Assembly (NCBI GenBank): GCA_016787895.1
Contig: JAEUTN010000002.1
Location: 1-64,000 of the forward strand
Direction of reading: 5' to 3'
Length of the DNA: 64,000 nucleotides
Origin: Bacteroidia bacterium
GTDB taxonomy: Bacteria > Bacteroidota > Bacteroidia > B-17B0 > Aurantibacillaceae
Under the pieces are notes generated by a model that saw only the letters and a program-made list of their open reading frames with translations, did not search any database and had not been told where the DNA came from. Made by a program: the position numbers and the translations under genes. This document shows positions 1 through 64,000 of the stretch, in pieces (positions within the stretch are counted from its first letter, which is position 1; the number at the start of each line of letters is the position of its first letter).

Positions 1-38
1 CGAAAAGCCCTCCACGAAATAAATCGAAGAGGGCTTAT
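1..38. repeat. First copy of a terminator-like hairpin repeat
   Basis: The segment carries arms AAGCCCTC and GAGGGCTT around an AT-rich loop. The same 36 bases recur at about 99-134. In this first copy the sequence after the right arm is ATGA instead of a T-run, so it looks like a damaged or unidirectional copy. It may end whatever lies left of the window. Confidence 0.6.
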
Positions 39-53
39 GATTTGTGTGTTAAT

Positions 54-91
54 GTCCCAAAGTAGATTCGCTTTGCAAATCACTTTGGGAC
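54..91. repeat. Inverted repeat between the two hairpin copies
   Basis: Arms GTCCCAAAGT (54-63) and ACTTTGGGAC (82-91) are perfect reverse complements, and the inside continues pairing with GATT/AATC around a CGCTTTGC loop. No T-run follows it. It fills the space between the two terminator-like repeats. Its function is unknown; an RNA-processing or REP-like element is possible. Confidence 0.6.
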
Positions 92-147
92 GGTAAAGCG
101 AAAAGCCCTCCACGAAATAAATCGAAGAGGGCTTTTCTGCTTTACCG
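91..147 (-). terminator. Long hairpin, likely terminator of tRNA-Arg
   Basis: The left arm CGGTAAAGC plus GAAAAGCCCTC (91-110) pairs with 127-147 over about 20 bp with one bulged base. The hairpin begins one or two bases beyond the tRNA 3' end, so the tRNA trailer forms one arm. Both strands show a TTTT run, so it may work in either direction. The inner 36 bases duplicate positions 1-36. Confidence 0.65.
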
Positions 148-148
148 G

Positions 149-222
149 TGGTCGCGAAGGGATTCAAACCCCTAACCTTCTGATCCGTAGTCAGATGCTC
201 TATTCAGTTGAGCTACGCAACC
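149..222 (-). tRNA. tRNA-Arg (anticodon ACG)
   Basis: On the minus strand the acceptor arms GGTTGCG and CGCGACC pair (one G-T), followed by a D arm GCTC/GAGC, an anticodon stem TCTGA/TCAGA with loop CTACGGA (anticodon ACG), and a T arm AGGGG/CCCTT with loop TTTGAAT. The discriminator base is A at 149. The next bases read CCG, so the terminal CCA is not encoded and must be added by tRNA nucleotidyltransferase. The gene is read from a promoter at 303-331 and is followed directly by a terminator hairpin. Confidence 0.95.
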
Positions 223-302
223 CATTGTCTTCCGAAGCCTTGGCGAAGGAGGACATTGTCTCTCTCCATTTGCCTCAGTACGTCCTGACGTAAATTGAGC
301 CG

Positions 303-331
303 CAAATATAGGGTTTTTTTGTAATTTGCAA
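303..331 (-). promoter_or_regulatory. Bacteroidota-type promoter for tRNA-Arg
   Basis: The minus strand shows TATATTTG (303-310), an exact match to the Bacteroidota -7 box TAnnTTTG. It is preceded by TTG (329-331) at an 18-base spacing, matching the -33 element. Transcription would start near 297-299, giving a leader of about 75 nt before the tRNA. It lies back to back with dapD. Confidence 0.7.
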
Positions 332-351
332 GTCATTTTTAAGCCCCCTTT

Positions 352-1161
352 ATGCAAAAAATCATCGAATCGGCCTGGGAAAACCGGGAATTGTTGCACG
401 ATAAATCAGTTGTTAAAACCATCAACGAAGTTATTGAACTCCTCGACCTTGGTCAGCTTCGTGTGGCCGAACCTACAAGCGATGGGAACTGGAAAGTGAA
501 CGATTGGGTGAAAAAAGCGGTGATTTTGTATTTCCCGACCCGCAAGATGAATACTATAGAAGTGGGTCCCCTGGAATTTCACGATAAAATGGCCCTAAAA
601 ACCAATTACGCTAAGTTGGGCGTTCGTGTGGTGCCCCATGCCATCGCGCGTTACGGAGCTTTTCTGGCAAGTGGTGTGATTATGATGCCGTCTTATGTAA
701 ACATTGGTGCTTATGTGGATGCCGGAACCATGGTGGATACCTGGGCCACGGTGGGCAGTTGCGCGCAGATTGGTAAAAATGTGCACCTGAGTGGAGGTGT
801 TGGTATTGGTGGGGTATTAGAACCTGTTCAAGCCGCGCCTGTCATTATTGAAGACAATTGTTTTGTGGGCTCACGTTGTATAGTGGTAGAAGGTGTGCGT
901 GTGGGAAAGGAAGCCGTGCTTGGCGCCAACGTGGTGCTCACCATGTCAACCAAAATTATTGATGTCACCGGAGAAAAGCCGGTTGAACACAAAGGCTTTG
1001 TGCCTGAACGAAGCGTGGTGATTCCGGGTTCTTATACCAAACAATTTCCTGCAGGAGAATTTCAGGTGCCCTGCGCCCTCATCATTGGAAAACGCAAAGC
1101 AAGCACCGATCTCAAAACATCTCTGAACGATGCTTTGAGGGAAAATAATGTGGCGGTGTAA
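352..1161 (+). CDS. dapD: 2,3,4,5-tetrahydropyridine-2,6-dicarboxylate N-succinyltransferase
   Basis: DapD transfers succinate from succinyl-CoA to tetrahydrodipicolinate in the succinylase branch of diaminopimelate/lysine synthesis, in the cytoplasm. The 269-residue length is normal. The N-terminal third is helical (residues 1-100). The middle shows the glycine-rich hexapeptide pattern of a left-handed beta-helix, with the family stretches VNIGAYVDAGTMVDTWATVG and SGGVGIGGVLEP (roughly 120-165), and the C-terminus has the typical PCALIIGKR segment. ATG at 352 is the natural start. dapF, a later step of the same pathway, lies at 14.9 kb. A lipoprotein gene follows 14 bases downstream but is very different in base composition. 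Confidence 0.95.
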   Translation: MQKIIESAWENRELLHDKSVVKTINEVIELLDLGQLRVAEPTSDGNWKVNDWVKKAVILYFPTRKMNTIEVGPLEFHDKMALKTNYAKLGVRVVPHAIARYGAFLASGVIMMPSYVNIGAYVDAGTMVDTWATVGSCAQIGKNVHLSGGVGIGGVLEPVQAAPVIIEDNCFVGSRCIVVEGVRVGKEAVLGANVVLTMSTKIIDVTGEKPVEHKGFVPERSVVIPGSYTKQFPAGEFQVPCALIIGKRKASTDLKTSLNDALRENNVAV

Positions 1162-1175
1162 ATAAAATTTAGAAA

Positions 1176-2501
1176 ATGAAGGCTTCTTTCGTAAAGTTAT
1201 TCTTCCTTTTAGGATTGGCCTTTATTTTCTCTCATTGTCAGAAAGATAAGTTTGATAGCATTGGTGGGGACCTGGCATCGCCGGATACAACTGAGAAACG
1301 CAGTTATTTCACGGATACGCTTCAAACGCAGGTAGAGGAAGTTAAGGAGGTGTTTGTTGCATATGTAGCAAAGGGACATTTTTTTTATGTGATCCAAAAT
1401 ATTACTGGTAGCACCTATCGTTTAACCAAATGTACCCGTGAAATTGATACGCTCTATTCAAAAATTCTGGATTTAGGACCGGGAAACTTGATTCAGATTA
1501 AAGGCGATTTAACGGAGGATGCTTTTTACACCCTAACTGCAACAAATAAGTTCGGAGATCTCACTGGCCCCTCGGTTAGTGCCTTTACTTTAGCAAACAC
1601 ATATACTGACTCAACTTGTTCAAAATCCACACAAACTAACGACTATAATTATGAAAGTGACTTCCGACCAGAGGGTGCTTTAAAGCAAGACAACTTTACT
1701 CTACTGAAAAAGTTTAATGCTTATGGGAAGGAAATCTGGAGCAAAGAGTTTTCGGGAAACTATTTTTCTCAGAATGCTATGGGATGGGCGAATAACGGCA
1801 ATCTGTATCTGATTACTTTTCTTAATTATCCAGTTCGCTATAAACTTAATTCTTTGCTTAGTCAGTCGTTTCCTTATTACGATCAAATTCTTGATTCAAA
1901 TAGCTGCACGATTTATGCCCTCAATAAGAGCGGGGTCATTTTAAGAAAAAGAAAAATAGAAGGGATTTACAACTATTTTCATTCTATCTCACCCAATCTA
2001 AGCCTCTCTTCAAACTACTTGAGGGTAAGCGGAAGGGATTTTTTGTATACACTGGATTATAACTTAAATCTGGTCTCAAATGCTAAGCCTTTGAAAAATA
2101 CCTGCAACAACTTTCTGCGAAATGTTATTTCTAATCCTTTGCTGCCCAATGTATATGTATCCGGCTATATGACTTATGCGAACTATACTGATAGAAATTA
2201 TTATCGCGTTGATTTGAATGGACTTACAGAGGAAAATTCCCGGCAAAACATCAATCCTTCCCCTGTTTTCTTTAGTATGAACAAGTTCGGCCAATTTTAT
2301 TCATTGAATTCGACAAATACTGTGACCAAACATAATAGTGATGAAACTATTTTGTTTTCAAAACTATTAAACTCAGACATTTCTGGCTTCTCAATAAGTA
2401 AAAATGCTTGTACAGAAGATAGTTATGGAAAATTGTATTGTTTTGCCCTGGAAAACAGCCTGATCAGGGTCTACAAATTGGATGAAAACGGAAATTTTTA
2501 G
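1176..2501 (+). CDS. AT-rich putative lipoprotein, function unknown
   Basis: I do not recognise this 441-residue protein. It starts with a charged n-region and a hydrophobic stretch (residues 6-20) ending FSHCQKD. Cys21 could be lipidated, but His at -1 is unusual for a lipobox. The residues after Cys (QKDKFD) are charged, which in Bacteroidota often accompanies surface-exposed lipoproteins. The rest is rich in Asn, Tyr, Ser and aromatic residues and has short repeats of the form 'NLYLITFL', 'GKLYCFAL', suggesting beta-strand or propeller structure. Base composition drops to roughly one third G+C here, against about half in dapD, which suggests foreign origin or relaxed selection. The 3' end overlaps the convergent cmk gene by 4 bases. 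Confidence 0.7.
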   Translation: MKASFVKLFFLLGLAFIFSHCQKDKFDSIGGDLASPDTTEKRSYFTDTLQTQVEEVKEVFVAYVAKGHFFYVIQNITGSTYRLTKCTREIDTLYSKILDLGPGNLIQIKGDLTEDAFYTLTATNKFGDLTGPSVSAFTLANTYTDSTCSKSTQTNDYNYESDFRPEGALKQDNFTLLKKFNAYGKEIWSKEFSGNYFSQNAMGWANNGNLYLITFLNYPVRYKLNSLLSQSFPYYDQILDSNSCTIYALNKSGVILRKRKIEGIYNYFHSISPNLSLSSNYLRVSGRDFLYTLDYNLNLVSNAKPLKNTCNNFLRNVISNPLLPNVYVSGYMTYANYTDRNYYRVDLNGLTEENSRQNINPSPVFFSMNKFGQFYSLNSTNTVTKHNSDETILFSKLLNSDISGFSISKNACTEDSYGKLYCFALENSLIRVYKLDENGNF

Positions 2502-3211
2502 TGCAGAGGGGGCTCCCTACGGATCAATAGCAGGTCGCTTACCAGTTTAAGCACAAATTCCAACTGCTGTTCCCTGCTCAAATCGCTATTGTCCAGCACC
2601 ACCGCGTCATCGGCTTTTATTAGAGGGTTTTCTTTGCGATTCAAATCTTCCTGATCGCGTTGTTGCAAATTGTGTTTTATGTCATCTAAGCTAAAGTACT
2701 GCCCTTTGCTGCTGTATTCATCGGCTCTGCGCCTGGCCCTCACTTCAGGGTCGGCGGTCATGAATAATTTAAGTTCTGCTTTTGGAAATACATTCGTACC
2801 AATGTCCCTGCCATCCATCACCACCCCTTTGCGTTTGCCCATTTGCCGCTGAAGCGCCACCATTTTTTCACGCACTTCTTTTATCGTGCTCACTTTTGAA
2901 ACTACTGAACTTACCGGCATCAAACGAATTTCCTGTTCAACATTTTCACCATTCAAGGTAATGTCGGAGTGATGGGTTTCGGGATTGTTAACAAATCCCA
3001 ATTCTATTTCTGACAGGGCCTGAATCAGAGCGGTTTCATTTATGTTTTTTTCGGTGTCGATCCACTGATGACGAATGGCGTATAAAGTCACAGCCCGGTA
3101 CATGGCCCCGGTATCAATGTATTTATAGTTAAGTTTATGCGCCAGAGCCTTGGCCAGAGTGCTTTTCCCGCAACTGCTGAAACCGTCGATGGCTATGGTA
3201 ATGTTCTGCAT
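2498..3211 (-). CDS. cmk: Cytidylate kinase
   Basis: Cmk phosphorylates CMP and dCMP with ATP in pyrimidine salvage. The 237-residue protein begins with a nucleotide-binding stretch IAIDGFSSCGKSTLAKALA (P-loop GFSSCGKST, residues 10-18), followed by YIDTGAMYRAVT, the CMP-site signature, and later MDGRDIGTNVFP and a lid region ADPEVRARRR. All are typical of bacterial CMP kinases. The gene is divergent from purA and convergent with the AT-rich lipoprotein gene, overlapping it by 4 bases. Upstream I see only an imperfect -7 box (TTAATTTA) five bases before the ATG. Confidence 0.95.
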   Translation of the reverse strand: MQNITIAIDGFSSCGKSTLAKALAHKLNYKYIDTGAMYRAVTLYAIRHQWIDTEKNINETALIQALSEIELGFVNNPETHHSDITLNGENVEQEIRLMPVSSVVSKVSTIKEVREKMVALQRQMGKRKGVVMDGRDIGTNVFPKAELKLFMTADPEVRARRRADEYSSKGQYFSLDDIKHNLQQRDQEDLNRKENPLIKADDAVVLDNSDLSREQQLEFVLKLVSDLLLIRREPPLH

Positions 3212-3305
3212 TTCGCTAAATTAACAAAACAAAATGCAGGAAAAAGACCCTCCCATTTTATTTTAAAATTTTATTAAAAAGCCCCTCTATCCTTGGCAAT
3301 TACAC

Positions 3306-3313
3306 TAAATTTG
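3306..3313 (+). promoter_or_regulatory. -7 box upstream of purA
   Basis: TAAATTTG matches the TAnnTTTG consensus exactly and lies 19 bases before the purA ATG. I do not see a TTG at the expected -33 spacing, so this rests on the -7 element alone. Confidence 0.45.
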
Positions 3314-3332
3314 CCCTTTAATTCAAATCAGA

Positions 3333-4601
3333 ATGATCAAAGCGGATGTACTCTTAGGCCTGCAATGGGGCGATGAAGGAAAAGGCAAAATTGTGGATGT
3401 ACTCACCCCCGATTACGATATTATTGCCCGTTTTCAGGGCGGACCCAATGCCGGACACACCCTCGAGTTCAATGGCATCAAACACGTATTGCATACCATC
3501 CCCAGCGGCATCTTTCATCCCACTGCCATCAACGTGGTGGGCAATGGTGTGGTGATCGATCCGGTAATTTTCCGCAAAGAAATAGAAGCGTTGCAAAAAT
3601 TGGGTGTTGATGTACAAAGCAAATTACTCATCAGCAAACGGGCCCATCTTATTTTACCAACTCACCGCCTGATCGACGCGGCCAGCGAAGCCTCCAAAGG
3701 AAAAAACAAAATTGGTTCTACCCTCAAAGGCATAGGCCCAACCTACATGGATAAAACCGGGCGCAATGGATTACGCGTGGGAGACATTGAAACCGATGAG
3801 TTCATGGAAAAATATTCGGCATTGGTTGAAAAACACAAACAATTGCTTTCCTTCCATCAATACGACTACAACCTTTCAGAACTGGAGCCGACCTGGTTTG
3901 AAGCCATAGAATTTTTAAAACAACTGCAGTTTGTTGAAACAGAGCATTACCTGAACAACGCCATTAAAAACGGGAAACGTGTGCTGGCGGAAGGTGCGCA
4001 AGGCAGTTTACTGGACATTGATTTTGGGTCATATCCCTTTGTCACCAGCAGCAACACCATTTGCGCGGGGGCCTGCAATGGTTTAGGCATTGCCCCTAAC
4101 CGCATTGGAAAAGTGATTGGCATTTTTAAAGCTTATTGCACCCGCGTGGGCAGTGGACCTTTTCCTACTGAACTAGATAACGAAACAGGTGAAAAAATGC
4201 GCCAGATTGGTCGTGAATTCGGCAGCACCACTGGCCGTGCGCGCAGAACCGGCTGGCTCGACCTTCCTGCTTTGAAATACGCGGTGATGGTGAACGGGGT
4301 TACTGAACTGATGATGATGAAAGCCGATGTACTGAGCGATTTTCAAACCATTGAAGTGTGCACACACTACAGCTACCGCGGAAAAACCATCGATTACCTT
4401 CCGTATAACATCGATCCTGCTTACCTAAAACCGGTTACCGTAAAATTGAAAGGCTGGAACAAAGATTTAACTCAAATAGACAACAAAGCAAAATTTCCTA
4501 TTGAATTAATGGAATACATTCGTTTTGTTGAAACAGCGGTTGAAACGCCCATCTCTATTGTTTCCGTTGGTCCGGATAGAACGCAGACCATTCGGATGTG
4601 A
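3333..4601 (+). CDS. purA: Adenylosuccinate synthase
   Basis: PurA makes adenylosuccinate from IMP, aspartate and GTP, the first committed step to AMP. The 422-residue protein opens with the GTP-binding loop QWGDEGKGKIVD (catalytic Asp and Lys), then GGPNAGHT (catalytic His), STLKGIGPTYMDK, and the late RVGSGPFPTEL and GRARRTGWLDL segments, covering the whole family length. A -7 box lies just upstream. It is convergent with lgt, with 12 bases between stop codons. Another purine gene, purN, lies beyond lgt. Confidence 0.97.
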   Translation: MIKADVLLGLQWGDEGKGKIVDVLTPDYDIIARFQGGPNAGHTLEFNGIKHVLHTIPSGIFHPTAINVVGNGVVIDPVIFRKEIEALQKLGVDVQSKLLISKRAHLILPTHRLIDAASEASKGKNKIGSTLKGIGPTYMDKTGRNGLRVGDIETDEFMEKYSALVEKHKQLLSFHQYDYNLSELEPTWFEAIEFLKQLQFVETEHYLNNAIKNGKRVLAEGAQGSLLDIDFGSYPFVTSSNTICAGACNGLGIAPNRIGKVIGIFKAYCTRVGSGPFPTELDNETGEKMRQIGREFGSTTGRARRTGWLDLPALKYAVMVNGVTELMMMKADVLSDFQTIEVCTHYSYRGKTIDYLPYNIDPAYLKPVTVKLKGWNKDLTQIDNKAKFPIELMEYIRFVETAVETPISIVSVGPDRTQTIRM

Positions 4602-4613
4602 TTCCTTGTGATT

Positions 4614-5456
4614 TTATTCCTTCAAGTTAGGCTTGAGTTGATAGGATCTCCAGATCATAAACACCCCAAGTGCAATAAAAGGCAGGCTTAAAATCTGTCC
4701 CATGTTAATAGGCAAAGCCCCTTCAAAAGCCACCTGGTTTTCCTTCAGCATTTCGTCGAAAAAACGCTCTACAAACAACAACACACAAAACAGTCCGAAC
4801 ATAAATCCCGGACCAAAAGCCTTTCGTTTGTTTTTCCAGAACCAGTACATCAGTCCAAACAAAAGCAAACAGTAAATGGCTTCGTACAATTGCGCCGGGT
4901 GACGGGGTTGATTGTCTTCACGAACAAAAATAAAGGCCCAGGGCACATTGGTTACTGTGCCGATAATTTCACTGTTGATGAGGTTGCCAATGCGTATAAA
5001 CATGGCGGCCAGTGGTACTACTACCACCAAACGGTCGAAGAGCCAAAGCAGGTTTTCTTTTTCTTTCCGGCAATACAGTAACATGGCGATGATAATACCG
5101 ATGGCACCGCCGTGACTGGCCAAACCACCTTCGTACACTTTTAAAATATTTATGGGGTGAGAAAGGTAACCTTCGCTTATGATCTGGCCTTGCGCGTTGT
5201 ATTCGTCAAACCAGGGACCATAAAACAAACAATGCCCGAGGCGCGCGCCGATAATCGTTCCTAAAATAATATACAGGGTTAAGGTGTCGAGTGCTTTTTC
5301 AGTTCTGCCTTCCGTTTTGTAAATGCGGTTCATAATAAAATGTGAGCAGATGAAGGCCAGCGCCCACATAAGGCCGTACCAGCGCACAGGCCAGTCGATA
5401 CCGGGAATGGTAAAGAGTTCGGGAGAGGGGTTCCAATGGATGTAGGCGTTCAGCAT
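4614..5456 (-). CDS. lgt: Phosphatidylglycerol-prolipoprotein diacylglyceryl transferase
   Basis: Lgt moves diacylglycerol from phosphatidylglycerol to the lipobox cysteine of prolipoproteins in the inner membrane, so it serves the several lipoproteins of this window. The 280-residue protein has about seven hydrophobic segments and the Lgt signature GGLASHGGAIG followed by RIGNLINSEIIG, then HPAQLYEA and ERFFDE near the end. I chose ATG at 5456. A TTG nine bases upstream lies inside the -7 box TACTTTTG (5463-5470), so it is an unlikely start. The gene is divergent from purN; the two promoter boxes are only 12 bases apart. Confidence 0.95.
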   Translation of the reverse strand: MLNAYIHWNPSPELFTIPGIDWPVRWYGLMWALAFICSHFIMNRIYKTEGRTEKALDTLTLYIILGTIIGARLGHCLFYGPWFDEYNAQGQIISEGYLSHPINILKVYEGGLASHGGAIGIIIAMLLYCRKEKENLLWLFDRLVVVVPLAAMFIRIGNLINSEIIGTVTNVPWAFIFVREDNQPRHPAQLYEAIYCLLLFGLMYWFWKNKRKAFGPGFMFGLFCVLLFVERFFDEMLKENQVAFEGALPINMGQILSLPFIALGVFMIWRSYQLKPNLKE

Positions 5457-5462
5457 AGCTGA

Positions 5463-5470
5463 CAAAAGTA
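5463..5470 (-). promoter_or_regulatory. -7 box of lgt, six bases from the ATG
   Basis: The minus strand reads TACTTTTG, an exact TAnnTTTG match. Its last base is six bases from the lgt ATG, so transcription would start at or next to the start codon and the mRNA would be leaderless or nearly so. No clear -33 TTG is visible. Confidence 0.5.
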
Positions 5471-5482
5471 ATAATTATTGGC

Positions 5483-5490
5483 TATTTTTG
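5483..5490 (+). promoter_or_regulatory. -7 box of purN, five bases from the ATG
   Basis: TATTTTTG matches TAnnTTTG and ends five bases before the purN ATG at 5496. It implies a leaderless or very short-leader purN mRNA. It also argues against the in-frame TTG at 5478, which would lie upstream of the box. No clear -33 element is visible. Confidence 0.5.
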
Positions 5491-5495
5491 CGCCC

Positions 5496-6059
5496 ATGAT
5501 TAATGTGGCTGTTTTCGCCAGTGGAGAAGGTACCAACGCTGAAAACCTTTTTAAGTATTTCGCTAACGATCCCCGCGTTCGGATTAAACTGGTCATCACC
5601 AATAGGGAGGATGCCGGGGTAGTTGCAAAGGCACATCAATATAAAAAAACCGTTCAAATAGTATCCCGCGAAGCGCTTGAAAAGTACAGCAATCAGTTGG
5701 TGGAATTTCTTCAGGTGGAAAAAATTGACCTGATTGTGCTGGCCGGCTTTTTACTGAAGATTCCAGTTGAATTCATCAGGGCTTTTCCAAACCGTATCAT
5801 CAACCTTCATCCCTCTTTGCTTCCCAAATACGGAGGAAAAGGCATGTATGGCAAACACGTGCACGAAGCGGTTTTAGCAAATAAGGAAAAAACAAGCGGA
5901 GTAACAGTGCACTATGTAAACGAGGTGTACGATCAGGGAGAGATTATTTTACAGGCCTCCTGTAACCTGAATGAAAATGAAACGATTGAAAGTTTGAGTG
6001 CAAAAATCCGGCAACTTGAATTTGAATGCCTTCCCAGGGCCATTGAAAAATTTCTGTAA
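5496..6059 (+). CDS. purN: Phosphoribosylglycinamide formyltransferase
   Basis: PurN formylates GAR using 10-formyl-tetrahydrofolate, the third step of purine synthesis. The 187-residue protein starts INVAVFASGEGTNAENL, the GAR-binding loop of the family, and has the folate/catalytic segment INLHPSLLPKYGGKGMYG with catalytic His, and a later SGVTVHYVNEVYDQG loop with the catalytic Asp. ATG at 5496 fits family starts and the promoter box just before it. The 3' end faces the monooxygenase gene with one base between stop codons. Confidence 0.94.
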   Translation: MINVAVFASGEGTNAENLFKYFANDPRVRIKLVITNREDAGVVAKAHQYKKTVQIVSREALEKYSNQLVEFLQVEKIDLIVLAGFLLKIPVEFIRAFPNRIINLHPSLLPKYGGKGMYGKHVHEAVLANKEKTSGVTVHYVNEVYDQGEIILQASCNLNENETIESLSAKIRQLEFECLPRAIEKFL

Positions 6060-6060
6060 A

Positions 6061-6351
6061 CTAAGCCTTCCATTCCTGTAAAGTCCAGGCTTCGGGTTTG
6101 GCATTGAACAAAGCTTTGGTGGCGGCCCATACCCCGGCAAACAACTCTGAATCTCTGTAGGCATTTAAGTCAGCTTCCTCGTCCCAGATACTAAACGTAA
6201 AAAACAAACAGGGATTGTTTACATCCTGTAACAATTCAACATGGTGACACCCTTTGCGTGCCTTAATTTTCGAACAGGAGGTTTTAAAGATGAGTTTAAA
6301 CTCTTCTACCTTATCAGGACGAAATTCCATTTTTACAATGCGTTTAATCAT
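6061..6351 (-). CDS. Antibiotic biosynthesis monooxygenase (ABM) domain protein
   Basis: The 96-residue protein has the ferredoxin-like ABM fold pattern: an N-terminal strand IKRIVKMEFRPDKVEEF, a helix, then CHHVELLQDVNNPCLFFTFSIWDEEADLNAYRDSELF, which is the typical 'E.W.d..a...H..s..f' layout. Members include YgiN-like quinol monooxygenases and heme-degrading IsdG types; I cannot choose between them. The ATG lies inside the end of the SAM hydrolase gene (8-base overlap), so the two are translated together, hydrolase first. Function of the pair is unknown. Confidence 0.8.
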   Translation of the reverse strand: MIKRIVKMEFRPDKVEEFKLIFKTSCSKIKARKGCHHVELLQDVNNPCLFFTFSIWDEEADLNAYRDSELFAGVWAATKALFNAKPEAWTLQEWKA

Positions 6352-7162
6352 GAATTTCTACCATAAGATTAAAATCAAAAGCCATACCCAGCTCTTTAGG
6401 GCACAGTAAACTATAAGCGCTACCCCCGTTAATGGCCACTTCCAGATGGTCAGAACTGTTGAAGAACACCACCAGGGCGCCGTGTTTCACATCGTCGTAG
6501 GTTTGACTGATTTTGGTGATGTGTTTTCCGGGAAAGGTGATGGAAAAGTTTTTTTTACCTACGGCTTTTTCAAACACGTCTTTTTTCAGATTGGTAATGA
6601 GGTTACCAAAATCATCCACATAAATGGCTTTGCCTCTTAAAATGTTGCCTTGCAGGTAACTCTCAAAACGGGTGGCTTTGTAATATTCTTCCGTTGGGCT
6701 GGCAATGTCTTCCAGGGCTTTGTTCTCAAGCAAATGCACCGCGGCGTCAACAAACACATCTTTCATAAAAAAATGCCGTTTGTGTTCCCCGCTGTAATAA
6801 ATCTGATATACTTTTTCTTTGAAGCCCGCATCAATAAGACTGAACAAACCATTATCAGGACTTAGAATGTATTGGTTTTGATATTTCGTAATAAGGTACC
6901 TTGAATTGTCAATCTCTCTTTGATTGTTCAGCATGCTTTTTTCCTGAACAAATTTAATGCCCACCAGGTGTATGCTGTTCTCAGGAAAATGAGGCAGCGC
7001 ATTTCTTAAAACATAAGCGGCATCTGAAATGTTGTTATTACGAATCTCACAACTTAAATCAATGATCTGTAAATCCTTCACCTTCGAAATCAAACCGGCT
7101 TTTACTATGGCCAGATAATGGTCACGGTAGCCAAGATCAGTGGTAAGGGTAACAATGCTCAT
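6344..7162 (-). CDS. S-adenosyl-L-methionine hydrolase (DUF62/SAM hydroxide adenosyltransferase)
   Basis: Proteins of this family split S-adenosylmethionine to adenosine and methionine using hydroxide; they are relatives of the fluorinases and chlorinases. The 272-residue protein starts IVTLTTDLGYRDHYLAIVKAG, the SAM-binding N-terminal motif, and continues with IIDLSCEIRNNNISDAAYVL, YILSPDNGLFSL and VDDFGNLITNL, all typical of the family. I chose ATG at 7162; the in-frame TTG at 7171 lies within the -7 box at 7169-7176. It is the first gene of a two-gene unit with the ABM protein. Its physiological role is not established from sequence. Confidence 0.88.
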   Translation of the reverse strand: MSIVTLTTDLGYRDHYLAIVKAGLISKVKDLQIIDLSCEIRNNNISDAAYVLRNALPHFPENSIHLVGIKFVQEKSMLNNQREIDNSRYLITKYQNQYILSPDNGLFSLIDAGFKEKVYQIYYSGEHKRHFFMKDVFVDAAVHLLENKALEDIASPTEEYYKATRFESYLQGNILRGKAIYVDDFGNLITNLKKDVFEKAVGKKNFSITFPGKHITKISQTYDDVKHGALVVFFNSSDHLEVAINGGSAYSLLCPKELGMAFDFNLMVEIHD

Positions 7163-7168
7163 CTTGTT

Positions 7169-7176
7169 CAAAAATA
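7169..7176 (-). promoter_or_regulatory. -7 box of the SAM hydrolase gene, six bases from the ATG
   Basis: The minus strand reads TATTTTTG and then six bases to the ATG at 7162. This is the same arrangement as at lgt and purN and again suggests a leaderless mRNA. No -33 TTG is seen. Confidence 0.5.
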
Positions 7177-7261
7177 AATATTATTTATCCCGTAATTTTT
7201 TCTAAACTTCATCATAGATTAACAGGTTTATAAACATTATTCCCTTCGCGAGCGCCAGAAC

Positions 7262-8209
7262 ATGACAGAAAAACTCTTTACCCTGGATAGCGTTGATCCG
7301 GTGGACATATACGGTATCAACGACATCAAACTTAATATCATTAAAAAATATTTTCCTAAACTGAAGCTGATTGCCCGCGGGTATTCCTTAAAAGTAATGG
7401 GGGAAACCAAAGAGATAGAACTATTTACAAAAAAGCTGGATCTGCTCCTTGAACATTACCATAAAACGGGTTTACTAACCGATACCGTGATCGAACGTTT
7501 GCTTGGCCAAACAGGCGATAACCTCATTGAATCCAAAGAAGAGGCCGGGGGTACAGATATCATTGTGTTTGGGAACAATGGCCTCGTAATTAAAGCCAGA
7601 ACAGAGAACCAAAAAAAGATGGTGAGTGCTTTGATCAAAAACGACATGCTGTTTGCCATCGGTCCTGCGGGAACCGGGAAAACCTATACCGCCGTGGCTT
7701 TGGCGGTGAAAGCCCTCAAAAACAAAGAGGTGAAACGCATCATCCTTACCCGGCCAGCTGTGGAGGCCGGAGAAAACTTGGGGTTTTTGCCCGGTGACCT
7801 GAAAGAAAAACTGGACCCCTACATGCAGCCGCTATACGATGCTTTATCTGACATGGTACCCAACGATAAACTTAACCAGTACATCGAAAACCGTGTGATA
7901 CAGATTGCCCCTTTGGCATTTATGAGAGGAAGAACTTTAGACAATGCTTTTGTAATACTTGATGAAGCACAGAATACCACTGAAAGTCAAATGAAAATGT
8001 TTTTGACACGCATGGGCGCCAATGCCAAATTTATTGTCACCGGCGATGTAACGCAGGTGGATTTACCGAGTAAACAGCCCAGTGGTTTGTTACAGGCCGT
8101 GCGCCTGCTCAAAAAGGTTGAGGGCATTGCCATGATTGAACTCGATAATTCGGATGTGATTCGTCACAAATTAGTGAGAAGCATCATTGAAAAATACGAA
8201 AGTAAATAG
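7262..8209 (+). CDS. phoH: PhoH-like ATPase
   Basis: PhoH-family proteins are cytoplasmic P-loop ATPases of the superfamily 1 helicase fold, linked to RNA metabolism. The 315-residue protein has an N-terminal KH-like nucleic-acid binding region (about 20-65), then Walker A GPAGTGKT (134-141), the RPAVEAGENLGFLPGDLKEK signature, Walker B VILDEAQN and TGDVTQVDLPS near 260. The length and order match bacterial PhoH/YbeZ. In many bacteria it neighbours ybeY; that gene is not here. It converges with a T9SS cargo gene 20 bases downstream. Confidence 0.93.
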   Translation: MTEKLFTLDSVDPVDIYGINDIKLNIIKKYFPKLKLIARGYSLKVMGETKEIELFTKKLDLLLEHYHKTGLLTDTVIERLLGQTGDNLIESKEEAGGTDIIVFGNNGLVIKARTENQKKMVSALIKNDMLFAIGPAGTGKTYTAVALAVKALKNKEVKRIILTRPAVEAGENLGFLPGDLKEKLDPYMQPLYDALSDMVPNDKLNQYIENRVIQIAPLAFMRGRTLDNAFVILDEAQNTTESQMKMFLTRMGANAKFIVTGDVTQVDLPSKQPSGLLQAVRLLKKVEGIAMIELDNSDVIRHKLVRSIIEKYESK

Positions 8210-8229
8210 CAGGATACATTAGGCGCATA

Positions 8230-10206
8230 CTATTCCTTCACTATTTTTTTATGCACCACTGCCTGCTCATCCGAAATCCTCAAAATATAAGTGCCTGATG
8301 CGAGTGCGCCCGCATTAAACTCGTGTTTACCGGCATTCACTGTTTCCATGTAAAGTTTTCTTCCTGAAAGATCAAAAAGTTCCAGGGTGTAGTGTTCTGT
8401 TCCCGGTTTCAGGGCTTGGAGAGTAAAAAAAGAGCGAAATGGATTCGGGTACACTTCAAATCGGTTTTCGTTTTTGGAAGAAGTTTCGTTCACGCCCACC
8501 AAAAGCACGGAGAGACTTTGAGTAAAGGCCGAAAGGTTGCGCGAGAATTTTAAACTGTCGGCACTGAACCAATGGGTACATGGTGCGCTCCAGGCGTTTG
8601 CAGGATGGTTGGAAATGCTGAGAGGAAGCCGAACACGGATGGAGTCGGTACTGAGCACCGCCGGGGCTGAACGGGGTGAGGCAAAATGCATGGAGGCCCT
8701 GCCGCTCACATTGGTGTTGCTGCCGGCACTCAGTACCAATTCAGTAGGGCTCAAACCATAAGTGTTGGCATCTAATACGCGGGTTTTAATATCGGGCAGG
8801 GTGTTCCATTTCACAGCATTTGCCGTAAGGTTTGTATCAGATTCCGCCCAGGTAAAAAAGATAAAACGTTCGTCGGGGGTTCTTGAAGCTTGCACCCTTG
8901 CATAGTTGGTGGTGCTTCCTCCATAAGGGTTTAGGTTGTATCCTGATTCCCAGGGATTAATTCCTGGTGCTTCAGATGTAAGGGAATCAATGATGCCGAA
9001 TTCCCAACTTTGATTTTGTGAGAGTATAAAATCAAACAGATAGGGGCGTTTACTAGGTTGATGCACCCAATTGTAACCTTCGCTGCCGTTGTGTCTTGTG
9101 TAATAAAGGGAATCTACCATGCCGGTAATGGCACCATATAGTATGCAGGCCAGATGCAGTTTTCCGTTTTTATCAACCACAAGGTCCCAGCCTTCGAGCG
9201 CGGCCATGTTGGGAATAACCAGGCCGGAGGAACCGTTCACGCTTTGTAAACGGCTGCGAATTGGCAGTGCATCCTGTGATTCAAAATCAATAGAAGGCAT
9301 CAATTGCCAGGTGTTGCCACTGTTTGTGCTGCGGTAAACAATGGGTTGAATGCCAACATTGGATCCGGTGGTGCCGTACCTTGAGCCCGGAAACACTACA
9401 TAACCAATAGTGCCGGATTCATTCCAGGCCATTTTTGGTTCAAGCAGGATCACGTAATTTCCTGAGTTATTGTAACGAACGGGTGGAAGTATCGAATCAC
9501 CTGTCCAGGTAAACACACCGTTGTTATAAGTAGCTTTCAAAACCATGGCACCATAATAGTTGGTAGGATTGGTGTCGTGCGTCAAAAAGGCCAGCGACCT
9601 GAGAAAACCATCATCGGTGCTGCAAAATGAGTTGGCCGAATACACGGCTTTACCAAATGATGCGTAGGGCGGATCAGTAGGAAGAAATTGAGTGGCATTG
9701 GGCACAGCGCTTACACTGGTATTGTAATTCGCTCCTCCCAGTTGTTTGCTGGCCGACCAATTGCCCGACCAGGTGTTTGAAAGGGAAAGTGCCGGGCCTG
9801 TACCAAGAATGTAGGCGTTTAAAATATTTTGATTACCGGAAGGATTGTACACCGCGCCCTGAGGGTAACGCGCTGCGTTTTGGGTATCCGACCACAAACA
9901 GGTACTGTCCCATACATTACCCCAGTTCGAACTTACTTTTGCTATCACCACGCCGCTTGCTGTAGTGGCATTGGGCGCAGGACTGGCCGGATACGTGGTG
10001 TTAGCTCTGTGTACAAAACTCACCAGATTCAGGTCTTCATTGTATTGCAGGGGTTTCGAACTGCTCCTCGCTGAATTGAGAAGTACAGAGGAGGTGGAAA
10101 AATTAATCCAGCTGGAATTGGAATTCACCTGACTCCATACAGGTGTTGACGTAAAAAGCTGATAAATGAGAAAACAGCTCAGGAGTGGGAGTAAATTTTT
10201 TTTCAT
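8230..10206 (-). CDS. Secreted T9SS type A cargo protein, possible beta-propeller
   Basis: A signal peptide (cleavage after VWSQ, about residue 26) leads into a 540-residue region rich in Trp, Asn, Ser and Thr. It contains one Asp-box-like motif, STNSGNTWQ (near 290), and other 'S.D.WG..W' stretches, which suggests a sialidase- or BNR-type propeller without showing enzyme residues. The last 80 residues form a type A sorting domain: FEVYPNPFRSFF, then LELFDLSGRKLY, GTYILRI and a basic end. The protein should cross the outer membrane by the T9SS. Substrate unknown. It has its own promoter (10274-10304) and converges with phoH. Confidence 0.85.
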   Translation of the reverse strand: MKKNLLPLLSCFLIYQLFTSTPVWSQVNSNSSWINFSTSSVLLNSARSSSKPLQYNEDLNLVSFVHRANTTYPASPAPNATTASGVVIAKVSSNWGNVWDSTCLWSDTQNAARYPQGAVYNPSGNQNILNAYILGTGPALSLSNTWSGNWSASKQLGGANYNTSVSAVPNATQFLPTDPPYASFGKAVYSANSFCSTDDGFLRSLAFLTHDTNPTNYYGAMVLKATYNNGVFTWTGDSILPPVRYNNSGNYVILLEPKMAWNESGTIGYVVFPGSRYGTTGSNVGIQPIVYRSTNSGNTWQLMPSIDFESQDALPIRSRLQSVNGSSGLVIPNMAALEGWDLVVDKNGKLHLACILYGAITGMVDSLYYTRHNGSEGYNWVHQPSKRPYLFDFILSQNQSWEFGIIDSLTSEAPGINPWESGYNLNPYGGSTTNYARVQASRTPDERFIFFTWAESDTNLTANAVKWNTLPDIKTRVLDANTYGLSPTELVLSAGSNTNVSGRASMHFASPRSAPAVLSTDSIRVRLPLSISNHPANAWSAPCTHWFSADSLKFSRNLSAFTQSLSVLLVGVNETSSKNENRFEVYPNPFRSFFTLQALKPGTEHYTLELFDLSGRKLYMETVNAGKHEFNAGALASGTYILRISDEQAVVHKKIVKE

Positions 10207-10273
10207 GCGGCTTTGGTTTAATCAAGGGAATTGAAGAGAAGGGGCCATCTTCAAAACCCATGCAAGTGTTAAC

Positions 10274-10304
10274 CAAAGTTAAACGAATACCGGTGCAAAG
10301 ACAA
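10274..10304 (-). promoter_or_regulatory. Promoter of the type A cargo gene
   Basis: The minus strand shows TAACTTTG (10274-10281), a TAnnTTTG match, with TTG (10302-10304) 20 bases upstream. The predicted start near 10269 gives a leader of about 60 nt. Confidence 0.6.
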
Positions 10305-10354
10305 GCTTTACTGTTCAGCCGGCATTAATAAGGAAATAAGTGGTAAGGTTTTGT

Positions 10355-11347
10355 TTACCAACCCAGCACCCAGGCAAAAATCAATGGTGCAACAATAGTG
10401 GCGTCGCTTTCAACAATAAATTTTGGCGTGTTGATGTCCAGCTTTCCCCAGGTGATTTTTTCATTGGGAACAGCACCTGAATAAGATCCGTAAGAAGTGG
10501 TGGAGTCAGAAATCTGACAGAAATACGACCAAAACGGAATGTTCTCCATTTCCATGTCCTGATAAAGCATAGGCACTACACAAATCGGGAAATCTCCGGC
10601 AATGCCACCGCCAATTTGGAAAAAGCCAACTCCTTTTCCGGAGCTGTTTTTTACATACCAATCGGCCAGCCAGGCCATGTATTCAATGCCACTTTTCATG
10701 GTAGTGGCTTTAATCTCATTTTTTATAACGTAAGAAGCAAAGATGTTTCCCATGGTACTGTCTTCCCAGCCCGGAACCACAATAGGAAGGTTTTTTTCGG
10801 CCGCTGCCAGCATCCAGCTGTCTTTGGGATCGATCTCGTAATACTGTTTTAATTCTCCGCTTAATAATATCTTGTACATAAACTCATGCGGAAAAAAGCG
10901 TTGTCCTGAGGTATCCGCATCTTTCCATATTTTGTGAATGTGTTTTTGAAGTCTTCTGAAAGCCTCTTCTTCAGGGATACAGGTATCGGTGACCCGGTTG
11001 TAGTGGTTTTCGAGCAAATCCCATTCGTCCTGAGGTGACAAATCCCGGTAATTCGGCACACGTTTGTAATGGCTGTGCGCCACCAGATTCATGATGTCTT
11101 CTTCAAGATTAGCACCGGTACAGGAAATAATATCTACTTTGCCCCGGCGAATCATTTCAGCCAGCGACTTGCCCAATTCAGCCGTACTCATGGCACCGGC
11201 CAGGGTCACCATCATTTTGCCACCTTCAGTCAGATGGGTTTCGTATCCTTTAGCCGCATCTACCAGAGCTGCCGCATTAAAATGTTTGTAATGCTGGGCT
11301 ACAAAATTGGAAATGGGCCCTTTGGAACTGATGTTTGTGCTCGACAT
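10355..11347 (-). CDS. Deoxyhypusine synthase-family protein
   Basis: Eukaryotic and archaeal deoxyhypusine synthase moves the aminobutyl group of spermidine to a lysine of eIF5A. Bacteria lack eIF5A, and their homologues are thought to act on polyamines, for example as homospermidine-type synthases. The 330-residue protein keeps the NAD-binding stretches TLAGAMSTAELGKSLAEMIR and IISCTGANLEED, and GGGIAGDFPIC. Near the end it has ITWGKLD, whose Lys aligns with the enzyme-intermediate lysine of true DHS (human SWGK329). So the chemistry is probably intact but the acceptor differs. I start at ATG 11347; an upstream in-frame ATG at 11389 lies above the -7 box at 11368-11375. Confidence 0.88.
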   Translation of the reverse strand: MSSTNISSKGPISNFVAQHYKHFNAAALVDAAKGYETHLTEGGKMMVTLAGAMSTAELGKSLAEMIRRGKVDIISCTGANLEEDIMNLVAHSHYKRVPNYRDLSPQDEWDLLENHYNRVTDTCIPEEEAFRRLQKHIHKIWKDADTSGQRFFPHEFMYKILLSGELKQYYEIDPKDSWMLAAAEKNLPIVVPGWEDSTMGNIFASYVIKNEIKATTMKSGIEYMAWLADWYVKNSSGKGVGFFQIGGGIAGDFPICVVPMLYQDMEMENIPFWSYFCQISDSTTSYGSYSGAVPNEKITWGKLDINTPKFIVESDATIVAPLIFAWVLGW

Positions 11348-11367
11348 AATTGGTTTTTTTTGACGGG

Positions 11368-11375
11368 CAAAGATA
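11368..11375 (-). promoter_or_regulatory. -7 box of the deoxyhypusine synthase-like gene
   Basis: The minus strand reads TATCTTTG, matching TAnnTTTG, 20 bases before the ATG at 11347. It supports the shorter start. A -33 TTG at normal spacing is not visible. Confidence 0.5.
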
Positions 11376-11425
11376 AGTTTTTTAGGCAAGACAGGATGCT
11401 CCTGAAAGAAATTGTGCCTGAATAC

Positions 11426-12136
11426 TTAAAGCGACTTTAAATTTTTGTGGTAGTGGTGCTTTAATCTGGAAAATCGTATGTCTCTGAACATATGATCCAG
11501 ATCTATCCGGATCCCGATTGTAAAATACCCTCCGTCCATTCCTACATTTACTGTATTTTCCCAAACGTACCGGTATCCGCCCCCAAATTTAAGGCCTATC
11601 CATTGGTGGGGCATAAGTATACATTTTATACCAAACCCGGTGGGAATCATGCTGGAACTAAACGTGGTTTCAGGGCTTTCACTAAGTGAAGCCGAATAGT
11701 TGCCGTAGCCCAGTTCAAAAGGCAGCAACACATCAAACACACGTCCATTGTAAATTTTATATTCATAAAACAAGGTGAAGTAATTTAATTTATCAAACTG
11801 GTACACCTTTATTTTATTGGATTTAAAGATTGGAAATTCATTGAGAACATAATACCCCAAACCAAAAATGTGTTTTCCATCAACAACAGTTCCGCCGCGT
11901 ATACCAACCAAACTCAAAAAATTTTTTACCACATAGGCATTTCTGAAATCAATATTCAAATACGGTTTGAATTTTTGGTAACGAAAGAGGTAGGCACTGT
12001 CTTGCTCAAATTTTCGGTGAAGACTGTCGGCTTTTGAGCTTGCCTGTTGCGCCAATACCAAAGAACCGGGAAGTGTCGCCAAAAAAATGGAGAAAAAAAT
12101 CCGGAGAAAAAAGGTCTTTAAAAATTGGTTTGACAT
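11426..12136 (-). CDS. Putative outer-membrane beta-barrel protein
   Basis: I do not recognise a named family. The 236-residue protein has a signal peptide (hydrophobic residues about 6-25, cleavage near LVLAQQ). The rest alternates hydrophobic and polar residues with many aromatic and Gly residues, for example IFGLGYYVLNEFPI, LPFELGYGNYSASL and LKFGGGYRYVW, as expected for a small outer-membrane barrel. It ends in a basic tail rather than an aromatic residue. It lies 21 bases after the phosphatase gene on the same strand and may be cotranscribed. I use ATG 12136; a TTG at 12148 is the alternative. Confidence 0.7.
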   Translation of the reverse strand: MSNQFLKTFFLRIFFSIFLATLPGSLVLAQQASSKADSLHRKFEQDSAYLFRYQKFKPYLNIDFRNAYVVKNFLSLVGIRGGTVVDGKHIFGLGYYVLNEFPIFKSNKIKVYQFDKLNYFTLFYEYKIYNGRVFDVLLPFELGYGNYSASLSESPETTFSSSMIPTGFGIKCILMPHQWIGLKFGGGYRYVWENTVNVGMDGGYFTIGIRIDLDHMFRDIRFSRLKHHYHKNLKSL

Positions 12137-12157
12137 GAAACTTCGCAAGGTAAGGAA

Positions 12158-12628
12158 TTAATCGTTTGAGATAAATTCCTTGCATAGGGCACTGATACTT
12201 CTGCTTAACAACTGAAACACCTGCTCAAAATCGGCCTCGGTTCCGTAGTATGGATCCGGAATCTCAATATACTCCCCATGTTTTTCAGGGTGCGGGAGTA
12301 AACTTAACTTGTGTAAATGTTCAGATTCCGAATGGGCCTTCTGAATATCCAGAAGATTGTTTCGGTCCATGGTGTATATCCTGTCAAAAATATGAAGATC
12401 GTTTGGTACAAATTGCCTGGCTCTCAAATAAGAGATATCCAGCCCGTTTTTTAAAGCATTGGCCCGGGTGCGGGCATCGGGTTGCTCCCCGCTATGGTAA
12501 CCCGAAGTACCGGCCGAATCGAGTTCAAAATCCAGGCCAAATTCCGTTTGCATTTGCCGCATGAGCGCTTCAGCCAAAGGCGAGCGGCAGATGTTGCCCA
12601 AACAAACAAATAACAAACGTTTTTTCAT
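12158..12628 (-). CDS. Low-molecular-weight protein-tyrosine phosphatase
   Basis: The enzyme removes phosphate from phosphotyrosine; bacterial members often act with polysaccharide-export kinases, but none is present here. The 156-residue protein begins with the signature loop VCLGNICRSP: Cys9 is the nucleophile and Arg15 binds phosphate. The general-acid motif is DPYYG (about residue 125), with the usual IYTMDRNNL segment between. Length is normal. It follows a terminator after htrA, with a near-consensus box TATTTTTA about 11 bases upstream of the ATG, and precedes the outer-membrane protein gene. Confidence 0.93.
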   Translation of the reverse strand: MKKRLLFVCLGNICRSPLAEALMRQMQTEFGLDFELDSAGTSGYHSGEQPDARTRANALKNGLDISYLRARQFVPNDLHIFDRIYTMDRNNLLDIQKAHSESEHLHKLSLLPHPEKHGEYIEIPDPYYGTEADFEQVFQLLSRSISALCKEFISND

Positions 12629-12646
12629 TTTTATGAGGATAAAAAT

Positions 12647-12677
12647 AAAAAGAGCGGGGTGTTGGTCCCGCTCTTTT
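12647..12677 (-). terminator. Terminator after htrA
   Basis: On the minus strand AAAAGAGCGGG pairs with CCCGCTCTTTT around a short loop and is followed by a T-run. It lies just past the htrA stop codon and before the phosphatase gene, separating the two transcription units. Confidence 0.8.
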
Positions 12678-12682
12678 GAGGT

Positions 12683-14140
12683 TTAGAGCACAAAACTGTA
12701 GGAAGCCCTGACACCATTCGTGTAATTACCTTCAATGATGACATTGCCTTTTTTATTCTCAAGGGCTCGCTGGGCTTCTTCAGCCGAATTAATTTTTTTT
12801 CTGTCAATGTTGGTGATGATAAAATTTTCGCGAATGCCCACCTGAGCAAATTTTCCGGCCTTGAGTTTACTCACACGCACTCCATTCTCCAGTCTGAATT
12901 TGGCCAGTTCTTCAGCTTCTATATCCTGAAATTCAACTCCCAGTTCCTCAACGCTGTATTTTTTTAATTCTGATTTTTTCACGAGGCGGGTAGTATTGTC
13001 GAGGGTTTTTAGCGTCACCGGAAGAATCATTTCTTTATTGTTCCGCAGCACGCTCACATTAATTTTATCGCCGGGTCGGTAGCGGCTCAGTTGTTCCTGC
13101 AATTCACTAACCGATGAAACACTCACCTCCTGAACTTTTGTAATCACATCACCGGTTTCAATACCGGCGTCCTGAGCGCTTCCGCCTTCGCTTAAGCCAC
13201 TCACATAAACGCCTTTCAGCCTGGAGATGTTTTTCTCTGAAGCAAATTTGGCATCAATATCCTGAATGCTTACGCCCATGTAGGCCCTTTGCACTGCCCC
13301 AAACTCTACCAGGTCGCTGACAATCTTTTTTACAATATTAACCGGTATGGCAAAGGAATAACCCTGGTAAGCGCCGTTGTTGGAAGCAATGGCCGTGTTG
13401 ATGCCAATGAGTTCACCTTCGGTATTCACCAATGCGCCTCCGCTGTTTCCCGGATTTACTGCTGCATCGGTTTGTATAAAACTTTCAATGGGTCGCTTGC
13501 TGTTGTCGAGAATATTGTTTCTTCCTTTAGCGGAGATAATGCCCGCTGTTACCGTGCTGTTTAAATTGAAAGGATTGCCTACCGCCAACACCCATTCACC
13601 AATTTTCACCTCATCGCTGTTGCCGTAAATTAAAACCGGAAGGTCCTTCTCCGCGATTTTCAACAAAGCTATATCGGTGCTTGCGTCGGTACCGATGACC
13701 TCGGCCTGAAACACACGTTTGTCGTTTAAGGTCACTTCAATTTTGTCGGCTCCGGCAACCACATGGTTGTTGGTGACAATGTATCCGTCATCACTGATGA
13801 TAACCCCGCTGCCACTGCCCTGCATGATAAAGTTTTGTCCGCGTTTCTGTGGACCAAAAAACCATTCTGCGAAGGGATCGTAAGCCAGGTTATTCACCTG
13901 TTCAGCCGTTGTGCGAATGTGCACCACAGCGTGCAATGATTTTTCGGCAGCCAGTGTAAAGTCCAAAAAACCTGTTGTGCTGCCGGTTGTTTTTTGTCCG
14001 GTTAAATGAAAGTTAGTTTGCGACGAAGGATGATTAAGTTGTTGAAAGCTGTTTTGTTGGTTGTAAACAAAACGGGTGGCCGCAAGCGCAATCAGCCCTC
14101 CGATAAAGGCGATGCCAAGGGTTGAAACTACTTTTTTCAT
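12683..14140 (-). CDS. Periplasmic serine protease, Do/DegQ (HtrA) family
   Basis: HtrA proteases degrade or hold misfolded periplasmic and outer-membrane proteins. The 485-residue protein has an N-terminal membrane segment or signal (about 5-25). Its trypsin-like domain carries the triad His126 (TNNHVVAG), Asp156 (STDIALL) and Ser233 (NPGNSGGALV). A first PDZ domain follows at about 290-380 and a second, more divergent one at about 400-480, as in DegP/DegQ. Length fits the family. A -7 box lies at 14174-14181. It is divergent from a small membrane protein gene. Confidence 0.95.
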   Translation of the reverse strand: MKKVVSTLGIAFIGGLIALAATRFVYNQQNSFQQLNHPSSQTNFHLTGQKTTGSTTGFLDFTLAAEKSLHAVVHIRTTAEQVNNLAYDPFAEWFFGPQKRGQNFIMQGSGSGVIISDDGYIVTNNHVVAGADKIEVTLNDKRVFQAEVIGTDASTDIALLKIAEKDLPVLIYGNSDEVKIGEWVLAVGNPFNLNSTVTAGIISAKGRNNILDNSKRPIESFIQTDAAVNPGNSGGALVNTEGELIGINTAIASNNGAYQGYSFAIPVNIVKKIVSDLVEFGAVQRAYMGVSIQDIDAKFASEKNISRLKGVYVSGLSEGGSAQDAGIETGDVITKVQEVSVSSVSELQEQLSRYRPGDKINVSVLRNNKEMILPVTLKTLDNTTRLVKKSELKKYSVEELGVEFQDIEAEELAKFRLENGVRVSKLKAGKFAQVGIRENFIITNIDRKKINSAEEAQRALENKKGNVIIEGNYTNGVRASYSFVL

Positions 14141-14173
14141 ATGCGATTGAATTAAGTTATACGTGGATTAACA

Positions 14174-14181
14174 CAAAAATA
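14174..14181 (-). promoter_or_regulatory. -7 box of htrA
   Basis: TATTTTTG on the minus strand matches TAnnTTTG, 33 bases before the ATG. The -33 position has no clear TTG. I see no sigma-E-like box, but I cannot exclude stress control. Confidence 0.45.
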
Positions 14182-14236
14182 GTGCGCTTGTTATTTTGTC
14201 AGTTTCTTTTTAACAAAGCTTAACCGCAGAGAAAAA

Positions 14237-14890
14237 TTGACTAAATTTATATCCCGATTCGTGCGCTTTAAACGTAAAATACCCAGCTTCATTTTTGGAC
14301 TCTCCATCGGTTTGGTTGTTGGTTTAAGTTTTTTTGTTTTTAAGATCAATGAAGTATTTGATAAGCTGAAAGATTCGGCAAAAGGTCAGATTACGGTGAT
14401 TCAGCAGCCCGTAAAAAATGTGCCGGAAACAAATCTAAAAAAGACAAACAATAAAAACCGCTTCAAACTTAAAATTAAACCATCTCCCAATTTGAATTAC
14501 CGTGAGGCCGACAGTTTAATATCCAACGATCCGGATTTAAAAATTGCCAGGGAAGAATTACAAACGGTAAGAAATGTGAAATTAATCCGCCTGGGTGAAA
14601 CACAGCCGGCCGACACTTTGGCAGCTAAGCTGGCGGGAGTGACGGAAGATAATTCCGATTTGTATTTTGTAGAATTCTGGAAAACCCCATTAAACTCCAA
14701 AGGGTACCGTTTCACCAAAAACAAACTCATGCTCTACGGTTTTGTTGATTATAACAACATTGTGTTGTATGAGCTGGAGGGCTCTTATTACGTTAAGGCA
14801 TCGGGCCTGGTGTACAGGGTGTTTTATGGTAGCGACTTCAAAGCTTTGGAGCGGGTAATTGACGCGGAGCTCCTGGCTAAAATAAATTGA
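14237..14890 (+). CDS. Single-pass membrane protein of unknown function upstream of dapF
   Basis: The protein (up to 217 residues) has a basic N-terminus, one hydrophobic segment (PSFIFGLSIGLVVGLSFFVF, about residues 16-35), and a periplasmic part with a Lys-rich linker (55-85) and a globular C-terminal domain with 'YFVEFWKTPLNSKGYRFTKN' and 'VLYELEGSYYVK'. I do not recognise the family. No ATG is available: TTG 14237 and GTG 14261 are the candidates, and an AT-rich TAAATTTA at 14241 makes the GTG plausible. The stop overlaps the dapF region (TGA at 14888, dapF ATG at 14896), so it is probably cotranscribed with dapF. Confidence 0.7.
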   Translation: MTKFISRFVRFKRKIPSFIFGLSIGLVVGLSFFVFKINEVFDKLKDSAKGQITVIQQPVKNVPETNLKKTNNKNRFKLKIKPSPNLNYREADSLISNDPDLKIAREELQTVRNVKLIRLGETQPADTLAAKLAGVTEDNSDLYFVEFWKTPLNSKGYRFTKNKLMLYGFVDYNNIVLYELEGSYYVKASGLVYRVFYGSDFKALERVIDAELLAKIN

Positions 14891-14895
14891 TCAAA

Positions 14896-15693
14896 ATGCA
14901 ATTGCAGTTTTACAAATACCAGGGCACGGGTAATGATTTTATCATGATTGATAATCGCCGGTCTGAAATTCAGTTAAGCGAAGACCAGGTAAAACTTTTG
15001 TGTTCACGGCGGTTTGGAATAGGAGCGGATGGTTTGATTCTGCTTGAACTTGAGCCGGGCGTGGATTTTAAAATGGTGTATTTCAACAGCGACGGTAAAC
15101 CCAGCAGCATGTGTGGGAATGGAGGACGTTGTATTGTGGCCTTTGCGGCTCAACTGGGAATGATTTCCGACAAAACCAAATTTATAGCCATTGACGGTTT
15201 GCACGAAGCAGTGCTTTTACCGGAAGAAACCGTGTCACTAAAAATGAGTGATGTGAGGCAGGTGGAAAAGCATGAGGACCATTATTTTCTGAACACCGGA
15301 TCTCCGCATGTGGTTAAATTTACAAATGACCTGAACGATTTTCCCCTGGTAGAAGAAGCACGTAAGATCAGGTACAATGAACGATTTAAAACAGAAGGCA
15401 CCAATGTGAATTTTATAGAAAAACAAAACGGTTCCCTTTTTGTTAGAACGTATGAAAGAGGAGTGGAGGACGAAACCTATTCCTGTGGAACCGGGGTTAC
15501 CGCTGCTGCTTTGGTGGCTTCACTGGAAGGCCTGTCCAATACCAAAAATGCCTGTGACATTTCCACACTGGGCGGAAATTTAAAAGTGAGTTTTGAAAAA
15601 GTGCTCGATCAGAATTTTTATAACATCTGGCTCACCGGTCCTGCCCGTTTTGTATTCAAAGGAGAAATTCAATTGCCAGAACCAACAGAGTAG
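14896..15693 (+). CDS. dapF: Diaminopimelate epimerase
   Basis: DapF converts LL- to meso-diaminopimelate for peptidoglycan and lysine. The 265-residue protein starts FYKYQGTGNDFIMIDNR, then GIGADGLILL. It has the two catalytic cysteines, Cys73 in SSMCGNGGRC and Cys197 in YSCGTGV, each in its usual half of the pseudo-symmetric fold. I chose ATG 14896 rather than TTG 14887, which overlaps the previous stop. It heads a run of closely spaced genes through the GNAT and cytochrome to mltG, another peptidoglycan gene. dapD is 14 kb away on the same strand. Confidence 0.96.
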   Translation: MQLQFYKYQGTGNDFIMIDNRRSEIQLSEDQVKLLCSRRFGIGADGLILLELEPGVDFKMVYFNSDGKPSSMCGNGGRCIVAFAAQLGMISDKTKFIAIDGLHEAVLLPEETVSLKMSDVRQVEKHEDHYFLNTGSPHVVKFTNDLNDFPLVEEARKIRYNERFKTEGTNVNFIEKQNGSLFVRTYERGVEDETYSCGTGVTAAALVASLEGLSNTKNACDISTLGGNLKVSFEKVLDQNFYNIWLTGPARFVFKGEIQLPEPTE

Positions 15694-15698
15694 AAGGT

Positions 15699-16229
15699 AT
15701 GTTTTTGAGAGGCCCCCACATAAGCATTCGTGCGCTCGAACCTTCTGATGTTGGCCTCCTTTACGAATGGGAAAACAACCGCAGCATCTGGGCGGTGAGT
15801 TACACACAAATCCCCTTTAGCAAATTTATTCTCGAGGAGTTCATCAACACGGCTTACCAGGACATTTATACCAGCAAACAATTGCGTTTGATGATACAGG
15901 ACAATGCGACAAAAGTAACCATTGGAATTCTTGACCTGTTTGATTTTGATCCTCAGCATTCACGCTGTGGCCTTGGTATTTATGTTCATGAAGGGCACAG
16001 GAACAAAGGCGTTGCTTTGGAAACCATCACCCTCGCAAAACAGTATGGCTCTGAAACCCTCATGTTAAAACAAGTTTACGCGCACGTAGCTGCAAACAAC
16101 GAAGCGAGTTTGGCTTTGTTTACGAAAGCAGGCTTTGAAAAATCGGGTCTCAAAAAAGCCTGGACAAAAAGCGGTTTGAATACATACGAAGACGTTTGGT
16201 TTTTACAATATGTCTTTCCTTCTGAATAA
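15699..16229 (+). CDS. GNAT-family N-acetyltransferase (RimJ/RimL type)
   Basis: This 176-residue cytoplasmic enzyme should transfer an acetyl group from acetyl-CoA to an amine; the substrate cannot be told from sequence. Features of the Acetyltransf_3 group are visible: ISIRALEPSDVGLLYEWEN at the start, IGILDLFDFDPQHSRCGLGIYV, the acetyl-CoA loop region EGHRNKGVALETI (about 105-117), and VYAHVAANNEASLALFTKAGF near the end. It sits 5 bases after dapF, and its last 20 bases overlap the start of the cytochrome gene, so the three are probably translated together. The dapF-GNAT-mltG order is familiar in Bacteroidota. Confidence 0.87.
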   Translation: MFLRGPHISIRALEPSDVGLLYEWENNRSIWAVSYTQIPFSKFILEEFINTAYQDIYTSKQLRLMIQDNATKVTIGILDLFDFDPQHSRCGLGIYVHEGHRNKGVALETITLAKQYGSETLMLKQVYAHVAANNEASLALFTKAGFEKSGLKKAWTKSGLNTYEDVWFLQYVFPSE

Positions 16230-18207
16230 AATTTCATTTATAGCATGTGTTTTAATCGGGCTGCTGCTAAGCGCTTGTGAACAACAAGCCGAACCTGTAA
16301 CCCAGCCGGCATCTCCTTATCTCAACCACTCCGATACCGCAAAATACGTGGGTATCTCCACCTGCAAACTTTGCCATCAATCCATTTACGAATCCTTTAT
16401 TCAAACAGGGATGGGGCGCTCTATAGGACTGGCTGGCCGGGAAAAATCTTCCGCCGATTTTTCAAAGGCGGCAGTGTACGATGATTTAAAAGACCTGCAT
16501 TACACCGCCTTTTTCAGGGAGGAGAATATGTATATGCTGGAGTGCCGTTTAAATGCGGGGGACACTGTTCACAGCTTATTGAACAAGGTTAATTATATCA
16601 TTGGTTCGGGCCAGCACACCAATTCCCACCTTCTGCTTTCAGGACAATATTTAAGTCAAATGCCCATGACCTTTTACACCCAAAAAAGAACTTGGGATTT
16701 GCCTCCAGGATTTGAAAATGGCGTAAACACCAGATTCTCACGCAAAATAGGATTGGAATGCATGACCTGTCACAATGCCTACCCTGAATTTGTAAAAGGT
16801 TCAGAAAATAAATACACCGCCATACCGGAAGGTATTGATTGCGAACGTTGTCATGGTCCGGGAAGCATTCATGTGGCCCAACGTTCAGCAGGAAGCAAAA
16901 TTGACACTTCGAAATACATTGATTATTCCATTGTCAATCCATCTAAACTTCCCATTGACCTCCAGTTCGATATTTGTCAGCGCTGTCATTTGCAGGGTAA
17001 CACCATTTTGAAGGAAGGCAAATCCTTTTACGATTTTAAACCGGGGCAGAAATTAAGCGATGTGATGACGGTGTTTTTACCAAAGTATGAGGGGGCTGAA
17101 GATGAATTTATCATGGCCTCTCATGCCGACCGCTTAAAACAAAGTCAGTGTTTTATTACGTCTTTTGAAAAGGCAAGCGGATCGACGGAATTAAAACCAT
17201 ATAAAAATGCACTCACCTGTATTACCTGCCATAATCCGCATGTGAGTGTTAAAGCCACCCGAAGCGAAGTATTCGATCAGGCCTGTTTAAATTGTCACGG
17301 AACAAAGGAACAAATGAGCGTTGAACACAAACAGGTGAAAATGTTTAGTACCGAAAACTGCTTTTCCTGTCACATGCCCGTTTCGGGCTCAACGGACATA
17401 CCGCACGTGAGTGTGCACGATCATTATATCCGCAAACCAGTGGGACCGGCAGAAAAACAAAAAATAAAGACATTCATTGGTTTGTATGCCATTAACGAAA
17501 AAAATCCGGAGCCTCTGGTAAGGGCAAAAGCCTACCTCAATCAATACGATAAATTTGAACAGAAAAGTTTGTACCTGGATTCGGCCAGGTATTGGTTGGG
17601 TAAATGTGGGCAAGGGGCCTCCACCTTTCAGGTGCAGATTCAGCTTAGTTTTACCGAGGGAAACCCGAATGCCATACAGCAATTGGTGAAAAAGACAGGA
17701 GAGGAGAAGATTTATAAAGAGTGGGCGATTACTCCAGGGTACGACAATGCCTGGGCCTGGACATGTTATCGTATTGGAGAGTCTTTTGTTCAAACCGGAC
17801 AAAACACCGGGGCCTTAAACTGGTTTAAAAAAGCGGTTGAGCTGGCTCCTTTTCAATTGGATTTCAGGAACAAACTGGGCAATGCTTTGGCTAATAAACA
17901 CAGCATACCTGAAGCCATGGCCCAATTCAGTTTTATCCTGAAGGAAAATCCGGCTTATGCATCCGCTTACTCCAATCTGGGTTATTTGTATCTGGTGGAA
18001 GGCAATCCCGGCAAGGCCGAATCTCTTTTTAAAACCGGTTTAAAATTGGATCCGGATAACGAAAGTCTTTTATTAAATTTAGCCTCCCTTCACTTACAAA
18101 AAAACGATAAAGAAGGGGCTAAAACTTACCTTCAAAGGGTAATAAAACTGAACAAAAATAACGCTTCGGCCAAAGCGGCCCTGAAGCAAATAGAGAACCG
18201 GCCATGA
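16210..18207 (+). CDS. Heptaheme c-type cytochrome lipoprotein with C-terminal TPRs
   Basis: The 665-residue protein has a lipoprotein signal ending LLLSAC (Cys23). It carries seven CxxCH heme-binding motifs, with Cys at 52, 184, 211, 256, 337, 359 and 384. Between them are ADRLKQSQCF and LTCITCHNPH, a spacing seen in TPR-linked multiheme proteins of several environmental phyla. Residues from about 500 to 660 form tetratricopeptide repeats (AYASAYSNLGYLYLVEGN, LLLNLASLHLQKNDKEGA). It should be an envelope-anchored electron carrier or oxidoreductase; the partner and substrate are unknown. The gene overlaps the GNAT gene by 20 bases and mltG by 4. A lone multiheme gene inside a cell-wall operon is odd; no cytochrome maturation genes are nearby. 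Confidence 0.88.
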   Translation: MSFLLNKISFIACVLIGLLLSACEQQAEPVTQPASPYLNHSDTAKYVGISTCKLCHQSIYESFIQTGMGRSIGLAGREKSSADFSKAAVYDDLKDLHYTAFFREENMYMLECRLNAGDTVHSLLNKVNYIIGSGQHTNSHLLLSGQYLSQMPMTFYTQKRTWDLPPGFENGVNTRFSRKIGLECMTCHNAYPEFVKGSENKYTAIPEGIDCERCHGPGSIHVAQRSAGSKIDTSKYIDYSIVNPSKLPIDLQFDICQRCHLQGNTILKEGKSFYDFKPGQKLSDVMTVFLPKYEGAEDEFIMASHADRLKQSQCFITSFEKASGSTELKPYKNALTCITCHNPHVSVKATRSEVFDQACLNCHGTKEQMSVEHKQVKMFSTENCFSCHMPVSGSTDIPHVSVHDHYIRKPVGPAEKQKIKTFIGLYAINEKNPEPLVRAKAYLNQYDKFEQKSLYLDSARYWLGKCGQGASTFQVQIQLSFTEGNPNAIQQLVKKTGEEKIYKEWAITPGYDNAWAWTCYRIGESFVQTGQNTGALNWFKKAVELAPFQLDFRNKLGNALANKHSIPEAMAQFSFILKENPAYASAYSNLGYLYLVEGNPGKAESLFKTGLKLDPDNESLLLNLASLHLQKNDKEGAKTYLQRVIKLNKNNASAKAALKQIENRP

Positions 18208-19250
18208 GTAAAAAAACATCGAAAAGAAAAGGGTATTTGTTTCTTTTTACTTTGCTGGTGGGAGTGGCAAGTTATTTCGCTTACAACTATTTTATTCTCA
18301 ATAAAGCCAGTTTAAAAAACAATGCCTATGTGTTTCTTTACATCGAAAAAAACGATGGATACAATGAACTGCTCGCGAAAATAGAGTCGCAGGAATTGGT
18401 TGAAAACATCGAGGCTTTTGAATGGCTGGCATCCCGAATGGATCTTGAAGAAAACCTGCACCCCGGCAAATACCGCATCACCAACGGCATGAATGCCCGT
18501 CAGATTATTAACCTTCTGAAATACAACAAACAGGAGAAAGTGAAACTCAGCTACAATTCACAGATTCACAACCTGGAAGAATTTGTAGAGTACACTGATT
18601 TGAAACTGGAGTTAAGTGCCGATGAACTGAACGATTGGCTGGATGACGAGGAAAAGCTGGAAGCCCATTTTTCTCTGCACCCCGGAAACGCTTTGGCATT
18701 GGTGGTGCCGGGTGTTTACGAGGTAAGCTGGGCCATTACAGCCGATGAATTGTTTAAATTGTTCAGAGAAAAATTCAGAAAGGTGTGGACCGAAGCCCGT
18801 AAAAAACAAGCTAAAAATCTGGGCTACAGTATATCTGAAATAATGATCATGGCTTCCATTGTACAGTCGGAAAGTGGAATAGCATCGGAGCAGGCCAAAA
18901 TTGCAGGTGTCTATTTTAACCGTCTGGAAAGAGGCATGCTGCTTCAGGCAGATCCAACCTTAAAATTTGCCAATGAAAATTTTGATGCCCAACGCTTGTT
19001 GAATGAAGACAAAGAGATCAATTCACCTTATAACACTTACAAATACAAAGGACTTCCGCCTGGACCCATTGCGCTGGTAAGCACTCAGGCCATAGATGCC
19101 ACCTTAAATTATAAAAAGCACAACTTTTTGTTTTTCTGCGCTAAGCCGGGTTTAAACGGGTATTCCGATTTTTCAGTGAACTATGAACAGCATCAGAAAT
19201 TTGCTTCAGCCTATCAGAAGGCGCTCGATCAAAAGGGAATCAACCGTTAA
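18204..19250 (+). CDS. mltG: Endolytic murein transglycosylase MltG
   Basis: MltG cleaves nascent peptidoglycan strands at the inner membrane and so limits glycan length. The 348-residue protein has a basic start and one transmembrane helix (about 10-30), a LysM-like region (about 45-105), and the YceG catalytic domain. That domain shows IMASIVQSESG (catalytic Glu), AGVYFNRLERGMLLQADPTL, NTYKYKGLPPGPIALVS and AIDATLNY, all family signatures. The ATG overlaps the cytochrome stop (ATGA). It ends the dapF operon. Confidence 0.94.
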   Translation: MSKKTSKRKGYLFLFTLLVGVASYFAYNYFILNKASLKNNAYVFLYIEKNDGYNELLAKIESQELVENIEAFEWLASRMDLEENLHPGKYRITNGMNARQIINLLKYNKQEKVKLSYNSQIHNLEEFVEYTDLKLELSADELNDWLDDEEKLEAHFSLHPGNALALVVPGVYEVSWAITADELFKLFREKFRKVWTEARKKQAKNLGYSISEIMIMASIVQSESGIASEQAKIAGVYFNRLERGMLLQADPTLKFANENFDAQRLLNEDKEINSPYNTYKYKGLPPGPIALVSTQAIDATLNYKKHNFLFFCAKPGLNGYSDFSVNYEQHQKFASAYQKALDQKGINR

Positions 19251-19306
19251 AATGAGTAATTTCGGAACTTTGGTTTAGGGTTTAAACATTTGCACACATA
19301 TCGGGT

Positions 19307-20209
19307 ATGGCCATTGAAGTAAAAGAACTGGATAAATATTACGGCACGCAGGCGGCGCTTAAAAACGTAAGCTTTAGTATACAGGACAAAGAAATTGTTG
19401 GTTTTTTAGGTCCGAACGGGGCCGGAAAAAGTACCATGATGAAAATCCTGACCGGTTATATTCCTCCTGACAAAGGATTTGCCAGTATCAACGGTGTGAA
19501 TGTGGAAGACGCCTCCCTTGAGCTCCGGAAACAAATTGGGTATCTGCCGGAGCACAACCCGTTGTACCACGATATGTATGTGAGGGAATTTTTATCCTTT
19601 GTGAGCGCCGTTTATGAGATTAAAAATTCAGATGCAAGAATCCGGGAGATTGTACAGTTAACCGGACTCGCGCAGGAACAATCCAAAAAAATTGGTGCGC
19701 TGAGCAAGGGTTACAGGCAAAGGGTAGGGCTTGCTCAGGCGATGATTCATAATCCTTCGGTGTTGATTTTGGATGAACCAACTACAGGCCTGGATCCCAA
19801 TCAACTGGAAGAGATCAGGCAACTGATTAAAAACCTCGGCAAAGAAAAAACAGTGATGCTGAGCACTCATATCATGCAGGAGGTGGAAGCCATTTGCGAC
19901 CGGGTGATCATAATCAACAGGGGGGAGATAGTGGCCAACGACCGAACCGAAAATTTAAAACAAGGCACTGTTCAACAAATGGTATTGGCCGAATTCGATA
20001 AAACCGAATTAAATGTATTGATAACACAATTACCAGCCGGGGTAAAGGCTGAACAAACCGGTACCAACACCTGGAAATTCATCAGTACAGGAAGCGAGGA
20101 CCTTAGAAAGTGCATCTTTGACCTGGCGGTAAAAAATGGCCTCACTGTGCTTTCGCTTGCCAAACAGGAGGAGAACATGGAAGAGGTGTTCAAACGCTAC
20201 ACAAATTAA
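19307..20209 (+). CDS. gldA: ABC transporter ATPase, gliding-motility GldA type
   Basis: GldA is the ATPase of the GldAFG transporter needed for gliding in many Bacteroidota. The 300-residue protein has Walker A GPNGAGKS (about 36-43), signature LSKGYRQRVGLAQAM, Walker B VLILDEPTTGLDP, the switch His in STHIMQEVEAICDRV, and a C-terminal domain ending ENMEEVFKRYT, as in GldA and related CcmA-type exporters. The permease genes gldF and gldG are not adjacent, which is common in the phylum, so the assignment rests on overall resemblance. It could serve another ABC-2 exporter. Confidence 0.75.
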   Translation: MAIEVKELDKYYGTQAALKNVSFSIQDKEIVGFLGPNGAGKSTMMKILTGYIPPDKGFASINGVNVEDASLELRKQIGYLPEHNPLYHDMYVREFLSFVSAVYEIKNSDARIREIVQLTGLAQEQSKKIGALSKGYRQRVGLAQAMIHNPSVLILDEPTTGLDPNQLEEIRQLIKNLGKEKTVMLSTHIMQEVEAICDRVIIINRGEIVANDRTENLKQGTVQQMVLAEFDKTELNVLITQLPAGVKAEQTGTNTWKFISTGSEDLRKCIFDLAVKNGLTVLSLAKQEENMEEVFKRYTN

Positions 20210-20352
20210 GGTTTTTGCTTAAAAGCCGGGGTTTAAGTGGGGGCCATAGTATGGCAATTGTTGCCTTTAAAACTATATTAAAGCGCTGATTAGCAGCTTG
20301 AAAAGTTTATTTTCCTGTTCATATTTCTCCTTAGGTTTTAATTTCGAAATCT

Positions 20353-20360
20353 TATATTTG
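20353..20360 (+). promoter_or_regulatory. -7 box of the YfiR-like operon
   Basis: TATATTTG is an exact TAnnTTTG match. About 18 bases upstream is TTAG rather than TTG. The predicted start near 20365 lies about 14 bases before the proposed CTG start at 20379 and about 150 bases before the first in-frame ATG, which favours the longer protein. Confidence 0.6.
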
Positions 20361-20378
20361 TAAGATTGATTCATTTTT

Positions 20379-20909
20379 CTGAATAGGGCATTTACATATT
20401 CTCTTGTTCTCTTTTGTCTGATATCGTTCCGGTTTCAGCAACCATCGAATTACGATACCAATTCCAAATTAAAGGCGGTTTACCTCTACAACTTCACCAA
20501 GTACTTTGAGTGGCCCGAAAGCATGAAAAATGAGAAATTTATCATCTACGTAGTTGGAAAGAACGATAATCTGGTGAGCGAACTGAAAAACCTGGCCGGT
20601 AAAAAGAAAGTCGCCAATCAGGACATAGAGGTCAGAAATTCTGCCAATTACGACGCGTCCATACTTCCCAATATCATTTACTTTGGACCTGACATAATAA
20701 AACCCATAAGTGCGGCTGCAGCAAAATACAAAAACAAAGGTGCCTTGGTGGTGGCCGAAACAGCAGGAGCCTGCAAATCGGGTGCAAGCATCAATTTTGT
20801 TACCCTTGAAAGCAAATTAAAATTTGAGTACAATAAATCCGCGGCTGTAAAAGCGGGATTAAAAACAAACGATGACATAAAGGCCATTGCCGTATCCAAT
20901 ATAGAATAA
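20379..20909 (+). CDS. YfiR-like (DUF4154) secreted protein with a non-ATG start
   Basis: From the first in-frame ATG (20523) only 128 residues would be made. The frame stays open upstream to a stop at 20367, and there it encodes LKAVYLYNFTKYFEWPES, the conserved N-terminus of the DUF4154/YfiR family, preceded by a signal peptide (NRAFTYSLVLFCLISFRFQQ). That stretch has no in-frame ATG, GTG or TTG. CTG at 20379 gives a 176-residue preprotein of normal family length; ATT 20373 is an alternative. YfiR of Pseudomonas is a periplasmic repressor of a cyclase; here the partner may be the HAMP-PP2C phosphatase two genes on. Other conserved parts are IIYVVGKND, and near the end GACKSGASINFV and SKLKFEYNKSAA. 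First gene of a four-gene operon. Confidence 0.8.
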   Translation: MNRAFTYSLVLFCLISFRFQQPSNYDTNSKLKAVYLYNFTKYFEWPESMKNEKFIIYVVGKNDNLVSELKNLAGKKKVANQDIEVRNSANYDASILPNIIYFGPDIIKPISAAAAKYKNKGALVVAETAGACKSGASINFVTLESKLKFEYNKSAAVKAGLKTNDDIKAIAVSNIE

Positions 20910-20913
20910 ACCA

Positions 20914-21846
20914 TTGATCGCTAAGCGCAACATATTCAAATTTCTGCTGTTCGGCTTCCTGCTGCTGAGCGGAGCCAGGCTTGGTGCTCAGATTGAGTCT
21001 TTGGCAAGAGCTCAAAATTTGCTGAATACCAAACAACCGGATAAAATTGATCAGGCTGTGTTTACCATCGATTCCGTTATTAAACACAAAGACACCAAAG
21101 GCGATTTTGTGAGTTGGACCACCCGCGCCGCGATATATTACGAAGTTTACAAAAGGGCGGATAAATACCGCTTGAACTCTCCAATACGCGACACCATCAT
21201 TTCTTCTATACACCATTCTGATAATCTTAAACCGGATTCAACAACAAGGGTGTACAATCAAAAACTTCTGATTACCCTGGCTCAGGGGTATTATAACATG
21301 AACATTCGCTTTTTGCAGGACTCCGGTAATGCAGAAAAGAGTTTGATGGCATACAACCGCTATAAATCCATGTACAAGGAGATTTTCCCCAAAACGGATT
21401 TCAAAGCAAAAGACATAGAGTATTACCTGGCAGTATCAACAGTATACAACGACAAGTATGCAAAAGACAGCAGCGAAAAAACCATACTGGTTTCGAAAAA
21501 AGCTTACGAAAAGGTTCTGGAAATTGATCCGGACAACCGATCAGCCAATCTTGGAATAGGACTTTTGAATTATAACGAAGCCACAGTATTAATCAAGCAG
21601 CTGGAGTATGAGGTAGAGCTGGATCAGATTGAAGTGGTTCAGGACAATGTAGTAAAACTGGCCAAACAAAGTGAGCAGTACATTCTTAAGGTATACAATG
21701 CCAACAAAAGCGACGCTAAAGCGGTAGAAGCCTTGTACTATGTTTACAGAATGCTGATGGACAAGGTGAAGTTTGAGGACTTTAAGAAAAAATGCTCAGA
21801 ACTGGGCATAACAGTGAATGATGAAACGGCCTCTCAACAGAAATAA
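20914..21846 (+). CDS. Secreted TPR-like protein in the YfiR/PP2C operon
   Basis: The 310-residue protein has a signal peptide (KRNIFKFLLFGFLLLSGARL, cleavage near LGAQ) and then helical repeats resembling tetratricopeptides: YEKVLEIDPDNRSANLGIGL at about residues 200-220 is the clearest. Other repeats are degenerate. It likely acts in the periplasm as a protein-binding scaffold. The start is TTG at 20914, four bases after the YfiR-like stop; no ATG fits before the signal peptide. The stop is directly followed by the ATG of the phosphatase gene. No enzyme motif is seen. Confidence 0.78.
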   Translation: MIAKRNIFKFLLFGFLLLSGARLGAQIESLARAQNLLNTKQPDKIDQAVFTIDSVIKHKDTKGDFVSWTTRAAIYYEVYKRADKYRLNSPIRDTIISSIHHSDNLKPDSTTRVYNQKLLITLAQGYYNMNIRFLQDSGNAEKSLMAYNRYKSMYKEIFPKTDFKAKDIEYYLAVSTVYNDKYAKDSSEKTILVSKKAYEKVLEIDPDNRSANLGIGLLNYNEATVLIKQLEYEVELDQIEVVQDNVVKLAKQSEQYILKVYNANKSDAKAVEALYYVYRMLMDKVKFEDFKKKCSELGITVNDETASQQK

Positions 21847-23628
21847 ATGAACTACAGGTTCACCATAGGAAGAAGAATAGGACTGGGGTTTGCCATACTC
21901 GTGTCATTAACCGTGGTGGCGTTTACGCTTACAATTTTTACCATCATTGAAAGCAAAAACAAAACCGAAACCATGGTTGGGCAGGTTACGCCCAGTGTTA
22001 CAGAGCTCAAAGAACTGAACCTGATGCTGCAGCGTTCACACACGAACATTTCAAAGTGGGTGTACAATAAAAGCATGAACGACATGCAGTTCAGGGATGA
22101 TTTAAATAAAATCATCAGCGAGGAATTTCCACAAAAACGAAAATTGCTGGTAGATTATTCAAAGTATTGGACCGATTCCGAAAAGGAGCAACTTCAGGTC
22201 ATATTTCTTAAAATCGATTCCCTGTTTTTGGTTTACAAAAACAACATCATGGAGCCGCTCAATAGTCTTGATGCCTATAATGATGACGGGATAATTTTTT
22301 TGGCAGTGAACGATTATGAAGAGTCGGAAACGTATATCAAAACAATTTACTCCAAACTCAGGGAACTGATTGAACTTAAAAAACAATTCGCGGAAAATGT
22401 AAAGCTCGAAATGTTTGAGTCACTCGATTTTCTGAAACAATCGGTGCAATTTTTGAGTATACTGTTGATGTTGGGCGGAGTGATCATTGGAGTAATGACC
22501 ACACGATCCATTACCCGGCCGGTACAGGTTCTGAAAAAAATGCTGCTCTCCATGGGCTTGGGAATTTTGCCTGAAGAACGGGTTAGCGCGCGTAATGACG
22601 AAATCGGAGAAATGGGGAACGCCTTGAACGATTTGATTCAATCCATGCACCATACCACCGATTTTGCAAAAGAAACAGGTGCCGGAAACTTTAATGCCTC
22701 TTATACCCCGTTAAGTAAGGACGACACTCTGGGACACGCATTACTAAAGATGAGGGACGATCTGGCTGAGAACGAGCGGGTGCTCGAACAAAAAGTGATT
22801 GAGCGCACCGAAGAAGTAGTTCGTCAGAAATCGGAAATTGAACACAAAAATGTAGAACTTGAAATCCTCTATAAACAAGTTACTGATAGCATACATTACG
22901 CGAAACGTATCCAGGACGCAATACTTCCAACAACCAACAAAATCAAAAATCTGTTGCCGGATTCCTTTATACTGTTTAAACCAAAAGACATAGTAAGCGG
23001 TGATTTTTACTGGATTGAACAAAAGGGGGATTTGGTGTATTTCGCCGCCATCGATTGTACAGGCCACGGTGTTCCGGGTGCCTTTATGAGTTTGGTAGGA
23101 TACAACATTTTAAAGGATATTCTTAAAAATACCAGCGCTTCAAAACCTTCTGAAATACTCGATCAGTTAAGGGACGGTGTGGTAAGCGCGCTGCTCACCG
23201 ACGAAACCGGTAAACAAGCCAAGGATGGCATGGACATGACCCTTTGCGCCATCAATTATAAAACCATGATGTTGCAGTACGCTGCCGCTTTCAATCCGCT
23301 GTACCTTATTCGTAAGGGCGAATTAATTCTGCATCCTGCCAATAAGTTTCCAATCGGTTCTTATGTAGGTGAAAAAACAGGATTCGATAACCACGAGATA
23401 CAACTGGAGAAAGGAGACCAGATTTTTATATGCAGTGACGGTTACGCAGATCAATTTGGTGGCCCAACCGGTAAAAAGTTCATGGTAGGCAATTTCAGGA
23501 AATTGTTGCTCAAAATTTCAGAACTCAACTCCCAGGTTCAAAAAGAAGAACTGAATAAAACCCTGGTCTCCTGGCAGGGCGAACAAGAACAGGTTGACGA
23601 TGTTCTTGTGATTGGTGTAAAAGTCTGA
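21847..23628 (+). CDS. Membrane HAMP-PP2C (SpoIIE-type) serine phosphatase
   Basis: The 593-residue protein is a membrane sensor with a phosphatase output. Transmembrane helix 1 is at about 11-34, a helical periplasmic sensor at 35-197 (four-helix-bundle-like), and helix 2 at 198-219. A HAMP domain follows at 220-272 (RSITRPVQVL, NDEIGEMGNALNDL), then a coiled coil at about 300-350 and a PP2C/SpoIIE domain at 355-593. Metal-binding acidic residues appear in VSGDFYW, AIDCTGHGVPGAFMS, DGMDMTL, CSDGYADQFGG and the C-terminal DDVLVIGVKV. Such proteins dephosphorylate anti-sigma-antagonist (STAS) partners; none is in the window. The tight operon suggests that the YfiR-like and TPR proteins modulate its periplasmic sensor. 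Confidence 0.92.
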   Translation: MNYRFTIGRRIGLGFAILVSLTVVAFTLTIFTIIESKNKTETMVGQVTPSVTELKELNLMLQRSHTNISKWVYNKSMNDMQFRDDLNKIISEEFPQKRKLLVDYSKYWTDSEKEQLQVIFLKIDSLFLVYKNNIMEPLNSLDAYNDDGIIFLAVNDYEESETYIKTIYSKLRELIELKKQFAENVKLEMFESLDFLKQSVQFLSILLMLGGVIIGVMTTRSITRPVQVLKKMLLSMGLGILPEERVSARNDEIGEMGNALNDLIQSMHHTTDFAKETGAGNFNASYTPLSKDDTLGHALLKMRDDLAENERVLEQKVIERTEEVVRQKSEIEHKNVELEILYKQVTDSIHYAKRIQDAILPTTNKIKNLLPDSFILFKPKDIVSGDFYWIEQKGDLVYFAAIDCTGHGVPGAFMSLVGYNILKDILKNTSASKPSEILDQLRDGVVSALLTDETGKQAKDGMDMTLCAINYKTMMLQYAAAFNPLYLIRKGELILHPANKFPIGSYVGEKTGFDNHEIQLEKGDQIFICSDGYADQFGGPTGKKFMVGNFRKLLLKISELNSQVQKEELNKTLVSWQGEQEQVDDVLVIGVKV

Positions 23629-25172
23629 TGGGCTTCGGAAGTCGCATATTCCGTTTTTTTCTGGCATTTTTTTTTGTTGCACAAGCACCTTCAGGCATAT
23701 ATGGCCAATCAGGTACTGAACGTGTTACAGCTGACACCGCAGCCATTGGACTTTCAGCAGTCAGTATCAAAACCCTGAACGCCCTTTCCCTTCGTTTTGA
23801 ATACCCTATTCAGGATTATATTTTTGATACGATTCATCAATTGTTGTTTGTGTCGGGCAAAGAAAAGGACGAACAATCCGGCCAGTTGCTTTTGAAAGGA
23901 TTTTTTGGAGCGATCGACAACAACGAAAAACCAAAATGGATCGTGGAATCTTCTTTGTTCGATTTTAACCTTGAGAACAATCTTTTGATTGTATCCAACG
24001 ACGAAAGGAGCGCCAGGTTCAATAAGCTGGCCGGATACGATGAACTCAAATACCCGGGCCGGTTGCTCACCGGCATTGAAAACACACCTTTTGCCTTGTT
24101 TTATGACAGTCAAAATAAGGAGGAAGTGCATTGCCTCGACCTGCGCACGGGTTTTGTGAAATGGAAAGCAATGGTGCCGGGGGCACAGGATTGGGTTGAT
24201 TACAAATTGCTGAATGATTCGGTTTTACTTATTGCCGCCTCAGGTGTACATGCAGTTCACGTCCGAACCGGTTTGATATGGACTGTGCCACTTCAAACGG
24301 CTTTTATTACAGCCAAAGCCTTAACCTATTCGCTGGCAAAAAACACTACCATTTTAAAAGTAAGCAAGGTGGTACATTGCACAAACGATGAAAATCAGGT
24401 TACCCAATTGGCTTCGAATATCCTTTTACACAAGGGAAAAATTGTGTTTGCTTCCAAAGAAAAGTGTCTGGCCCTGGATGAAACCGGTAAGGCGCTATGG
24501 AGCCTTGATTTGCGGAATTATCCCATTTCCAAAATGATGCTGACAGTAACTGATTCAAGCCTATTGCTGGTGAATTTTGGACTCGCCATGCACAGCAATC
24601 GTTTCGTGAATTGGGGGCGGCCCTTTATTCTGGAATTAAACCCTGAAAATGGAGCTGTTTTAAATCAATACGACCTCAGTAAGATCGAAAACATGGCTGA
24701 TTTTACACAAGCCGAAAACTCCCTGGTATTCGCGGGTAAAGATGAAATACTGAAAGTGAAACCCGGTGAGCCTGAAATAAAAACCATGCTGGCGCTCAGT
24801 CAATCGGCATACGGCAGATTTGTGGAGTTTATCAATGGCAACGAATACTATACTTTTAAAGAGGGCTATTACGTTCCATTAAATTTTATCAATGGAAATC
24901 TGATTTATTTTAAAACCGACAACAATAAAGTATATGGCATCGACGGTGATTTTATTCAGTATGAATACCACTTTACAGAATTGTTCCGTTTGGCAGGAAA
25001 ATTCGATTCAAAACCCATTTTAAGAAACGAAAAAAAAACCATCCTCATCAGCGGCAATTATGAACTGATGTATGAGCTGAATACCGCAAATCCCATGTTA
25101 ATAACGGAAAATAAACTTTATTTTTTTGAAGGCAATAAAGTTACCGTTGTTAACAGGAGAGAGCTGGAATAA
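23628..25172 (+). CDS. Secreted PQQ-like beta-propeller protein
   Basis: The 514-residue protein has a signal peptide (FRFFLAFFFVAQAPSGIYG, cleavage near residue 27). The rest repeats strands such as GFVKWKAMVPG, GLIWTVPLQ, GKALWSLDLRN and NKVYGIDGDF, the pattern of PQQ-like or quinoprotein-type propeller blades, without clear catalytic residues. I do not recognise a specific family. ATG overlaps the last base of the phosphatase stop codon (TGATG), so expression is coupled. It may be a periplasmic sensor module or structural partner of the operon. Convergent with the thioesterase gene 6 bases away. Confidence 0.75.
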   Translation: MGFGSRIFRFFLAFFFVAQAPSGIYGQSGTERVTADTAAIGLSAVSIKTLNALSLRFEYPIQDYIFDTIHQLLFVSGKEKDEQSGQLLLKGFFGAIDNNEKPKWIVESSLFDFNLENNLLIVSNDERSARFNKLAGYDELKYPGRLLTGIENTPFALFYDSQNKEEVHCLDLRTGFVKWKAMVPGAQDWVDYKLLNDSVLLIAASGVHAVHVRTGLIWTVPLQTAFITAKALTYSLAKNTTILKVSKVVHCTNDENQVTQLASNILLHKGKIVFASKEKCLALDETGKALWSLDLRNYPISKMMLTVTDSSLLLVNFGLAMHSNRFVNWGRPFILELNPENGAVLNQYDLSKIENMADFTQAENSLVFAGKDEILKVKPGEPEIKTMLALSQSAYGRFVEFINGNEYYTFKEGYYVPLNFINGNLIYFKTDNNKVYGIDGDFIQYEYHFTELFRLAGKFDSKPILRNEKKTILISGNYELMYELNTANPMLITENKLYFFEGNKVTVVNRRELE

Positions 25173-25178
25173 CAGACT

Positions 25179-25604
25179 TCAGGATTCGTATGCGTTAATG
25201 CGTTCTCTCCACACGGCAGGAATTTCAATGCTTTGGTTATTTACATAATCCATGGCTACCAAAACGCCTGAAACCATTGCGCATTCGGTCCAGTTGCCGT
25301 TGTGTTTTTTCAGAATTTCATTTTTAAGAGACAGACTTTTGCTGCCAAGGTATGTCACTTTTGTAAAACAGTACACCTCATCGTTAAGATGGATGGGCGT
25401 GAAATAGTCAACTTCAATGTGTGCAAGCACAAAGCCATGTTTGTCCCAATCAATCACCTCACCGAGCACCTCGTTAAAATACTTAACCCTGCCGAGTTCG
25501 CAATAACTCAAATAACAGGCATTGTTTACGTGGTTTAAGCGGTCGATATCCACAAACCTTACCTGTATGGTGGTCATGTGTTTATAATCCTTGAATTTTA
25601 TCAT
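25179..25604 (-). CDS. Acyl-CoA thioesterase, 4HBT (YbgC-like) family
   Basis: The 141-residue hotdog-fold protein hydrolyses acyl-CoA thioesters; its chain-length preference is unknown. The catalytic segment is RFVDIDRLNHVNNACYLSYC with Asp and His-Val-Asn in the usual order, followed by ELGRVKYFNEVLG and a beta-rich body. ATG overlaps the stop of the polyprenyl synthase gene by four bases (ATGA), so it is third in an rmlA-polyprenyl synthase-thioesterase run. Confidence 0.88.
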   Translation of the reverse strand: MIKFKDYKHMTTIQVRFVDIDRLNHVNNACYLSYCELGRVKYFNEVLGEVIDWDKHGFVLAHIEVDYFTPIHLNDEVYCFTKVTYLGSKSLSLKNEILKKHNGNWTECAMVSGVLVAMDYVNNQSIEIPAVWRERINAYES

Positions 25605-26587
25605 ACCTCTCGTTTAAGCAATTGGGCAGCGAATTGCTGCAATTGTTTTTTCTTGTCAGAATCAGCTTTTACTTTATCCAGTGAAGCCAGCGCTTGATTT
25701 GTGTAAGCATCAGCCTGTGCTTCACATTCGGCTTTGATGTTCAGTATCTTGTAAATGTCAAGCATGCGACTGATTTTTTCATGACCTTGATCGCCCGGCA
25801 TTTGAAGTATAGAAACAATCTCTTTTTTTTGAACCTCATTTGCCAGATCCAATGCCTTTAATAACAAAAAGGTTTTTTTATTCGAGAGGATATCGCCTCC
25901 CGGTTGTTTACCAAAGGATTCTGCGTTGGGAGCGAAGGCATCCAGCAAATCGTCGAGCAGTTGAAAAGCTATGCCGAGGTTCATGCCAAAGTCGTACAAG
26001 TGCTGCTGATTTTCAGGACCGGCCTGTGCGTTAATGGCGCCCATTTGTAAACTGCAGCCAAGCAATACGGCGGTTTTACAGCGTATCATGTGAATGTAAT
26101 CCTCAATACGAACTGAAGTCTGCGTTTCAAAATTCATGTCCAATTGTTGTCCTTCGCACACTTCCATGGCTGTTTTGCACATCAATGCGCTCAATTGCAT
26201 GGCTTCTTCTTTGGGGTAATGCTGCAAAACCTGCAGGCTTTTTACCAATAACGCGTCGCCGCTTAAAATGGCAATGTTACGGTTCCACTTCAGGTGCACG
26301 GTTGGCTGATTTCTGCGTAAGGGTGCCTCGTCCAGAATATCATCGTGTATTAAGGAGAAATTATGAAAGAGTTCAACCGACAGGGCAGAGTTTAGCGCCG
26401 CCTGCGTGTCTTTTCCCAGCAAATCACAGGCCATCAGGGCCAGGAGTGGGCGCAGTCGTTTGCCTCCCAATGAAAGAATGTAGGAACAGGGTTGGTAAAG
26501 TTCTGAAGGTCTACCCGAATCCAGTTCACTGCTGAATTTCCGGAGATGATCGGAAAACAAAAGGCTAAGCTGTTCGAACTGTTTCAC
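25601..26587 (-). CDS. Polyprenyl diphosphate synthase
   Basis: The enzyme extends allylic diphosphates with isopentenyl diphosphate, for quinone side chains or cell-wall lipid carriers. The 328-residue protein shows GGKRLRPLLALMACD, the first Asp-rich motif DDILDEAPLRRNQPT, KTAVLLGCSLQMGA, and the second Asp-rich motif FQLLDDLLDAF, all in the trans-prenyltransferase order. Product length cannot be read securely. The start is GTG at 26587; no ATG fits better. It begins 9 bases after the rmlA stop. Confidence 0.92.
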   Translation of the reverse strand: MKQFEQLSLLFSDHLRKFSSELDSGRPSELYQPCSYILSLGGKRLRPLLALMACDLLGKDTQAALNSALSVELFHNFSLIHDDILDEAPLRRNQPTVHLKWNRNIAILSGDALLVKSLQVLQHYPKEEAMQLSALMCKTAMEVCEGQQLDMNFETQTSVRIEDYIHMIRCKTAVLLGCSLQMGAINAQAGPENQQHLYDFGMNLGIAFQLLDDLLDAFAPNAESFGKQPGGDILSNKKTFLLLKALDLANEVQKKEIVSILQMPGDQGHEKISRMLDIYKILNIKAECEAQADAYTNQALASLDKVKADSDKKKQLQQFAAQLLKREV

Positions 26588-26596
26588 AAAAACTTG

Positions 26597-27463
26597 TTAT
26601 GCATTTTTTGCCACTTCGATGAGGTAGGTGCCATAGCCGCTTTTAGTAAGGCCTTTGGCGGTTTCCAGCAATTGTTCCTTATTGATGAACCCCATATTGA
26701 ACGCCACCTCCTCAATGCAGCCGATTTTCAGCCCCTGCCTTTCTTCAATCACCTGTACAAATTGTCCGGCTTGCATAAGAGAATGAAAAGTGCCGGTATC
26801 CAGCCAGGCTGTGCCGCGATCCATGATGGAAACCCTCAGTTTGCCCCGCTTTAAATATTCTTTGTTTACGTCGGTTATTTCGTATTCACCCCTTGGACTT
26901 GGCTTTAAGGTTTTAGCAATTTCTACCACGGAGTTATCGTAAAAATACAAACCCGGCACCGCATAATTGGACTTGGGGTGTTGTGGTTTTTCTTCAATGG
27001 AAATCACTTTGTCATCCTTATCAAATTCAACAACACCATAGCGTTCGGGGTCACTCACGTGATATGCAAACACCACACCTCCATCGGGATCATTTATTTT
27101 TTGGAGATTACCTCCCAGTCCTACACCATAAAAAATGTTGTCGCCCAATATTAAAGCCACCTTATCCTTTCCGATGAATTTTTCGCCTATGACAAAAGCC
27201 TGGGCCAGACCATTGGGGATTTCCTGTACCGCGTAACTGAATTTACAACCCAATTGTTTGCCGTCGCCCAACAAACGCTCGAAATTCGGCAGGTCGTGAG
27301 GCGTTGAAATAATGAGCACTTCACGGATACCTGACATCATGAGCACCGAGAGGGGGTAATAAATCATGGGTTTGTCGTAAATCGGCATCATTTGTTTGCT
27401 CATGGCCAGGGTAAGCGGGTGCAGGCGTGTGCCGGAACCGCCGGCAAGTATAATTCCTTTCAT
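26597..27463 (-). CDS. rfbA: Glucose-1-phosphate thymidylyltransferase
   Basis: RfbA (RmlA) makes dTDP-glucose from glucose-1-phosphate and dTTP, the first step to dTDP-rhamnose and other surface sugars. The 288-residue protein begins [18 protein letters not shown] (nucleotide-binding loop) and has [29 protein letters not shown] (metal Asp), [20 protein letters not shown] and [10 protein letters not shown], all diagnostic. Other rml genes are absent here, so the pathway is split across the genome. It heads the minus-strand unit with the prenyl synthase. Confidence 0.95.
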
Positions 27464-27787
27464 GGTTCGTGGATTAGAAGTAAAACTGTATCAGGCCGTA
27501 AAAATGCAAAATTTAAACGATTTACAGTCCCGGTGAACTAAACTCCAGGCTCTTATTCGATTGCCATGAAGAGGAAACTGAGCCATCATTTTTTAAGTCT
27601 TAAAAGGTTTTGCCTGCTTTTTGCCCCTGGCATTGAGTAAATGGGGGGATTGAATTAGTGAATTTGGCCTTGAATTGCCAGTGAATACGTAAATTTGAGG
27701 CAGATGAACTGAAGGATCTGTAGAATCCAAGACAAAGGAAAAATAAGGCAAAATATTTAGAAGAATTCCCTTGTGACCTTGAAAAAT
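27464..27787. other. Intergenic region between rfbA and the type B cargo gene
   Basis: About 320 bases without a supported gene. It holds the plus-strand promoter at 27670-27697. Facing rfbA there is only an imperfect box (TAAATTTTG near 27504-27512, minus strand). I see no tRNA, terminator with a T-run, or conserved RNA element. Confidence 0.6.
27670..27697 (+). promoter_or_regulatory. Promoter of the type B cargo gene
   Basis: TTG (27670-27672) and TAAATTTG (27690-27697) are separated by 17 bases, close to the Bacteroidota -33/-7 arrangement. The predicted start near 27702 leaves a leader of about 85 nt. Confidence 0.6.
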
Positions 27788-30724
27788 ATGCGAAAAACCC
27801 TTAGTTTTAACATTTGGATGAATAAAACTTTACATAAGCATACAGGAAATCACTTTACCGGCCGTATTGGCTTGTTATTACTGGTGATTTTCCTTGGTTT
27901 AAATGGTTTAAGAGCTCAGTTAACAGTACCCGATTACACCGCCTGTCCTAACCAGCCATTGGTGGTTTGCGGAACCTGGAATAACGTGAGCAACATTACC
28001 TACACGCTGAATCCCGGCGGAACCATTCAGCTATCCAACCCTTGCTTTTCTATTACGACTCCAACTGTAACCACCGTTTATACCATGTGCGCGGTGGGTT
28101 CATCCCTGGGTTTACCAACCAATTCATGCGACGCTTTCACCGTTTATATTAATGTACCACCACCACTCGTTATCAACCATCAGGGCGATTATTGCCACGG
28201 TGATAATGCTGTGTTAACAGCTCCTGTGGGTGGGGTGAGTTACACCGTAGCCGGACCTCCGGGTGTTGCCAACATGGTGTCTCCTTCAAACGTAATTACG
28301 ATTCCAAATTTGTCTTCGGTACCATATACCGGAACCTACACTGTAAGTACAATTCTAAATGGTTGTTTGTCTACAGGAGTTACACAAATCAACGTGGCGC
28401 CCAACCACCAAATTGCGGTTAGCTCTCCAAGCTCGGTGTGTTTGGGTGGGGTTGTAAACCTAACCGCGGCCATGCCAACCGCAACGGCATACACCTGGAC
28501 AGGACCGCTTAATTATTACGTGACTACACCGGGATTCCCTCCGGCACAGGTAACCTGCAGTTCGGTGAATACTGGAGGAGTTTATTCGGTTTTCGCTGAT
28601 ATTGTTTTTAATAGTATTACTTGTCCGCGCACCGCCACCACAAGCATTTCTGTGGTGCAAACCAGTCCCATCAATGCTTCCGCGGCTCCGTCCAAAACGG
28701 TTTGTGAAGGCACCAATGTGAACCTCACGGCCGCCGTTTCAGGCCAGGCCCAGGGATTTACTTGGTTAGGTCCTCAGGGCTACAGTTCTTCGCTTCAAAA
28801 TCCGGTGCTTTCGGCAATTATTCCAAACATGGCGGGATCGTATTCGGTTACGGCCTTGTTTTTTAACTCTTCAATAACCTGTACTACTTCAGCGGTGGTG
28901 GATGTTGTGGTTGTTGGCATATCGCAGCCTCTGGTTTCCTCTACCTCCGATATTTGTCAGGGGAATACAGCAACGCTTTCTGTGAACGCTTCAAATCCTT
29001 CCAGCACACCAACCTACAGCTGGTCGGGACCCAACAATTTTTCGGCAGGTAACGTATCTTTTATTTCTATACCTCAGATTCAACCCAATCAGGCAGGCAT
29101 CTATTTTGTATATGCCATGTTTAATAACAACAACACCACACAGCTGGTTTGCACCACGTCCAAATCCGTTCAAATTAATGTGGTGACCATTAACTCCATT
29201 TCAGTGATTCCTCCCGGTCAGGTATGTCAGCCAAACAATGCCAATCTTCAAGCCAACGCTATTGGAGCCAGCAGTTATGTTTGGGTGGGGCCGAACGGTT
29301 TTGGACCTGTGCCTTCTGCCAACGCCATCGTGTATTATCCAACACCTGCCGCATCCGGAATTTACACGGTAACCGCTTTCTTCACCAGTGGAGTAACCTG
29401 TTCCAACACGGCTGTGGTTTCTCTGACCGTTAACCCGCTTTTAAATTTCACACTTAGTCCATATCAGGTAATTTGTTATAACAATCCACTTATTATTAAC
29501 GGGCCTTCGGGAGGAACCTCCTATTCGTGGACAAGCTCTAGCGGATACGCTTCCAATACACAGAACGTTAACGTTCCATCCGCCCAGCCCAACCTTTCAG
29601 GAACCTATACTTTAAATGTAGCCTTAGGACCTTGTGTAACAACGGGTACTTCGTTGGTTGAAGTGCTTACTCCGATTCAGTTTACCCTGACCCCGAACAG
29701 CAGAACAATTTGCAGGGGAGATACTGTTATACTGGAAGGTGGTGTTACCGGTGGAAGTCAGAATTATGGCTACACCTGGAATCCTTCCATTTATCTCGGG
29801 TCATCAAACGGAAGCGTTCAGGTGGGTGTTCCTCTGGGAACAACGATTTACAACCTCATTGCCTGGGACAATGCCCAGGGTTGTTCAAGCTATTCAGTTG
29901 TACACTCTTTTTCTGTAATTGTGAATCAACCTCCTGTTCCAAACCTGCAGTTGGATAAATCAGAAGGTTGTGCGCCTCTTTGTTTGCTTTACGATACGCA
30001 ATCGCAGGACAGCACTGAAATTGCCACCTTTAATTTTGGCGGGTTGGATGTGTTCCAAAGTGATTCGGCCTTCTACAAATGCCTGGATGTTCCGGGATCC
30101 TATACCTTGGAAATTACATCTCTTGGCAAAAATGGTTGTACCGGGGTATATACCTATCCTTATCCATTGGTGGTTCATCCCAATCCGGGCACCTCGATTT
30201 TTTGGGAACCTGAATCCCCTACGGTTACCGACAATATTACCTTAAATACCACTAATGACGTGAATCCGGTGATGTATACCTGGCTGATTGCCAATCAGGC
30301 ACTAAGCGGATACGATACCACCAATCAGGTAACACCCATGGTGAATTACGATGTAGCAGGCAGTTATCCGGTTTACGTCATCACCAAAACGGATAAAGAT
30401 TGTATGGATACCGTAAGCCGTGTGATCAAGGTAAGAGACGATTACAATGTTTACATTCCGAATACTTTTACACCTAACAACGATGGCCTGAACGATGTGT
30501 TTATGGTTGTTGGAACCGGTTTTAAAGAAGAGGGTTTTGTGATGGAAATTACCGACAGATGGGGCACCTTGGTGTACACCACCAATGACGTAACCAAAGG
30601 CTGGGATGGAACCGTGGATGGAAAAATTGGAAACGATGGCACTTATATATACAAGATTAAAGCGGTAGGGGCCAACAATGAAGGACGGAAAGAATACGTA
30701 GGCTACGTCAACATCATTAAATAG
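27788..30724 (+). CDS. Large secreted adhesin-like protein with T9SS type B sorting domain
   Basis: About 978 residues with a signal peptide (GRIGLLLLVIFLGLNGLRAQ). The body is a row of roughly eight Ig-like modules of 80-90 residues, each starting with a Cys-containing strand (VCLGGVVNLTA, VCEGTNVNLTA, ICQGNTATLSV) and a Trp-Gly-Pro motif (YTWTGP, FTWLGP, YSWSGP). A PKD-like module follows near residue 730 (GCAPLCLLYDTQS). The last 90 residues are a gliding-motility-associated type B sorting domain: YIPNTFTPNNDGLNDVF, ITDRWGTLVY, GWDGTVDG, GTYIYKIKA. It should be exported by the T9SS and serve in surface contact. Starts at GTG 27773 or ATG 27818 are possible alternatives. Confidence 0.88.
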   Translation: MRKTLSFNIWMNKTLHKHTGNHFTGRIGLLLLVIFLGLNGLRAQLTVPDYTACPNQPLVVCGTWNNVSNITYTLNPGGTIQLSNPCFSITTPTVTTVYTMCAVGSSLGLPTNSCDAFTVYINVPPPLVINHQGDYCHGDNAVLTAPVGGVSYTVAGPPGVANMVSPSNVITIPNLSSVPYTGTYTVSTILNGCLSTGVTQINVAPNHQIAVSSPSSVCLGGVVNLTAAMPTATAYTWTGPLNYYVTTPGFPPAQVTCSSVNTGGVYSVFADIVFNSITCPRTATTSISVVQTSPINASAAPSKTVCEGTNVNLTAAVSGQAQGFTWLGPQGYSSSLQNPVLSAIIPNMAGSYSVTALFFNSSITCTTSAVVDVVVVGISQPLVSSTSDICQGNTATLSVNASNPSSTPTYSWSGPNNFSAGNVSFISIPQIQPNQAGIYFVYAMFNNNNTTQLVCTTSKSVQINVVTINSISVIPPGQVCQPNNANLQANAIGASSYVWVGPNGFGPVPSANAIVYYPTPAASGIYTVTAFFTSGVTCSNTAVVSLTVNPLLNFTLSPYQVICYNNPLIINGPSGGTSYSWTSSSGYASNTQNVNVPSAQPNLSGTYTLNVALGPCVTTGTSLVEVLTPIQFTLTPNSRTICRGDTVILEGGVTGGSQNYGYTWNPSIYLGSSNGSVQVGVPLGTTIYNLIAWDNAQGCSSYSVVHSFSVIVNQPPVPNLQLDKSEGCAPLCLLYDTQSQDSTEIATFNFGGLDVFQSDSAFYKCLDVPGSYTLEITSLGKNGCTGVYTYPYPLVVHPNPGTSIFWEPESPTVTDNITLNTTNDVNPVMYTWLIANQALSGYDTTNQVTPMVNYDVAGSYPVYVITKTDKDCMDTVSRVIKVRDDYNVYIPNTFTPNNDGLNDVFMVVGTGFKEEGFVMEITDRWGTLVYTTNDVTKGWDGTVDGKIGNDGTYIYKIKAVGANNEGRKEYVGYVNIIK

Positions 30725-30746
30725 AATCACTTAAAAACTTTTAATA

Positions 30747-30778
30747 AATCCTCCCGGCAAACCAACGGGGGGATTTTT
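30747..30778 (+). terminator. Terminator after the type B cargo gene
   Basis: AAATCCTCCC pairs with GGGGGGATTTTT around an AAACC-type loop, ending in a T-run, 23 bases after the stop codon. It separates the cargo gene from thyA. Confidence 0.8.
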
Positions 30779-30810
30779 ACTTTTAGATGCATAGCAAACC
30801 TGGTTATTAA

Positions 30811-31605
30811 ATGAAACAGTACCACGATCTGATGAAACATGTGCTTGAACAGGGCACAAAAAAAACCGACCGCACCGGCACCGGCACCTTAAGTGTGTTT
30901 GGGTACCAGATGAGGTTTAACCTTCAGGATGGTTTTCCTCTTCTCACAACAAAAAAATTGCATACCAAAAGTATCATTCACGAACTTCTGTGGTTTTTAA
31001 AAGGGGAGACCAACATACGTTACCTGAAAGAAAACGGAGTCAGCATTTGGGATGAATGGGCAGATGAGCAGGGAAACCTGGGTCCGGTTTATGGTTATCA
31101 ATGGAGAAGCTGGCCAGGCCCGGACGGTAAACACATTGATCAAATCTCCAAGGTGATAGAGATGATAAAAAAAAATCCGGATTCCCGGCGTTTAATCGTC
31201 AGTGCCTGGAACGTGGCCGACATCGATCAGATGAAACTTCCACCCTGCCATGCCTTTTTTCAATTTTATGTTGCCGATAACAAACTGAGCTGTCAGCTGT
31301 ATCAGCGCAGTGCCGATATTTTTTTGGGTGTGCCTTTTAATATCGCTTCCTACGCTTTGTTGAACCTGATGGTGGCACAGGTTTGTGGCCTTGAGCCCGG
31401 AGAATTTGTGCACACACTTGGCGATGCCCACCTGTATACCAATCATCTGGATCAGGCCAAACTCCAGTTAAGCCGCGATTTCAGAGCATTACCAAAAATG
31501 AAGATCAACCCTGAAGTGAAGTCCATATTTGATTTTAAGTTCGGGGATTTTGAATTGCAGAATTACGACCCTCATCCTCACATTAAGGCACCAGTAGCGG
31601 TTTAA
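30811..31605 (+). CDS. thyA: Thymidylate synthase
   Basis: ThyA makes dTMP from dUMP with methylene-tetrahydrofolate. The 264-residue length and the position of the nucleophile Cys146 in [12 protein letters not shown] equal those of the E. coli enzyme. Other landmarks are [54 protein letters not shown] and the C-terminal IKAPVAV that closes the site. No dihydrofolate reductase gene follows, as is common elsewhere; instead a cyclase-family gene begins 3 bases after the stop. Confidence 0.97.
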
Positions 31606-31608
31606 AAA

Positions 31609-32361
31609 ATGATAGCTACGATCTTTCATTCCGGCAAAGAATACAGGGTGGATTTTTTTAAACCCATCGATATTTCCATGCCTTTAAGCACGGATGAGAA
31701 CAGCACAAGGGCCTGGTATCAGGACGCCATAAAAATGGAGCCCGTGAGAATGGGCAATTGGGTTGGTGACGTTAACGAAGGAGGATCTGTAAATTTCAGG
31801 ACCATCACTTTCAATCCTCATGCCCATGGAACGCATACCGAATGCGTGGGTCATATCAGCAAAGAGTTTTACTCAGTGAACCAGAATCTGAAACGTTTCT
31901 TTTTTATCGCCGAATTAATTACCATTTTACCGGAGGCGCTTGAGAATGGCGATTTTGTTATTAGCAGGAAAAATCTGGAATCAGCGCTCGACAAGGACTC
32001 AAAAGCCGAAGCCATCATCATTCGTACACTGGGCAACGGCCCCGGTAAATTACATACGAATTACAGCAACACCAACCCTCCGTATTTGTTGAAGGAAGCG
32101 ATAGACGTACTGAATGCAAGAGGTATTCTGCATCTGCTGATTGATATGCCGAGCATTGACCGTGAATCGGATGGAGGAAAACTGGAGGCTCACCATGCGT
32201 TTTGGCACTACCCCATAAACACACGTCTTGAAAAAACCATTACGGAAATGATTTATGTTCCGAATGAGGTGAACGATGGATTGTATTTGCTTAACCTGCA
32301 AATCGCTCCGTTTGAAAACGATGCCAGTCCAAGCAAGCCCGTATTGTATAAGGTCTACTAA
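31609..32361 (+). CDS. Cyclase-family (kynurenine formamidase-like) hydrolase
   Basis: The 250-residue protein belongs to the metal-dependent cyclase family (PF04199 type), which includes bacterial kynurenine formamidases and polyketide cyclases. The diagnostic motif is HAHGTHTEC (about residues 68-76), with HxGTHxE in place of the more usual HxGTHxD, then LIDMPSIDRESDGG and a later EAHHAFW with another metal-binding His. The substrate is not known. Its ATG is 3 bases past thyA, so the two are cotranscribed, though no shared pathway is obvious. Confidence 0.83.
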   Translation: MIATIFHSGKEYRVDFFKPIDISMPLSTDENSTRAWYQDAIKMEPVRMGNWVGDVNEGGSVNFRTITFNPHAHGTHTECVGHISKEFYSVNQNLKRFFFIAELITILPEALENGDFVISRKNLESALDKDSKAEAIIIRTLGNGPGKLHTNYSNTNPPYLLKEAIDVLNARGILHLLIDMPSIDRESDGGKLEAHHAFWHYPINTRLEKTITEMIYVPNEVNDGLYLLNLQIAPFENDASPSKPVLYKVY

Positions 32362-32364
32362 ATC

Positions 32365-32382
32365 CGGCTTGGTTTGAAGCCG
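32365..32382. other. Small hairpin between convergent genes
   Basis: CGGCTT and AAGCCG pair around GGTTTG, between the cyclase stop and the peroxidase stop. There is no T-run, so it is at best a weak shared terminator. Confidence 0.35.
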
Positions 32383-32395
32383 TATAAATCAAGGC

Positions 32396-33340
32396 TTATT
32401 TAGCGAAACGCTCATCACTCAGGCTGAGCAGAAAATTCTCCAGATCCTTTTTTTCTTCTTCTGTTAAACCAAGGGGCTGGCTAAGCAAGGTGTCGCGGTT
32501 GATGGCGTTGGCAATGAACTTATCCGGTTCATCATAGTAATCAATTACCTCGCGTAAGGTTTTATGCATGCCATTGTGCATGTATGGCGCCGTTTGCGCA
32601 ATGTTCCTGAGCCCCGGGATCTTAAAGGCTCCCAGGTCTTTTTTATTGCCTGTAATGGCGTAACGACCTGCATCGTTCAGGTCTTTTCCATTGTAAATTC
32701 CAATGTTTTTGAACTGGTCGCTGCCCGTGAAATCAACGCCAAAGTGGCAATCGAAACATTTGGCTTTGGTGTTGAACAGGTTAAGTCCGCGTTTAGCGCT
32801 TTCGCTGAAAAGGCTGGTGTCGGTTCCTTGCATGTATTTGTCAAAAGGCGAATTGTCAGTTTCCAGGGTGCGTTCATAGGCGGCAATGGCGCTCGCCAGC
32901 AAATCCTTCGATGGGGCTTTGCCATAAATACTATAAAAAGCGTTGCGGTAGGTTTCGTTTTCTTTCAGGCGTCGAATGGCAATGGACAGGGGAAGATCCA
33001 TTTCCACAGGATTTTGTATCGGGCCCAGGGCTTGTTCTTCAAGGGTTTCAGCCCGCCCATCCCAGAAATAAAAGTTTCGGTCGGTTTGATTCATGGCGCT
33101 TGGGGTGTTGCGCGAACCGGCTTGATTATAAACACCTATGCTTTTGGCTACGTTGTCGGCGAATGCAAATTCGGGTTTGTGGCAGGAGGCGCAGGTGATG
33201 GAATAATCACGCGACAAAATGCTGTCGAAAAATAATTTTTTACCCAATTCAATCTCTGAAAGGATTAATTCTTCGGGACCTGAACTACAAGCCGAAAGGA
33301 GCAAAACCGCCCCTAAACTTAAAGCAAAATGGTTCTTCAT
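32396..33340 (-). CDS. Di-heme cytochrome c peroxidase lipoprotein (MauG/CcpA family)
   Basis: These enzymes reduce hydrogen peroxide with electrons from small cytochromes in the periplasm. The 314-residue protein has a lipoprotein signal ending LLLSAC (Cys18), so it is membrane anchored. Two heme motifs are present, CASCH (50-54) and CFDCH (195-199). Typical stretches are ELGKKLFFDSILS, SRNTPSAMNQ, FYFWDGRAETLEEQA, PVEM and APYMHNGMHKTLREVIDYYD. It may instead be a MauG-like oxidase. Upstream the minus strand shows a near-consensus box TATATTTA. With the heptaheme lipoprotein it is the second c-type cytochrome of the window. Confidence 0.92.
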   Translation of the reverse strand: MKNHFALSLGAVLLLSACSSGPEELILSEIELGKKLFFDSILSRDYSITCASCHKPEFAFADNVAKSIGVYNQAGSRNTPSAMNQTDRNFYFWDGRAETLEEQALGPIQNPVEMDLPLSIAIRRLKENETYRNAFYSIYGKAPSKDLLASAIAAYERTLETDNSPFDKYMQGTDTSLFSESAKRGLNLFNTKAKCFDCHFGVDFTGSDQFKNIGIYNGKDLNDAGRYAITGNKKDLGAFKIPGLRNIAQTAPYMHNGMHKTLREVIDYYDEPDKFIANAINRDTLLSQPLGLTEEEKKDLENFLLSLSDERFAK

Positions 33341-33484
33341 GTGTGGTGTTTTGACCTGATAAATATAGCGGTTTTCTCATCCTTGTGAACAAATCCTTCT
33401 TTCCCGGGTTTGGATTCAGGAAAAAAAGAATACTTTTATCACTGTCACAATCCCTTAATTAGCCGCACTTGTAGTTATTGTCGC

Positions 33485-34459
33485 ATGGAGGAATCACAAG
33501 AGGAAGTATCCAAACCCAATTTACCGTTTCAAAATCTATTTCTCCTTTCCGGCCTTGTGAATGGTATGAATAAGTTCTGGATGTATGCCGGAACCCTGTT
33601 CTTTTTGATAATAGGTTATGTGGCTTTTCAATTCATTGGGTTTACACCTCTCATCGCCCGTTTGATATCGAGAGGCTATACCAGAACCGAAATTGAATCG
33701 AATCCCAATTTGTTATTTGATAGTTCCGTTCTTGGTTTGGATAAAAACCTGATCCTGGCCCTCGAACTGGGCATGTTTGTTTTTGCCTTTTTTGGCTTTT
33801 TCCTTGGTCTGAAGTTTTTGCATCAAAAAACGCTCTCAAGTGTGCTCACCGGTTTTGAAAAATTCAGAATGCCGCGGTTTGTGTTTGCCTTTGGACTATG
33901 GTCGGTATTGTTGTTGATTTTTTTAGCTATTAATTATGCAGTGAGTCCGGCCGAATTTACCTGGAATCCGGATTACCGTGGTTTGTTGATTTCGTTTGTG
34001 GTGCTTTGCCTGATGATGCCCGTTCAAACCGGTTTGGAAGAAGTGGTTTTCAGGGGGTATTTGCTGCAAGGATTGGCTTTACTTTTTAAAAATGGCATTT
34101 TTCCGCTTATACTTACTTCACTGGTTTTTGGATTGGCGCATATGAGCAATCCCGAGGTACAAAGGTTTGGCTGGCAAATCATGTTTCCCTATTACGTGTG
34201 TTTTGCATTTTTTATGGGGGCCATCACCCTTCTGGATGAAGGCCTTGAGTTGGCTTTTGGCATACATTTTGCAAACAACCTCGTGAGCAGCCTATTGATC
34301 AGCACGCCTAACTCTGTTATTAAAACCTATTCCTTCTTTGAAGTCAAATCCGAAAACCCCCAATTCGAAATGCTCAGCTGGAGTGTTATGGCTCTGCTTT
34401 CCTTTATGGTGTTTTCGAAAATGTATTCCTGGAAAAATTACCGTCTATTAATTAAATAA
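33485..34459 (+). CDS. CPBP-family intramembrane metalloprotease
   Basis: The 324-residue membrane protein has about seven to eight hydrophobic helices. The CPBP (CAAX protease/Rce1-like, 'Abi') motifs are present in order: GLEEVVFRGYLLQ (EExxxR), FGLAHMSNPE (FxxxH) and GIHFANNLVSSL (HxxxN). These residues form the glutamate-based intramembrane protease site. The target is unknown; bacterial members act in peptide-modification or immunity roles in some cases. I use ATG 33485; the frame is open further upstream to a TTG at 33410, but that part lacks conservation-like features. The M61 peptidase gene begins 4 bases after the stop. Confidence 0.88.
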   Translation: MEESQEEVSKPNLPFQNLFLLSGLVNGMNKFWMYAGTLFFLIIGYVAFQFIGFTPLIARLISRGYTRTEIESNPNLLFDSSVLGLDKNLILALELGMFVFAFFGFFLGLKFLHQKTLSSVLTGFEKFRMPRFVFAFGLWSVLLLIFLAINYAVSPAEFTWNPDYRGLLISFVVLCLMMPVQTGLEEVVFRGYLLQGLALLFKNGIFPLILTSLVFGLAHMSNPEVQRFGWQIMFPYYVCFAFFMGAITLLDEGLELAFGIHFANNLVSSLLISTPNSVIKTYSFFEVKSENPQFEMLSWSVMALLSFMVFSKMYSWKNYRLLIK

Positions 34460-34463
34460 CCCT

Positions 34464-36323
34464 ATGAAAATCAATTTGTGTTTCATTTCCATTGTAACTT
34501 GTATAACCACTGCTTTTGCCGATGAAGCTTACCACTATCAGGTAGATCTGAATAAAGTGTCGAACGACAAAATTACCATCACACTCACTCCTCCCGACAT
34601 TAAAGAAAATGAAATACTTTTTAGTTTTCCGGCCATGGTGCCGGGAACCTATGAGGTGTATGATTTCGGGCGGTTCATCACCAATTTTACCGTATTGGGA
34701 AAAGACGGTTCATCCATTCAGGTGACAAAAGTGGATGTGAATACCTACAAAATTTCTCCGGCAAATAAAATTGATAAAATCACCTATGTAGCCGACGATA
34801 CTTTTGATAAATGCGACTTGCCCGGAACTCAGGAAAAGATTGTATTCGAACCCGGTGGAACCAACATTGAGGCTTCCAACAATTTTTGCCTGAACAACCA
34901 CTCTTTGTTTGGGTATTTCAGGGGCTACACGGCTAATTCATTTGTAATAGAGTTTATTAAACCAAATGGATTTTATCCTGCAACCGGTCTGTCGGAAATA
35001 CAACTGGGCAACACAGCGGATGTGCTTACCGCGAGAGGCTACCACCATTTGGTGGATTCACCTATTTTGTACTCCTTACCCGATACCAGCACGGTTAAAG
35101 TTGGAAAAACACAAGTCCTGGTGTCCTGTTATTCCCCCAACAAAAAAATCAATTCAAAGTTTATTGCTAAAACACTTGAAGAACTGCTCTATGTTCAGGG
35201 CGATTACCTCGGGGGAGACCTTCCGGTGGACAAATACGCCTTTCTGTTTTATTTCACCGATAAACCCACCATTTCGGGTGCCAGCGGAGCCCTGGAACAT
35301 TCATATTCCTCTTTTTATGTTTTGCCGGAAATGGATAGTCTTGAAATTCAGCAACAGATCAGGGATGTAGCGGCACATGAATTTTTTCATGTAGTTACCC
35401 CGCTTACCATTCACTCTGAAGAAATCGGGGAATTTGATTTCAATAATCCTCAGATGAGTGAGCACCTGTGGTTGTACGAAGGCATGACAGAATACGCTGC
35501 ACATCATGCACAGGCCATCGGTAATATTACGGATGCCGATGTGCTGTTGAACACCATGTTGGAGAAATACAGCAACAGCTTAAAGTACTTTAACGATACC
35601 ATGAGTTTTACTTTCATGAGTAAACATGTGCTGGATGAAAAAATTCACAAACAGTACGGTAATGTATATGAAAAGGGCGCGGTAATCGGCATGTGTCTGG
35701 ATATTCTTCTGTTGGATTTAAGTGATGGTAAATATGGAACAAGAGACCTCATGAAAGATCTGGGTAAAAAGTACGGGAAGAACAAATCATTTCGTGATAA
35801 GGACTTATTCAGCGACATTGAAGCCTTTACCTACCCTGAAATTGGGCAGTTTTTAAGAAAACATGTTGGCGGAAACGAACCTTTGCCGATGAAAGACATT
35901 CTTAGACGTGTGGGAATCAGTTTTGAGAAGGAAGTGGTATCCTACGAATTCTCTCTGGGGGGAGCCGGCTTAAATTACAATGAAGAAAGCGGAAGGTTGT
36001 TTGTGGAAGACACCGGGGAAATGAATGAGTTCGGAAAAGCGCTGGGATTCAAAAAAGGGGACGAATGGTCGAAGTTAAACGGACAGGAACTCAAAATTGA
36101 GACCATTAAAAATGTTGTATCCGATTATTACAACACAGTGAAGGAGGGCGACAAAGTTGAATTTGAAGTGTACCGACCAAAGGGTAAGAAAGGCAAATAC
36201 AAAGTGTTGAAATTAAAAGCCACAGCTAAAAAAGTGAAAGTCATACGTCAAAACCAGATCAGCTTGATGCAAAACATCAGCGACAAACAACGTAACACCC
36301 TGAAAAACTGGGCCGGGGTTTAA
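34464..36323 (+). CDS. M61-family (glycyl aminopeptidase-like) metallopeptidase
   Basis: The 619-residue protein has a signal peptide (residues 1-19, cleavage near AFAD). An N-terminal beta domain is followed by a thermolysin-like catalytic domain with zinc motif HEFFH (His305, Glu306, His309) and third ligand Glu339 in WLYEGMTEY. A C-terminal PDZ-like domain (about 510-600, ALGFKKGDEWSKLNGQEL) follows. This is the M61 layout. Its natural substrates are unclear; it acts in the periplasm or outside. Cotranscribed with the CPBP protease (4-base gap) and followed by the PorE-like gene. Confidence 0.9.
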   Translation: MKINLCFISIVTCITTAFADEAYHYQVDLNKVSNDKITITLTPPDIKENEILFSFPAMVPGTYEVYDFGRFITNFTVLGKDGSSIQVTKVDVNTYKISPANKIDKITYVADDTFDKCDLPGTQEKIVFEPGGTNIEASNNFCLNNHSLFGYFRGYTANSFVIEFIKPNGFYPATGLSEIQLGNTADVLTARGYHHLVDSPILYSLPDTSTVKVGKTQVLVSCYSPNKKINSKFIAKTLEELLYVQGDYLGGDLPVDKYAFLFYFTDKPTISGASGALEHSYSSFYVLPEMDSLEIQQQIRDVAAHEFFHVVTPLTIHSEEIGEFDFNNPQMSEHLWLYEGMTEYAAHHAQAIGNITDADVLLNTMLEKYSNSLKYFNDTMSFTFMSKHVLDEKIHKQYGNVYEKGAVIGMCLDILLLDLSDGKYGTRDLMKDLGKKYGKNKSFRDKDLFSDIEAFTYPEIGQFLRKHVGGNEPLPMKDILRRVGISFEKEVVSYEFSLGGAGLNYNEESGRLFVEDTGEMNEFGKALGFKKGDEWSKLNGQELKIETIKNVVSDYYNTVKEGDKVEFEVYRPKGKKGKYKVLKLKATAKKVKVIRQNQISLMQNISDKQRNTLKNWAGV

Positions 36324-36377
36324 GTTGCAGACCAGGTCATTTGGCGATTTGAAAGAAACCGGGATTTGAGCAAACTT

Positions 36378-38342
36378 ATGAAATATTTTTCTGTTTTTTT
36401 TATCTTGATAAGCCTGTCTTGTCTGGCACAAGGCCCTTTGCCGCCGGGCGAATACACAAGCCGGAACAAAAAGGCCATCCGTTACCTGGAGGAAGGCAAA
36501 CGGGCGTTTGAATACAAAAAGGACGATGTGGCAGAAAAAAATTTTATCAAAGCTCTTGAAACCGATCCCGGATTTATAGAAGCAGCCATTGGTTTAGCCA
36601 ATTTATATCAGCTGAACAACCGCCACGAAGAAGCGATAGTGTATTTCAAAAAGGCCATTGCCATCAATCCGAAATTTTTCCCGAATAATTTTTATCTGAT
36701 CAGTTTATCACAACTGGCCATTGGCCAATACAGTGATGCGGCAAATTATCTCGAAACCTTTCTCAAATTTGAACGCGTTAATCCCTCCACGCGTGAATTG
36801 GCAGAAAAAAAATTAATCAACGCGCGATTTGGTGCCGAAGCGGTGAAACACCCCAAGCCCTATAAATTGCTGAATGTGGGGGAAGGCATCAACACCGCCA
36901 TGAATGAATATTTTCCTTCGGTTACGGTCGACGGTGAATGGTTTTTGTTCACACGCGGACTCACCGATCCTCAAATGCCGGGTTACGAGAACGAAGATTT
37001 TTTCATCAGCCGGAAAGTGAACGGTGTTTGGCAACCCGCCCAACCCATCCGTGAAATTAACAGCATTGGCAATGAAGGCGCCCCAACCCTGTCAGCAGAT
37101 GGAACCATCATGTTTTTTGCTTCCTGTGCCAACGAATTCGGTGATTATGGAGCGCCGGAACGAAAGGGATATGGGAGTTGTGATATTTTTTATGCGCAAA
37201 AAATTAACGGGCGGTGGACCAAACCAAGAAATGCAGGGCCTGCCATTAATACCAACCATTGGGAAACTCAGCCCAGTTTTAGCAGTGATGGGAAATCGCT
37301 TTATTTTATCCGCGGCATCATCAACAGAGGCGGAATTAAGGACCAGGATATTTATGTAAGCACCCTTGATGAAAACGGGAGGTTTACACCGGCCGTTAAA
37401 CTGTCGGGAAAAGTCAACACCAGCGGAAAAGAAGAATCGGTGTTCATTCATCCCGATAATCAAACCTTGTATTTCAGCAGTGATGGCCATCCTGGAATGG
37501 GAGGTCTGGATATTTTTATGAGTAAAAAACAAACAACAGGCGAATGGGGAGAGGCTGTTAATCTTGGTTATCCGCTGAACACCATGGCTGAAGACAACAG
37601 TTTTTTAGTGTACCCCAATGGCAAATATGCATTTAAAGCCAGTGACCAGAAAGGAGGTTTTGGTGGACTCGATATTTATCAATTTGAGTTGCCGGAAGAC
37701 TTAAAACCCGAGTCGATGACCTACGTTCGTGGCAAAGTGTACAACTCAAAAACAAAGGAATCCCTGGAAGCTGGTTTTGAATTGTATGATCTCGAAACAC
37801 AAACCCAGGTTACTCAAGCCTATTCCCAATCCAATGGGGAGTTTTTGCTGACACTCACTGCCAATAAAAACTACCTGGTGAACGTAAACAAAGATGGGTA
37901 TTTGTTTTACAGTGATAACTTTAGTCTGAAAGGCGCAAGTGCCAGCATTGATAAACCCTATCAGCTCGACATTCCCCTTGAACCTCTGGATGTGGGCAGT
38001 ACAGTTGAACTTAAAAATATTTTCTTTGAAGTAAACAAATGGGACCTTCAGCCGGAAAGTCGCGCGGAATTAAATAAACTCATTGCGTTTCTAAATCAAA
38101 ACAAAACAGTTAAAATTGAGTTGAGCGGACACACCGACAATACAGGGGATAAAAAGCAAAACGAAATATTATCCACTAACAGGGCGAAAGCCGTATATGA
38201 TTTTCTGATCAGGGAAGGTAAAATTGCCCCCGAACGGCTGAGCTACAAAGGATATGGCGACAGCAAACCCAAAGTGCCCAACGACACAGCGGAAAACAAG
38301 GCGAAAAACAGAAGAACAGAGTTTAAAATTACAGCGCGTTAG
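36378..38342 (+). CDS. TPR / WD40-like / CRD / OmpA protein, PorE-like
   Basis: The 654-residue protein has a signal peptide (KYFSVFFILISLSCLAQ). Four domains follow in order: TPRs (about 35-130), a PD40/WD40-like beta-propeller (about 160-430, blades with LYFSSDGHPGMGGLDIFMSK and FKASDQKGGFGGLDIYQF), a carboxypeptidase-regulatory-like domain (about 445-525), and an OmpA peptidoglycan-binding domain (about 545-654, IELSGHTDNTG and NRAKAVYDFL). This is the domain order of PorE, which links the T9SS to peptidoglycan, but paralogues with the same order are frequent in the phylum. I use ATG 36378; TTG 36366 is an alternative. Convergent with asnB with no gap. Confidence 0.85.
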   Translation: MKYFSVFFILISLSCLAQGPLPPGEYTSRNKKAIRYLEEGKRAFEYKKDDVAEKNFIKALETDPGFIEAAIGLANLYQLNNRHEEAIVYFKKAIAINPKFFPNNFYLISLSQLAIGQYSDAANYLETFLKFERVNPSTRELAEKKLINARFGAEAVKHPKPYKLLNVGEGINTAMNEYFPSVTVDGEWFLFTRGLTDPQMPGYENEDFFISRKVNGVWQPAQPIREINSIGNEGAPTLSADGTIMFFASCANEFGDYGAPERKGYGSCDIFYAQKINGRWTKPRNAGPAINTNHWETQPSFSSDGKSLYFIRGIINRGGIKDQDIYVSTLDENGRFTPAVKLSGKVNTSGKEESVFIHPDNQTLYFSSDGHPGMGGLDIFMSKKQTTGEWGEAVNLGYPLNTMAEDNSFLVYPNGKYAFKASDQKGGFGGLDIYQFELPEDLKPESMTYVRGKVYNSKTKESLEAGFELYDLETQTQVTQAYSQSNGEFLLTLTANKNYLVNVNKDGYLFYSDNFSLKGASASIDKPYQLDIPLEPLDVGSTVELKNIFFEVNKWDLQPESRAELNKLIAFLNQNKTVKIELSGHTDNTGDKKQNEILSTNRAKAVYDFLIREGKIAPERLSYKGYGDSKPKVPNDTAENKAKNRRTEFKITAR

Positions 38343-40256
38343 TCAGGCTTTGAACCGTTTTTTCCAGCGGCAAAACACAAAAAGCCTGAACAATAATTTG
38401 TTTTGGTAAGGATCACTGCTGTTGAATTTTTGGATGTGCAGGGGATCAATCAGGTTCAGGCCTGAATTCAACACCTCATCGATCATCAAAGGCCTTAAGC
38501 GTGTCAACCAGTTTTGAACCGGTGTGTCAAATCCTTTTTTATCCCGCCTTTCATAAATTTCTTTTGGCAAGGAGGATTTTAATGCTTCCCTCAACAAGTA
38601 CTTAGAGGTTCCTTTTTGTATTTTCCGGTTCGCATCAAAAGAGAACATGAGCTGTATCAGGTCTATGTCATCGCTGAAAGGCACCCTGCTTTCTACGGAA
38701 TGCCACATGCCGCAACGGTCCTCGCACTTTAAGAAGGATTTTAATCGTGTGTGGTAGATATCATGAATCAACTGTTCATTCAAATCATTGAAATACCTGC
38801 TGGGATTGGAGATCGGGTAGGTGTTAACAAATTCTTTCTTCAGGAGTGGAGACAATTTATTGGATTGAAAATGGAAGTTGTGTTTGATTCGCTCTTTAAT
38901 AAAAAAAAGAAAAGGGTTCTGAATACTGTCTGAAGAGGCCTTGATACTGCGAAATGAGGTCAAGGGCTGCCCTTTGGCGAAATAATGGTTCCAGGTAGCC
39001 AGAAAGTGGTGGTGGTAGCCTGCAAACAACTCATCAGCCCCCTGCCCATCCAATACAACCTTAATTTTATTTTTTTTAGCAAGCTCCATCACCTTGTATT
39101 GCGCGTAGGTACTGGTATCCCAAATCGGTACATCTTGTGAATAAATCAGCTCGTCCAATTCTACTGTTAAACCTTCAAACGTGGGCTCAACTTTATCGTG
39201 ATAAGCGCCGGCTTTTTTAGCCACAAGATCAGCATAATGCTCTTCGTTAAAGGGGGTGTTTCTGAACACCGAAGTAAAACAATGAAAAGGCTGCCGGGTG
39301 AGCTCAGAAATGCTCATAGCAATGGCGCTGCTATCGATTCCCCCGCTTAAACAGGTGCCTACTTCCACGTCGCTTCTTAAGCGAAGGCGAACTGACTGTT
39401 TAAATGCAGAGCTTATTTTGTCGATGAGTTCTTCGTCGGTTAATACTTCGTTTGCCAGGGAGAGCTGGTGGTTCAAATGATAGTACGAACTTAGCCTGAA
39501 GTGATGCGTGTTTAAATTGTAAATCAAATTTGTACCGGGCCACAATTCTCTGATATCTGCAAAAAAATTCTGCTCCTCACTTTCAAGCAGACTATTCACG
39601 AGGTAGTTATGCAGGGCTTTTTCATTTACGCTTGAACCTGCGAGTCCCGCGTTAACAAGCGCTTTTTGTTCACTGGCAAAAGCAAACAGGTTTGGTTTAT
39701 CCACATAATAAAAGGGTTTAACACCAAAACGGTCGCGGGAAGCAAAACACCTGTTTTTTTCGGTATCGTAAATACAAAAAGCCCACATGCCGTTAAAATG
39801 GTCAACGCATTTTTCTCCCCAGTGCCGGTAAGCCTGTAAAATGACTTCAGTATCGCTTTCCGAGATAAAAGTGTACCCCAGGTTGCCCAGTTCCTTTTTC
39901 AATTCGGGGTAATTGTATACTTCACCATTGTAAGTAATCCAAAGCTTTCCCTGCGTATCACACATGGGTTGATGCCCGGTTTCACTCAAATCGATTATGG
40001 ACAAACGCCGGTGTACAAAACCAAGAAAACTTGTCGATTCCTGTTCAGGAAGTTTAGCTTCAGGAAGGTAGTTTAGTTTTCGTCCCGGAGTTTGAGAAAA
40101 GGCATCAAAGTAGGGAACCGCATGTGTTTCATTCTGCAAAAGGAATCCTTCCCCATCCGGGCCCCGGTGCTGCAAACTTCGGGAGAGGGCTTTCAGTTTG
40201 GGGACCATGGGTCCTGCTGAAGGAGATTTTAAAATAAGACCGGCAATTCCACACAT
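38343..40256 (-). CDS. asnB: Asparagine synthase (glutamine-hydrolysing)
   Basis: AsnB makes asparagine from aspartate, glutamine and ATP, or in polysaccharide settings amidates sugars. The 637-residue protein starts with the class II glutamine amidotransferase domain: Cys2 (MCGIAGLIL), RRLSIIDLSETGHQP, YNGEVYNYPEL. The synthetase domain has the PP-loop SGGIDSSA (about residue 300). Length matches the long AsnB form. It follows the TM2 gene by 5 bases on the same strand. asnB-type enzymes near glycosyltransferases are often exopolysaccharide enzymes, but none is adjacent here. Confidence 0.93.
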   Translation of the reverse strand: MCGIAGLILKSPSAGPMVPKLKALSRSLQHRGPDGEGFLLQNETHAVPYFDAFSQTPGRKLNYLPEAKLPEQESTSFLGFVHRRLSIIDLSETGHQPMCDTQGKLWITYNGEVYNYPELKKELGNLGYTFISESDTEVILQAYRHWGEKCVDHFNGMWAFCIYDTEKNRCFASRDRFGVKPFYYVDKPNLFAFASEQKALVNAGLAGSSVNEKALHNYLVNSLLESEEQNFFADIRELWPGTNLIYNLNTHHFRLSSYYHLNHQLSLANEVLTDEELIDKISSAFKQSVRLRLRSDVEVGTCLSGGIDSSAIAMSISELTRQPFHCFTSVFRNTPFNEEHYADLVAKKAGAYHDKVEPTFEGLTVELDELIYSQDVPIWDTSTYAQYKVMELAKKNKIKVVLDGQGADELFAGYHHHFLATWNHYFAKGQPLTSFRSIKASSDSIQNPFLFFIKERIKHNFHFQSNKLSPLLKKEFVNTYPISNPSRYFNDLNEQLIHDIYHTRLKSFLKCEDRCGMWHSVESRVPFSDDIDLIQLMFSFDANRKIQKGTSKYLLREALKSSLPKEIYERRDKKGFDTPVQNWLTRLRPLMIDEVLNSGLNLIDPLHIQKFNSSDPYQNKLLFRLFVFCRWKKRFKA

Positions 40257-40261
40257 AAGGT

Positions 40262-40705
40262 CTAATTAATCCACATAAACACTTTGTTGTTATTCATATA
40301 GTGCTCTATATCTTTTTCGAAAAGTATGGCGATAAAATCAATTAAGGGAATGAGCCCGAAGCCACCGCCTAAAGTACCAATATAAACCAGTGGAACATGA
40401 GGAGAGGTACCAAGGTAAATGCGGTGTAAACCAACTATTCCGAAGGGAAAGGGAAAAGCAAGAAGAGCGGCAATGAGCTTTTTGTTTTTTACGGGTTTGC
40501 GATTGAACAATTTTGATAGCAGTTCCGGAGGATGTGTGATTTCCTGCAAATCAATTTCGGAATCCATTCCTAAGACCAGGCTTGTTTCATTAACCGAAAC
40601 ATTATCATCATTTATAAAAACCGGGGAAGCGGCTAGCAGGTTCTGACAACTGCACACCTGGAAGAAGGCAAAAAACAGGGGAACAAGTCGGGGTAGGAGG
40701 GGCAT
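40262..40705 (-). CDS. TM2-domain membrane protein
   Basis: The 147-residue protein has an N-terminal signal-like hydrophobic segment, a variable linker, and a C-terminal TM2 domain: two helices with FPFGIVGLHRIYLGT and the turn before GLIPLIDFIAILFE, including the conserved G-HR-YLG pattern. Function of TM2 proteins is not settled. ATG 40705 gives a sensible signal peptide; the frame is open further, but the extra part overlaps the glmM promoter. It is divergent from glmM, and asnB follows it. Confidence 0.8.
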   Translation of the reverse strand: MPLLPRLVPLFFAFFQVCSCQNLLAASPVFINDDNVSVNETSLVLGMDSEIDLQEITHPPELLSKLFNRKPVKNKKLIAALLAFPFPFGIVGLHRIYLGTSPHVPLVYIGTLGGGFGLIPLIDFIAILFEKDIEHYMNNNKVFMWIN

Positions 40706-40791
40706 AAAACCGTTTAAATGAAAACCTGAAATTAAGTAAAAAACGAAAAGGTTTTTAATAATAAAGTCCTTATGCTGAGAGAGGCAATGCC

Positions 40792-40799
40792 TATATTTG
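40792..40799 (+). promoter_or_regulatory. -7 box of glmM
   Basis: TATATTTG is an exact TAnnTTTG match, 18 bases before the GTG start at 40818. Upstream TTAT is a weak -33. It excludes the in-frame TTG at 40797, which lies inside the box. Confidence 0.6.
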
Positions 40800-40817
40800 C
40801 CAACAAAACATAAAGCA

Positions 40818-42215
40818 GTGACCTTAATAAAAAGCATTTCAGGAATACGCGGCACCATTGGAGGCCATGCAGGGGAAGGGCTTACGCCACCCGACATTAT
40901 TAAATTTGTTTCGGCTTATGGCAGCATTCTTCAATCTCAGTTTAATAGCAGCAAACTGAAGGTGGTAATCGGAAGAGATGCCAGAATGAGTGGGGCTATG
41001 GTGAATGCCCTTGTTTCAGCCTGTTTGTCGGGTCTTGGAATAGAAGTTATAGACCTTGGATTAAGCACAACGCCAACCGTTGAAATGGCGGTGGTAGATT
41101 TTAAAGCGCAGGGGGGAATCATTTTAACGGCAAGTCACAATCCAAAACAGTGGAACGCTCTTAAATTGCTCGATTCCAAAGGAGAATTTATATCTGAAGC
41201 TTTGGGTAAGGAGTTGTTGGAAAAGGCTGAACAGGGTAATTTTAGCTATGCTCCGGTGGATGAACTGGGCATTGTACGTTCAGAGGGTAATTATCTGAAC
41301 ACACACATCGCAAAAATTCTGGCCTTACCATATGTCGACGTGGAAGCTGTAAAAAAAGCCGGTTTCTCGGTTGTAGTAGACGCCATTAATTCTTCCGGGG
41401 CTATAGCCGTTCCGGCTTTATTGAAAGCCATGGGAGTTGAGAAGGTGGAAGTTATTCATGCAGAGATGCATGGTAATTTTGCACACAATCCTGAGCCCTT
41501 GCCGGATCATTTGATAGAATTGAGTAATAGAGTGCTTGAAACAAAAGCCAACCTTGGTATCAGTGTGGATCCTGATGTTGACCGCCTGGCGTTTGTTTCT
41601 GATAATGGGGAAATGTTTGGTGAAGAATACACTTTGGTGGCGGTTGCCGATCGGGTACTGACATTTCATCCCGGTGGAAATACAGTAAGTAATCTTTCAA
41701 GTACCAGGGCCTTGCGCGACATTACCGAAAAACACGGAGGAAACTATTCTGCCTCCGCGGTTGGTGAGGTGAATGTGGTAAGGCAGATGAAAGCCACGAA
41801 TGCAGTGATTGGCGGAGAGGGGAATGGGGGAGTAATTTTACCGGAATTGCATTATGGTCGTGACGCTTTAGTTGGCATCGCTATTTTTCTGACACACCTT
41901 GCAAAACTAAATGTTAGCACATCTGAATTGAGAAGCAGTTACCCTAATTATTTTATTTCTAAAAATAAAATAGATCTCACTCCCGGAATAAATGTTGATG
42001 ATATACTCATTAAAATGTCTGAGAAGTACCGGGATGTGCCTGTAAACAAGGAAGATGGCCTTAAGATAGAGTTCAGCAAAGAATGGGTGCATCTTAGAAA
42101 AAGCAATACGGAACCCATCATCCGCATTTACAGCGAAAGTTCGGATGAGGCTAAGGCCAATCAGCTTGCTTTAAAAATCATGACAGAAATCAGGCAATTG
42201 GCTCAGGCCAACTGA
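40818..42215 (+). CDS. glmM: Phosphoglucosamine mutase
   Basis: GlmM converts glucosamine-6-phosphate to glucosamine-1-phosphate for UDP-GlcNAc and so peptidoglycan. The 465-residue protein starts TLIKSISGIRGTIGG, as Bacteroidota members do, and has the phosphoserine loop LTASHNPKQWNALK, the metal-binding DPDVDRLAFV and the substrate loop GEGNGGVILPELHYGRDAL. The C-terminal phosphate-binding segment is RKSNTEPIIRIYSE. GTG 40818 is the best start. Phosphomannomutase activity is an alternative within the family. Confidence 0.92.
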   Translation: MTLIKSISGIRGTIGGHAGEGLTPPDIIKFVSAYGSILQSQFNSSKLKVVIGRDARMSGAMVNALVSACLSGLGIEVIDLGLSTTPTVEMAVVDFKAQGGIILTASHNPKQWNALKLLDSKGEFISEALGKELLEKAEQGNFSYAPVDELGIVRSEGNYLNTHIAKILALPYVDVEAVKKAGFSVVVDAINSSGAIAVPALLKAMGVEKVEVIHAEMHGNFAHNPEPLPDHLIELSNRVLETKANLGISVDPDVDRLAFVSDNGEMFGEEYTLVAVADRVLTFHPGGNTVSNLSSTRALRDITEKHGGNYSASAVGEVNVVRQMKATNAVIGGEGNGGVILPELHYGRDALVGIAIFLTHLAKLNVSTSELRSSYPNYFISKNKIDLTPGINVDDILIKMSEKYRDVPVNKEDGLKIEFSKEWVHLRKSNTEPIIRIYSESSDEAKANQLALKIMTEIRQLAQAN

Positions 42216-42279
42216 TAGCTCAGGGTAATTTTCCTTTCCTGCCGCGGCCAAGAGCAAATTAGGTTTTGCGCGTAAGCGG

Positions 42280-42287
42280 TATTTTTG
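42280..42287 (+). promoter_or_regulatory. -7 box of the giant repeat-protein gene
   Basis: TATTTTTG, an exact TAnnTTTG match, lies 33 bases before the ATG at 42321. A second AT-rich stretch follows it. The -33 region is unclear. Confidence 0.45.
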
Positions 42288-42320
42288 TATATTTAAACGA
42301 ACAATTGAATTTGAGAAGCC

Positions 42321-45300
42321 ATGAGAAAGATATACCTATTTGCCATTTACTTAGTATCCACTTTCCTAACAGGTACCCCGCTTCAGGCTCAAACTCCCCC
42401 TTCACTTTGGGGATTAAGCCCTGGCGGAGGGGATGGGCTTGGCACCCTGTTTAGCATCAATACCGGCAGTACAGCCATTTCGGCTCAATACAATTTTCAA
42501 GGATACCCTGGAAATGCACCGCAGTTTGTGAAATTGTACCAGGCCAGCAATGGAAAGCTGTATGGAACTACCCGTTTAGGTGGAACCAACAATTTGGGGA
42601 CACTTTTTGAATACAATCCTGCCACCAATTCCTACTCAGTTCTTGTGGATTTTGATGGAACAGCAAAGGGATCCGACCCGCAATCGTCCGTTATTCAGGC
42701 CAGCAACGGCAAATTGTATGGCATGACGCGTCTTGGAGGGCTTAACAACCTTGGCGTTATTTTTGAATACGATCTTAGCACCAGCACATACACAAAAAAA
42801 TACGATATGATTGCGGCGAACGGGCAGTTTCCGCAAGGTTCACTCATTGAAGCCACCAATGGAAGATTATATGGAGTGAATCGCTTCGGCGGAGTCACCG
42901 GCGCAGGAACTTTGTTTGAATACAATTTATCCCTGAGTTCCTACTCTGTGCTTATTAGCTTTTCAACGGCCATTGGTGCCAACCCGCAAGCCCCTCCCAT
43001 TCAGGCCAGCAATGGTAAAATTTATGGAACGACACTCTCAGGCGGTTCCGGCAGTGGTGGGGTTATATATGAATACGATCTTTCATCCTCAACCTATAGC
43101 GTGGTATTTAATTACACGGCGGCAGCCACCGGAAACCAACCGGTAGGAGGCATAGTGCAAGCCTCTAACGGAAAAATTTACGGTACAACCAATCAGGGAG
43201 GTGCAAATAATGTAGGGGTGTTGTTTGAATTTAACCCCAGCGGAAATACGTATTCTGTGCTGTCAACCATGGCTTCCTCACTGGGGGCTAACCCTCAGGC
43301 AGCCCTCATTCAGGCTGCCAACGGAAAGCTTTATGGTACCACCAGAATTGGAGGAACAAACAATGTAGGAACACTTTTTGAATTCGACCTTGGTACCAAC
43401 ATTCAAACCAAACTCCTTGATTTTTCATTGGCAAATGGATCTAATCCCTTAGGTGCTGTAACACAAGCCACCAATGGTTTGTTATACGGGCTTACTTCTG
43501 CAGGAGGAACCCAGAGTGTTGGAGTTTTATATGAATACAATATCTCGCTGAACAGTTATGCAAAAAAAATAGACTTCAATACCTCAAGCGGCGGGTTTCC
43601 ACACGGCACTTTGCTCCACGCTGCAAACGACAAATTGTATGGTCTCAGTTCAGCCGGAGGTACATCAACAGCCGGGGTGATTTTCGAATACGACATGAGC
43701 CTGAATGCCTATACAAAAAAAATCGACCTTACCGCTGCCAATGGTTCTCAGCCCAGCGGTGGATTAATTCAAGCTCCCAACGGTAAACTATATGGCATGA
43801 CCAGGTTAGGCGGAGCCTCAAGTTTGGGAACCATTTTCGAATACGATTACGGCTTAAACGCTTATACAAAAAAGATCGACCTTACCGCGGCGAATGGCAG
43901 TCAACCTTATGGATCGCTTTGTTTGGCTTCGAATGGAAAAATGTATGGCCTCACAAATTTGGGTGGACTCAGTAGTTCAGGAGTTTTGTTTGAGTACGAT
44001 TACGTGGGCAATAGTTATATCAAACGTGTTGACCTCAGCGCAGCCATTGGCTCCAATCCATTCGGTTCATTGATAGAAGCCAGCAATGGCAAATTGTATG
44101 GACTCACCCGAAACGGTGGTACCAATGGCCTTGGTGCTTTGTTTGAATTCATCACTTCATCCAATACCTACTCCAAAGTAGTTGATTTTACCGCGGCGGG
44201 AGGTTCTTTACCGGAGGGTTCACTGATTCAGGCCAGCAATGGGAAACTCTACGGACTCACGAGCACCGGTGGTGCCAACTCTGTTGGTGCATTGTTTGAA
44301 TTTGATCCTACTTCCAATACCTACACTAAACTTTATGATTTTTCAGCACCAAACGGTCAAACCCCACGTGGCACTCTTAAACAGGCGGCAAACGGCAAAC
44401 TTTATGGATTAACTCAGTCCGGCGGAGCAAACGGATTGGGGGTGGTATTTGAATACGACATTGCAGGAAACAGTTACACTAAAAAACTCGATTTGAGCGT
44501 TGCATCCGGAAACTCACCATTGTACACTCAACTCGTTGAAGTATGCCGCGTTCCGGCTACCCCGGGTGCTATAAGCAGTTCGTTTAATTCCATGTGTGAA
44601 GGAAATCCGGGAACGCAAACCTTTGGTGTGCCGGCGGTTTCAGGCGCAACAGCTTACGCCTGGAGTTTTCCAGCCGGAGTATCAGTTATCAGTGGCGCAA
44701 CCACTAACCTTGTTAACGTTGATTTTTCAGGTGTAGCCGGTGGTGTTCACGGCGTTTCGGTTACAGCTTCCAATTTATGCGGCAGCAGTCCGGCTTCCGT
44801 TAAAACAGTGACCATACTCGCGGCCCCTTCCATTTCAGTGAACAGTGGCGCTATCTGCACCGGCCAATCGTTTACGCTTGTACCTTCAGGTGGCGTAAGT
44901 TATACTTACTCAGCCGGATCACCGGTGGTTTCACCAACTGTAAATACGTCCTACTCGGTAAGCGGAACGGGTTCGAACGGCTGTGTGTCTTTGGCGTCAG
45001 CCGTTTCCAACATAACGGTGAATGCCTTACCAGTAATCTCGGTTAACAGCGGGGCTATTTGCGCAGGACAATCTTTCACCCTGCTTCCTTCGGGTGCATC
45101 AACCTATACGTATTCCGGTGGAAGCGCAGTTGTTTCTCCTACGGCCACCGCATCATACTCGGTTAGCGGTACCAGCGCAGAAGGATGCGTTTCAGCAGCT
45201 CCGGCTATTTCAAATGTTACAGTGAATGCCTTGCCAGTGCTTTCTGTAAACAGCGGAACCATTTGTTCCGGTCAGTCTTTCACCATTAATCCTTCTGGAG

Positions 45301-48167
45301 CTATTAGCTACACCTATTCGGGTGGTTCCAATGTGGTATCACCTTTGTCGGACACCAATTATTCAGTTACGGGAACGGATATGAATGGTTGTGTATCGGC
45401 TGTTCCTGCGATATCAAGCGTTACGGTATATGCTTTACCCGTGATTTCTGTGAATAGCGGAGCCATATGTAATGGACAGTCCTTTACACTAACACCAACC
45501 GGTGCCCAAACCTATACTTATTCTGGCGGAAGTAATGTTGTTAGTCCTGTTGTCACTACTACATATTCAGTAAGTGGAACCAGTTCCCTTGGTTGTGTTT
45601 CGGCAGCACCTGCCATTTCGAGTGTTACTGTAAATGCCTTGCCTGTGATTACGGTGAATAGCGGAGCAATTTGTAACGGTTCTTCATTTACCATAGTTGC
45701 GAATGGAGCAAGCACCTATACTTACTCCGGTGGTTCCAGTGTGGTTACTCCAACTATCAGCACAACGTATTCAGTAACAGGTACCAGTTCTCTGGGTTGC
45801 GTTTCGGCTGCTCCTGCTGTTTCTTCGGTTACTGTGAATAACCTTCCGGTACTTTCTGTGAACAGCGGAAGTATTTGTGCAGGTCTTTCCTTTACAATTA
45901 ATCCAAGTGGCGCTGTAAGCTATACCTATTCAGGAGGCTCCCAGGTGGTTACTCCAACGGTTACTACGGTATACTCGGTGACCGGAACCGACGCCAATGG
46001 CTGTGTAACCGCCTCTGCGGCTTTGTCCACAGTTACAGTAATTGCTCGCCCGGTAATTTCGGTAAACAGCGGGGCGATTTGTCTCAACCAGGTTTTTACC
46101 ATGACTCCAAGCGGAGCGCAAACCTATACCTTTTCAAGTGGCAGCAACACCGTTTCCCCTTCCGTAAATACCAGTTATTTGGTTAGCGGTACCAGTTCCC
46201 TCGGTTGTGTTTCAGCAGCGCCCGCTATCTCCAATGTAACGGTAAATCCTCTGCCGGTAATCACGGTTAACAGCGGAACAACCTGTGCCGGAGTTACCTT
46301 TACACTGTTGGCTTCGGGTGCGAACACTTATACGTATTCCAGTGGTTCTAATCTTGTCAGCCCCACAGTTACCACCACCTATTCTGTAACCGGTACAAGT
46401 TCACTTGGTTGTGTGTCTCCCACTCAGGCCATCACAACAATTACCGTGGCGCCATTACCTTTAATTACAGTGAACAGCGGCACCATATGCAACACCAACA
46501 GTTTCACCATGGTTCCTAATGGGGCAGCCACCTACACCTTCTCAAGCGGTTCGGCCGTAGTTTCTCCTTCCATCACCACTTCTTATTCCGTAACAGGAAC
46601 CAGTTCTGTGGGTTGTATATCATCGAACACGGCCGTTTCTACAGTTACGGTTTATGCGCGGCCGGTAATTACAGTTAACAGTGGAAGTATTTGTGCTACC
46701 AAAAACTTCACCATGGTGCCGAACGGAGCCTCCACTTACACGTATTCCAGTGGAAGCAATGTTGTGACCCCGCTCACCTCCACATTTTATACAGTTATAG
46801 GCACCAGTTCTTTGGGCTGCCTTTCCAGTAATACAGCTGTGGCCAATGTTACAGTAGCACCTTCGCCCGTGATTTCGGTGAACAGCGGCACCATTTGCAG
46901 CGGTAAAGTATTTACCATGACCCCAACCGGTGCGGTAACATATACTTTCTTTAATGGAACCAATACAGTAAGCCCGGTAGTTAACACCTCGTATTCGGTA
47001 ACGGGTACCAATTCATTGGGTTGCGTTTCTCCGACACCGGCCATCTCAAATGTAACGGTTATCGCGCTCCCAAATGTTTTAATCAGTGGTACCAATAGTT
47101 TGTGTTATGGAAGCACAATAACTTTAAGTGCCACAGGGGCTCAAACCTATTCATGGAATACCGGCACCAATGGGTCAACCGTTGCGGTTTCACCAACTGT
47201 GTTAACTACTTACAGCGTAGTAGGCACTGACGTTACAGGTTGTACAAAAGTTACAGCGTTCGCCGTAAGTGTTCTTCCTTTACCAACCATAACCATTGCG
47301 AATGGGGCCATTTGTCCGGGTAATTCGTTTGTGCTTTTGCCATCAGGAGCGCTTACCTATACCTATTCCAGCGGTTCTGCAACAGTATTTCCGGCAGCCA
47401 CAACATCCTATTCCATTATCGGAACAGACGGAAATGGTTGCGTTTCCGCGAATCCGGCCGTGGCAACAGTGAGTGTGGTGAACACTTTAACGGTAACAGT
47501 CTCAGGAAACACAACATTGTGTGAAGGAGAGTCAACTAACCTGATTGCCAATGGAGCTTCAACATATACCTGGAACACAGGTACTGTTAGTAATACCATT
47601 TCACTAACGCCAAGTGTCACAACAACCTATACGGTGATTGGATCAAGCGGTTCCTGCAGTGATACCAGTAATGTAACCGTGAATGTGAATGCGCTGCCGA
47701 TTCTGCAAATCAACTCTACCGCCTCCGTTATTTGTGTAAATGAAGGGGTTGAACTCAATGCTTCAGGTGCAACTACGTATACCTGGAGTACCCAACAAAC
47801 CGGAAACGCGATTTTTGTGACCCCAACCATTACTACTGTGTATACCGTTCAAGGCACCGATGCAAACAATTGTTCAAATTCGGCTAGTTACTCACTCACA
47901 GTGTCAGATTGTGTGGTTTTGCCGGAGTCCAAAGCGAACGCAACGAATTTCAGGATATTTCCCAATCCAACTACAGGCGAGTTTTTTGTGGATTTGAAAA
48001 CTGAATCCAAGGTAGAGGTGCATAACCTGCTGGGTGAGCTCATTTATTCAGGGCTTTTGAATTCCGGTATTCATAAAATGGATTTAAACGAATGTGCAAA
48101 AGGAGTTTACATTATTACCTTCCGTACAGAAAGTTCAAGGCACACTCAGCGGTTGATTAAACAGTAA
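42321..48167 (+). CDS. Giant T9SS cargo: 14 propeller-type and 15 Ig-like repeats
   Basis: The 1,948-residue protein has a signal peptide (residues 1-24, cleavage near LQAQ). Residues about 28-735 are 14 repeats of about 51 residues with the core SNGKLYG.T..GG....G.LFEY, the GloVer/choice-of-anchor tandem repeat (TIGR03803 type), probably propeller blades. A linker Ig-like module follows. Residues about 834-1865 are 15 Ig-like repeats of about 68 residues with the core VNSGAIC.GQSFT and TYTYSGGS, and YSV.GT...GCVS. The end (FRIFPNPTTGEFF to HTQRLIKQ) is a type A sorting domain. It should be exported and attached to the surface, where the repeats form a long stalk and the propeller end may bind a ligand. 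No enzyme motif is seen. Confidence 0.93.
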   Translation: MRKIYLFAIYLVSTFLTGTPLQAQTPPSLWGLSPGGGDGLGTLFSINTGSTAISAQYNFQGYPGNAPQFVKLYQASNGKLYGTTRLGGTNNLGTLFEYNPATNSYSVLVDFDGTAKGSDPQSSVIQASNGKLYGMTRLGGLNNLGVIFEYDLSTSTYTKKYDMIAANGQFPQGSLIEATNGRLYGVNRFGGVTGAGTLFEYNLSLSSYSVLISFSTAIGANPQAPPIQASNGKIYGTTLSGGSGSGGVIYEYDLSSSTYSVVFNYTAAATGNQPVGGIVQASNGKIYGTTNQGGANNVGVLFEFNPSGNTYSVLSTMASSLGANPQAALIQAANGKLYGTTRIGGTNNVGTLFEFDLGTNIQTKLLDFSLANGSNPLGAVTQATNGLLYGLTSAGGTQSVGVLYEYNISLNSYAKKIDFNTSSGGFPHGTLLHAANDKLYGLSSAGGTSTAGVIFEYDMSLNAYTKKIDLTAANGSQPSGGLIQAPNGKLYGMTRLGGASSLGTIFEYDYGLNAYTKKIDLTAANGSQPYGSLCLASNGKMYGLTNLGGLSSSGVLFEYDYVGNSYIKRVDLSAAIGSNPFGSLIEASNGKLYGLTRNGGTNGLGALFEFITSSNTYSKVVDFTAAGGSLPEGSLIQASNGKLYGLTSTGGANSVGALFEFDPTSNTYTKLYDFSAPNGQTPRGTLKQAANGKLYGLTQSGGANGLGVVFEYDIAGNSYTKKLDLSVASGNSPLYTQLVEVCRVPATPGAISSSFNSMCEGNPGTQTFGVPAVSGATAYAWSFPAGVSVISGATTNLVNVDFSGVAGGVHGVSVTASNLCGSSPASVKTVTILAAPSISVNSGAICTGQSFTLVPSGGVSYTYSAGSPVVSPTVNTSYSVSGTGSNGCVSLASAVSNITVNALPVISVNSGAICAGQSFTLLPSGASTYTYSGGSAVVSPTATASYSVSGTSAEGCVSAAPAISNVTVNALPVLSVNSGTICSGQSFTINPSGAISYTYSGGSNVVSPLSDTNYSVTGTDMNGCVSAVPAISSVTVYALPVISVNSGAICNGQSFTLTPTGAQTYTYSGGSNVVSPVVTTTYSVSGTSSLGCVSAAPAISSVTVNALPVITVNSGAICNGSSFTIVANGASTYTYSGGSSVVTPTISTTYSVTGTSSLGCVSAAPAVSSVTVNNLPVLSVNSGSICAGLSFTINPSGAVSYTYSGGSQVVTPTVTTVYSVTGTDANGCVTASAALSTVTVIARPVISVNSGAICLNQVFTMTPSGAQTYTFSSGSNTVSPSVNTSYLVSGTSSLGCVSAAPAISNVTVNPLPVITVNSGTTCAGVTFTLLASGANTYTYSSGSNLVSPTVTTTYSVTGTSSLGCVSPTQAITTITVAPLPLITVNSGTICNTNSFTMVPNGAATYTFSSGSAVVSPSITTSYSVTGTSSVGCISSNTAVSTVTVYARPVITVNSGSICATKNFTMVPNGASTYTYSSGSNVVTPLTSTFYTVIGTSSLGCLSSNTAVANVTVAPSPVISVNSGTICSGKVFTMTPTGAVTYTFFNGTNTVSPVVNTSYSVTGTNSLGCVSPTPAISNVTVIALPNVLISGTNSLCYGSTITLSATGAQTYSWNTGTNGSTVAVSPTVLTTYSVVGTDVTGCTKVTAFAVSVLPLPTITIANGAICPGNSFVLLPSGALTYTYSSGSATVFPAATTSYSIIGTDGNGCVSANPAVATVSVVNTLTVTVSGNTTLCEGESTNLIANGASTYTWNTGTVSNTISLTPSVTTTYTVIGSSGSCSDTSNVTVNVNALPILQINSTASVICVNEGVELNASGATTYTWSTQQTGNAIFVTPTITTVYTVQGTDANNCSNSASYSLTVSDCVVLPESKANATNFRIFPNPTTGEFFVDLKTESKVEVHNLLGELIYSGLLNSGIHKMDLNECAKGVYIITFRTESSRHTQRLIKQ
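42540..44550 (+). repeat. Tandem 153-159 bp repeats (GloVer/propeller type)
   Basis: Thirteen full repeats, plus a diverged one before them, follow each other without gaps. The DNA is moderately diverged between copies; the protein core is LYG.T..GG plus a G.LFEY strand. With the diverged first unit the total is 14, which would allow two seven-bladed propellers. Confidence 0.88.
44826..47910 (+). repeat. Fifteen tandem Ig-like repeats, 204 bp period
   Basis: The first two copies are exactly 204 bases apart (GTGAACAG at 44838, GTTAACAG at 45042), and the following copies keep the 68-codon length. Neighbouring copies share long near-identical stretches such as the GTATCGGCAGCACC-like region coding for CVSAAPAIS, while the last four copies (R12-R15) are more diverged. 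The array is prone to unequal recombination and to collapse in assembly. Confidence 0.9.
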
Positions 48168-48187
48168 TTTCTCTGCCCTTCTGGTAT

Positions 48188-48218
48188 AAGGCCAAAACAC
48201 CCAGTGTTTTGGCCTTTT
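48188..48218 (+). terminator. Terminator after the giant repeat-protein gene
   Basis: A perfect 13-bp stem (AAGGCCAAAACAC with GTGTTTTGGCCTT) around a three-base loop, followed by TT. It lies 21 bases after the stop codon. Confidence 0.85.
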
Positions 48219-48240
48219 GGTTTGTGTCCTGAGGAATTGT

Positions 48241-48248
48241 TAAATTTG
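48241..48248 (+). promoter_or_regulatory. -7 box of the cysteine desulfurase gene
   Basis: TAAATTTG matches TAnnTTTG, with a TTTG at 48221 sixteen bases upstream, slightly short of the usual spacing. It would give a leader of about 35 nt before the ATG at 48290. Confidence 0.5.
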
Positions 48249-48289
48249 CGCCAGCATCCTTCCACAAACAGAAGGACTTAATTATTACA

Positions 48290-49432
48290 ATGAAAGTATA
48301 CCTTGATAATGCCGCGACCACCCCTTTGGATAAGGAGGTATTGAGCGCCATGCTGCCTGTGTTTGAGATGGATTTTGGAAATCCATCTTCTATCCATTCC
48401 TTTGGACGCAAAACCCGTTCTGCTATAGAGAATTCACGCAAAACGATTGCAAAACTCCTGAATGTGACACCGGCCGAGATTTTTTTCACTTCCGGTGGTA
48501 CTGAGGCCGATAATATGGCCATCGTCAGAAGTATTGAAACGTATGGGATTAAGCACGTTGTTTCAAGTGAAATAGAACACCATGCGGTTGAACATACCCT
48601 GAAAGTGCTGGAAAGTCAGGGAAAAATAAAAGTGAGCTGGGTAAAAACAGATATAAAAGGCAATGTGGATCTTATTCATCTCGAAGAACTTTTAAAAACA
48701 AACAGTCCAACGCTGGTTTCGCTTATGCACGCCAACAATGAACTGGGCACCTTATTGCCGGTAGCCGAAGTGGGAGCTATGTGTGAGAAGTACGGGGCCA
48801 TCTTCCATAGCGATACGGTTCAAACCATGGGACATTACGCCATGGATTTGAAAGCCATGAAAGTGCATTTTGCAACTTGTGCAGCGCATAAATTCCACGG
48901 ACCAAAAGGAGTTGGTTTTCTTTACATCAGCAACGGCATAAAAATCGCCCCTTTTATCTATGGGGGTGCACAGGAAAGAAACATGCGCGGAGGAACCGAA
49001 AATGTGGCAGGGATTGTAGGTATGGCAAAAGCACTCGAGCTTTGTTACAAGGATATGGAAGCGCATCAAAATCATATTCAGTCACTCAAAAGCTATATGA
49101 AGTCGAGTCTTGAAAAGAACATCCCGGGCATGATGTTTAATGGGGAAACTGATCCTGATCATTCTCTATACACGGTACTGAATTGCAGTTTCCCTCATCA
49201 CCCGGATGCTGAAATGTTACTTTTTAACCTTGATATTTCAGGTATTGCCGCAAGTGGAGGCAGCGCCTGCAGCAGCGGAAGCAACCAGGGGAGCCACGTA
49301 TTAAAAGGAATTGGTGCGGATATGACCCGGCCTTCGGTACGATTTAGTTTTTCCAAATACAATACCAAAGAGGAAATTGATTTTGTTGTGAACAAACTCA
49401 CCGAATTATTCAAAGTTAAAGTCAACGCCTGA
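48290..49432 (+). CDS. Cysteine desulfurase (NifS/IscS family)
   Basis: The PLP enzyme takes sulfur from cysteine for Fe-S clusters or thiolated molecules. The 380-residue protein starts VYLDNAATTPLDKEV, has FTSGGTEADNMAI, HANNELGTLLP, the PLP lysine Lys201 in AAHKFHGPKG, and the catalytic Cys327 in ASGGSACSSGS. This Cys loop is the longer class I (IscS/NifS) form. Neither iscU nor other Fe-S genes are adjacent. It precedes frr by 29 bases and may be cotranscribed with it. Confidence 0.95.
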   Translation: MKVYLDNAATTPLDKEVLSAMLPVFEMDFGNPSSIHSFGRKTRSAIENSRKTIAKLLNVTPAEIFFTSGGTEADNMAIVRSIETYGIKHVVSSEIEHHAVEHTLKVLESQGKIKVSWVKTDIKGNVDLIHLEELLKTNSPTLVSLMHANNELGTLLPVAEVGAMCEKYGAIFHSDTVQTMGHYAMDLKAMKVHFATCAAHKFHGPKGVGFLYISNGIKIAPFIYGGAQERNMRGGTENVAGIVGMAKALELCYKDMEAHQNHIQSLKSYMKSSLEKNIPGMMFNGETDPDHSLYTVLNCSFPHHPDAEMLLFNLDISGIAASGGSACSSGSNQGSHVLKGIGADMTRPSVRFSFSKYNTKEEIDFVVNKLTELFKVKVNA

Positions 49433-49461
49433 GCGCATCTAATAACCAATAAAGTAAATTT

Positions 49462-50022
49462 ATGACGGACGTTAAAACAGTACTCGATTCAAGCAAAGCC
49501 TTAATGGAAAAGGCCATTCAGCACCTTGAAGTTGAATTGCAAAAGGTGAGAGCGGGAAAGGCCAATCCAGTAATGCTGGAAAATGTAATGGTGGATTATT
49601 ACGGCAGTAAAGTGCCCATTAGCAATACCGCAAGTGTGAACAGCCAGGATGCAAGAACCCTGATTGTGCAACCCTGGGAAAAATCCATGTTAACTCCAAT
49701 CGAAAAAGCCATTCAAATGGCCAACCTCGGCCTTAATCCGCAAAACGACGGCGTTCTCATCCGCATTGTGGTTCCCCCATTAACTGAAGAAAGACGGAAG
49801 GAATTGACGCGCACAGCCAAAGCACTCGGAGAAGACGCGAAAGTGGGCATTCGTAACGTAAGAAAGGAGTCCATGGAACAGGTGAAAAAACTCCTCAAGG
49901 AGGGATTACCAGAGGACCTTGCCAAGGATGGTGAAAATAAAATCCAAACACTCACCGATACGTTTGTTACTAAGGTTGACAAACACATTGAACAGAAGGA
50001 AAAAGAGATCATGACCGTTTAA
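49462..50022 (+). CDS. frr: Ribosome recycling factor
   Basis: RRF with EF-G splits the post-termination ribosome. The 186-residue protein shows the L-shaped RRF pattern: KVRAGKANPVMLENVMVDYYG, PISNTASVNSQDARTLIVQPW, NLGLNPQNDGVLIRIVVPPLTEERRK, and the helical SMEQVKKLLKEG tail. Length is normal. It is followed by a strong symmetric terminator at 50029-50066. Confidence 0.97.
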   Translation: MTDVKTVLDSSKALMEKAIQHLEVELQKVRAGKANPVMLENVMVDYYGSKVPISNTASVNSQDARTLIVQPWEKSMLTPIEKAIQMANLGLNPQNDGVLIRIVVPPLTEERRKELTRTAKALGEDAKVGIRNVRKESMEQVKKLLKEGLPEDLAKDGENKIQTLTDTFVTKVDKHIEQKEKEIMTV

Positions 50023-50028
50023 AATGCA

Positions 50029-50066
50029 AAAACCCGTCCCGAAAGCTTTCGGGACGGGTTTTTTCT
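50029..50066. terminator. Perfect bidirectional terminator after frr
   Basis: The stem AAAACCCGTCCCGAAAG with CTTTCGGGACGGGTTTT is perfectly palindromic, with an A-run on the left and T-run on the right, so it can end transcription from both frr and the convergent cold-shock gene. Confidence 0.93.
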
Positions 50067-50143
50067 AATTCAATTTGCTATATGCTTAAAGGATCGTAAC
50101 GTTTTGTTTAGGATTTTAAGTCAAGGAGCAAATCAGAATGGAA

Positions 50144-50335
50144 TTAAGCCAATTTCACGTTCACCGCGTTAAGGCCTTTTTTTCCTTCCTGGATTTCAAA
50201 AACAACCTGGTCGTTTTCGCGGATTTCATCTTTAAGTCCTGAAACGTGCACGAATACTTCGTTCCCGCTTCCTTCAACTTTGATAAAACCAAAACCTTTG
50301 GTTTGATTGAAAAATTTTACAGTTCCTTTTTCCAT
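50144..50335 (-). CDS. Cold-shock domain protein
   Basis: The 63-residue protein is a single cold-shock domain that binds single-stranded RNA or DNA. RNP1 is KGFGFI (about residues 13-18) and RNP2 is VFVHVS (about 27-32), preceded by MEKGTVKFFNQTKG, the family start. Such proteins act as RNA chaperones during cold growth or constitutively. A -7 box sits about 230 bases upstream (50565-50572), giving a long leader like other csp genes. It converges with frr, sharing its terminator. Confidence 0.95.
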   Translation of the reverse strand: MEKGTVKFFNQTKGFGFIKVEGSGNEVFVHVSGLKDEIRENDQVVFEIQEGKKGLNAVNVKLA

Positions 50336-50857
50336 TTTATTGTTTATTAATTTTTTCCCTTTTATTACTCCGTTTATCCGATAAAGAAAAAAGGGATGTC
50401 TTCACCGGACTATTCTTTAATGAATTTGCATTAAATCCTGAATTTAAACCTACGACTGTACTTTCGGTGTTTTTCAATAAGACGAAGATCTAACGAATAA
50501 CAAAAGAAAGGGGGGAGGTGAGTTGAATTTGAGGTATTTAATATTCTATTCGTTAAAGACATTACAAATATAATAATATTTAATATGGAAAAACAGCCAC
50601 AAACTCCTATTTCTGGCAAAATGGCAATAGAAACCCTTATAAACCGGTTATTTTTGGGAAAAACCGTCCAAACCCATGGAATCGGGACTGAGCAAACTAA
50701 GGGCTTGGATGTTTTTAAGCGCTAAAGCCCGCGAATGATTCTCTTTGCCGTATTTGATTGCACTTAACACAGGTCCTTCTCAAAGGAAAGTTACTCCCAT
50801 TTAGAAGGGAGGAATGAAAAACACAAACAATGATTTAGTTCAGATTTAGGAATAAAC
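50336..50857. other. Long intergenic region with the cold-shock leader
   Basis: About 520 bases without a convincing gene. The cold-shock promoter box is at 50565-50572 and the AT-rich leader at 50336-50558. At 50648-50655 the plus strand has another TAnnTTTG match (TATTTTTG), followed by a 20-codon open frame (50676-50738) that I do not trust as a gene. GGGCTT/AAAGCCC near 50700-50730 form a hairpin, and CTCCC/GGGAG pair near 50796-50813. Confidence 0.55.
50565..50572 (-). promoter_or_regulatory. -7 box of the cold-shock gene
   Basis: The minus strand reads TATATTTG, an exact TAnnTTTG match. A -33 TTG at normal spacing is not visible. It would give an untranslated leader of about 220 nt. 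Confidence 0.5.
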
Positions 50858-51571
50858 TCAGGCGCGAAACAAGCCATACTTCAGAATGCAGTAGATGGCC
50901 CTGAAACCATCTTTCCAGCCAATTTTTTTTCCTTCTTCATAGGTGCGGCCATAATAGGAAATGCCTACTTCGTAAATTTTGATTCCGGGTATTCTCGCAA
51001 TTTTTGCCGTTACCTCCGGTTCAAATCCAAAACGTGTTTCTTTTAGTTGAATACCCTTTACCACCTCTGCGCGAAACAGCTTGTAGCAGGTTTCCATGTC
51101 CGTTAGGTTTAAATTGGTAAACATGTTGCTTAAAAAAGTCAGCACTTTGTTGCCAATGGAGTGCCAGAAGAACAGAATGCGATGGGGTTGACTGCCCATA
51201 AAACGACTACCGTAAACCACATCCGCCTTATCCACCAGAACGGGTTTCAGCAATAAATTGTATTCCTCGGGGTCGTATTCCAGGTCAGCATCCTGAATAA
51301 TGATGTAATCCCCGCTTGCCTCTTTGATTCCGGTGTGCAACGCAGCCCCCTTTCCTTTGTTGATTTCATGCTCAATCAGTCGCATTTTAAGTTCGGGATT
51401 GGCAGCCATGTATTCCTTAAGCACCTTTGCTGTATTGTCTTTAGAGCAGTCGTTCACCACAATGATCTCTTTCTGAAACCCCGGAATCAATTGGGTGTTT
51501 TTAATTTTGTTCAAAATAAGATGTATGGTTTTTTCTTCATTGTATGCAGGAATAAGAATTGATAATACCAT
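50858..51571 (-). CDS. Family 2 glycosyltransferase, polyprenol-phosphate type
   Basis: The 237-residue protein resembles dolichol/polyprenol-phosphate mannosyl- or glucosyltransferases. It starts [18 protein letters not shown] and has [14 protein letters not shown] and the metal-binding DAD in [16 protein letters not shown]. The acceptor side has [14 protein letters not shown] and GWKDGFRAI. There are no clear C-terminal membrane helices, as in short DPM1-like enzymes. The sugar donor cannot be told. It is divergent from the next glycosyltransferase gene. Confidence 0.9.
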
Positions 51572-51654
51572 AATTAAAGCTTTGAAAATCGTGAATGCCT
51601 GAAGAAAGTTTAAATTTATAAATTATTTTAAGTTGATTTTACCTCTGTTTTCAA

Positions 51655-52992
51655 ATGACGACCCAGGCAATACCCAGGCGAGAAGTGAAAAAAGTACTGA
51701 TACTTAGTTATTACTGGCCACCTGCTGGCGGTGCCGGCGTTCAACGCTGGCTAAAGTTTGTGAAATACCTGCGCGATTTTGGCTGGGAACCCGTGGTGTA
51801 TACGGCGGAGAATGGAGAAATGCCGGTGTTGGATAACAGCCTCATCAAAGACGTGCCGGAAGGAGTTGAGGTATTGAAACGACCCATTTGGGAGCCGTAT
51901 CACCTTTACAAGTGGTTTAGCGGGAGAAAGAAGGACGATAAAATAAACGCCTCTTTCTTAAACGAGAACAAAACACCGGGTTTACTGGAAAAGCTGAGTG
52001 TGTGGATACGCGGCAATTTTTTTATTCCCGATGCCAGGGTGTTTTGGATTAAGCCTAGCGCTGGCTTCCTGAAAGCCTATATCTCAAAACACAACATTCA
52101 GTATCTCATCAGTAGTGGCCCCCCGCACAGCATGCACCTTATTGCACTGAAGTTGAAAAACACCTTCCCTGAGCTCAAATGGGTGGCCGACTTTAGAGAT
52201 CCCTGGACCAACATTGACTTTTATTCCAAACTTATGCTTACGCCCCTTGCCGATCGAAAACACAAACGTCTTGAAGCGCAGGTGCTGCTGAAGTCAGATC
52301 TGGTGCTGAGCATAGGGCAACACATGAGTGAGGAATTTAAAACCATCTATTTAAACCATGGTGGTAAAACTCCTGATAAATTTAAGGTCATTACCAATGG
52401 GTACGACGAAGAAGATGTTCTTGTGAATGAGAAGAGGAAAGATGAAGCTTTCAGTTTGGCCCACATTGGTACTTTGGTGAAGGACAGAAATCCTGAGGTG
52501 CTCTGGCGGGTACTGGGAAAATTAGTAAAGGAGAATGCTGAATTGAAATCCAAACTTCAAATTAAGCTGGTTGGCAAAGTTGATCTTTTTGTAAAAGAGC
52601 GTTTGGCTGCCCATCAGTTGAGTGCCTATGTGAAGTACATTGAATATTTGCCGCACGACGAAGTGATCAGAGAACAACAAAGGTCAAAAGTATTGCTGCT
52701 TTTGGTAAACAATACACCCAACGCCAGGGGTATATTGACCGGAAAATTTTTCGAATACATGGCTTCGGGAAGTCCCATATTGGCGATAGGACCCGTGGAT
52801 GGGGAATTGGCCGGTATACTCAAAGAAACCGAATGTGGCTTCATCTCGGGATTTGAAGATGAAACTGAATTAAAAAAACACCTGCTTCAGCTTTTCACCC
52901 ACCCGGAACTTATACCAAATTCTGAAAAAATTAAACACTACAGTCGCAAAGCTTTGACCGAACAGTTAAGTGCGGTTTTAAATGCACTCTAA
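51655..52992 (+). CDS. GT-B fold (family 4-like) glycosyltransferase
   Basis: The 445-residue protein begins KVLILSYYWPPAGGAGVQRW, the acceptor-side loop of GT-B transferases. It has VADFRDPWTN and, in the donor domain, VITNGYDEEDV, AHIGTLVKDRNPEVLWRVL and the end of the sugar-nucleotide site LTGKFFEYMASGSPILAIGP. No membrane helix is seen. It may act on surface polysaccharide or glycoprotein sugars. The family assignment is clear, the sugar is not. It converges with the aminotransferase gene, 10 bases apart. Confidence 0.88.
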   Translation: MTTQAIPRREVKKVLILSYYWPPAGGAGVQRWLKFVKYLRDFGWEPVVYTAENGEMPVLDNSLIKDVPEGVEVLKRPIWEPYHLYKWFSGRKKDDKINASFLNENKTPGLLEKLSVWIRGNFFIPDARVFWIKPSAGFLKAYISKHNIQYLISSGPPHSMHLIALKLKNTFPELKWVADFRDPWTNIDFYSKLMLTPLADRKHKRLEAQVLLKSDLVLSIGQHMSEEFKTIYLNHGGKTPDKFKVITNGYDEEDVLVNEKRKDEAFSLAHIGTLVKDRNPEVLWRVLGKLVKENAELKSKLQIKLVGKVDLFVKERLAAHQLSAYVKYIEYLPHDEVIREQQRSKVLLLLVNNTPNARGILTGKFFEYMASGSPILAIGPVDGELAGILKETECGFISGFEDETELKKHLLQLFTHPELIPNSEKIKHYSRKALTEQLSAVLNAL

Positions 52993-53002
52993 TTCTATAA
53001 CC

Positions 53003-53848
53003 TTATCGAACGAGTTCCATCAGTTTTTCATGAAAAAACAAGGAGAGTTTGTTGGTGTAAAACCGGTCCTTGTATTGCCCCACCCATTGCAAACCCTGAA
53101 TGCTATTGGTGAGAAACACTTCATCGCCGTTCAGCAGGGTATACATGGTAAGCGGACTTTCAAACGTGAGGATTCTGTTTTCGGTAGCCAGGTGCATCAC
53201 TTGTTTGCGCATTATGCCCGCTACGCAACCTTCACTTAAAGGAGAAGTAAACAGGGTGCCGTTTTTAACTACAAACACGTTGGAGCTGATGGCCTCACAA
53301 ATCGTTCCGTTTTCATTGATGAGCAGGCACTCATCGAGCTTCATGCTTTGTTTGGCCACACCAGCCATAACGTATAACAAGGCGTTGGCGCTTTTGATAT
53401 TCGAGAGTTTATTGATGGACTTTTTTATATCGGCATAAATGTCCACCCAAATGCCTTTTTGATTGAGTTCGTAAGGCGCGGCCATGGCAGTACTTTCAAT
53501 CAGAAAAGAAATATCGTTGCTTTCCGGAGCATAATACCCTCCGCCGTTTCTGAATACGGTCAGCCGGACTCTGGCATTCGGCAGATTTTCATTTTTTTTA
53601 AGCAGTCCCGAGATGAGTTCTGCCAGGTTTTCGCTGGTAAATTCAGCCGGAAGATTCATGCGTAAGACCGTCATGCCCAATTTCAGACGGGTAAGGTGAT
53701 CTTTCAGGAACATGATTTTGTTGTTGCAAACCCGGATGCTTTCAAACAGGGCGTCGCCATAACGGAAAGCGCGGTTATTAAACGGAACACTGGGTTCGTA
53801 AATACTGATGAGGTGACCGTTTAATATGCAATACTGATCTTTGCTCAT
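53003..53848 (-). CDS. Class IV aminotransferase (PLP)
   Basis: The 281-residue protein belongs to fold-type IV PLP enzymes (branched-chain aminotransferase, D-amino acid transaminase or 4-amino-4-deoxychorismate lyase). The segments RAFRYGDALFESIRV, RLTVFRNGGGYY, NIKSANALLYVMA (the Lys is the PLP lysine) and DECLLINENGTICEAISSNV fit. ATG 53848 (MSKDQYC) is preferred over the ATG at 53872. A TAAATTG box lies just upstream of it. I cannot decide between an aminotransferase and an ADC lyase (PabC) role. Confidence 0.85.
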   Translation of the reverse strand: MSKDQYCILNGHLISIYEPSVPFNNRAFRYGDALFESIRVCNNKIMFLKDHLTRLKLGMTVLRMNLPAEFTSENLAELISGLLKKNENLPNARVRLTVFRNGGGYYAPESNDISFLIESTAMAAPYELNQKGIWVDIYADIKKSINKLSNIKSANALLYVMAGVAKQSMKLDECLLINENGTICEAISSNVFVVKNGTLFTSPLSEGCVAGIMRKQVMHLATENRILTFESPLTMYTLLNGDEVFLTNSIQGLQWVGQYKDRFYTNKLSLFFHEKLMELVR

Positions 53849-54043
53849 TGCATAAGCGCAATTTAGAGGCATTATGCGCTATAATTTATTCATTATCAGA
53901 TTATTTAATAACATCTCACGGTTAATGATGAATGCACTGACTGCCAAAACCGCTCAAATTTCTGTGACAAATTCGCATTTATCATTAAATTGCACGTAAT
54001 TTGAGTGCATCTGCACATTACTCACCAACTAACTCTAAATAGT

Positions 54044-54715
54044 ATGTTTGATAACAACGAATTCAGAAAATACGCCACCAAACACGCAGGCATCAGCAGT
54101 TTAACCTACGATCGTTACAGTTCGGCCATCCATTCTTCTCTTACACCTTACATTATTGAGGAACGTTCTTTGAATGTAGCTCAAATGGACGTGTTCTCGC
54201 GTTTAATGATGGACCGTATTATTTTCCTGGGAACGGGGATCAACGATCAGGTGGCGAACATCGTACAAGCTCAATTGCTCTTTCTTGAGAGCGTTGATGC
54301 CAAAAAGGATATTCAAATCTACCTGAACTCTCCGGGAGGCAGTGTATATGCCGGACTGGGGATTTACGATACCATGCAAATTATTAAGCCCGATGTAGCC
54401 ACTATTTGTACAGGTATGGCTGCAAGTATGGGAGCTGTTTTGCAGTGCGCAGGAACCAAAGGAAAACGAACCGCACTCAAACATGCCCGCATTATGATTC
54501 ACCAGCCACTTGGCGGAGCTGAAGGACAAGCCAGCGACATTGAAATTACAGCAAGAGAGATTCAGAAACTGAAAAAGGAATTGTATGATATCATCTCAAA
54601 ACACAGCGGCCAACCTTATGAAAAAGTGTGGGCGGATAGCGACAGGGATTACTGGATGATTGCCCAGGAAGCCAAAGAGTACGGGATGATTGATGAGGTA
54701 TTGGAAAAAAAATAA
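54044..54715 (+). CDS. clpP: ATP-dependent Clp protease proteolytic subunit
   Basis: ClpP is the serine-protease barrel of the ClpXP and ClpAP machines. The 223-residue protein shows IYLNSPGGSVYAGLGIYDTM, the nucleophile Ser128 in GMAASMGAVL, and His153 in RIMIHQPLGG. An extended N-terminus of about 30 residues precedes the family core; it may be a propeptide. I chose ATG 54044; the GTG at 54005 would add a further stretch without ClpP features. clpX is not adjacent, as in several Bacteroidota. Confidence 0.96.
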   Translation: MFDNNEFRKYATKHAGISSLTYDRYSSAIHSSLTPYIIEERSLNVAQMDVFSRLMMDRIIFLGTGINDQVANIVQAQLLFLESVDAKKDIQIYLNSPGGSVYAGLGIYDTMQIIKPDVATICTGMAASMGAVLQCAGTKGKRTALKHARIMIHQPLGGAEGQASDIEITAREIQKLKKELYDIISKHSGQPYEKVWADSDRDYWMIAQEAKEYGMIDEVLEKK

Positions 54716-54830
54716 ACCATTCTGAATCAAATTAGCATTTGTTGGCTGTTAATTGGCGCACTCCCTGCAATACGGCACGTCTTTTGAAAAACAACATACA
54801 AAGCAAAAGTATAATTTAAATCTAAAAACA

Positions 54831-55433
54831 ATGAAACACCTGATTGCATCACTATTTTTTGTTTCCTCAGCAGCCCTGATGGCCCAGCCCAAAAAAGCGC
54901 CGGTAATGGCTCCAACCACCTCACCCGGCTATTATGTTACAGCAAAGGGAGACACGGTGAAAGGAGAGGTGAGAAACAACCCTGATGATCCTACTGAGTT
55001 TTACAGTGTTTTTTCATTCAAGCCGGCCAAAGGGGGAAAACTCATGCCCGTGAGCATCAAAAAAGCAAAGGCTTACGGTTTTGATAACAAACACTTTGTT
55101 CAGGTACTTGACAACGGCGTAGAAATATACGTGGAAGTACTAGCCAGAGGCCGTTTAAATTTTTATGAATACCTGTACAATGGTAAAATTGACGGGCTTC
55201 CGGCTATAGAAGCAGCGTATTTTGTTCAGGACAACATGGCCGAAGGAGAAGATGTAGGACTTCGCGAATTAAAAAAGATCAATAACAAGTTTTACAAAAA
55301 AGAACTAAAGCCATATATGAAGGATCAACCGGTTATTTGGGCCGATTTGGATAAGTTTACCTTCAACAAGGAAACCGTAACCAACGCTGTAAAGGAATTT
55401 AATAAATTCTACGAGATCAGCAGTTCAAAATAA
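54831..55433 (+). CDS. Secreted protein of unknown function
   Basis: The 200-residue protein has a signal peptide (MKHLIASLFFVSSAALMAQP). After a Pro-rich short linker it has a beta-rich domain with PGYYVTAKGDTVKGEVRNN and SIKKAKAYGFDNKHFVQVLD. This pattern of a small 'translated-into-strand' domain recurs in Bacteroidota secreted proteins. I do not recognise a named family or a sorting domain. ATG 54831 gives the signal peptide; earlier in-frame starts do not. A terminator follows. Confidence 0.65.
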   Translation: MKHLIASLFFVSSAALMAQPKKAPVMAPTTSPGYYVTAKGDTVKGEVRNNPDDPTEFYSVFSFKPAKGGKLMPVSIKKAKAYGFDNKHFVQVLDNGVEIYVEVLARGRLNFYEYLYNGKIDGLPAIEAAYFVQDNMAEGEDVGLRELKKINNKFYKKELKPYMKDQPVIWADLDKFTFNKETVTNAVKEFNKFYEISSSK

Positions 55434-55452
55434 ATTGAACTAAAATCAATTC

Positions 55453-55484
55453 ACCCGCATAACCATGGTTGTGCGGGTTTTTTT
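55453..55484. terminator. Terminator between convergent genes
   Basis: ACCCGCA pairs with TGCGGGT, with AACC/GGTT inside, followed by a run of seven T on the plus strand. It ends the secreted-protein gene and overlaps the last bases of tcdA on the other strand. Confidence 0.85.
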
Positions 55485-56235
55485 ATTGGTGTTTTCCCGT
55501 TTTTACTTCCTTCCAGCCTACAATGTCGCGAATAACCACTGAAGCACAGGTTAAACCAAATGCGGCAGGCAGGTAGGATATGGTGCCGTAGGCCGATTTT
55601 TTGTATTTGCTTCCATCGGTATGCATTATGGAGAATTTTGCAGGCAACTCGGTGCTGAAAACGGATTTAATGCCCTTGTAAATGTTCATGTACCTCAGTC
55701 GTTTTCTTACGTATTGTGCCATAGGGCAGGTATGGGTTTGAGCAATGTCTACTACCTGAATTTTTGTAGGGTCCATTTTACCACCGGCACCCATGCTCGA
55801 AATGATACGCTGGTTGTTGTAATAGGCCGTTTGCAACAAATACAATTTTGGAGAAATGCTGTCAATGGCGTCAATCACGTAAGTGAATTTTTGTTTCATG
55901 AACTCCTTCATGTCATCGGGATTTTTAAAATGATTGATGACTTCTATGTCCATTTCAGGACTGATCAGTTTTAAACGTTCGCCCATTAACTCGGCTTTGT
56001 TGAGGCCATGTGTGCTGGTGAGGGCCTGCAATTGCCGGTTGCGGTTGGTTGGATCAACACTATCCCCATCGATTATGGTTATTTTCCCCACTCCGCTTCG
56101 TCCGATGGCTTCCGCTGCGTAAGAACCCACGCCACCAAGTCCCACTATCAGCACATGAGCTGAGGTGAGTTTTTCCAAACCCTTGTCGCCAAGCAGCAAT
56201 TTGGTGCGCTCCATCCAGGAGGTGTCAGTAATCAT
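55483..56235 (-). CDS. tcdA: tRNA threonylcarbamoyladenosine dehydratase
   Basis: TcdA (CsdL) is an E1-like enzyme that uses ATP to cyclise t6A37 of ANN-decoding tRNAs. The 250-residue protein has WMERTKLLLGDKGLEKL, the ATP loop VLIVGLGGVGSYAAEAIGRSG, IIDGDSVDPTNRNRQ, and VIDAIDSISPKLYL. These separate it from ThiF/MoeB, which need a C-terminal cysteine/rhodanese-type partner. The start overlaps the TatD-family stop by 4 bases. It is usually seen apart from the t6A genes, as here. Confidence 0.9.
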   Translation of the reverse strand: MITDTSWMERTKLLLGDKGLEKLTSAHVLIVGLGGVGSYAAEAIGRSGVGKITIIDGDSVDPTNRNRQLQALTSTHGLNKAELMGERLKLISPEMDIEVINHFKNPDDMKEFMKQKFTYVIDAIDSISPKLYLLQTAYYNNQRIISSMGAGGKMDPTKIQVVDIAQTHTCPMAQYVRKRLRYMNIYKGIKSVFSTELPAKFSIMHTDGSKYKKSAYGTISYLPAAFGLTCASVVIRDIVGWKEVKTGKHQ

Positions 56236-56879
56236 ACTCTTACCTGAAACAGGTTTTCAAAATTAGCTTTAATTTGTTCCTTGAGTATCTCCTCATCAAT
56301 ACCCAGTAATTCAGACGCTTTTTTGTACACGTATTTAATCGAAACATCACTGTCATCCGTTTCCAGAAAAAGGCGTTTTCTGCCCGTTTTTCGAATCACT
56401 TTCGAAGCGTTGGAATCATAGGATAACAAGGCTTTGCCAAAAGAAAAGGAATACCCCTGATCGGACAGGGTTTTTGCGATATTTTCGTTGTTGTTAAAAC
56501 CATGAATGATGACAGGTACATTGTTATCGTTCATGTTTAAACAATTGATGAGTTCATTGAAGGCTTTTACGCAATGGATAATCAGGGGTTTTTGGATGGC
56601 ATTCGCCAGCCTGATTTGCTCTTCGAAAACCTCGGTTTGTAACTCAAAATCTACTGGACAAACTTTATCCAAACCACACTCTCCTATGGCCAGACATTTT
56701 TTTTCTCCTGAAACCCTACGCAGGTTGTCCAATTGCCAAAGCACGTCCTCCTTTTGCAAATGCCAGGGGTGTAATCCATAAGAGTAAAAATTACTTTTTT
56801 CTGTGGATTCAGGGTTATGGTTGACCAGTTCAATTTTAGCATCATAAATTTGCCGGTGCGTATGTATGTTGATAAACAA
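56232..56879 (-). CDS. TatD-family metal-dependent hydrolase
   Basis: The 215-residue protein is a shortened TIM-barrel hydrolase. Metal-binding residues appear in NIHTHRQ, IGECGLDK, IIHCVKAF, IIHGFNNN and LETDDSD. TatD-type proteins act as deoxyribonucleases and in quality control. The start is TTG at 56879 (MFINIHTH); no ATG is available before the first metal-binding motif. Its stop overlaps the tcdA ATG, so the two are translated together. A -7 box TAAGTTTG lies at 56927-56934. Confidence 0.86.
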   Translation of the reverse strand: MFINIHTHRQIYDAKIELVNHNPESTEKSNFYSYGLHPWHLQKEDVLWQLDNLRRVSGEKKCLAIGECGLDKVCPVDFELQTEVFEEQIRLANAIQKPLIIHCVKAFNELINCLNMNDNNVPVIIHGFNNNENIAKTLSDQGYSFSFGKALLSYDSNASKVIRKTGRKRLFLETDDSDVSIKYVYKKASELLGIDEEILKEQIKANFENLFQVRV

Positions 56880-56926
56880 AACTAAAATTACAACCGTCTT
56901 TATTCCGGCCGGATACCAAACTTACT

Positions 56927-56934
56927 AACTTTAA
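56927..56934 (-). promoter_or_regulatory. -7 box of the TatD-tcdA unit
   Basis: The minus strand reads TAAGTTTG, an exact TAnnTTTG match, about 47 bases from the TTG start. The -33 region is not obvious. Confidence 0.45.
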
Positions 56935-56949
56935 ACACCCGATTGTTTT

Positions 56950-58362
56950 ATGGAAGTGATTAATTATAACAGTGTATCGTCAATAACCTTAGCCCTGCTC
57001 GAAGACATTGCAGGAAAGTCCAATTTGAGCATCGATAAGGAGGCCTTGGAAAAATACGGACAAGACGAAACCGAAGATTTTGTGTTTAAACCGGAGGTGG
57101 TGGTAAAACCTGAAACTGTAGAACAGGTATCGGCCATTGCTAAGGTGTGCAATACGCATTCCATTCCTTTAACCACCAGGGGTGCAGGCACCGGATTGAG
57201 CGGAGGCGCTCTTCCTATTAAAGGAGGGGTATTGCTGAGTATGGAAAAATTCAACCGCATTTTGAATGTGGATACCCGGAATTTGCAAGCCACAGTGGAA
57301 CCTGGTGTGATTAATTATATTTTTCAGGAAGAAGTAAAAAAACAGGGTTTGTTTTACCCTCCCGACCCGGCCAGCTGGGGCAGTTGCAGTTTAGGAGGTA
57401 ACATCGCGCACAGTAGCGGAGGACCCAAAGCCGTAAAGTATGGCACCACACGCGATTATGTGCTAAATCTGCAAGTGGTGTTGCCCGATGGAGAAGTAAT
57501 CTGGACCGGCGCCAATACTTTAAAATATTCAACCGGATATAACCTTACTCACCTCATGATAGGTAGTGAGGGCACTCTGGGCATAGTGACAAAAATTGTG
57601 TTTCGTTTGATTCCTCTTCCCAAGCACGATTTGTTAATGCTCATCCCTTTCAAAAGTGCTGAACAGGCCTGTCAGGCGGTGGGCGAAGTGTTCAGAGAAG
57701 GCATAGTGCCAAGCGCCATGGAGTTTATGGAAAGGGATGCGATGGAATGGAGCATAAAATACTCCGGTGAAGTTAATTTTGACATCAAACCTGAGTGGCA
57801 GGCTTTGTTGCTGGTGGAAGTGGATGGGAATAACATGGAGGTGTTGATGCAGGACTGTGAACGCATGGCTGAGGTGATGCAGAAAAACGATTGCGATGAA
57901 ATATTATTTGCTGAAAGTGCCGAACAAAAAAACGCCCTATGGAAGATCAGGAGAAAGGTGGGGGAGGCCGTTAAAAGCAACAGCATTTACAAAGAAGAAG
58001 ATACAGTGGTTCCAAGGGCTGAATTACCCGCTTTATTGGCAGGAGTGAAGAATATCGGTAAAAAATATGGCTTCTCTTCCGTTTGTTACGGTCATGCAGG
58101 CGATGGTAATTTACACGTGAACATTATCAAAGGTGACTTAAGTGATGAAGCCTGGGAAAAGGATCTTCCAAAAGGCATCACCGAGATTTTTAAGCTGTGT
58201 AAACAGTTGGGGGGTACTATCAGCGGCGAACACGGCATAGGATTGGTTCAGAAACCCTACATGCCACTCATGTTCAGTAAACATCACCTGCAACTGATGA
58301 AAAAGATAAAAGAAGTCTTCGATCCTAAGGGTATACTCAATCCTGGAAAAATAGTGGATTGA
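56950..58362 (+). CDS. FAD-linked oxidase, GlcD / D-lactate dehydrogenase type
   Basis: The 470-residue protein oxidises an alpha-hydroxy acid such as glycolate or D-lactate. It has the FAD-binding PCMH domain (TTRGAGTGLSGGALPIKGG, DPASWGSCSLGGNIAHSSGG, GSEGTLGIVTKIVFRL). The C-terminal oxidase domain has VCYGHAGDGNLHVNI, SGEHGIGLVQKP and a final DPKGILNPGKI. GlcE and GlcF partners are absent, so it may be a single-subunit lactate dehydrogenase. It begins 15 bases beyond the -7 box of the divergent TatD gene. Confidence 0.93.
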   Translation: MEVINYNSVSSITLALLEDIAGKSNLSIDKEALEKYGQDETEDFVFKPEVVVKPETVEQVSAIAKVCNTHSIPLTTRGAGTGLSGGALPIKGGVLLSMEKFNRILNVDTRNLQATVEPGVINYIFQEEVKKQGLFYPPDPASWGSCSLGGNIAHSSGGPKAVKYGTTRDYVLNLQVVLPDGEVIWTGANTLKYSTGYNLTHLMIGSEGTLGIVTKIVFRLIPLPKHDLLMLIPFKSAEQACQAVGEVFREGIVPSAMEFMERDAMEWSIKYSGEVNFDIKPEWQALLLVEVDGNNMEVLMQDCERMAEVMQKNDCDEILFAESAEQKNALWKIRRKVGEAVKSNSIYKEEDTVVPRAELPALLAGVKNIGKKYGFSSVCYGHAGDGNLHVNIIKGDLSDEAWEKDLPKGITEIFKLCKQLGGTISGEHGIGLVQKPYMPLMFSKHHLQLMKKIKEVFDPKGILNPGKIVD

Positions 58363-58434
58363 ACTGATTTAATTCATGTGCAACCAAGTGGGATTATTCG
58401 TAAATTCACTAAAGGAATTATAAAACCCCATGGC

Positions 58435-60438
58435 ATGAAATCACGTTTACTTTTCGTATTGGCATTGTTTGGCTTTAACTTTTTACTGGCACAAACCCCT
58501 CTTCAGGTAAAACAACGTTGTGGCACTGAAGCTCCACCCGAAGCCTGGGACATTTGGTTCAACCAAAAGGTAGAGGAGTTTAAACTGGCCAATCCGGATT
58601 ATAAAACCAGTTCTGCAAATTATGTTGTTCCTGTGGTATTTCACATTATTCACGGAGGGCAGAACGAAGGTACTTTCCCGAACGTGTCCATGGCACAAAT
58701 CAATTCTCAAATACCAATACTCAACAACGATTTTGCCGGTACAGGATTAAACGTGGGCAATTTCGCAAACACCAACTTTTCACAGGCGCTTATTGCTAAT
58801 TGCAACATTACTTTCTGTCTTGCCGAAAAGGATCCTGCAGGCAATACATTGACTCAAAAAGGAATTCATCGGGTGAATTATATTTCCAATGGCTGGGCTG
58901 ACCCTGCAAGTTTCGCCACTTCGAATGCCTTCAATAATTTCATTAATAATACTGTTAAGCCAGCCACCATTTGGGACCCTAATCGTTACCTGAACGTGTG
59001 GATCAGCGATGTGAACGGAGCAGTGGGTTTACTAGGCTATGCCACGTTTCCCGGAGGTACCGGACTTTCAGGACTTACCAGCGGAATTGGCACATCCACA
59101 ACAGATGGGGTTTGGTGTTGGACTCAAACGATTGGAAATACAGGCACTTTGTTTTCGCCTTATGATAAAGGAAGAACTCTAACCCATGAAGTAGGACACT
59201 GGCTGGGCTTGAGACACATTTGGGGTGATGGCAATTGCGCCACCGACTTTTGCAACGATACGCCAACACAACAACAGTCCAATACCGGTTGTCCCAGCTA
59301 CCCTAACATTACCTGCTCCAACGGACCAAACGGGGATATGTTTATGAATTTCATGGATTATTGCAATGACGCCTGCCTGTACATGTTTACTCCCGATCAG
59401 CGCACACGCATTCAAACTGCCATGGCCAGCGGACAATTCAGAACCCAAATGACCGCCAGCTCTGCTACCTTGTGCGGTGGTGGACCTACACCTGTGGCTT
59501 GCTCTGATACCCTGAGTAATTTTGGTGTTACCGACTCCTTAAACTCCTACCGCAGGGCAACCGCATCAGTGGCTGAAACGTTTTGCCCGCAAGGGCCCGG
59601 TTTGGCCGGATACATTACCGGAACCAATTGCTGGGGGGATTTGGAGAAAGCTGAATTTATCAGTGCTTCAAAGTATAGTAGTGCCACCAATCCTGTTGTT
59701 ACGGGAGTGATTGTGTTGTTTTTTCAATACGGCAATTTAGGAACGGATGGAAGTTCAAACGTGAACATGAACATTTACAGCGGCACCAACGCAAACACAC
59801 AGCCCGGTGCGCTTTTAGGCTCAACTAGTGCTAATCTGGCCAGCATTGCAGCTACTACCAACACCACCGGTGTTCCATATTGCGGCAATCCCAATCTGGC
59901 CTTTTCATTGCCTGTGATCATGCCATTCAAATTCAATTTTTCAAGTCCGGTGGCAGTTCCTCAAAGCGGAGGATTTTTCGCTTCCGTTGGAATTCCAAAC
60001 ACACCTGGAGACACTGTGTGTGTTTTGGATAAACTGACCGGCAGCAGCAATACCGCCTGGGAGAAATGGTCTGATAACAGTTGGAACAGCATGAAAGTGG
60101 CCTGGGGAGGCTCCAGAAATTTTAACCTTGCTATCCTGCCTATTGTAGAATGCGGTGTGGTTGGTGTAAAAGAAAACAAGCTGGGTTTGGATAAGCTCAG
60201 CCTTTTTCCAAATCCGGGGGAAGGCAAGGTGAATTTAATTTCGGGTGCTGCGAATTCCGAAGCGCTTGAAATTAAAGTGTACGACCTTTATGGAAAATTA
60301 GTCCACGCTATTGTGAAAGATGAACCAACACAAGTTTTGTACGAAATCGACCTGAGTAGTGAAAAAGCAGGGGTGTATTTTATTTCAGCCGAAAACCATT
60401 CGGGTAAAAAAGTGTTGAAATACATCCTTCAAAAATAG
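58435..60438 (+). CDS. Secreted M43 (pappalysin-like) metalloprotease with type A sorting domain
   Basis: The 667-residue protein has a signal peptide (KSRLLFVLALFGFNFLLAQ). The catalytic domain (about 60-360) has the zinc motif HEVGHWLGLRH (His251 to His261) and the Met-turn FMNFMDYCNDACLYMF, as in cytophagalysins. A Cys-rich region follows, then a Ser/Thr-rich middle part. The C-terminal type A sorting domain is LSLFPNPGEGKVNL to KYILQK. It is thus a T9SS-exported extracellular protease. I use ATG 58435; the GTG at 58378 is the alternative. Confidence 0.93.
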   Translation: MKSRLLFVLALFGFNFLLAQTPLQVKQRCGTEAPPEAWDIWFNQKVEEFKLANPDYKTSSANYVVPVVFHIIHGGQNEGTFPNVSMAQINSQIPILNNDFAGTGLNVGNFANTNFSQALIANCNITFCLAEKDPAGNTLTQKGIHRVNYISNGWADPASFATSNAFNNFINNTVKPATIWDPNRYLNVWISDVNGAVGLLGYATFPGGTGLSGLTSGIGTSTTDGVWCWTQTIGNTGTLFSPYDKGRTLTHEVGHWLGLRHIWGDGNCATDFCNDTPTQQQSNTGCPSYPNITCSNGPNGDMFMNFMDYCNDACLYMFTPDQRTRIQTAMASGQFRTQMTASSATLCGGGPTPVACSDTLSNFGVTDSLNSYRRATASVAETFCPQGPGLAGYITGTNCWGDLEKAEFISASKYSSATNPVVTGVIVLFFQYGNLGTDGSSNVNMNIYSGTNANTQPGALLGSTSANLASIAATTNTTGVPYCGNPNLAFSLPVIMPFKFNFSSPVAVPQSGGFFASVGIPNTPGDTVCVLDKLTGSSNTAWEKWSDNSWNSMKVAWGGSRNFNLAILPIVECGVVGVKENKLGLDKLSLFPNPGEGKVNLISGAANSEALEIKVYDLYGKLVHAIVKDEPTQVLYEIDLSSEKAGVYFISAENHSGKKVLKYILQK

Positions 60439-61515
60439 TCAGCTTTCCAAAGCGCGCTCCTGACTGAACTTTCTCCATTTTTCAATGGCAGCTTGCATGT
60501 CTTCGGGAAGAGCGCTGTCGAATAGCATTTTTTTTCCGCTGATGGGGTGGGTAATGCCCAGACTTTTGGCGTGCAGGGCCTGACGAGGTAAGAGTTCAAA
60601 ACAATTTTGCACAAACTGCCTGTATTTTGCCGATTGCAGGCCTTTCAGGATGATGTCGCCACCGTATTCCTGGTCATTAAACAAGGGGTGACCAATGCTT
60701 TTAAAATGCACCCTGATCTGGTGCGTACGTCCGGTTTCCAGCTTACATTCAATCAAAGTCACAAAACCAAAGCGCTCCAGCACCTTGTAATGGGTTACCG
60801 CGTGTTTTCCAATTTCCCCTCCTTCAGGAAAACTCGCCATGATTTTTCTGTTCTTCAGATCACGACCCACATTGGCACGGATGGTTCCGGTATCTTCTTT
60901 CAGATCGCCCCAGCACAAGGCAATGTATTTGCGATCCATGGTGCGATCAAACAATTCCTTGGCCAATCGTGTCATGGCTAATTCGGTTTTGGCAATAATC
61001 AAAATGCCGGATGTGTTTTTATCGATGCGATGAACAAGACCCGGTCGTTCGAGGTAGAGGTCGTTGTTTAATTTGCTGCGGCTGGTGGGTAAATTTTTAA
61101 AGTGGTAAGCCAGGGCATTTACAAGGGTTCCGGTGTAATTGCCATAGGCAGGGTGTACCACCATGCCCGCTTTTTTATTTACAATCACCAAATAATCATC
61201 TTCGTAAACAATATCAATGGGAATGTTTTCCGGCAGAACCTCAATGCTCCTTGGAGGTGTGGTAAGCATGATGGAAATTTCATCCAGGGGCTTCGCGCGG
61301 TAATTGGATTTAACTGCTTTGCCATTGACCAGAACGAAGCCGGCATCGCAGGCGTTCTGAATTTTGGTACGGGTTGAATTGGCAATGCGCATCATAATGT
61401 ATTTATCGATGCGAATCATTTCCTGACCCTTTTCCACTTTTAATTTGTGGTGTTCAAATAAGGATTGTTCCTCTTCGCCGTTGAGTTCCTCCGCCTCCTC
61501 CTCAAATTCCGCCAT
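60439..61515 (-). CDS. rluD: RluD-family 23S rRNA pseudouridine synthase
   Basis: RluD-type enzymes make pseudouridines in helix 69 of 23S rRNA. The 358-residue protein has an acidic N-terminal extension, an S4-like RNA-binding domain (about 30-95, RIDKYIMMRIANSTRTKIQ) and the catalytic domain with GLVHRIDKNTSGILIIAK, whose Asp is catalytic, and TGRTHQIRVHFKSIGHP. It is last in a PASTA / T9SS cargo / rluD run; the genome neighbourhood with PASTA and ddl-like genes is common in the phylum. Confidence 0.92.
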   Translation of the reverse strand: MAEFEEEAEELNGEEEQSLFEHHKLKVEKGQEMIRIDKYIMMRIANSTRTKIQNACDAGFVLVNGKAVKSNYRAKPLDEISIMLTTPPRSIEVLPENIPIDIVYEDDYLVIVNKKAGMVVHPAYGNYTGTLVNALAYHFKNLPTSRSKLNNDLYLERPGLVHRIDKNTSGILIIAKTELAMTRLAKELFDRTMDRKYIALCWGDLKEDTGTIRANVGRDLKNRKIMASFPEGGEIGKHAVTHYKVLERFGFVTLIECKLETGRTHQIRVHFKSIGHPLFNDQEYGGDIILKGLQSAKYRQFVQNCFELLPRQALHAKSLGITHPISGKKMLFDSALPEDMQAAIEKWRKFSQERALES

Positions 61516-61521
61516 CTTGCA

Positions 61522-63447
61522 TTAATGCTGAACAATAATTTTTCGCAGAACCGGAGCCAGTGTGCCTTCCTTTATGCTGAGCAGATACACGCCAGGATCA
61601 AGATCCAGGGTGTTAAACAGCACGGTAGGAGTAGTGCCGGAATACTCTTTTAAAAGCTGACCAAACGCGTTGTAAAGAGAAACAGTTCTTCGTGTGTTGT
61701 TCTCGAACCTTAGATGAACACTTTCGTTCACAGGATTGGGAAACACATTCACCTGCAGTTGTTGTTTGTTCGAAGTTTCATTTAAAGAAGCCGGGGAGGG
61801 AATAAACTCGCCCAACACCGGATGAACCATGAGCGAACCCTTAATCTGCGAAGGTGTCCAGCCATTTCCCAGATTGTAATAAAGGTTTTGATGGTAATCC
61901 TGGTTTCTGTCGAAGCCAATCACAATTCCGCTTGCCACACTTTGTTGTATTCCGATAAAATAGGTTTGGCCCGCGTTTAATTTCACCAAACTGGTTAAAG
62001 AATACTGGGGTATGGCTTTAAAAATACTATCAGAATATTTAGGATACATCAAAGAGTCACGGTAGATTAAAGACCCGGGATAGCCGCCATTGTTCGACCA
62101 TACACAAATGCGGAATTTGGAAAGTTGCTGAACAGTAGTGAGTGCGCTGGCCGGGTCAAAATAAATTCTTACAGCACGAAGGTCGTCGTCTTTATTGATT
62201 GTGAACCGAAGCGCAATGTTCGCATTTGCCCCATTTACATAATAACCACCTTCAGCTCCTCCATCGTCGTAAGCATAGTAATTTCTGAAAATTTGTTTTT
62301 GGTAAATGGTGTCGTTGTCAAGCAAAAAGTCGGATGAGGTGCCCTGAGAGCGGTAAAGAAAATGTTTAATGGTAAAGTCGGCACTGTCGCTTAAAGCGCT
62401 GAACGTGTAATTGAAGGCAGGGTTTTGGTGAGGAGCAAACTGACTATATCCATTGGGTTTAAAAGGTAATAAGTTACCGTTGGCACCGCCTGAATAAGCG
62501 TGAATTTGGTTTCCGGATTTATCGTAAAAACGGTTTTCGTATGACATGTTAATGGCTTGTGCTCCGTTATTTTTTATTCGAACCGAGTTTTTTTGCGCCA
62601 TGTCACCTGCATTGTACTGCTGATATGGCATGGCTGAATAATCCTTTAAAAAAGAACTGGGCACGTGCGCAAAGGTGAGGTCGTTATACGTGGTGTCTCC
62701 CAACATGCTTCTGTTTTTATTCAGGTAAACATAATCGAGGTGCCAGTGATCAAAATTGCCGGAGGTGGTGGCTTTGTTCCGAAATCGAAACTTAAAATTG
62801 GTTTTTAAAAGAGCTGTGTCGGCCAGCCAGATGAAGGTTCTCTTAAATGCCGTGTCATTGGTATTGGGATTTGTATTTCCTTTTGCAAACCAAACCCTGT
62901 TCAGCCATACCCCGTCTCCGGGTCTGTAAAAATCCAAAATCAAACTGTCGCCCACTTCAGGAGGTTCTCCATTGCCCCGGGCCTGATAATAAAACGAAAA
63001 ACCTATGCTGTCAGAGGCTTGTAAAAACTGATTCCCGGATTGGTACAGATTGATGTCGCGGCTGGTAAGTGTATCGGCAGCGCGGGACTCAGCAAGATTG
63101 GTATAATCGGGCTCATAGGGATAACCAAACTTGTTTAAACCATCAAAAGTAGCTACACCAATGCTGGGAGGCGCAATAGGAAAACCGGGATTCACGTACA
63201 CCAGGGAATCTTCCCATTTTATCATTGCCGGATAATTGCTGAGAGTGGCATAATAAAAATCTTCCACAAAGGGCAGCTGAATTGGAACCGTGGAGGTCTT
63301 GCCCGATTCGGGAGTGCCCACCTGCATGGCGCTGCGCTTAAGTTCAGGGTAAATCAGAGCAGGATTGGAATTCAGTGGTTTTATGCCTTCCTGAGCCCAA
63401 ATGGTTGAACCAATCAAAACAAAAAATAAGAGAAGGAGTTTGTTCAT
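61522..63447 (-). CDS. T9SS type A cargo protein of unknown function
   Basis: The 641-residue protein has a signal peptide (NKLLLLFFVLIGSTIWAQ) and a body rich in aromatic and Asn residues. It includes a jelly-roll-like stretch around FDHWHLDYVYLNK (near residue 240), reminiscent of carbohydrate-binding or MAM/concanavalin-type modules. A type A sorting domain ends it (LQVNVFPNPVNESVHLRF to RKIIVQH). No enzyme residues are recognisable. Its ATG overlaps the PASTA-gene stop by 4 bases, so it is translationally coupled to a peptidoglycan-binding protein. Confidence 0.82.
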   Translation of the reverse strand: MNKLLLLFFVLIGSTIWAQEGIKPLNSNPALIYPELKRSAMQVGTPESGKTSTVPIQLPFVEDFYYATLSNYPAMIKWEDSLVYVNPGFPIAPPSIGVATFDGLNKFGYPYEPDYTNLAESRAADTLTSRDINLYQSGNQFLQASDSIGFSFYYQARGNGEPPEVGDSLILDFYRPGDGVWLNRVWFAKGNTNPNTNDTAFKRTFIWLADTALLKTNFKFRFRNKATTSGNFDHWHLDYVYLNKNRSMLGDTTYNDLTFAHVPSSFLKDYSAMPYQQYNAGDMAQKNSVRIKNNGAQAINMSYENRFYDKSGNQIHAYSGGANGNLLPFKPNGYSQFAPHQNPAFNYTFSALSDSADFTIKHFLYRSQGTSSDFLLDNDTIYQKQIFRNYYAYDDGGAEGGYYVNGANANIALRFTINKDDDLRAVRIYFDPASALTTVQQLSKFRICVWSNNGGYPGSLIYRDSLMYPKYSDSIFKAIPQYSLTSLVKLNAGQTYFIGIQQSVASGIVIGFDRNQDYHQNLYYNLGNGWTPSQIKGSLMVHPVLGEFIPSPASLNETSNKQQLQVNVFPNPVNESVHLRFENNTRRTVSLYNAFGQLLKEYSGTTPTVLFNTLDLDPGVYLLSIKEGTLAPVLRKIIVQH

Positions 63448-64000
63448 GGATGTGGTGCTGATTCGGGAGGACTGGTTTCTAAAGAATCTCCGCCGGAGGT
63501 ATTAAAAAAATTGCTTTTTTTCCCGACCACCAGATTAATGACGCTTCCTTTTTTAACGGGCGAACCCGCTGTAATCTCTTTGCCACCGGTGCTTTGGGAG
63601 ATAACACATCCATTACAGTCCGCCGGGGTTTCGCTGATTTTACCCAGTTTAAGTCCGTAGGTTTCTATTATCAAGCGAGCCTGTCTTTCGCTTCGGTCAA
63701 TCAATTTTGGCATGAGCATTTGCGGGGCTACAGTACTGGTAACGTAAAGGTATACCCTTCTATTGTGTTTTACTTTGGTGCCGGGCTCAGGGTCCTGCTG
63801 CAGAACAGTGCCCTTTTTTAATTTAGGATCGTAAATGCTGTCGATGATCTGGAAGCTCACTTCTTTTTCTTTTACAAACGCATCAAGGTTTTTTAGCTCC
63901 TGCCCTTTAAAATCAGGCACTTCAACATATTCAGCATGACCGGTATAACCTTTCAGCCAGGTGAGTGTGGCGTAAAGAATCAAGGCCAGGGTAACAATCG
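63444..64000 (-). CDS. PASTA-domain protein (5' end outside window)
   Basis: The gene runs off the right edge; the visible part encodes about 185 residues. A transmembrane segment (IVTLALILYATLTW) lies at the edge, followed by three PASTA domains starting VEVPDFKGQEL, MPKLIDRSERQARLII and a third in GCVISQSTGGKEITAGSPVKKG, and a short Ser/Pro-rich tail. PASTA domains bind peptidoglycan or muropeptides; no kinase domain is in the visible part. It heads the operon with the T9SS cargo gene and rluD, often seen next to ddl in Bacteroidota. Confidence 0.88.
   Translation of the reverse strand, partial: IVTLALILYATLTWLKGYTGHAEYVEVPDFKGQELKNLDAFVKEKEVSFQIIDSIYDPKLKKGTVLQQDPEPGTKVKHNRRVYLYVTSTVAPQMLMPKLIDRSERQARLIIETYGLKLGKISETPADCNGCVISQSTGGKEITAGSPVKKGSVINLVVGKKSNFFNTSGGDSLETSPPESAPHP

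Follow-up and report, generated by a model that had tools for sequence, protein, structure and literature searches.

A YfiR-like protein encoded with a SiaA-type membrane phosphatase: a candidate envelope-sensing system in a Bacteroidia bacterium

The Pseudomonas protein YfiR is small, lies outside the inner membrane and holds back c-di-GMP production; both YfiR and SiaA are known in Pseudomonas as c-di-GMP controllers. The window analyzed here (a 64,000 nucleotide stretch of contig JAEUTN010000002.1) contains a yfiR-like gene followed by genes for a TPR-like protein, a membrane phosphatase of the SpoIIE family (PP2C) and a beta-propeller. YfiR is present in 68 of the 70 genomes of the order. 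Searches for GGDEF domains found none in the own genome and one broken fragment among the 70 genomes of the order. With GGDEF limited to a single broken fragment, an action of YfiR on a diguanylate cyclase is ruled out in these bacteria, and we rejected this enzyme as its target. The results suggest that the same envelope sensor is plugged into a different internal switch.

ORF calling revealed four open reading frames, all on the forward strand: the YfiR frame (20370-20909) and the genes for the TPR protein (20914-21846), the phosphatase (21847-23628) and the propeller (23628-25172). The coordinates agree with the close packing described in the sequence-only reading, i.e. a 4-base gap, a 0-base gap and a 1-base overlap. 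Gene order is kept in the loci of relatives across 10 genera, and the juxtaposition is therefore not due to chance. The start of the first gene at position 20330, given in that same reading, is excluded: an in-frame TGA is present at 20367-20369 and the frame opens only after it. No ATG, GTG or TTG codon is found in this frame before position 20523. Comparison with relatives puts the probable start of yfiR at a CTG codon at 20379, which aligns with TTG starts in other genera, and this predicted CTG start codon is conserved. The sequence TAnnTTTG is the -7 promoter consensus of Bacteroidota. A match to it, TATATTTG (20353..20360, + strand), ends 18 nt before the yfiR start, and among the 65 yfiR loci listed all except one have a TAnnTTTG no more than 55 nt ahead of the start column of the alignment. 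Judged by the known consensus, the match at 20353..20360 is presumably the yfiR promoter element, and its position would imply a very short leader. Known structured RNAs were also sought across the region, and none were found.

The yfiR-like gene (20379..20909, + strand) encodes a protein of 176 residues with a signal peptide. It belongs to the DUF4154/YfiR family (PF13689; 94.9 bits against a Pfam cut-off of 24.9). A sequence search of the PDB returned only weak matches to Cps2A, and a fold search with the AlphaFold model (pLDDT 91) was used instead. The best 15 Foldseek matches in the PDB were all entries of P. aeruginosa YfiR, alone or with YfiB (E-values between 2e-6 and 3e-5; TM-scores reaching 0.73 over the length of the target). 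The second gene (20914..21846, + strand), which starts with TTG, encodes a secreted protein of 310 residues; its TPR match in Pfam is weak, its model (pLDDT 94) has the fold of a TPR-like helical solenoid and its PDB matches include TPR proteins. The last gene (23628..25172, + strand) encodes a secreted PQQ/BamB-like beta-propeller of 514 residues (PQQ_2, 31.5 bits).

The third gene (21847..23628, + strand) encodes a phosphatase of 593 residues, in which a first transmembrane helix, a periplasmic four-helix sensor, a second transmembrane helix, a HAMP domain, a coiled coil and a SiaA-type PP2C domain follow one another. The sensor spans about residues 33-194 (21943..22428, + strand), and its first helix (about residues 40-71) is conserved; its Pfam match is 4HB_MCP_1-like, at 26.1 bits just below the cut-off of 27, and no match to CHASE8, a sensor present in other YfiR systems within the same order, was obtained for this phosphatase in Pfam. 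HAMP (28.3 bits) covers residues 218-268 (22498..22650, + strand). The catalytic domain (residues 372-593; 22960..23625, + strand) matches SpoIIE with 67.5 bits, and its signature motifs SGDFYW, DCTGHGVPGAFMS, SDGYADQFGG and QVDD are kept over 10 aligned relatives. The nearest solved structure is the PP2C domain of SiaA (6k4e, E-value 7e-52). Likewise, SiaA is the best NCBIfam model (198.5 bits, E-value 2e-58, over HAMP, coil and PP2C), at a score below its equivalog cut-off of 700. Fourteen of the 15 PP2Cs of the own genome group with the operon phosphatase (184-389 bits), the sole exception being a GAF-type PP2C (42.7 bits).

Which of these genes belong together was clear from the relatives. 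The YfiR gene adjoins the TPR gene in 65 of the 70 genomes of the order; the PP2C gene lies directly downstream in 63 of these 65, and the remaining two loci are cut by contig ends. The same triple, with the TPR gene between the other two, is present in Flavobacteriales (Salibacteraceae, Cryomorpha ignava) with PP2C identity down to 38%, and outside part of the genus the block is constant while the flanking genes vary. The propeller was found in 22 of the 57 core loci compared, all of genus g1 and none of other genera, and was rejected as a core component. The prediction that the four genes are kept together is thus borne out for YfiR, TPR and PP2C and fails for the propeller. As judged by this synteny, the conserved core consists of the three genes for YfiR, the TPR protein and the four-helix/HAMP/SpoIIE phosphatase, and the propeller is a genus-level addition.

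Two further observations independently support a putative link between YfiR and the phosphatase. First, natural YfiR-TM-PP2C fusions are present at 14 loci, three of them with two YfiR domains, and one fusion is encoded in the own genome. Second, the sensor occurs almost only beside YfiR: in a search with an HMM of the sensor, 23 sensor-bearing loci have YfiR and three do not (two of these three at contig ends), and none of the 54 sensor-less PP2C loci has it (Fisher p 4e-17, kinship ignored). At one locus, L221, no gene for YfiR or TPR lies within 4 kb of the sensor-PP2C gene. In a second arrangement, in which YfiR is found with a TonB receptor, the same sensor family adjoins YfiR and the output is either PP2C or a histidine kinase. 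Distances among the YfiR proteins follow those among the sensors (partial r 0.77 with the catalytic domain controlled for), but those of the TPR protein and of HAMP plus coil do so almost as strongly, and this test is therefore not specific to YfiR and not decisive. Together, synteny, the lack of GGDEF, the fusions and the tracking of YfiR by the sensor uphold the earlier proposal that YfiR is tied here to a phosphatase of the SpoIIE type and not to a diguanylate cyclase.

We consider it reasonably probable that the operon encodes an envelope-sensing system in which periplasmic YfiR and the periplasmic TPR protein control the SiaA-type membrane phosphatase, which would in turn dephosphorylate a SiaC-type phosphoprotein. 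From linkage and fusions we infer that YfiR contacts the sensor directly in the periplasm. According to this model YfiR, and probably the TPR protein too, would dock on the four-helix domain, and an envelope or nutrient signal would alter the YfiR-sensor contact. The PP2C dimer would receive the change by way of the second transmembrane helix, HAMP and the coiled coil, and would then act on the SiaC-type substrate that a SiaB-type kinase would phosphorylate. By analogy with YfiR/YfiN, we infer that YfiR inhibits the phosphatase. The converse, that YfiR is a ligand-binding activator or co-receptor and the TPR protein the inhibitory part, seems rather unlikely to us, and yet several observations fit it. 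At the 14 loci mentioned, YfiR and the phosphatase form one polypeptide, in which an inhibitor would always be bound unless a ligand relieved it; Rhodothermus substrate-binding proteins appear in the Foldseek search, ranking behind the YfiR entries; and YfiR adjoins TonB receptors in other modules. However, YfiR is a repressor in Pseudomonas (PMC3375315), and a fused domain can repress conditionally.

As to the substrate, the own genome contains a SiaB kinase (SiaB_fam_kinase, 173.7 bits against a cut-off of 85) together with a SiaC phosphoprotein that carries the phosphosite motif NTSS. SiaC scores 145.9 bits in Pfam (cut-off 24.5) and stays below the SiaC equivalog cut-off; it matches 6kko with an E-value of 3e-20, the NTSS motif included. 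Of the 70 genomes of the order, 69 have SiaC, and its core copy lies next to SiaB; at the 30 SiaC loci inspected the motif is invariant and SiaB is adjacent in 29. All 11 genomes with exactly one SiaC carry the operon. The siaB and siaC genes lie neither in the operon nor next to it, and 13 further SiaA-type phosphatases of the own genome could use the pair.

The sequence-only reading had expected an anti-sigma or STAS target encoded elsewhere in the genome. Searching the genome indeed revealed exactly one single-domain STAS protein (115 residues, phosphosite motif NSSGL) and one RsbW-like kinase of 135 residues, with orthologs in 61 and 70 of the 70 genomes of the order, respectively. That the phosphatase acts on this anti-sigma antagonist, partnered by the RsbW-like kinase, is nevertheless improbable. 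None of the four g9 genomes has a single-domain STAS and three of them keep the operon, and genome G059 is a similar case; moreover, it is the GAF-PP2C encoded on the contig of the STAS gene that resembles RssB/Rv1364c, and the operon PP2C is SiaA-like. The SiaA-like phosphatase, the occurrence of SiaC with adjoining SiaB in nearly all genomes and the absence of STAS from operon-keeping genus g9 make SiaC most likely the substrate, so that STAS/RsbW is not retained as the main target. Finally, that these are only co-transcribed envelope genes without direct interaction is very unlikely. Such a view would fit a propeller that appears and disappears together with the operon, but the natural fusions and the pairing of sensor and YfiR across several unlike gene layouts speak against it.

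YfiR, experimentally a c-di-GMP regulator, is thus retained by almost all sampled members of an order without diguanylate cyclase and is tied to serine/threonine phosphatases through operon structure and natural fusion. PP2C is thereby a new class of output for the YfiR module and the four-helix domain a new sensor partner, and SiaB/SiaC in Bacteroidota gain a predicted input. More tentatively, and with somewhat less than even confidence, we propose that YfiR and the SiaA-type phosphatase form one envelope-to-cytoplasm pathway in a lineage that lacks enzymes for c-di-GMP synthesis, and that this pathway supplies a SiaB/SiaC hub common to about 14 SiaA-type phosphatases. If true, SiaC would have a major output that is not a diguanylate cyclase. 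Its role without this enzyme becomes a testable question, for which Cryomorpha ignava, a cultured organism bearing the three-gene core, is suited. Within the collection of papers searched, none links YfiR with SpoIIE and none is on YfiR signalling in Bacteroidetes.

Among known systems, RsbU-type partner switches drive a SpoIIE-family PP2C through a coiled-coil linker (PMC12143880). The operon phosphatase shares this coiled-coil-linked PP2C, and STAS and RsbW-like proteins are present in the genome; unlike in RsbU/RsbV/RsbW, its catalytic domain falls into another group than the RsbU/RssB-like PP2C of the own genome, and in genus g9 the STAS antagonist is not kept with it. SiaABCD of P. aeruginosa resembles it in that SiaA has two transmembrane helices, HAMP and PP2C, and in the SiaB and SiaC relatives with their conserved phosphosite motif; it differs in that the phosphatase scores below the SiaA equivalog level, as SiaC does below its own, and is encoded apart from SiaB/SiaC, that SiaD is lacking and that the input would be periplasmic, via YfiR/TPR. 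With YfiBNR of P. aeruginosa the system has in common the YfiR fold, the periplasmic location and a HAMP-containing inner-membrane partner encoded alongside. Here, however, the output is PP2C and not the GGDEF domain of YfiN, the partner sensor is a four-helix domain whereas Pseudomonas YfiR binds a CHASE8/PAS-like one, a TPR protein is found in place of a YfiB-type OmpA/Pal lipoprotein among the operon members, and YfiR can be fused to its phosphatase in hosts without diguanylate cyclase. Modular outputs of YfiR-YfiN[PAS/HAMP] have already been proposed, comprising GGDEF/EAL, histidine kinase, HPT and MCP (PMC3375315). The comparison of loci also showed systems of Bacteroidota in which YfiR is combined with a TonB receptor and a CHASE8 histidine kinase. 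They differ from the operon in their kinase output, CHASE8 sensor and TonB-dependent receptor, and share with it YfiR as the periplasmic input of a membrane protein with HAMP.

All four closely packed genes described in the sequence-only reading are present on the forward strand, with gaps of 4 and 0 bases and an overlap of 1 base. Position 20330, which it gave as the start of yfiR, lies however outside the yfiR frame, in which a TGA is found at 20367-20369. The open frame covers 20370-20909 (DUF4154/YfiR, 94.9 bits; these and the following domain scores are from Pfam), and all 15 best PDB matches of its AlphaFold model (pLDDT 91) are P. aeruginosa YfiR entries. The product of the second gene (20914-21846) is modeled as a helical solenoid (pLDDT 94) that matches TPR structures with low whole-chain TM-scores. 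The third gene (21847-23628) encodes a phosphatase with SpoIIE (67.5 bits) and HAMP (28.3 bits) domains and a 4HB_MCP_1-like sensor scoring slightly below the Pfam cut-off, and the fourth (23628-25172) a PQQ_2 propeller (31.5 bits).

The start codon of yfiR is conserved as one other than AUG. CTG occupies the aligned yfiR start column in 26 of 33 sequences of genus g1, to which the window belongs; in a 27th, L281, there is also an upstream GTG. No in-frame ATG, GTG or TTG was found upstream in 21 of the g1 CTG sequences, the window among them. In the other genera the best yfiR start codon is mostly TTG (25 of 32 sequences). At these loci ATG opens the phosphatase gene in 60 of 61 cases, and most TPR genes begin with ATG or GTG. 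In the CTG group, a TAnnTTTG element is found 16-25 nt 5′ of the start. These features of the yfiR start region were noted at 20353-20381 (forward strand) in the window and in loci L047-L106. Judged from these sequences, yfiR would have a very short leader and a weak start, perhaps retained to hold expression low or regulated.

Conservation was analyzed in 70 genomes of the order (10 genera, mostly metagenome assemblies), and neighborhoods were fetched for nearly all DUF4154 matches. DUF4154 is present in 68 genomes and the TPR gene directly follows yfiR in 65, counts that are not independent events. The 4-helix/HAMP/PP2C gene comes next in 63 of these 65; for the remaining two, the contig stops at that point. 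The flanking MltG-like, ABC ATPase, thioesterase and prenyl synthase genes are common to only part of the genus. The three-gene block is thus kept while its flanks vary, indicating that it is more than local synteny. The proposed co-occurrence of four genes holds across genera for yfiR, TPR and phosphatase, but not for the propeller, which is confined to g1 (22 of 57 core loci in one locus set). The triple was also identified by a scan of named genomes, in members of Flavobacteriales and Salibacteraceae and in Cryomorpha ignava, where phosphatase identity falls as low as 38%; a phylum-wide sample added one more (L186). GGDEF (PF00990) was found neither in the 3.6 Mb window genome, where the operon lies on contig C19, nor in 69 of the 70 genomes, the sole match being a 118-aa frame with an internal stop. 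YfiR is thus left without a diguanylate cyclase to act on.

Besides the shared operon, three kinds of evidence tie YfiR to the phosphatase. The second YfiR of the window genome forms the N-terminal part of a 591-aa protein that continues with a single TM helix, a coiled coil and a SpoIIE domain (L119, contig C4). It is one of 14 YfiR-phosphatase fusions among the fetched loci, three of which have two YfiR domains. In these (L111, L112 and L115; 834-859 aa) a tandem YfiR pair precedes the PP2C domain. The L119 gene adjoins that of a second SpoIIE protein (1174 aa) with an N-terminal propeller-like region, a pairing that recurs in relatives L107, L110 and L114. A scan of 80 named PP2C loci with an HMM built from the operon's periplasmic sensor gave 23 sensor-bearing loci with YfiR and three without (two at contig ends; L221 is a real exception), and YfiR was beside none of the 54 sensor-less loci (p 4e-17, uncorrected for shared descent). 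With this HMM, no PP2C locus of the window genome other than the operon shows the sensor. In a second arrangement YfiR lies next to a TonB-dependent receptor, and a divergently oriented gene encodes a sensor of this same family, coupled to PP2C in nine loci and to a histidine kinase in five (sensor significant in four), showing an output swap between related loci. The 4-helix sensor with histidine kinase output is found in L126, L280, L301 and L302, the kinase of L126 being of the HisKA_2 type. At other loci of the order and the phylum, YfiR is paired with CHASE8-HAMP histidine kinases or fused to histidine kinases.

An anti-sigma or STAS protein had been suggested as the phosphatase target, and a search of the genome indeed revealed both a STAS protein (motif NSSGL) and a single RsbW-like kinase, with orthologs in 61 and 70 of the 70 genomes, respectively. 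The kinase gene (L133:7877-8284, contig C3) is next to that of a 1175-aa membrane protein. However, genus g9, in which three of four genomes retain the operon, yielded no single-domain STAS; in G049, of this genus, the RsbW-like kinase match is broken by a stop. By profile, the phosphatase has a single solved relative, the SiaA PP2C domain (6k4e; E 7e-52). SiaA is also its best NCBIfam model, with a match that covers HAMP, coil and PP2C but stays under the equivalog cut-off (198.5 bits). The phosphorylation state of SiaC at T68, a residue of the peptide LLYLNTSSIK, is determined in P. aeruginosa by SiaA together with the kinase SiaB (PMC7647112). SiaC is present in 69 of the 70 genomes, with six proteins in the window genome, and the operon accompanies it in all 11 single-SiaC genomes. 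The best-conserved SiaC of the window genome adjoins a SiaB-family kinase (173.7 bits vs 85) and carries EYFNTSSSK; the motif is invariant in 30 of 30 loci, and SiaB is adjacent in 29. Among L141 (4813-5756) and L356-L385, the core SiaB-SiaC pair lies immediately upstream of class I aldolase-like and accD-like genes in L141 and L356; in L380, SiaC without SiaB precedes the same genes. An HMM of the operon's catalytic domain gave 184-389 bits for 14 of the genome's 15 PP2Cs, and 42.7 bits for a GAF-PP2C on contig C17 that resembles RssB and Rv1364c. Together, the SiaA-like phosphatase, the conserved SiaB-SiaC pair and the missing STAS of g9 make SiaC the better-supported candidate substrate.

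Most likely, YfiR and the TPR protein would read an envelope or nutrient cue and alter the state of the sensor, and TM2, HAMP and the coiled coil would relay this change to a PP2C dimer. Purely by analogy, YfiR would inhibit. Once the catalytic domain is accounted for, distances of YfiR and the sensor still correlate (partial r 0.77). Those of the TPR protein and HAMP region behave much like YfiR's in the same test, and the correlation therefore supports the unit and not a specific YfiR contact. For RsbU, it is documented that a coiled coil controls the PP2C dimer, and this kind of control has been put forward as a general means of input, exchangeable among diguanylate cyclases, histidine kinases and phosphatases (PMC12143880), which fits the output exchange seen at YfiR loci. 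Malone et al. (2012; PMC3375315) had already described the YfiR-YfiN core as a module that is combined with different outputs (GGDEF/EAL, histidine kinase, HPT and MCP). Three features of the present loci are not part of that description: output through PP2C, a 4-helix partner and the direct fusion of YfiR.
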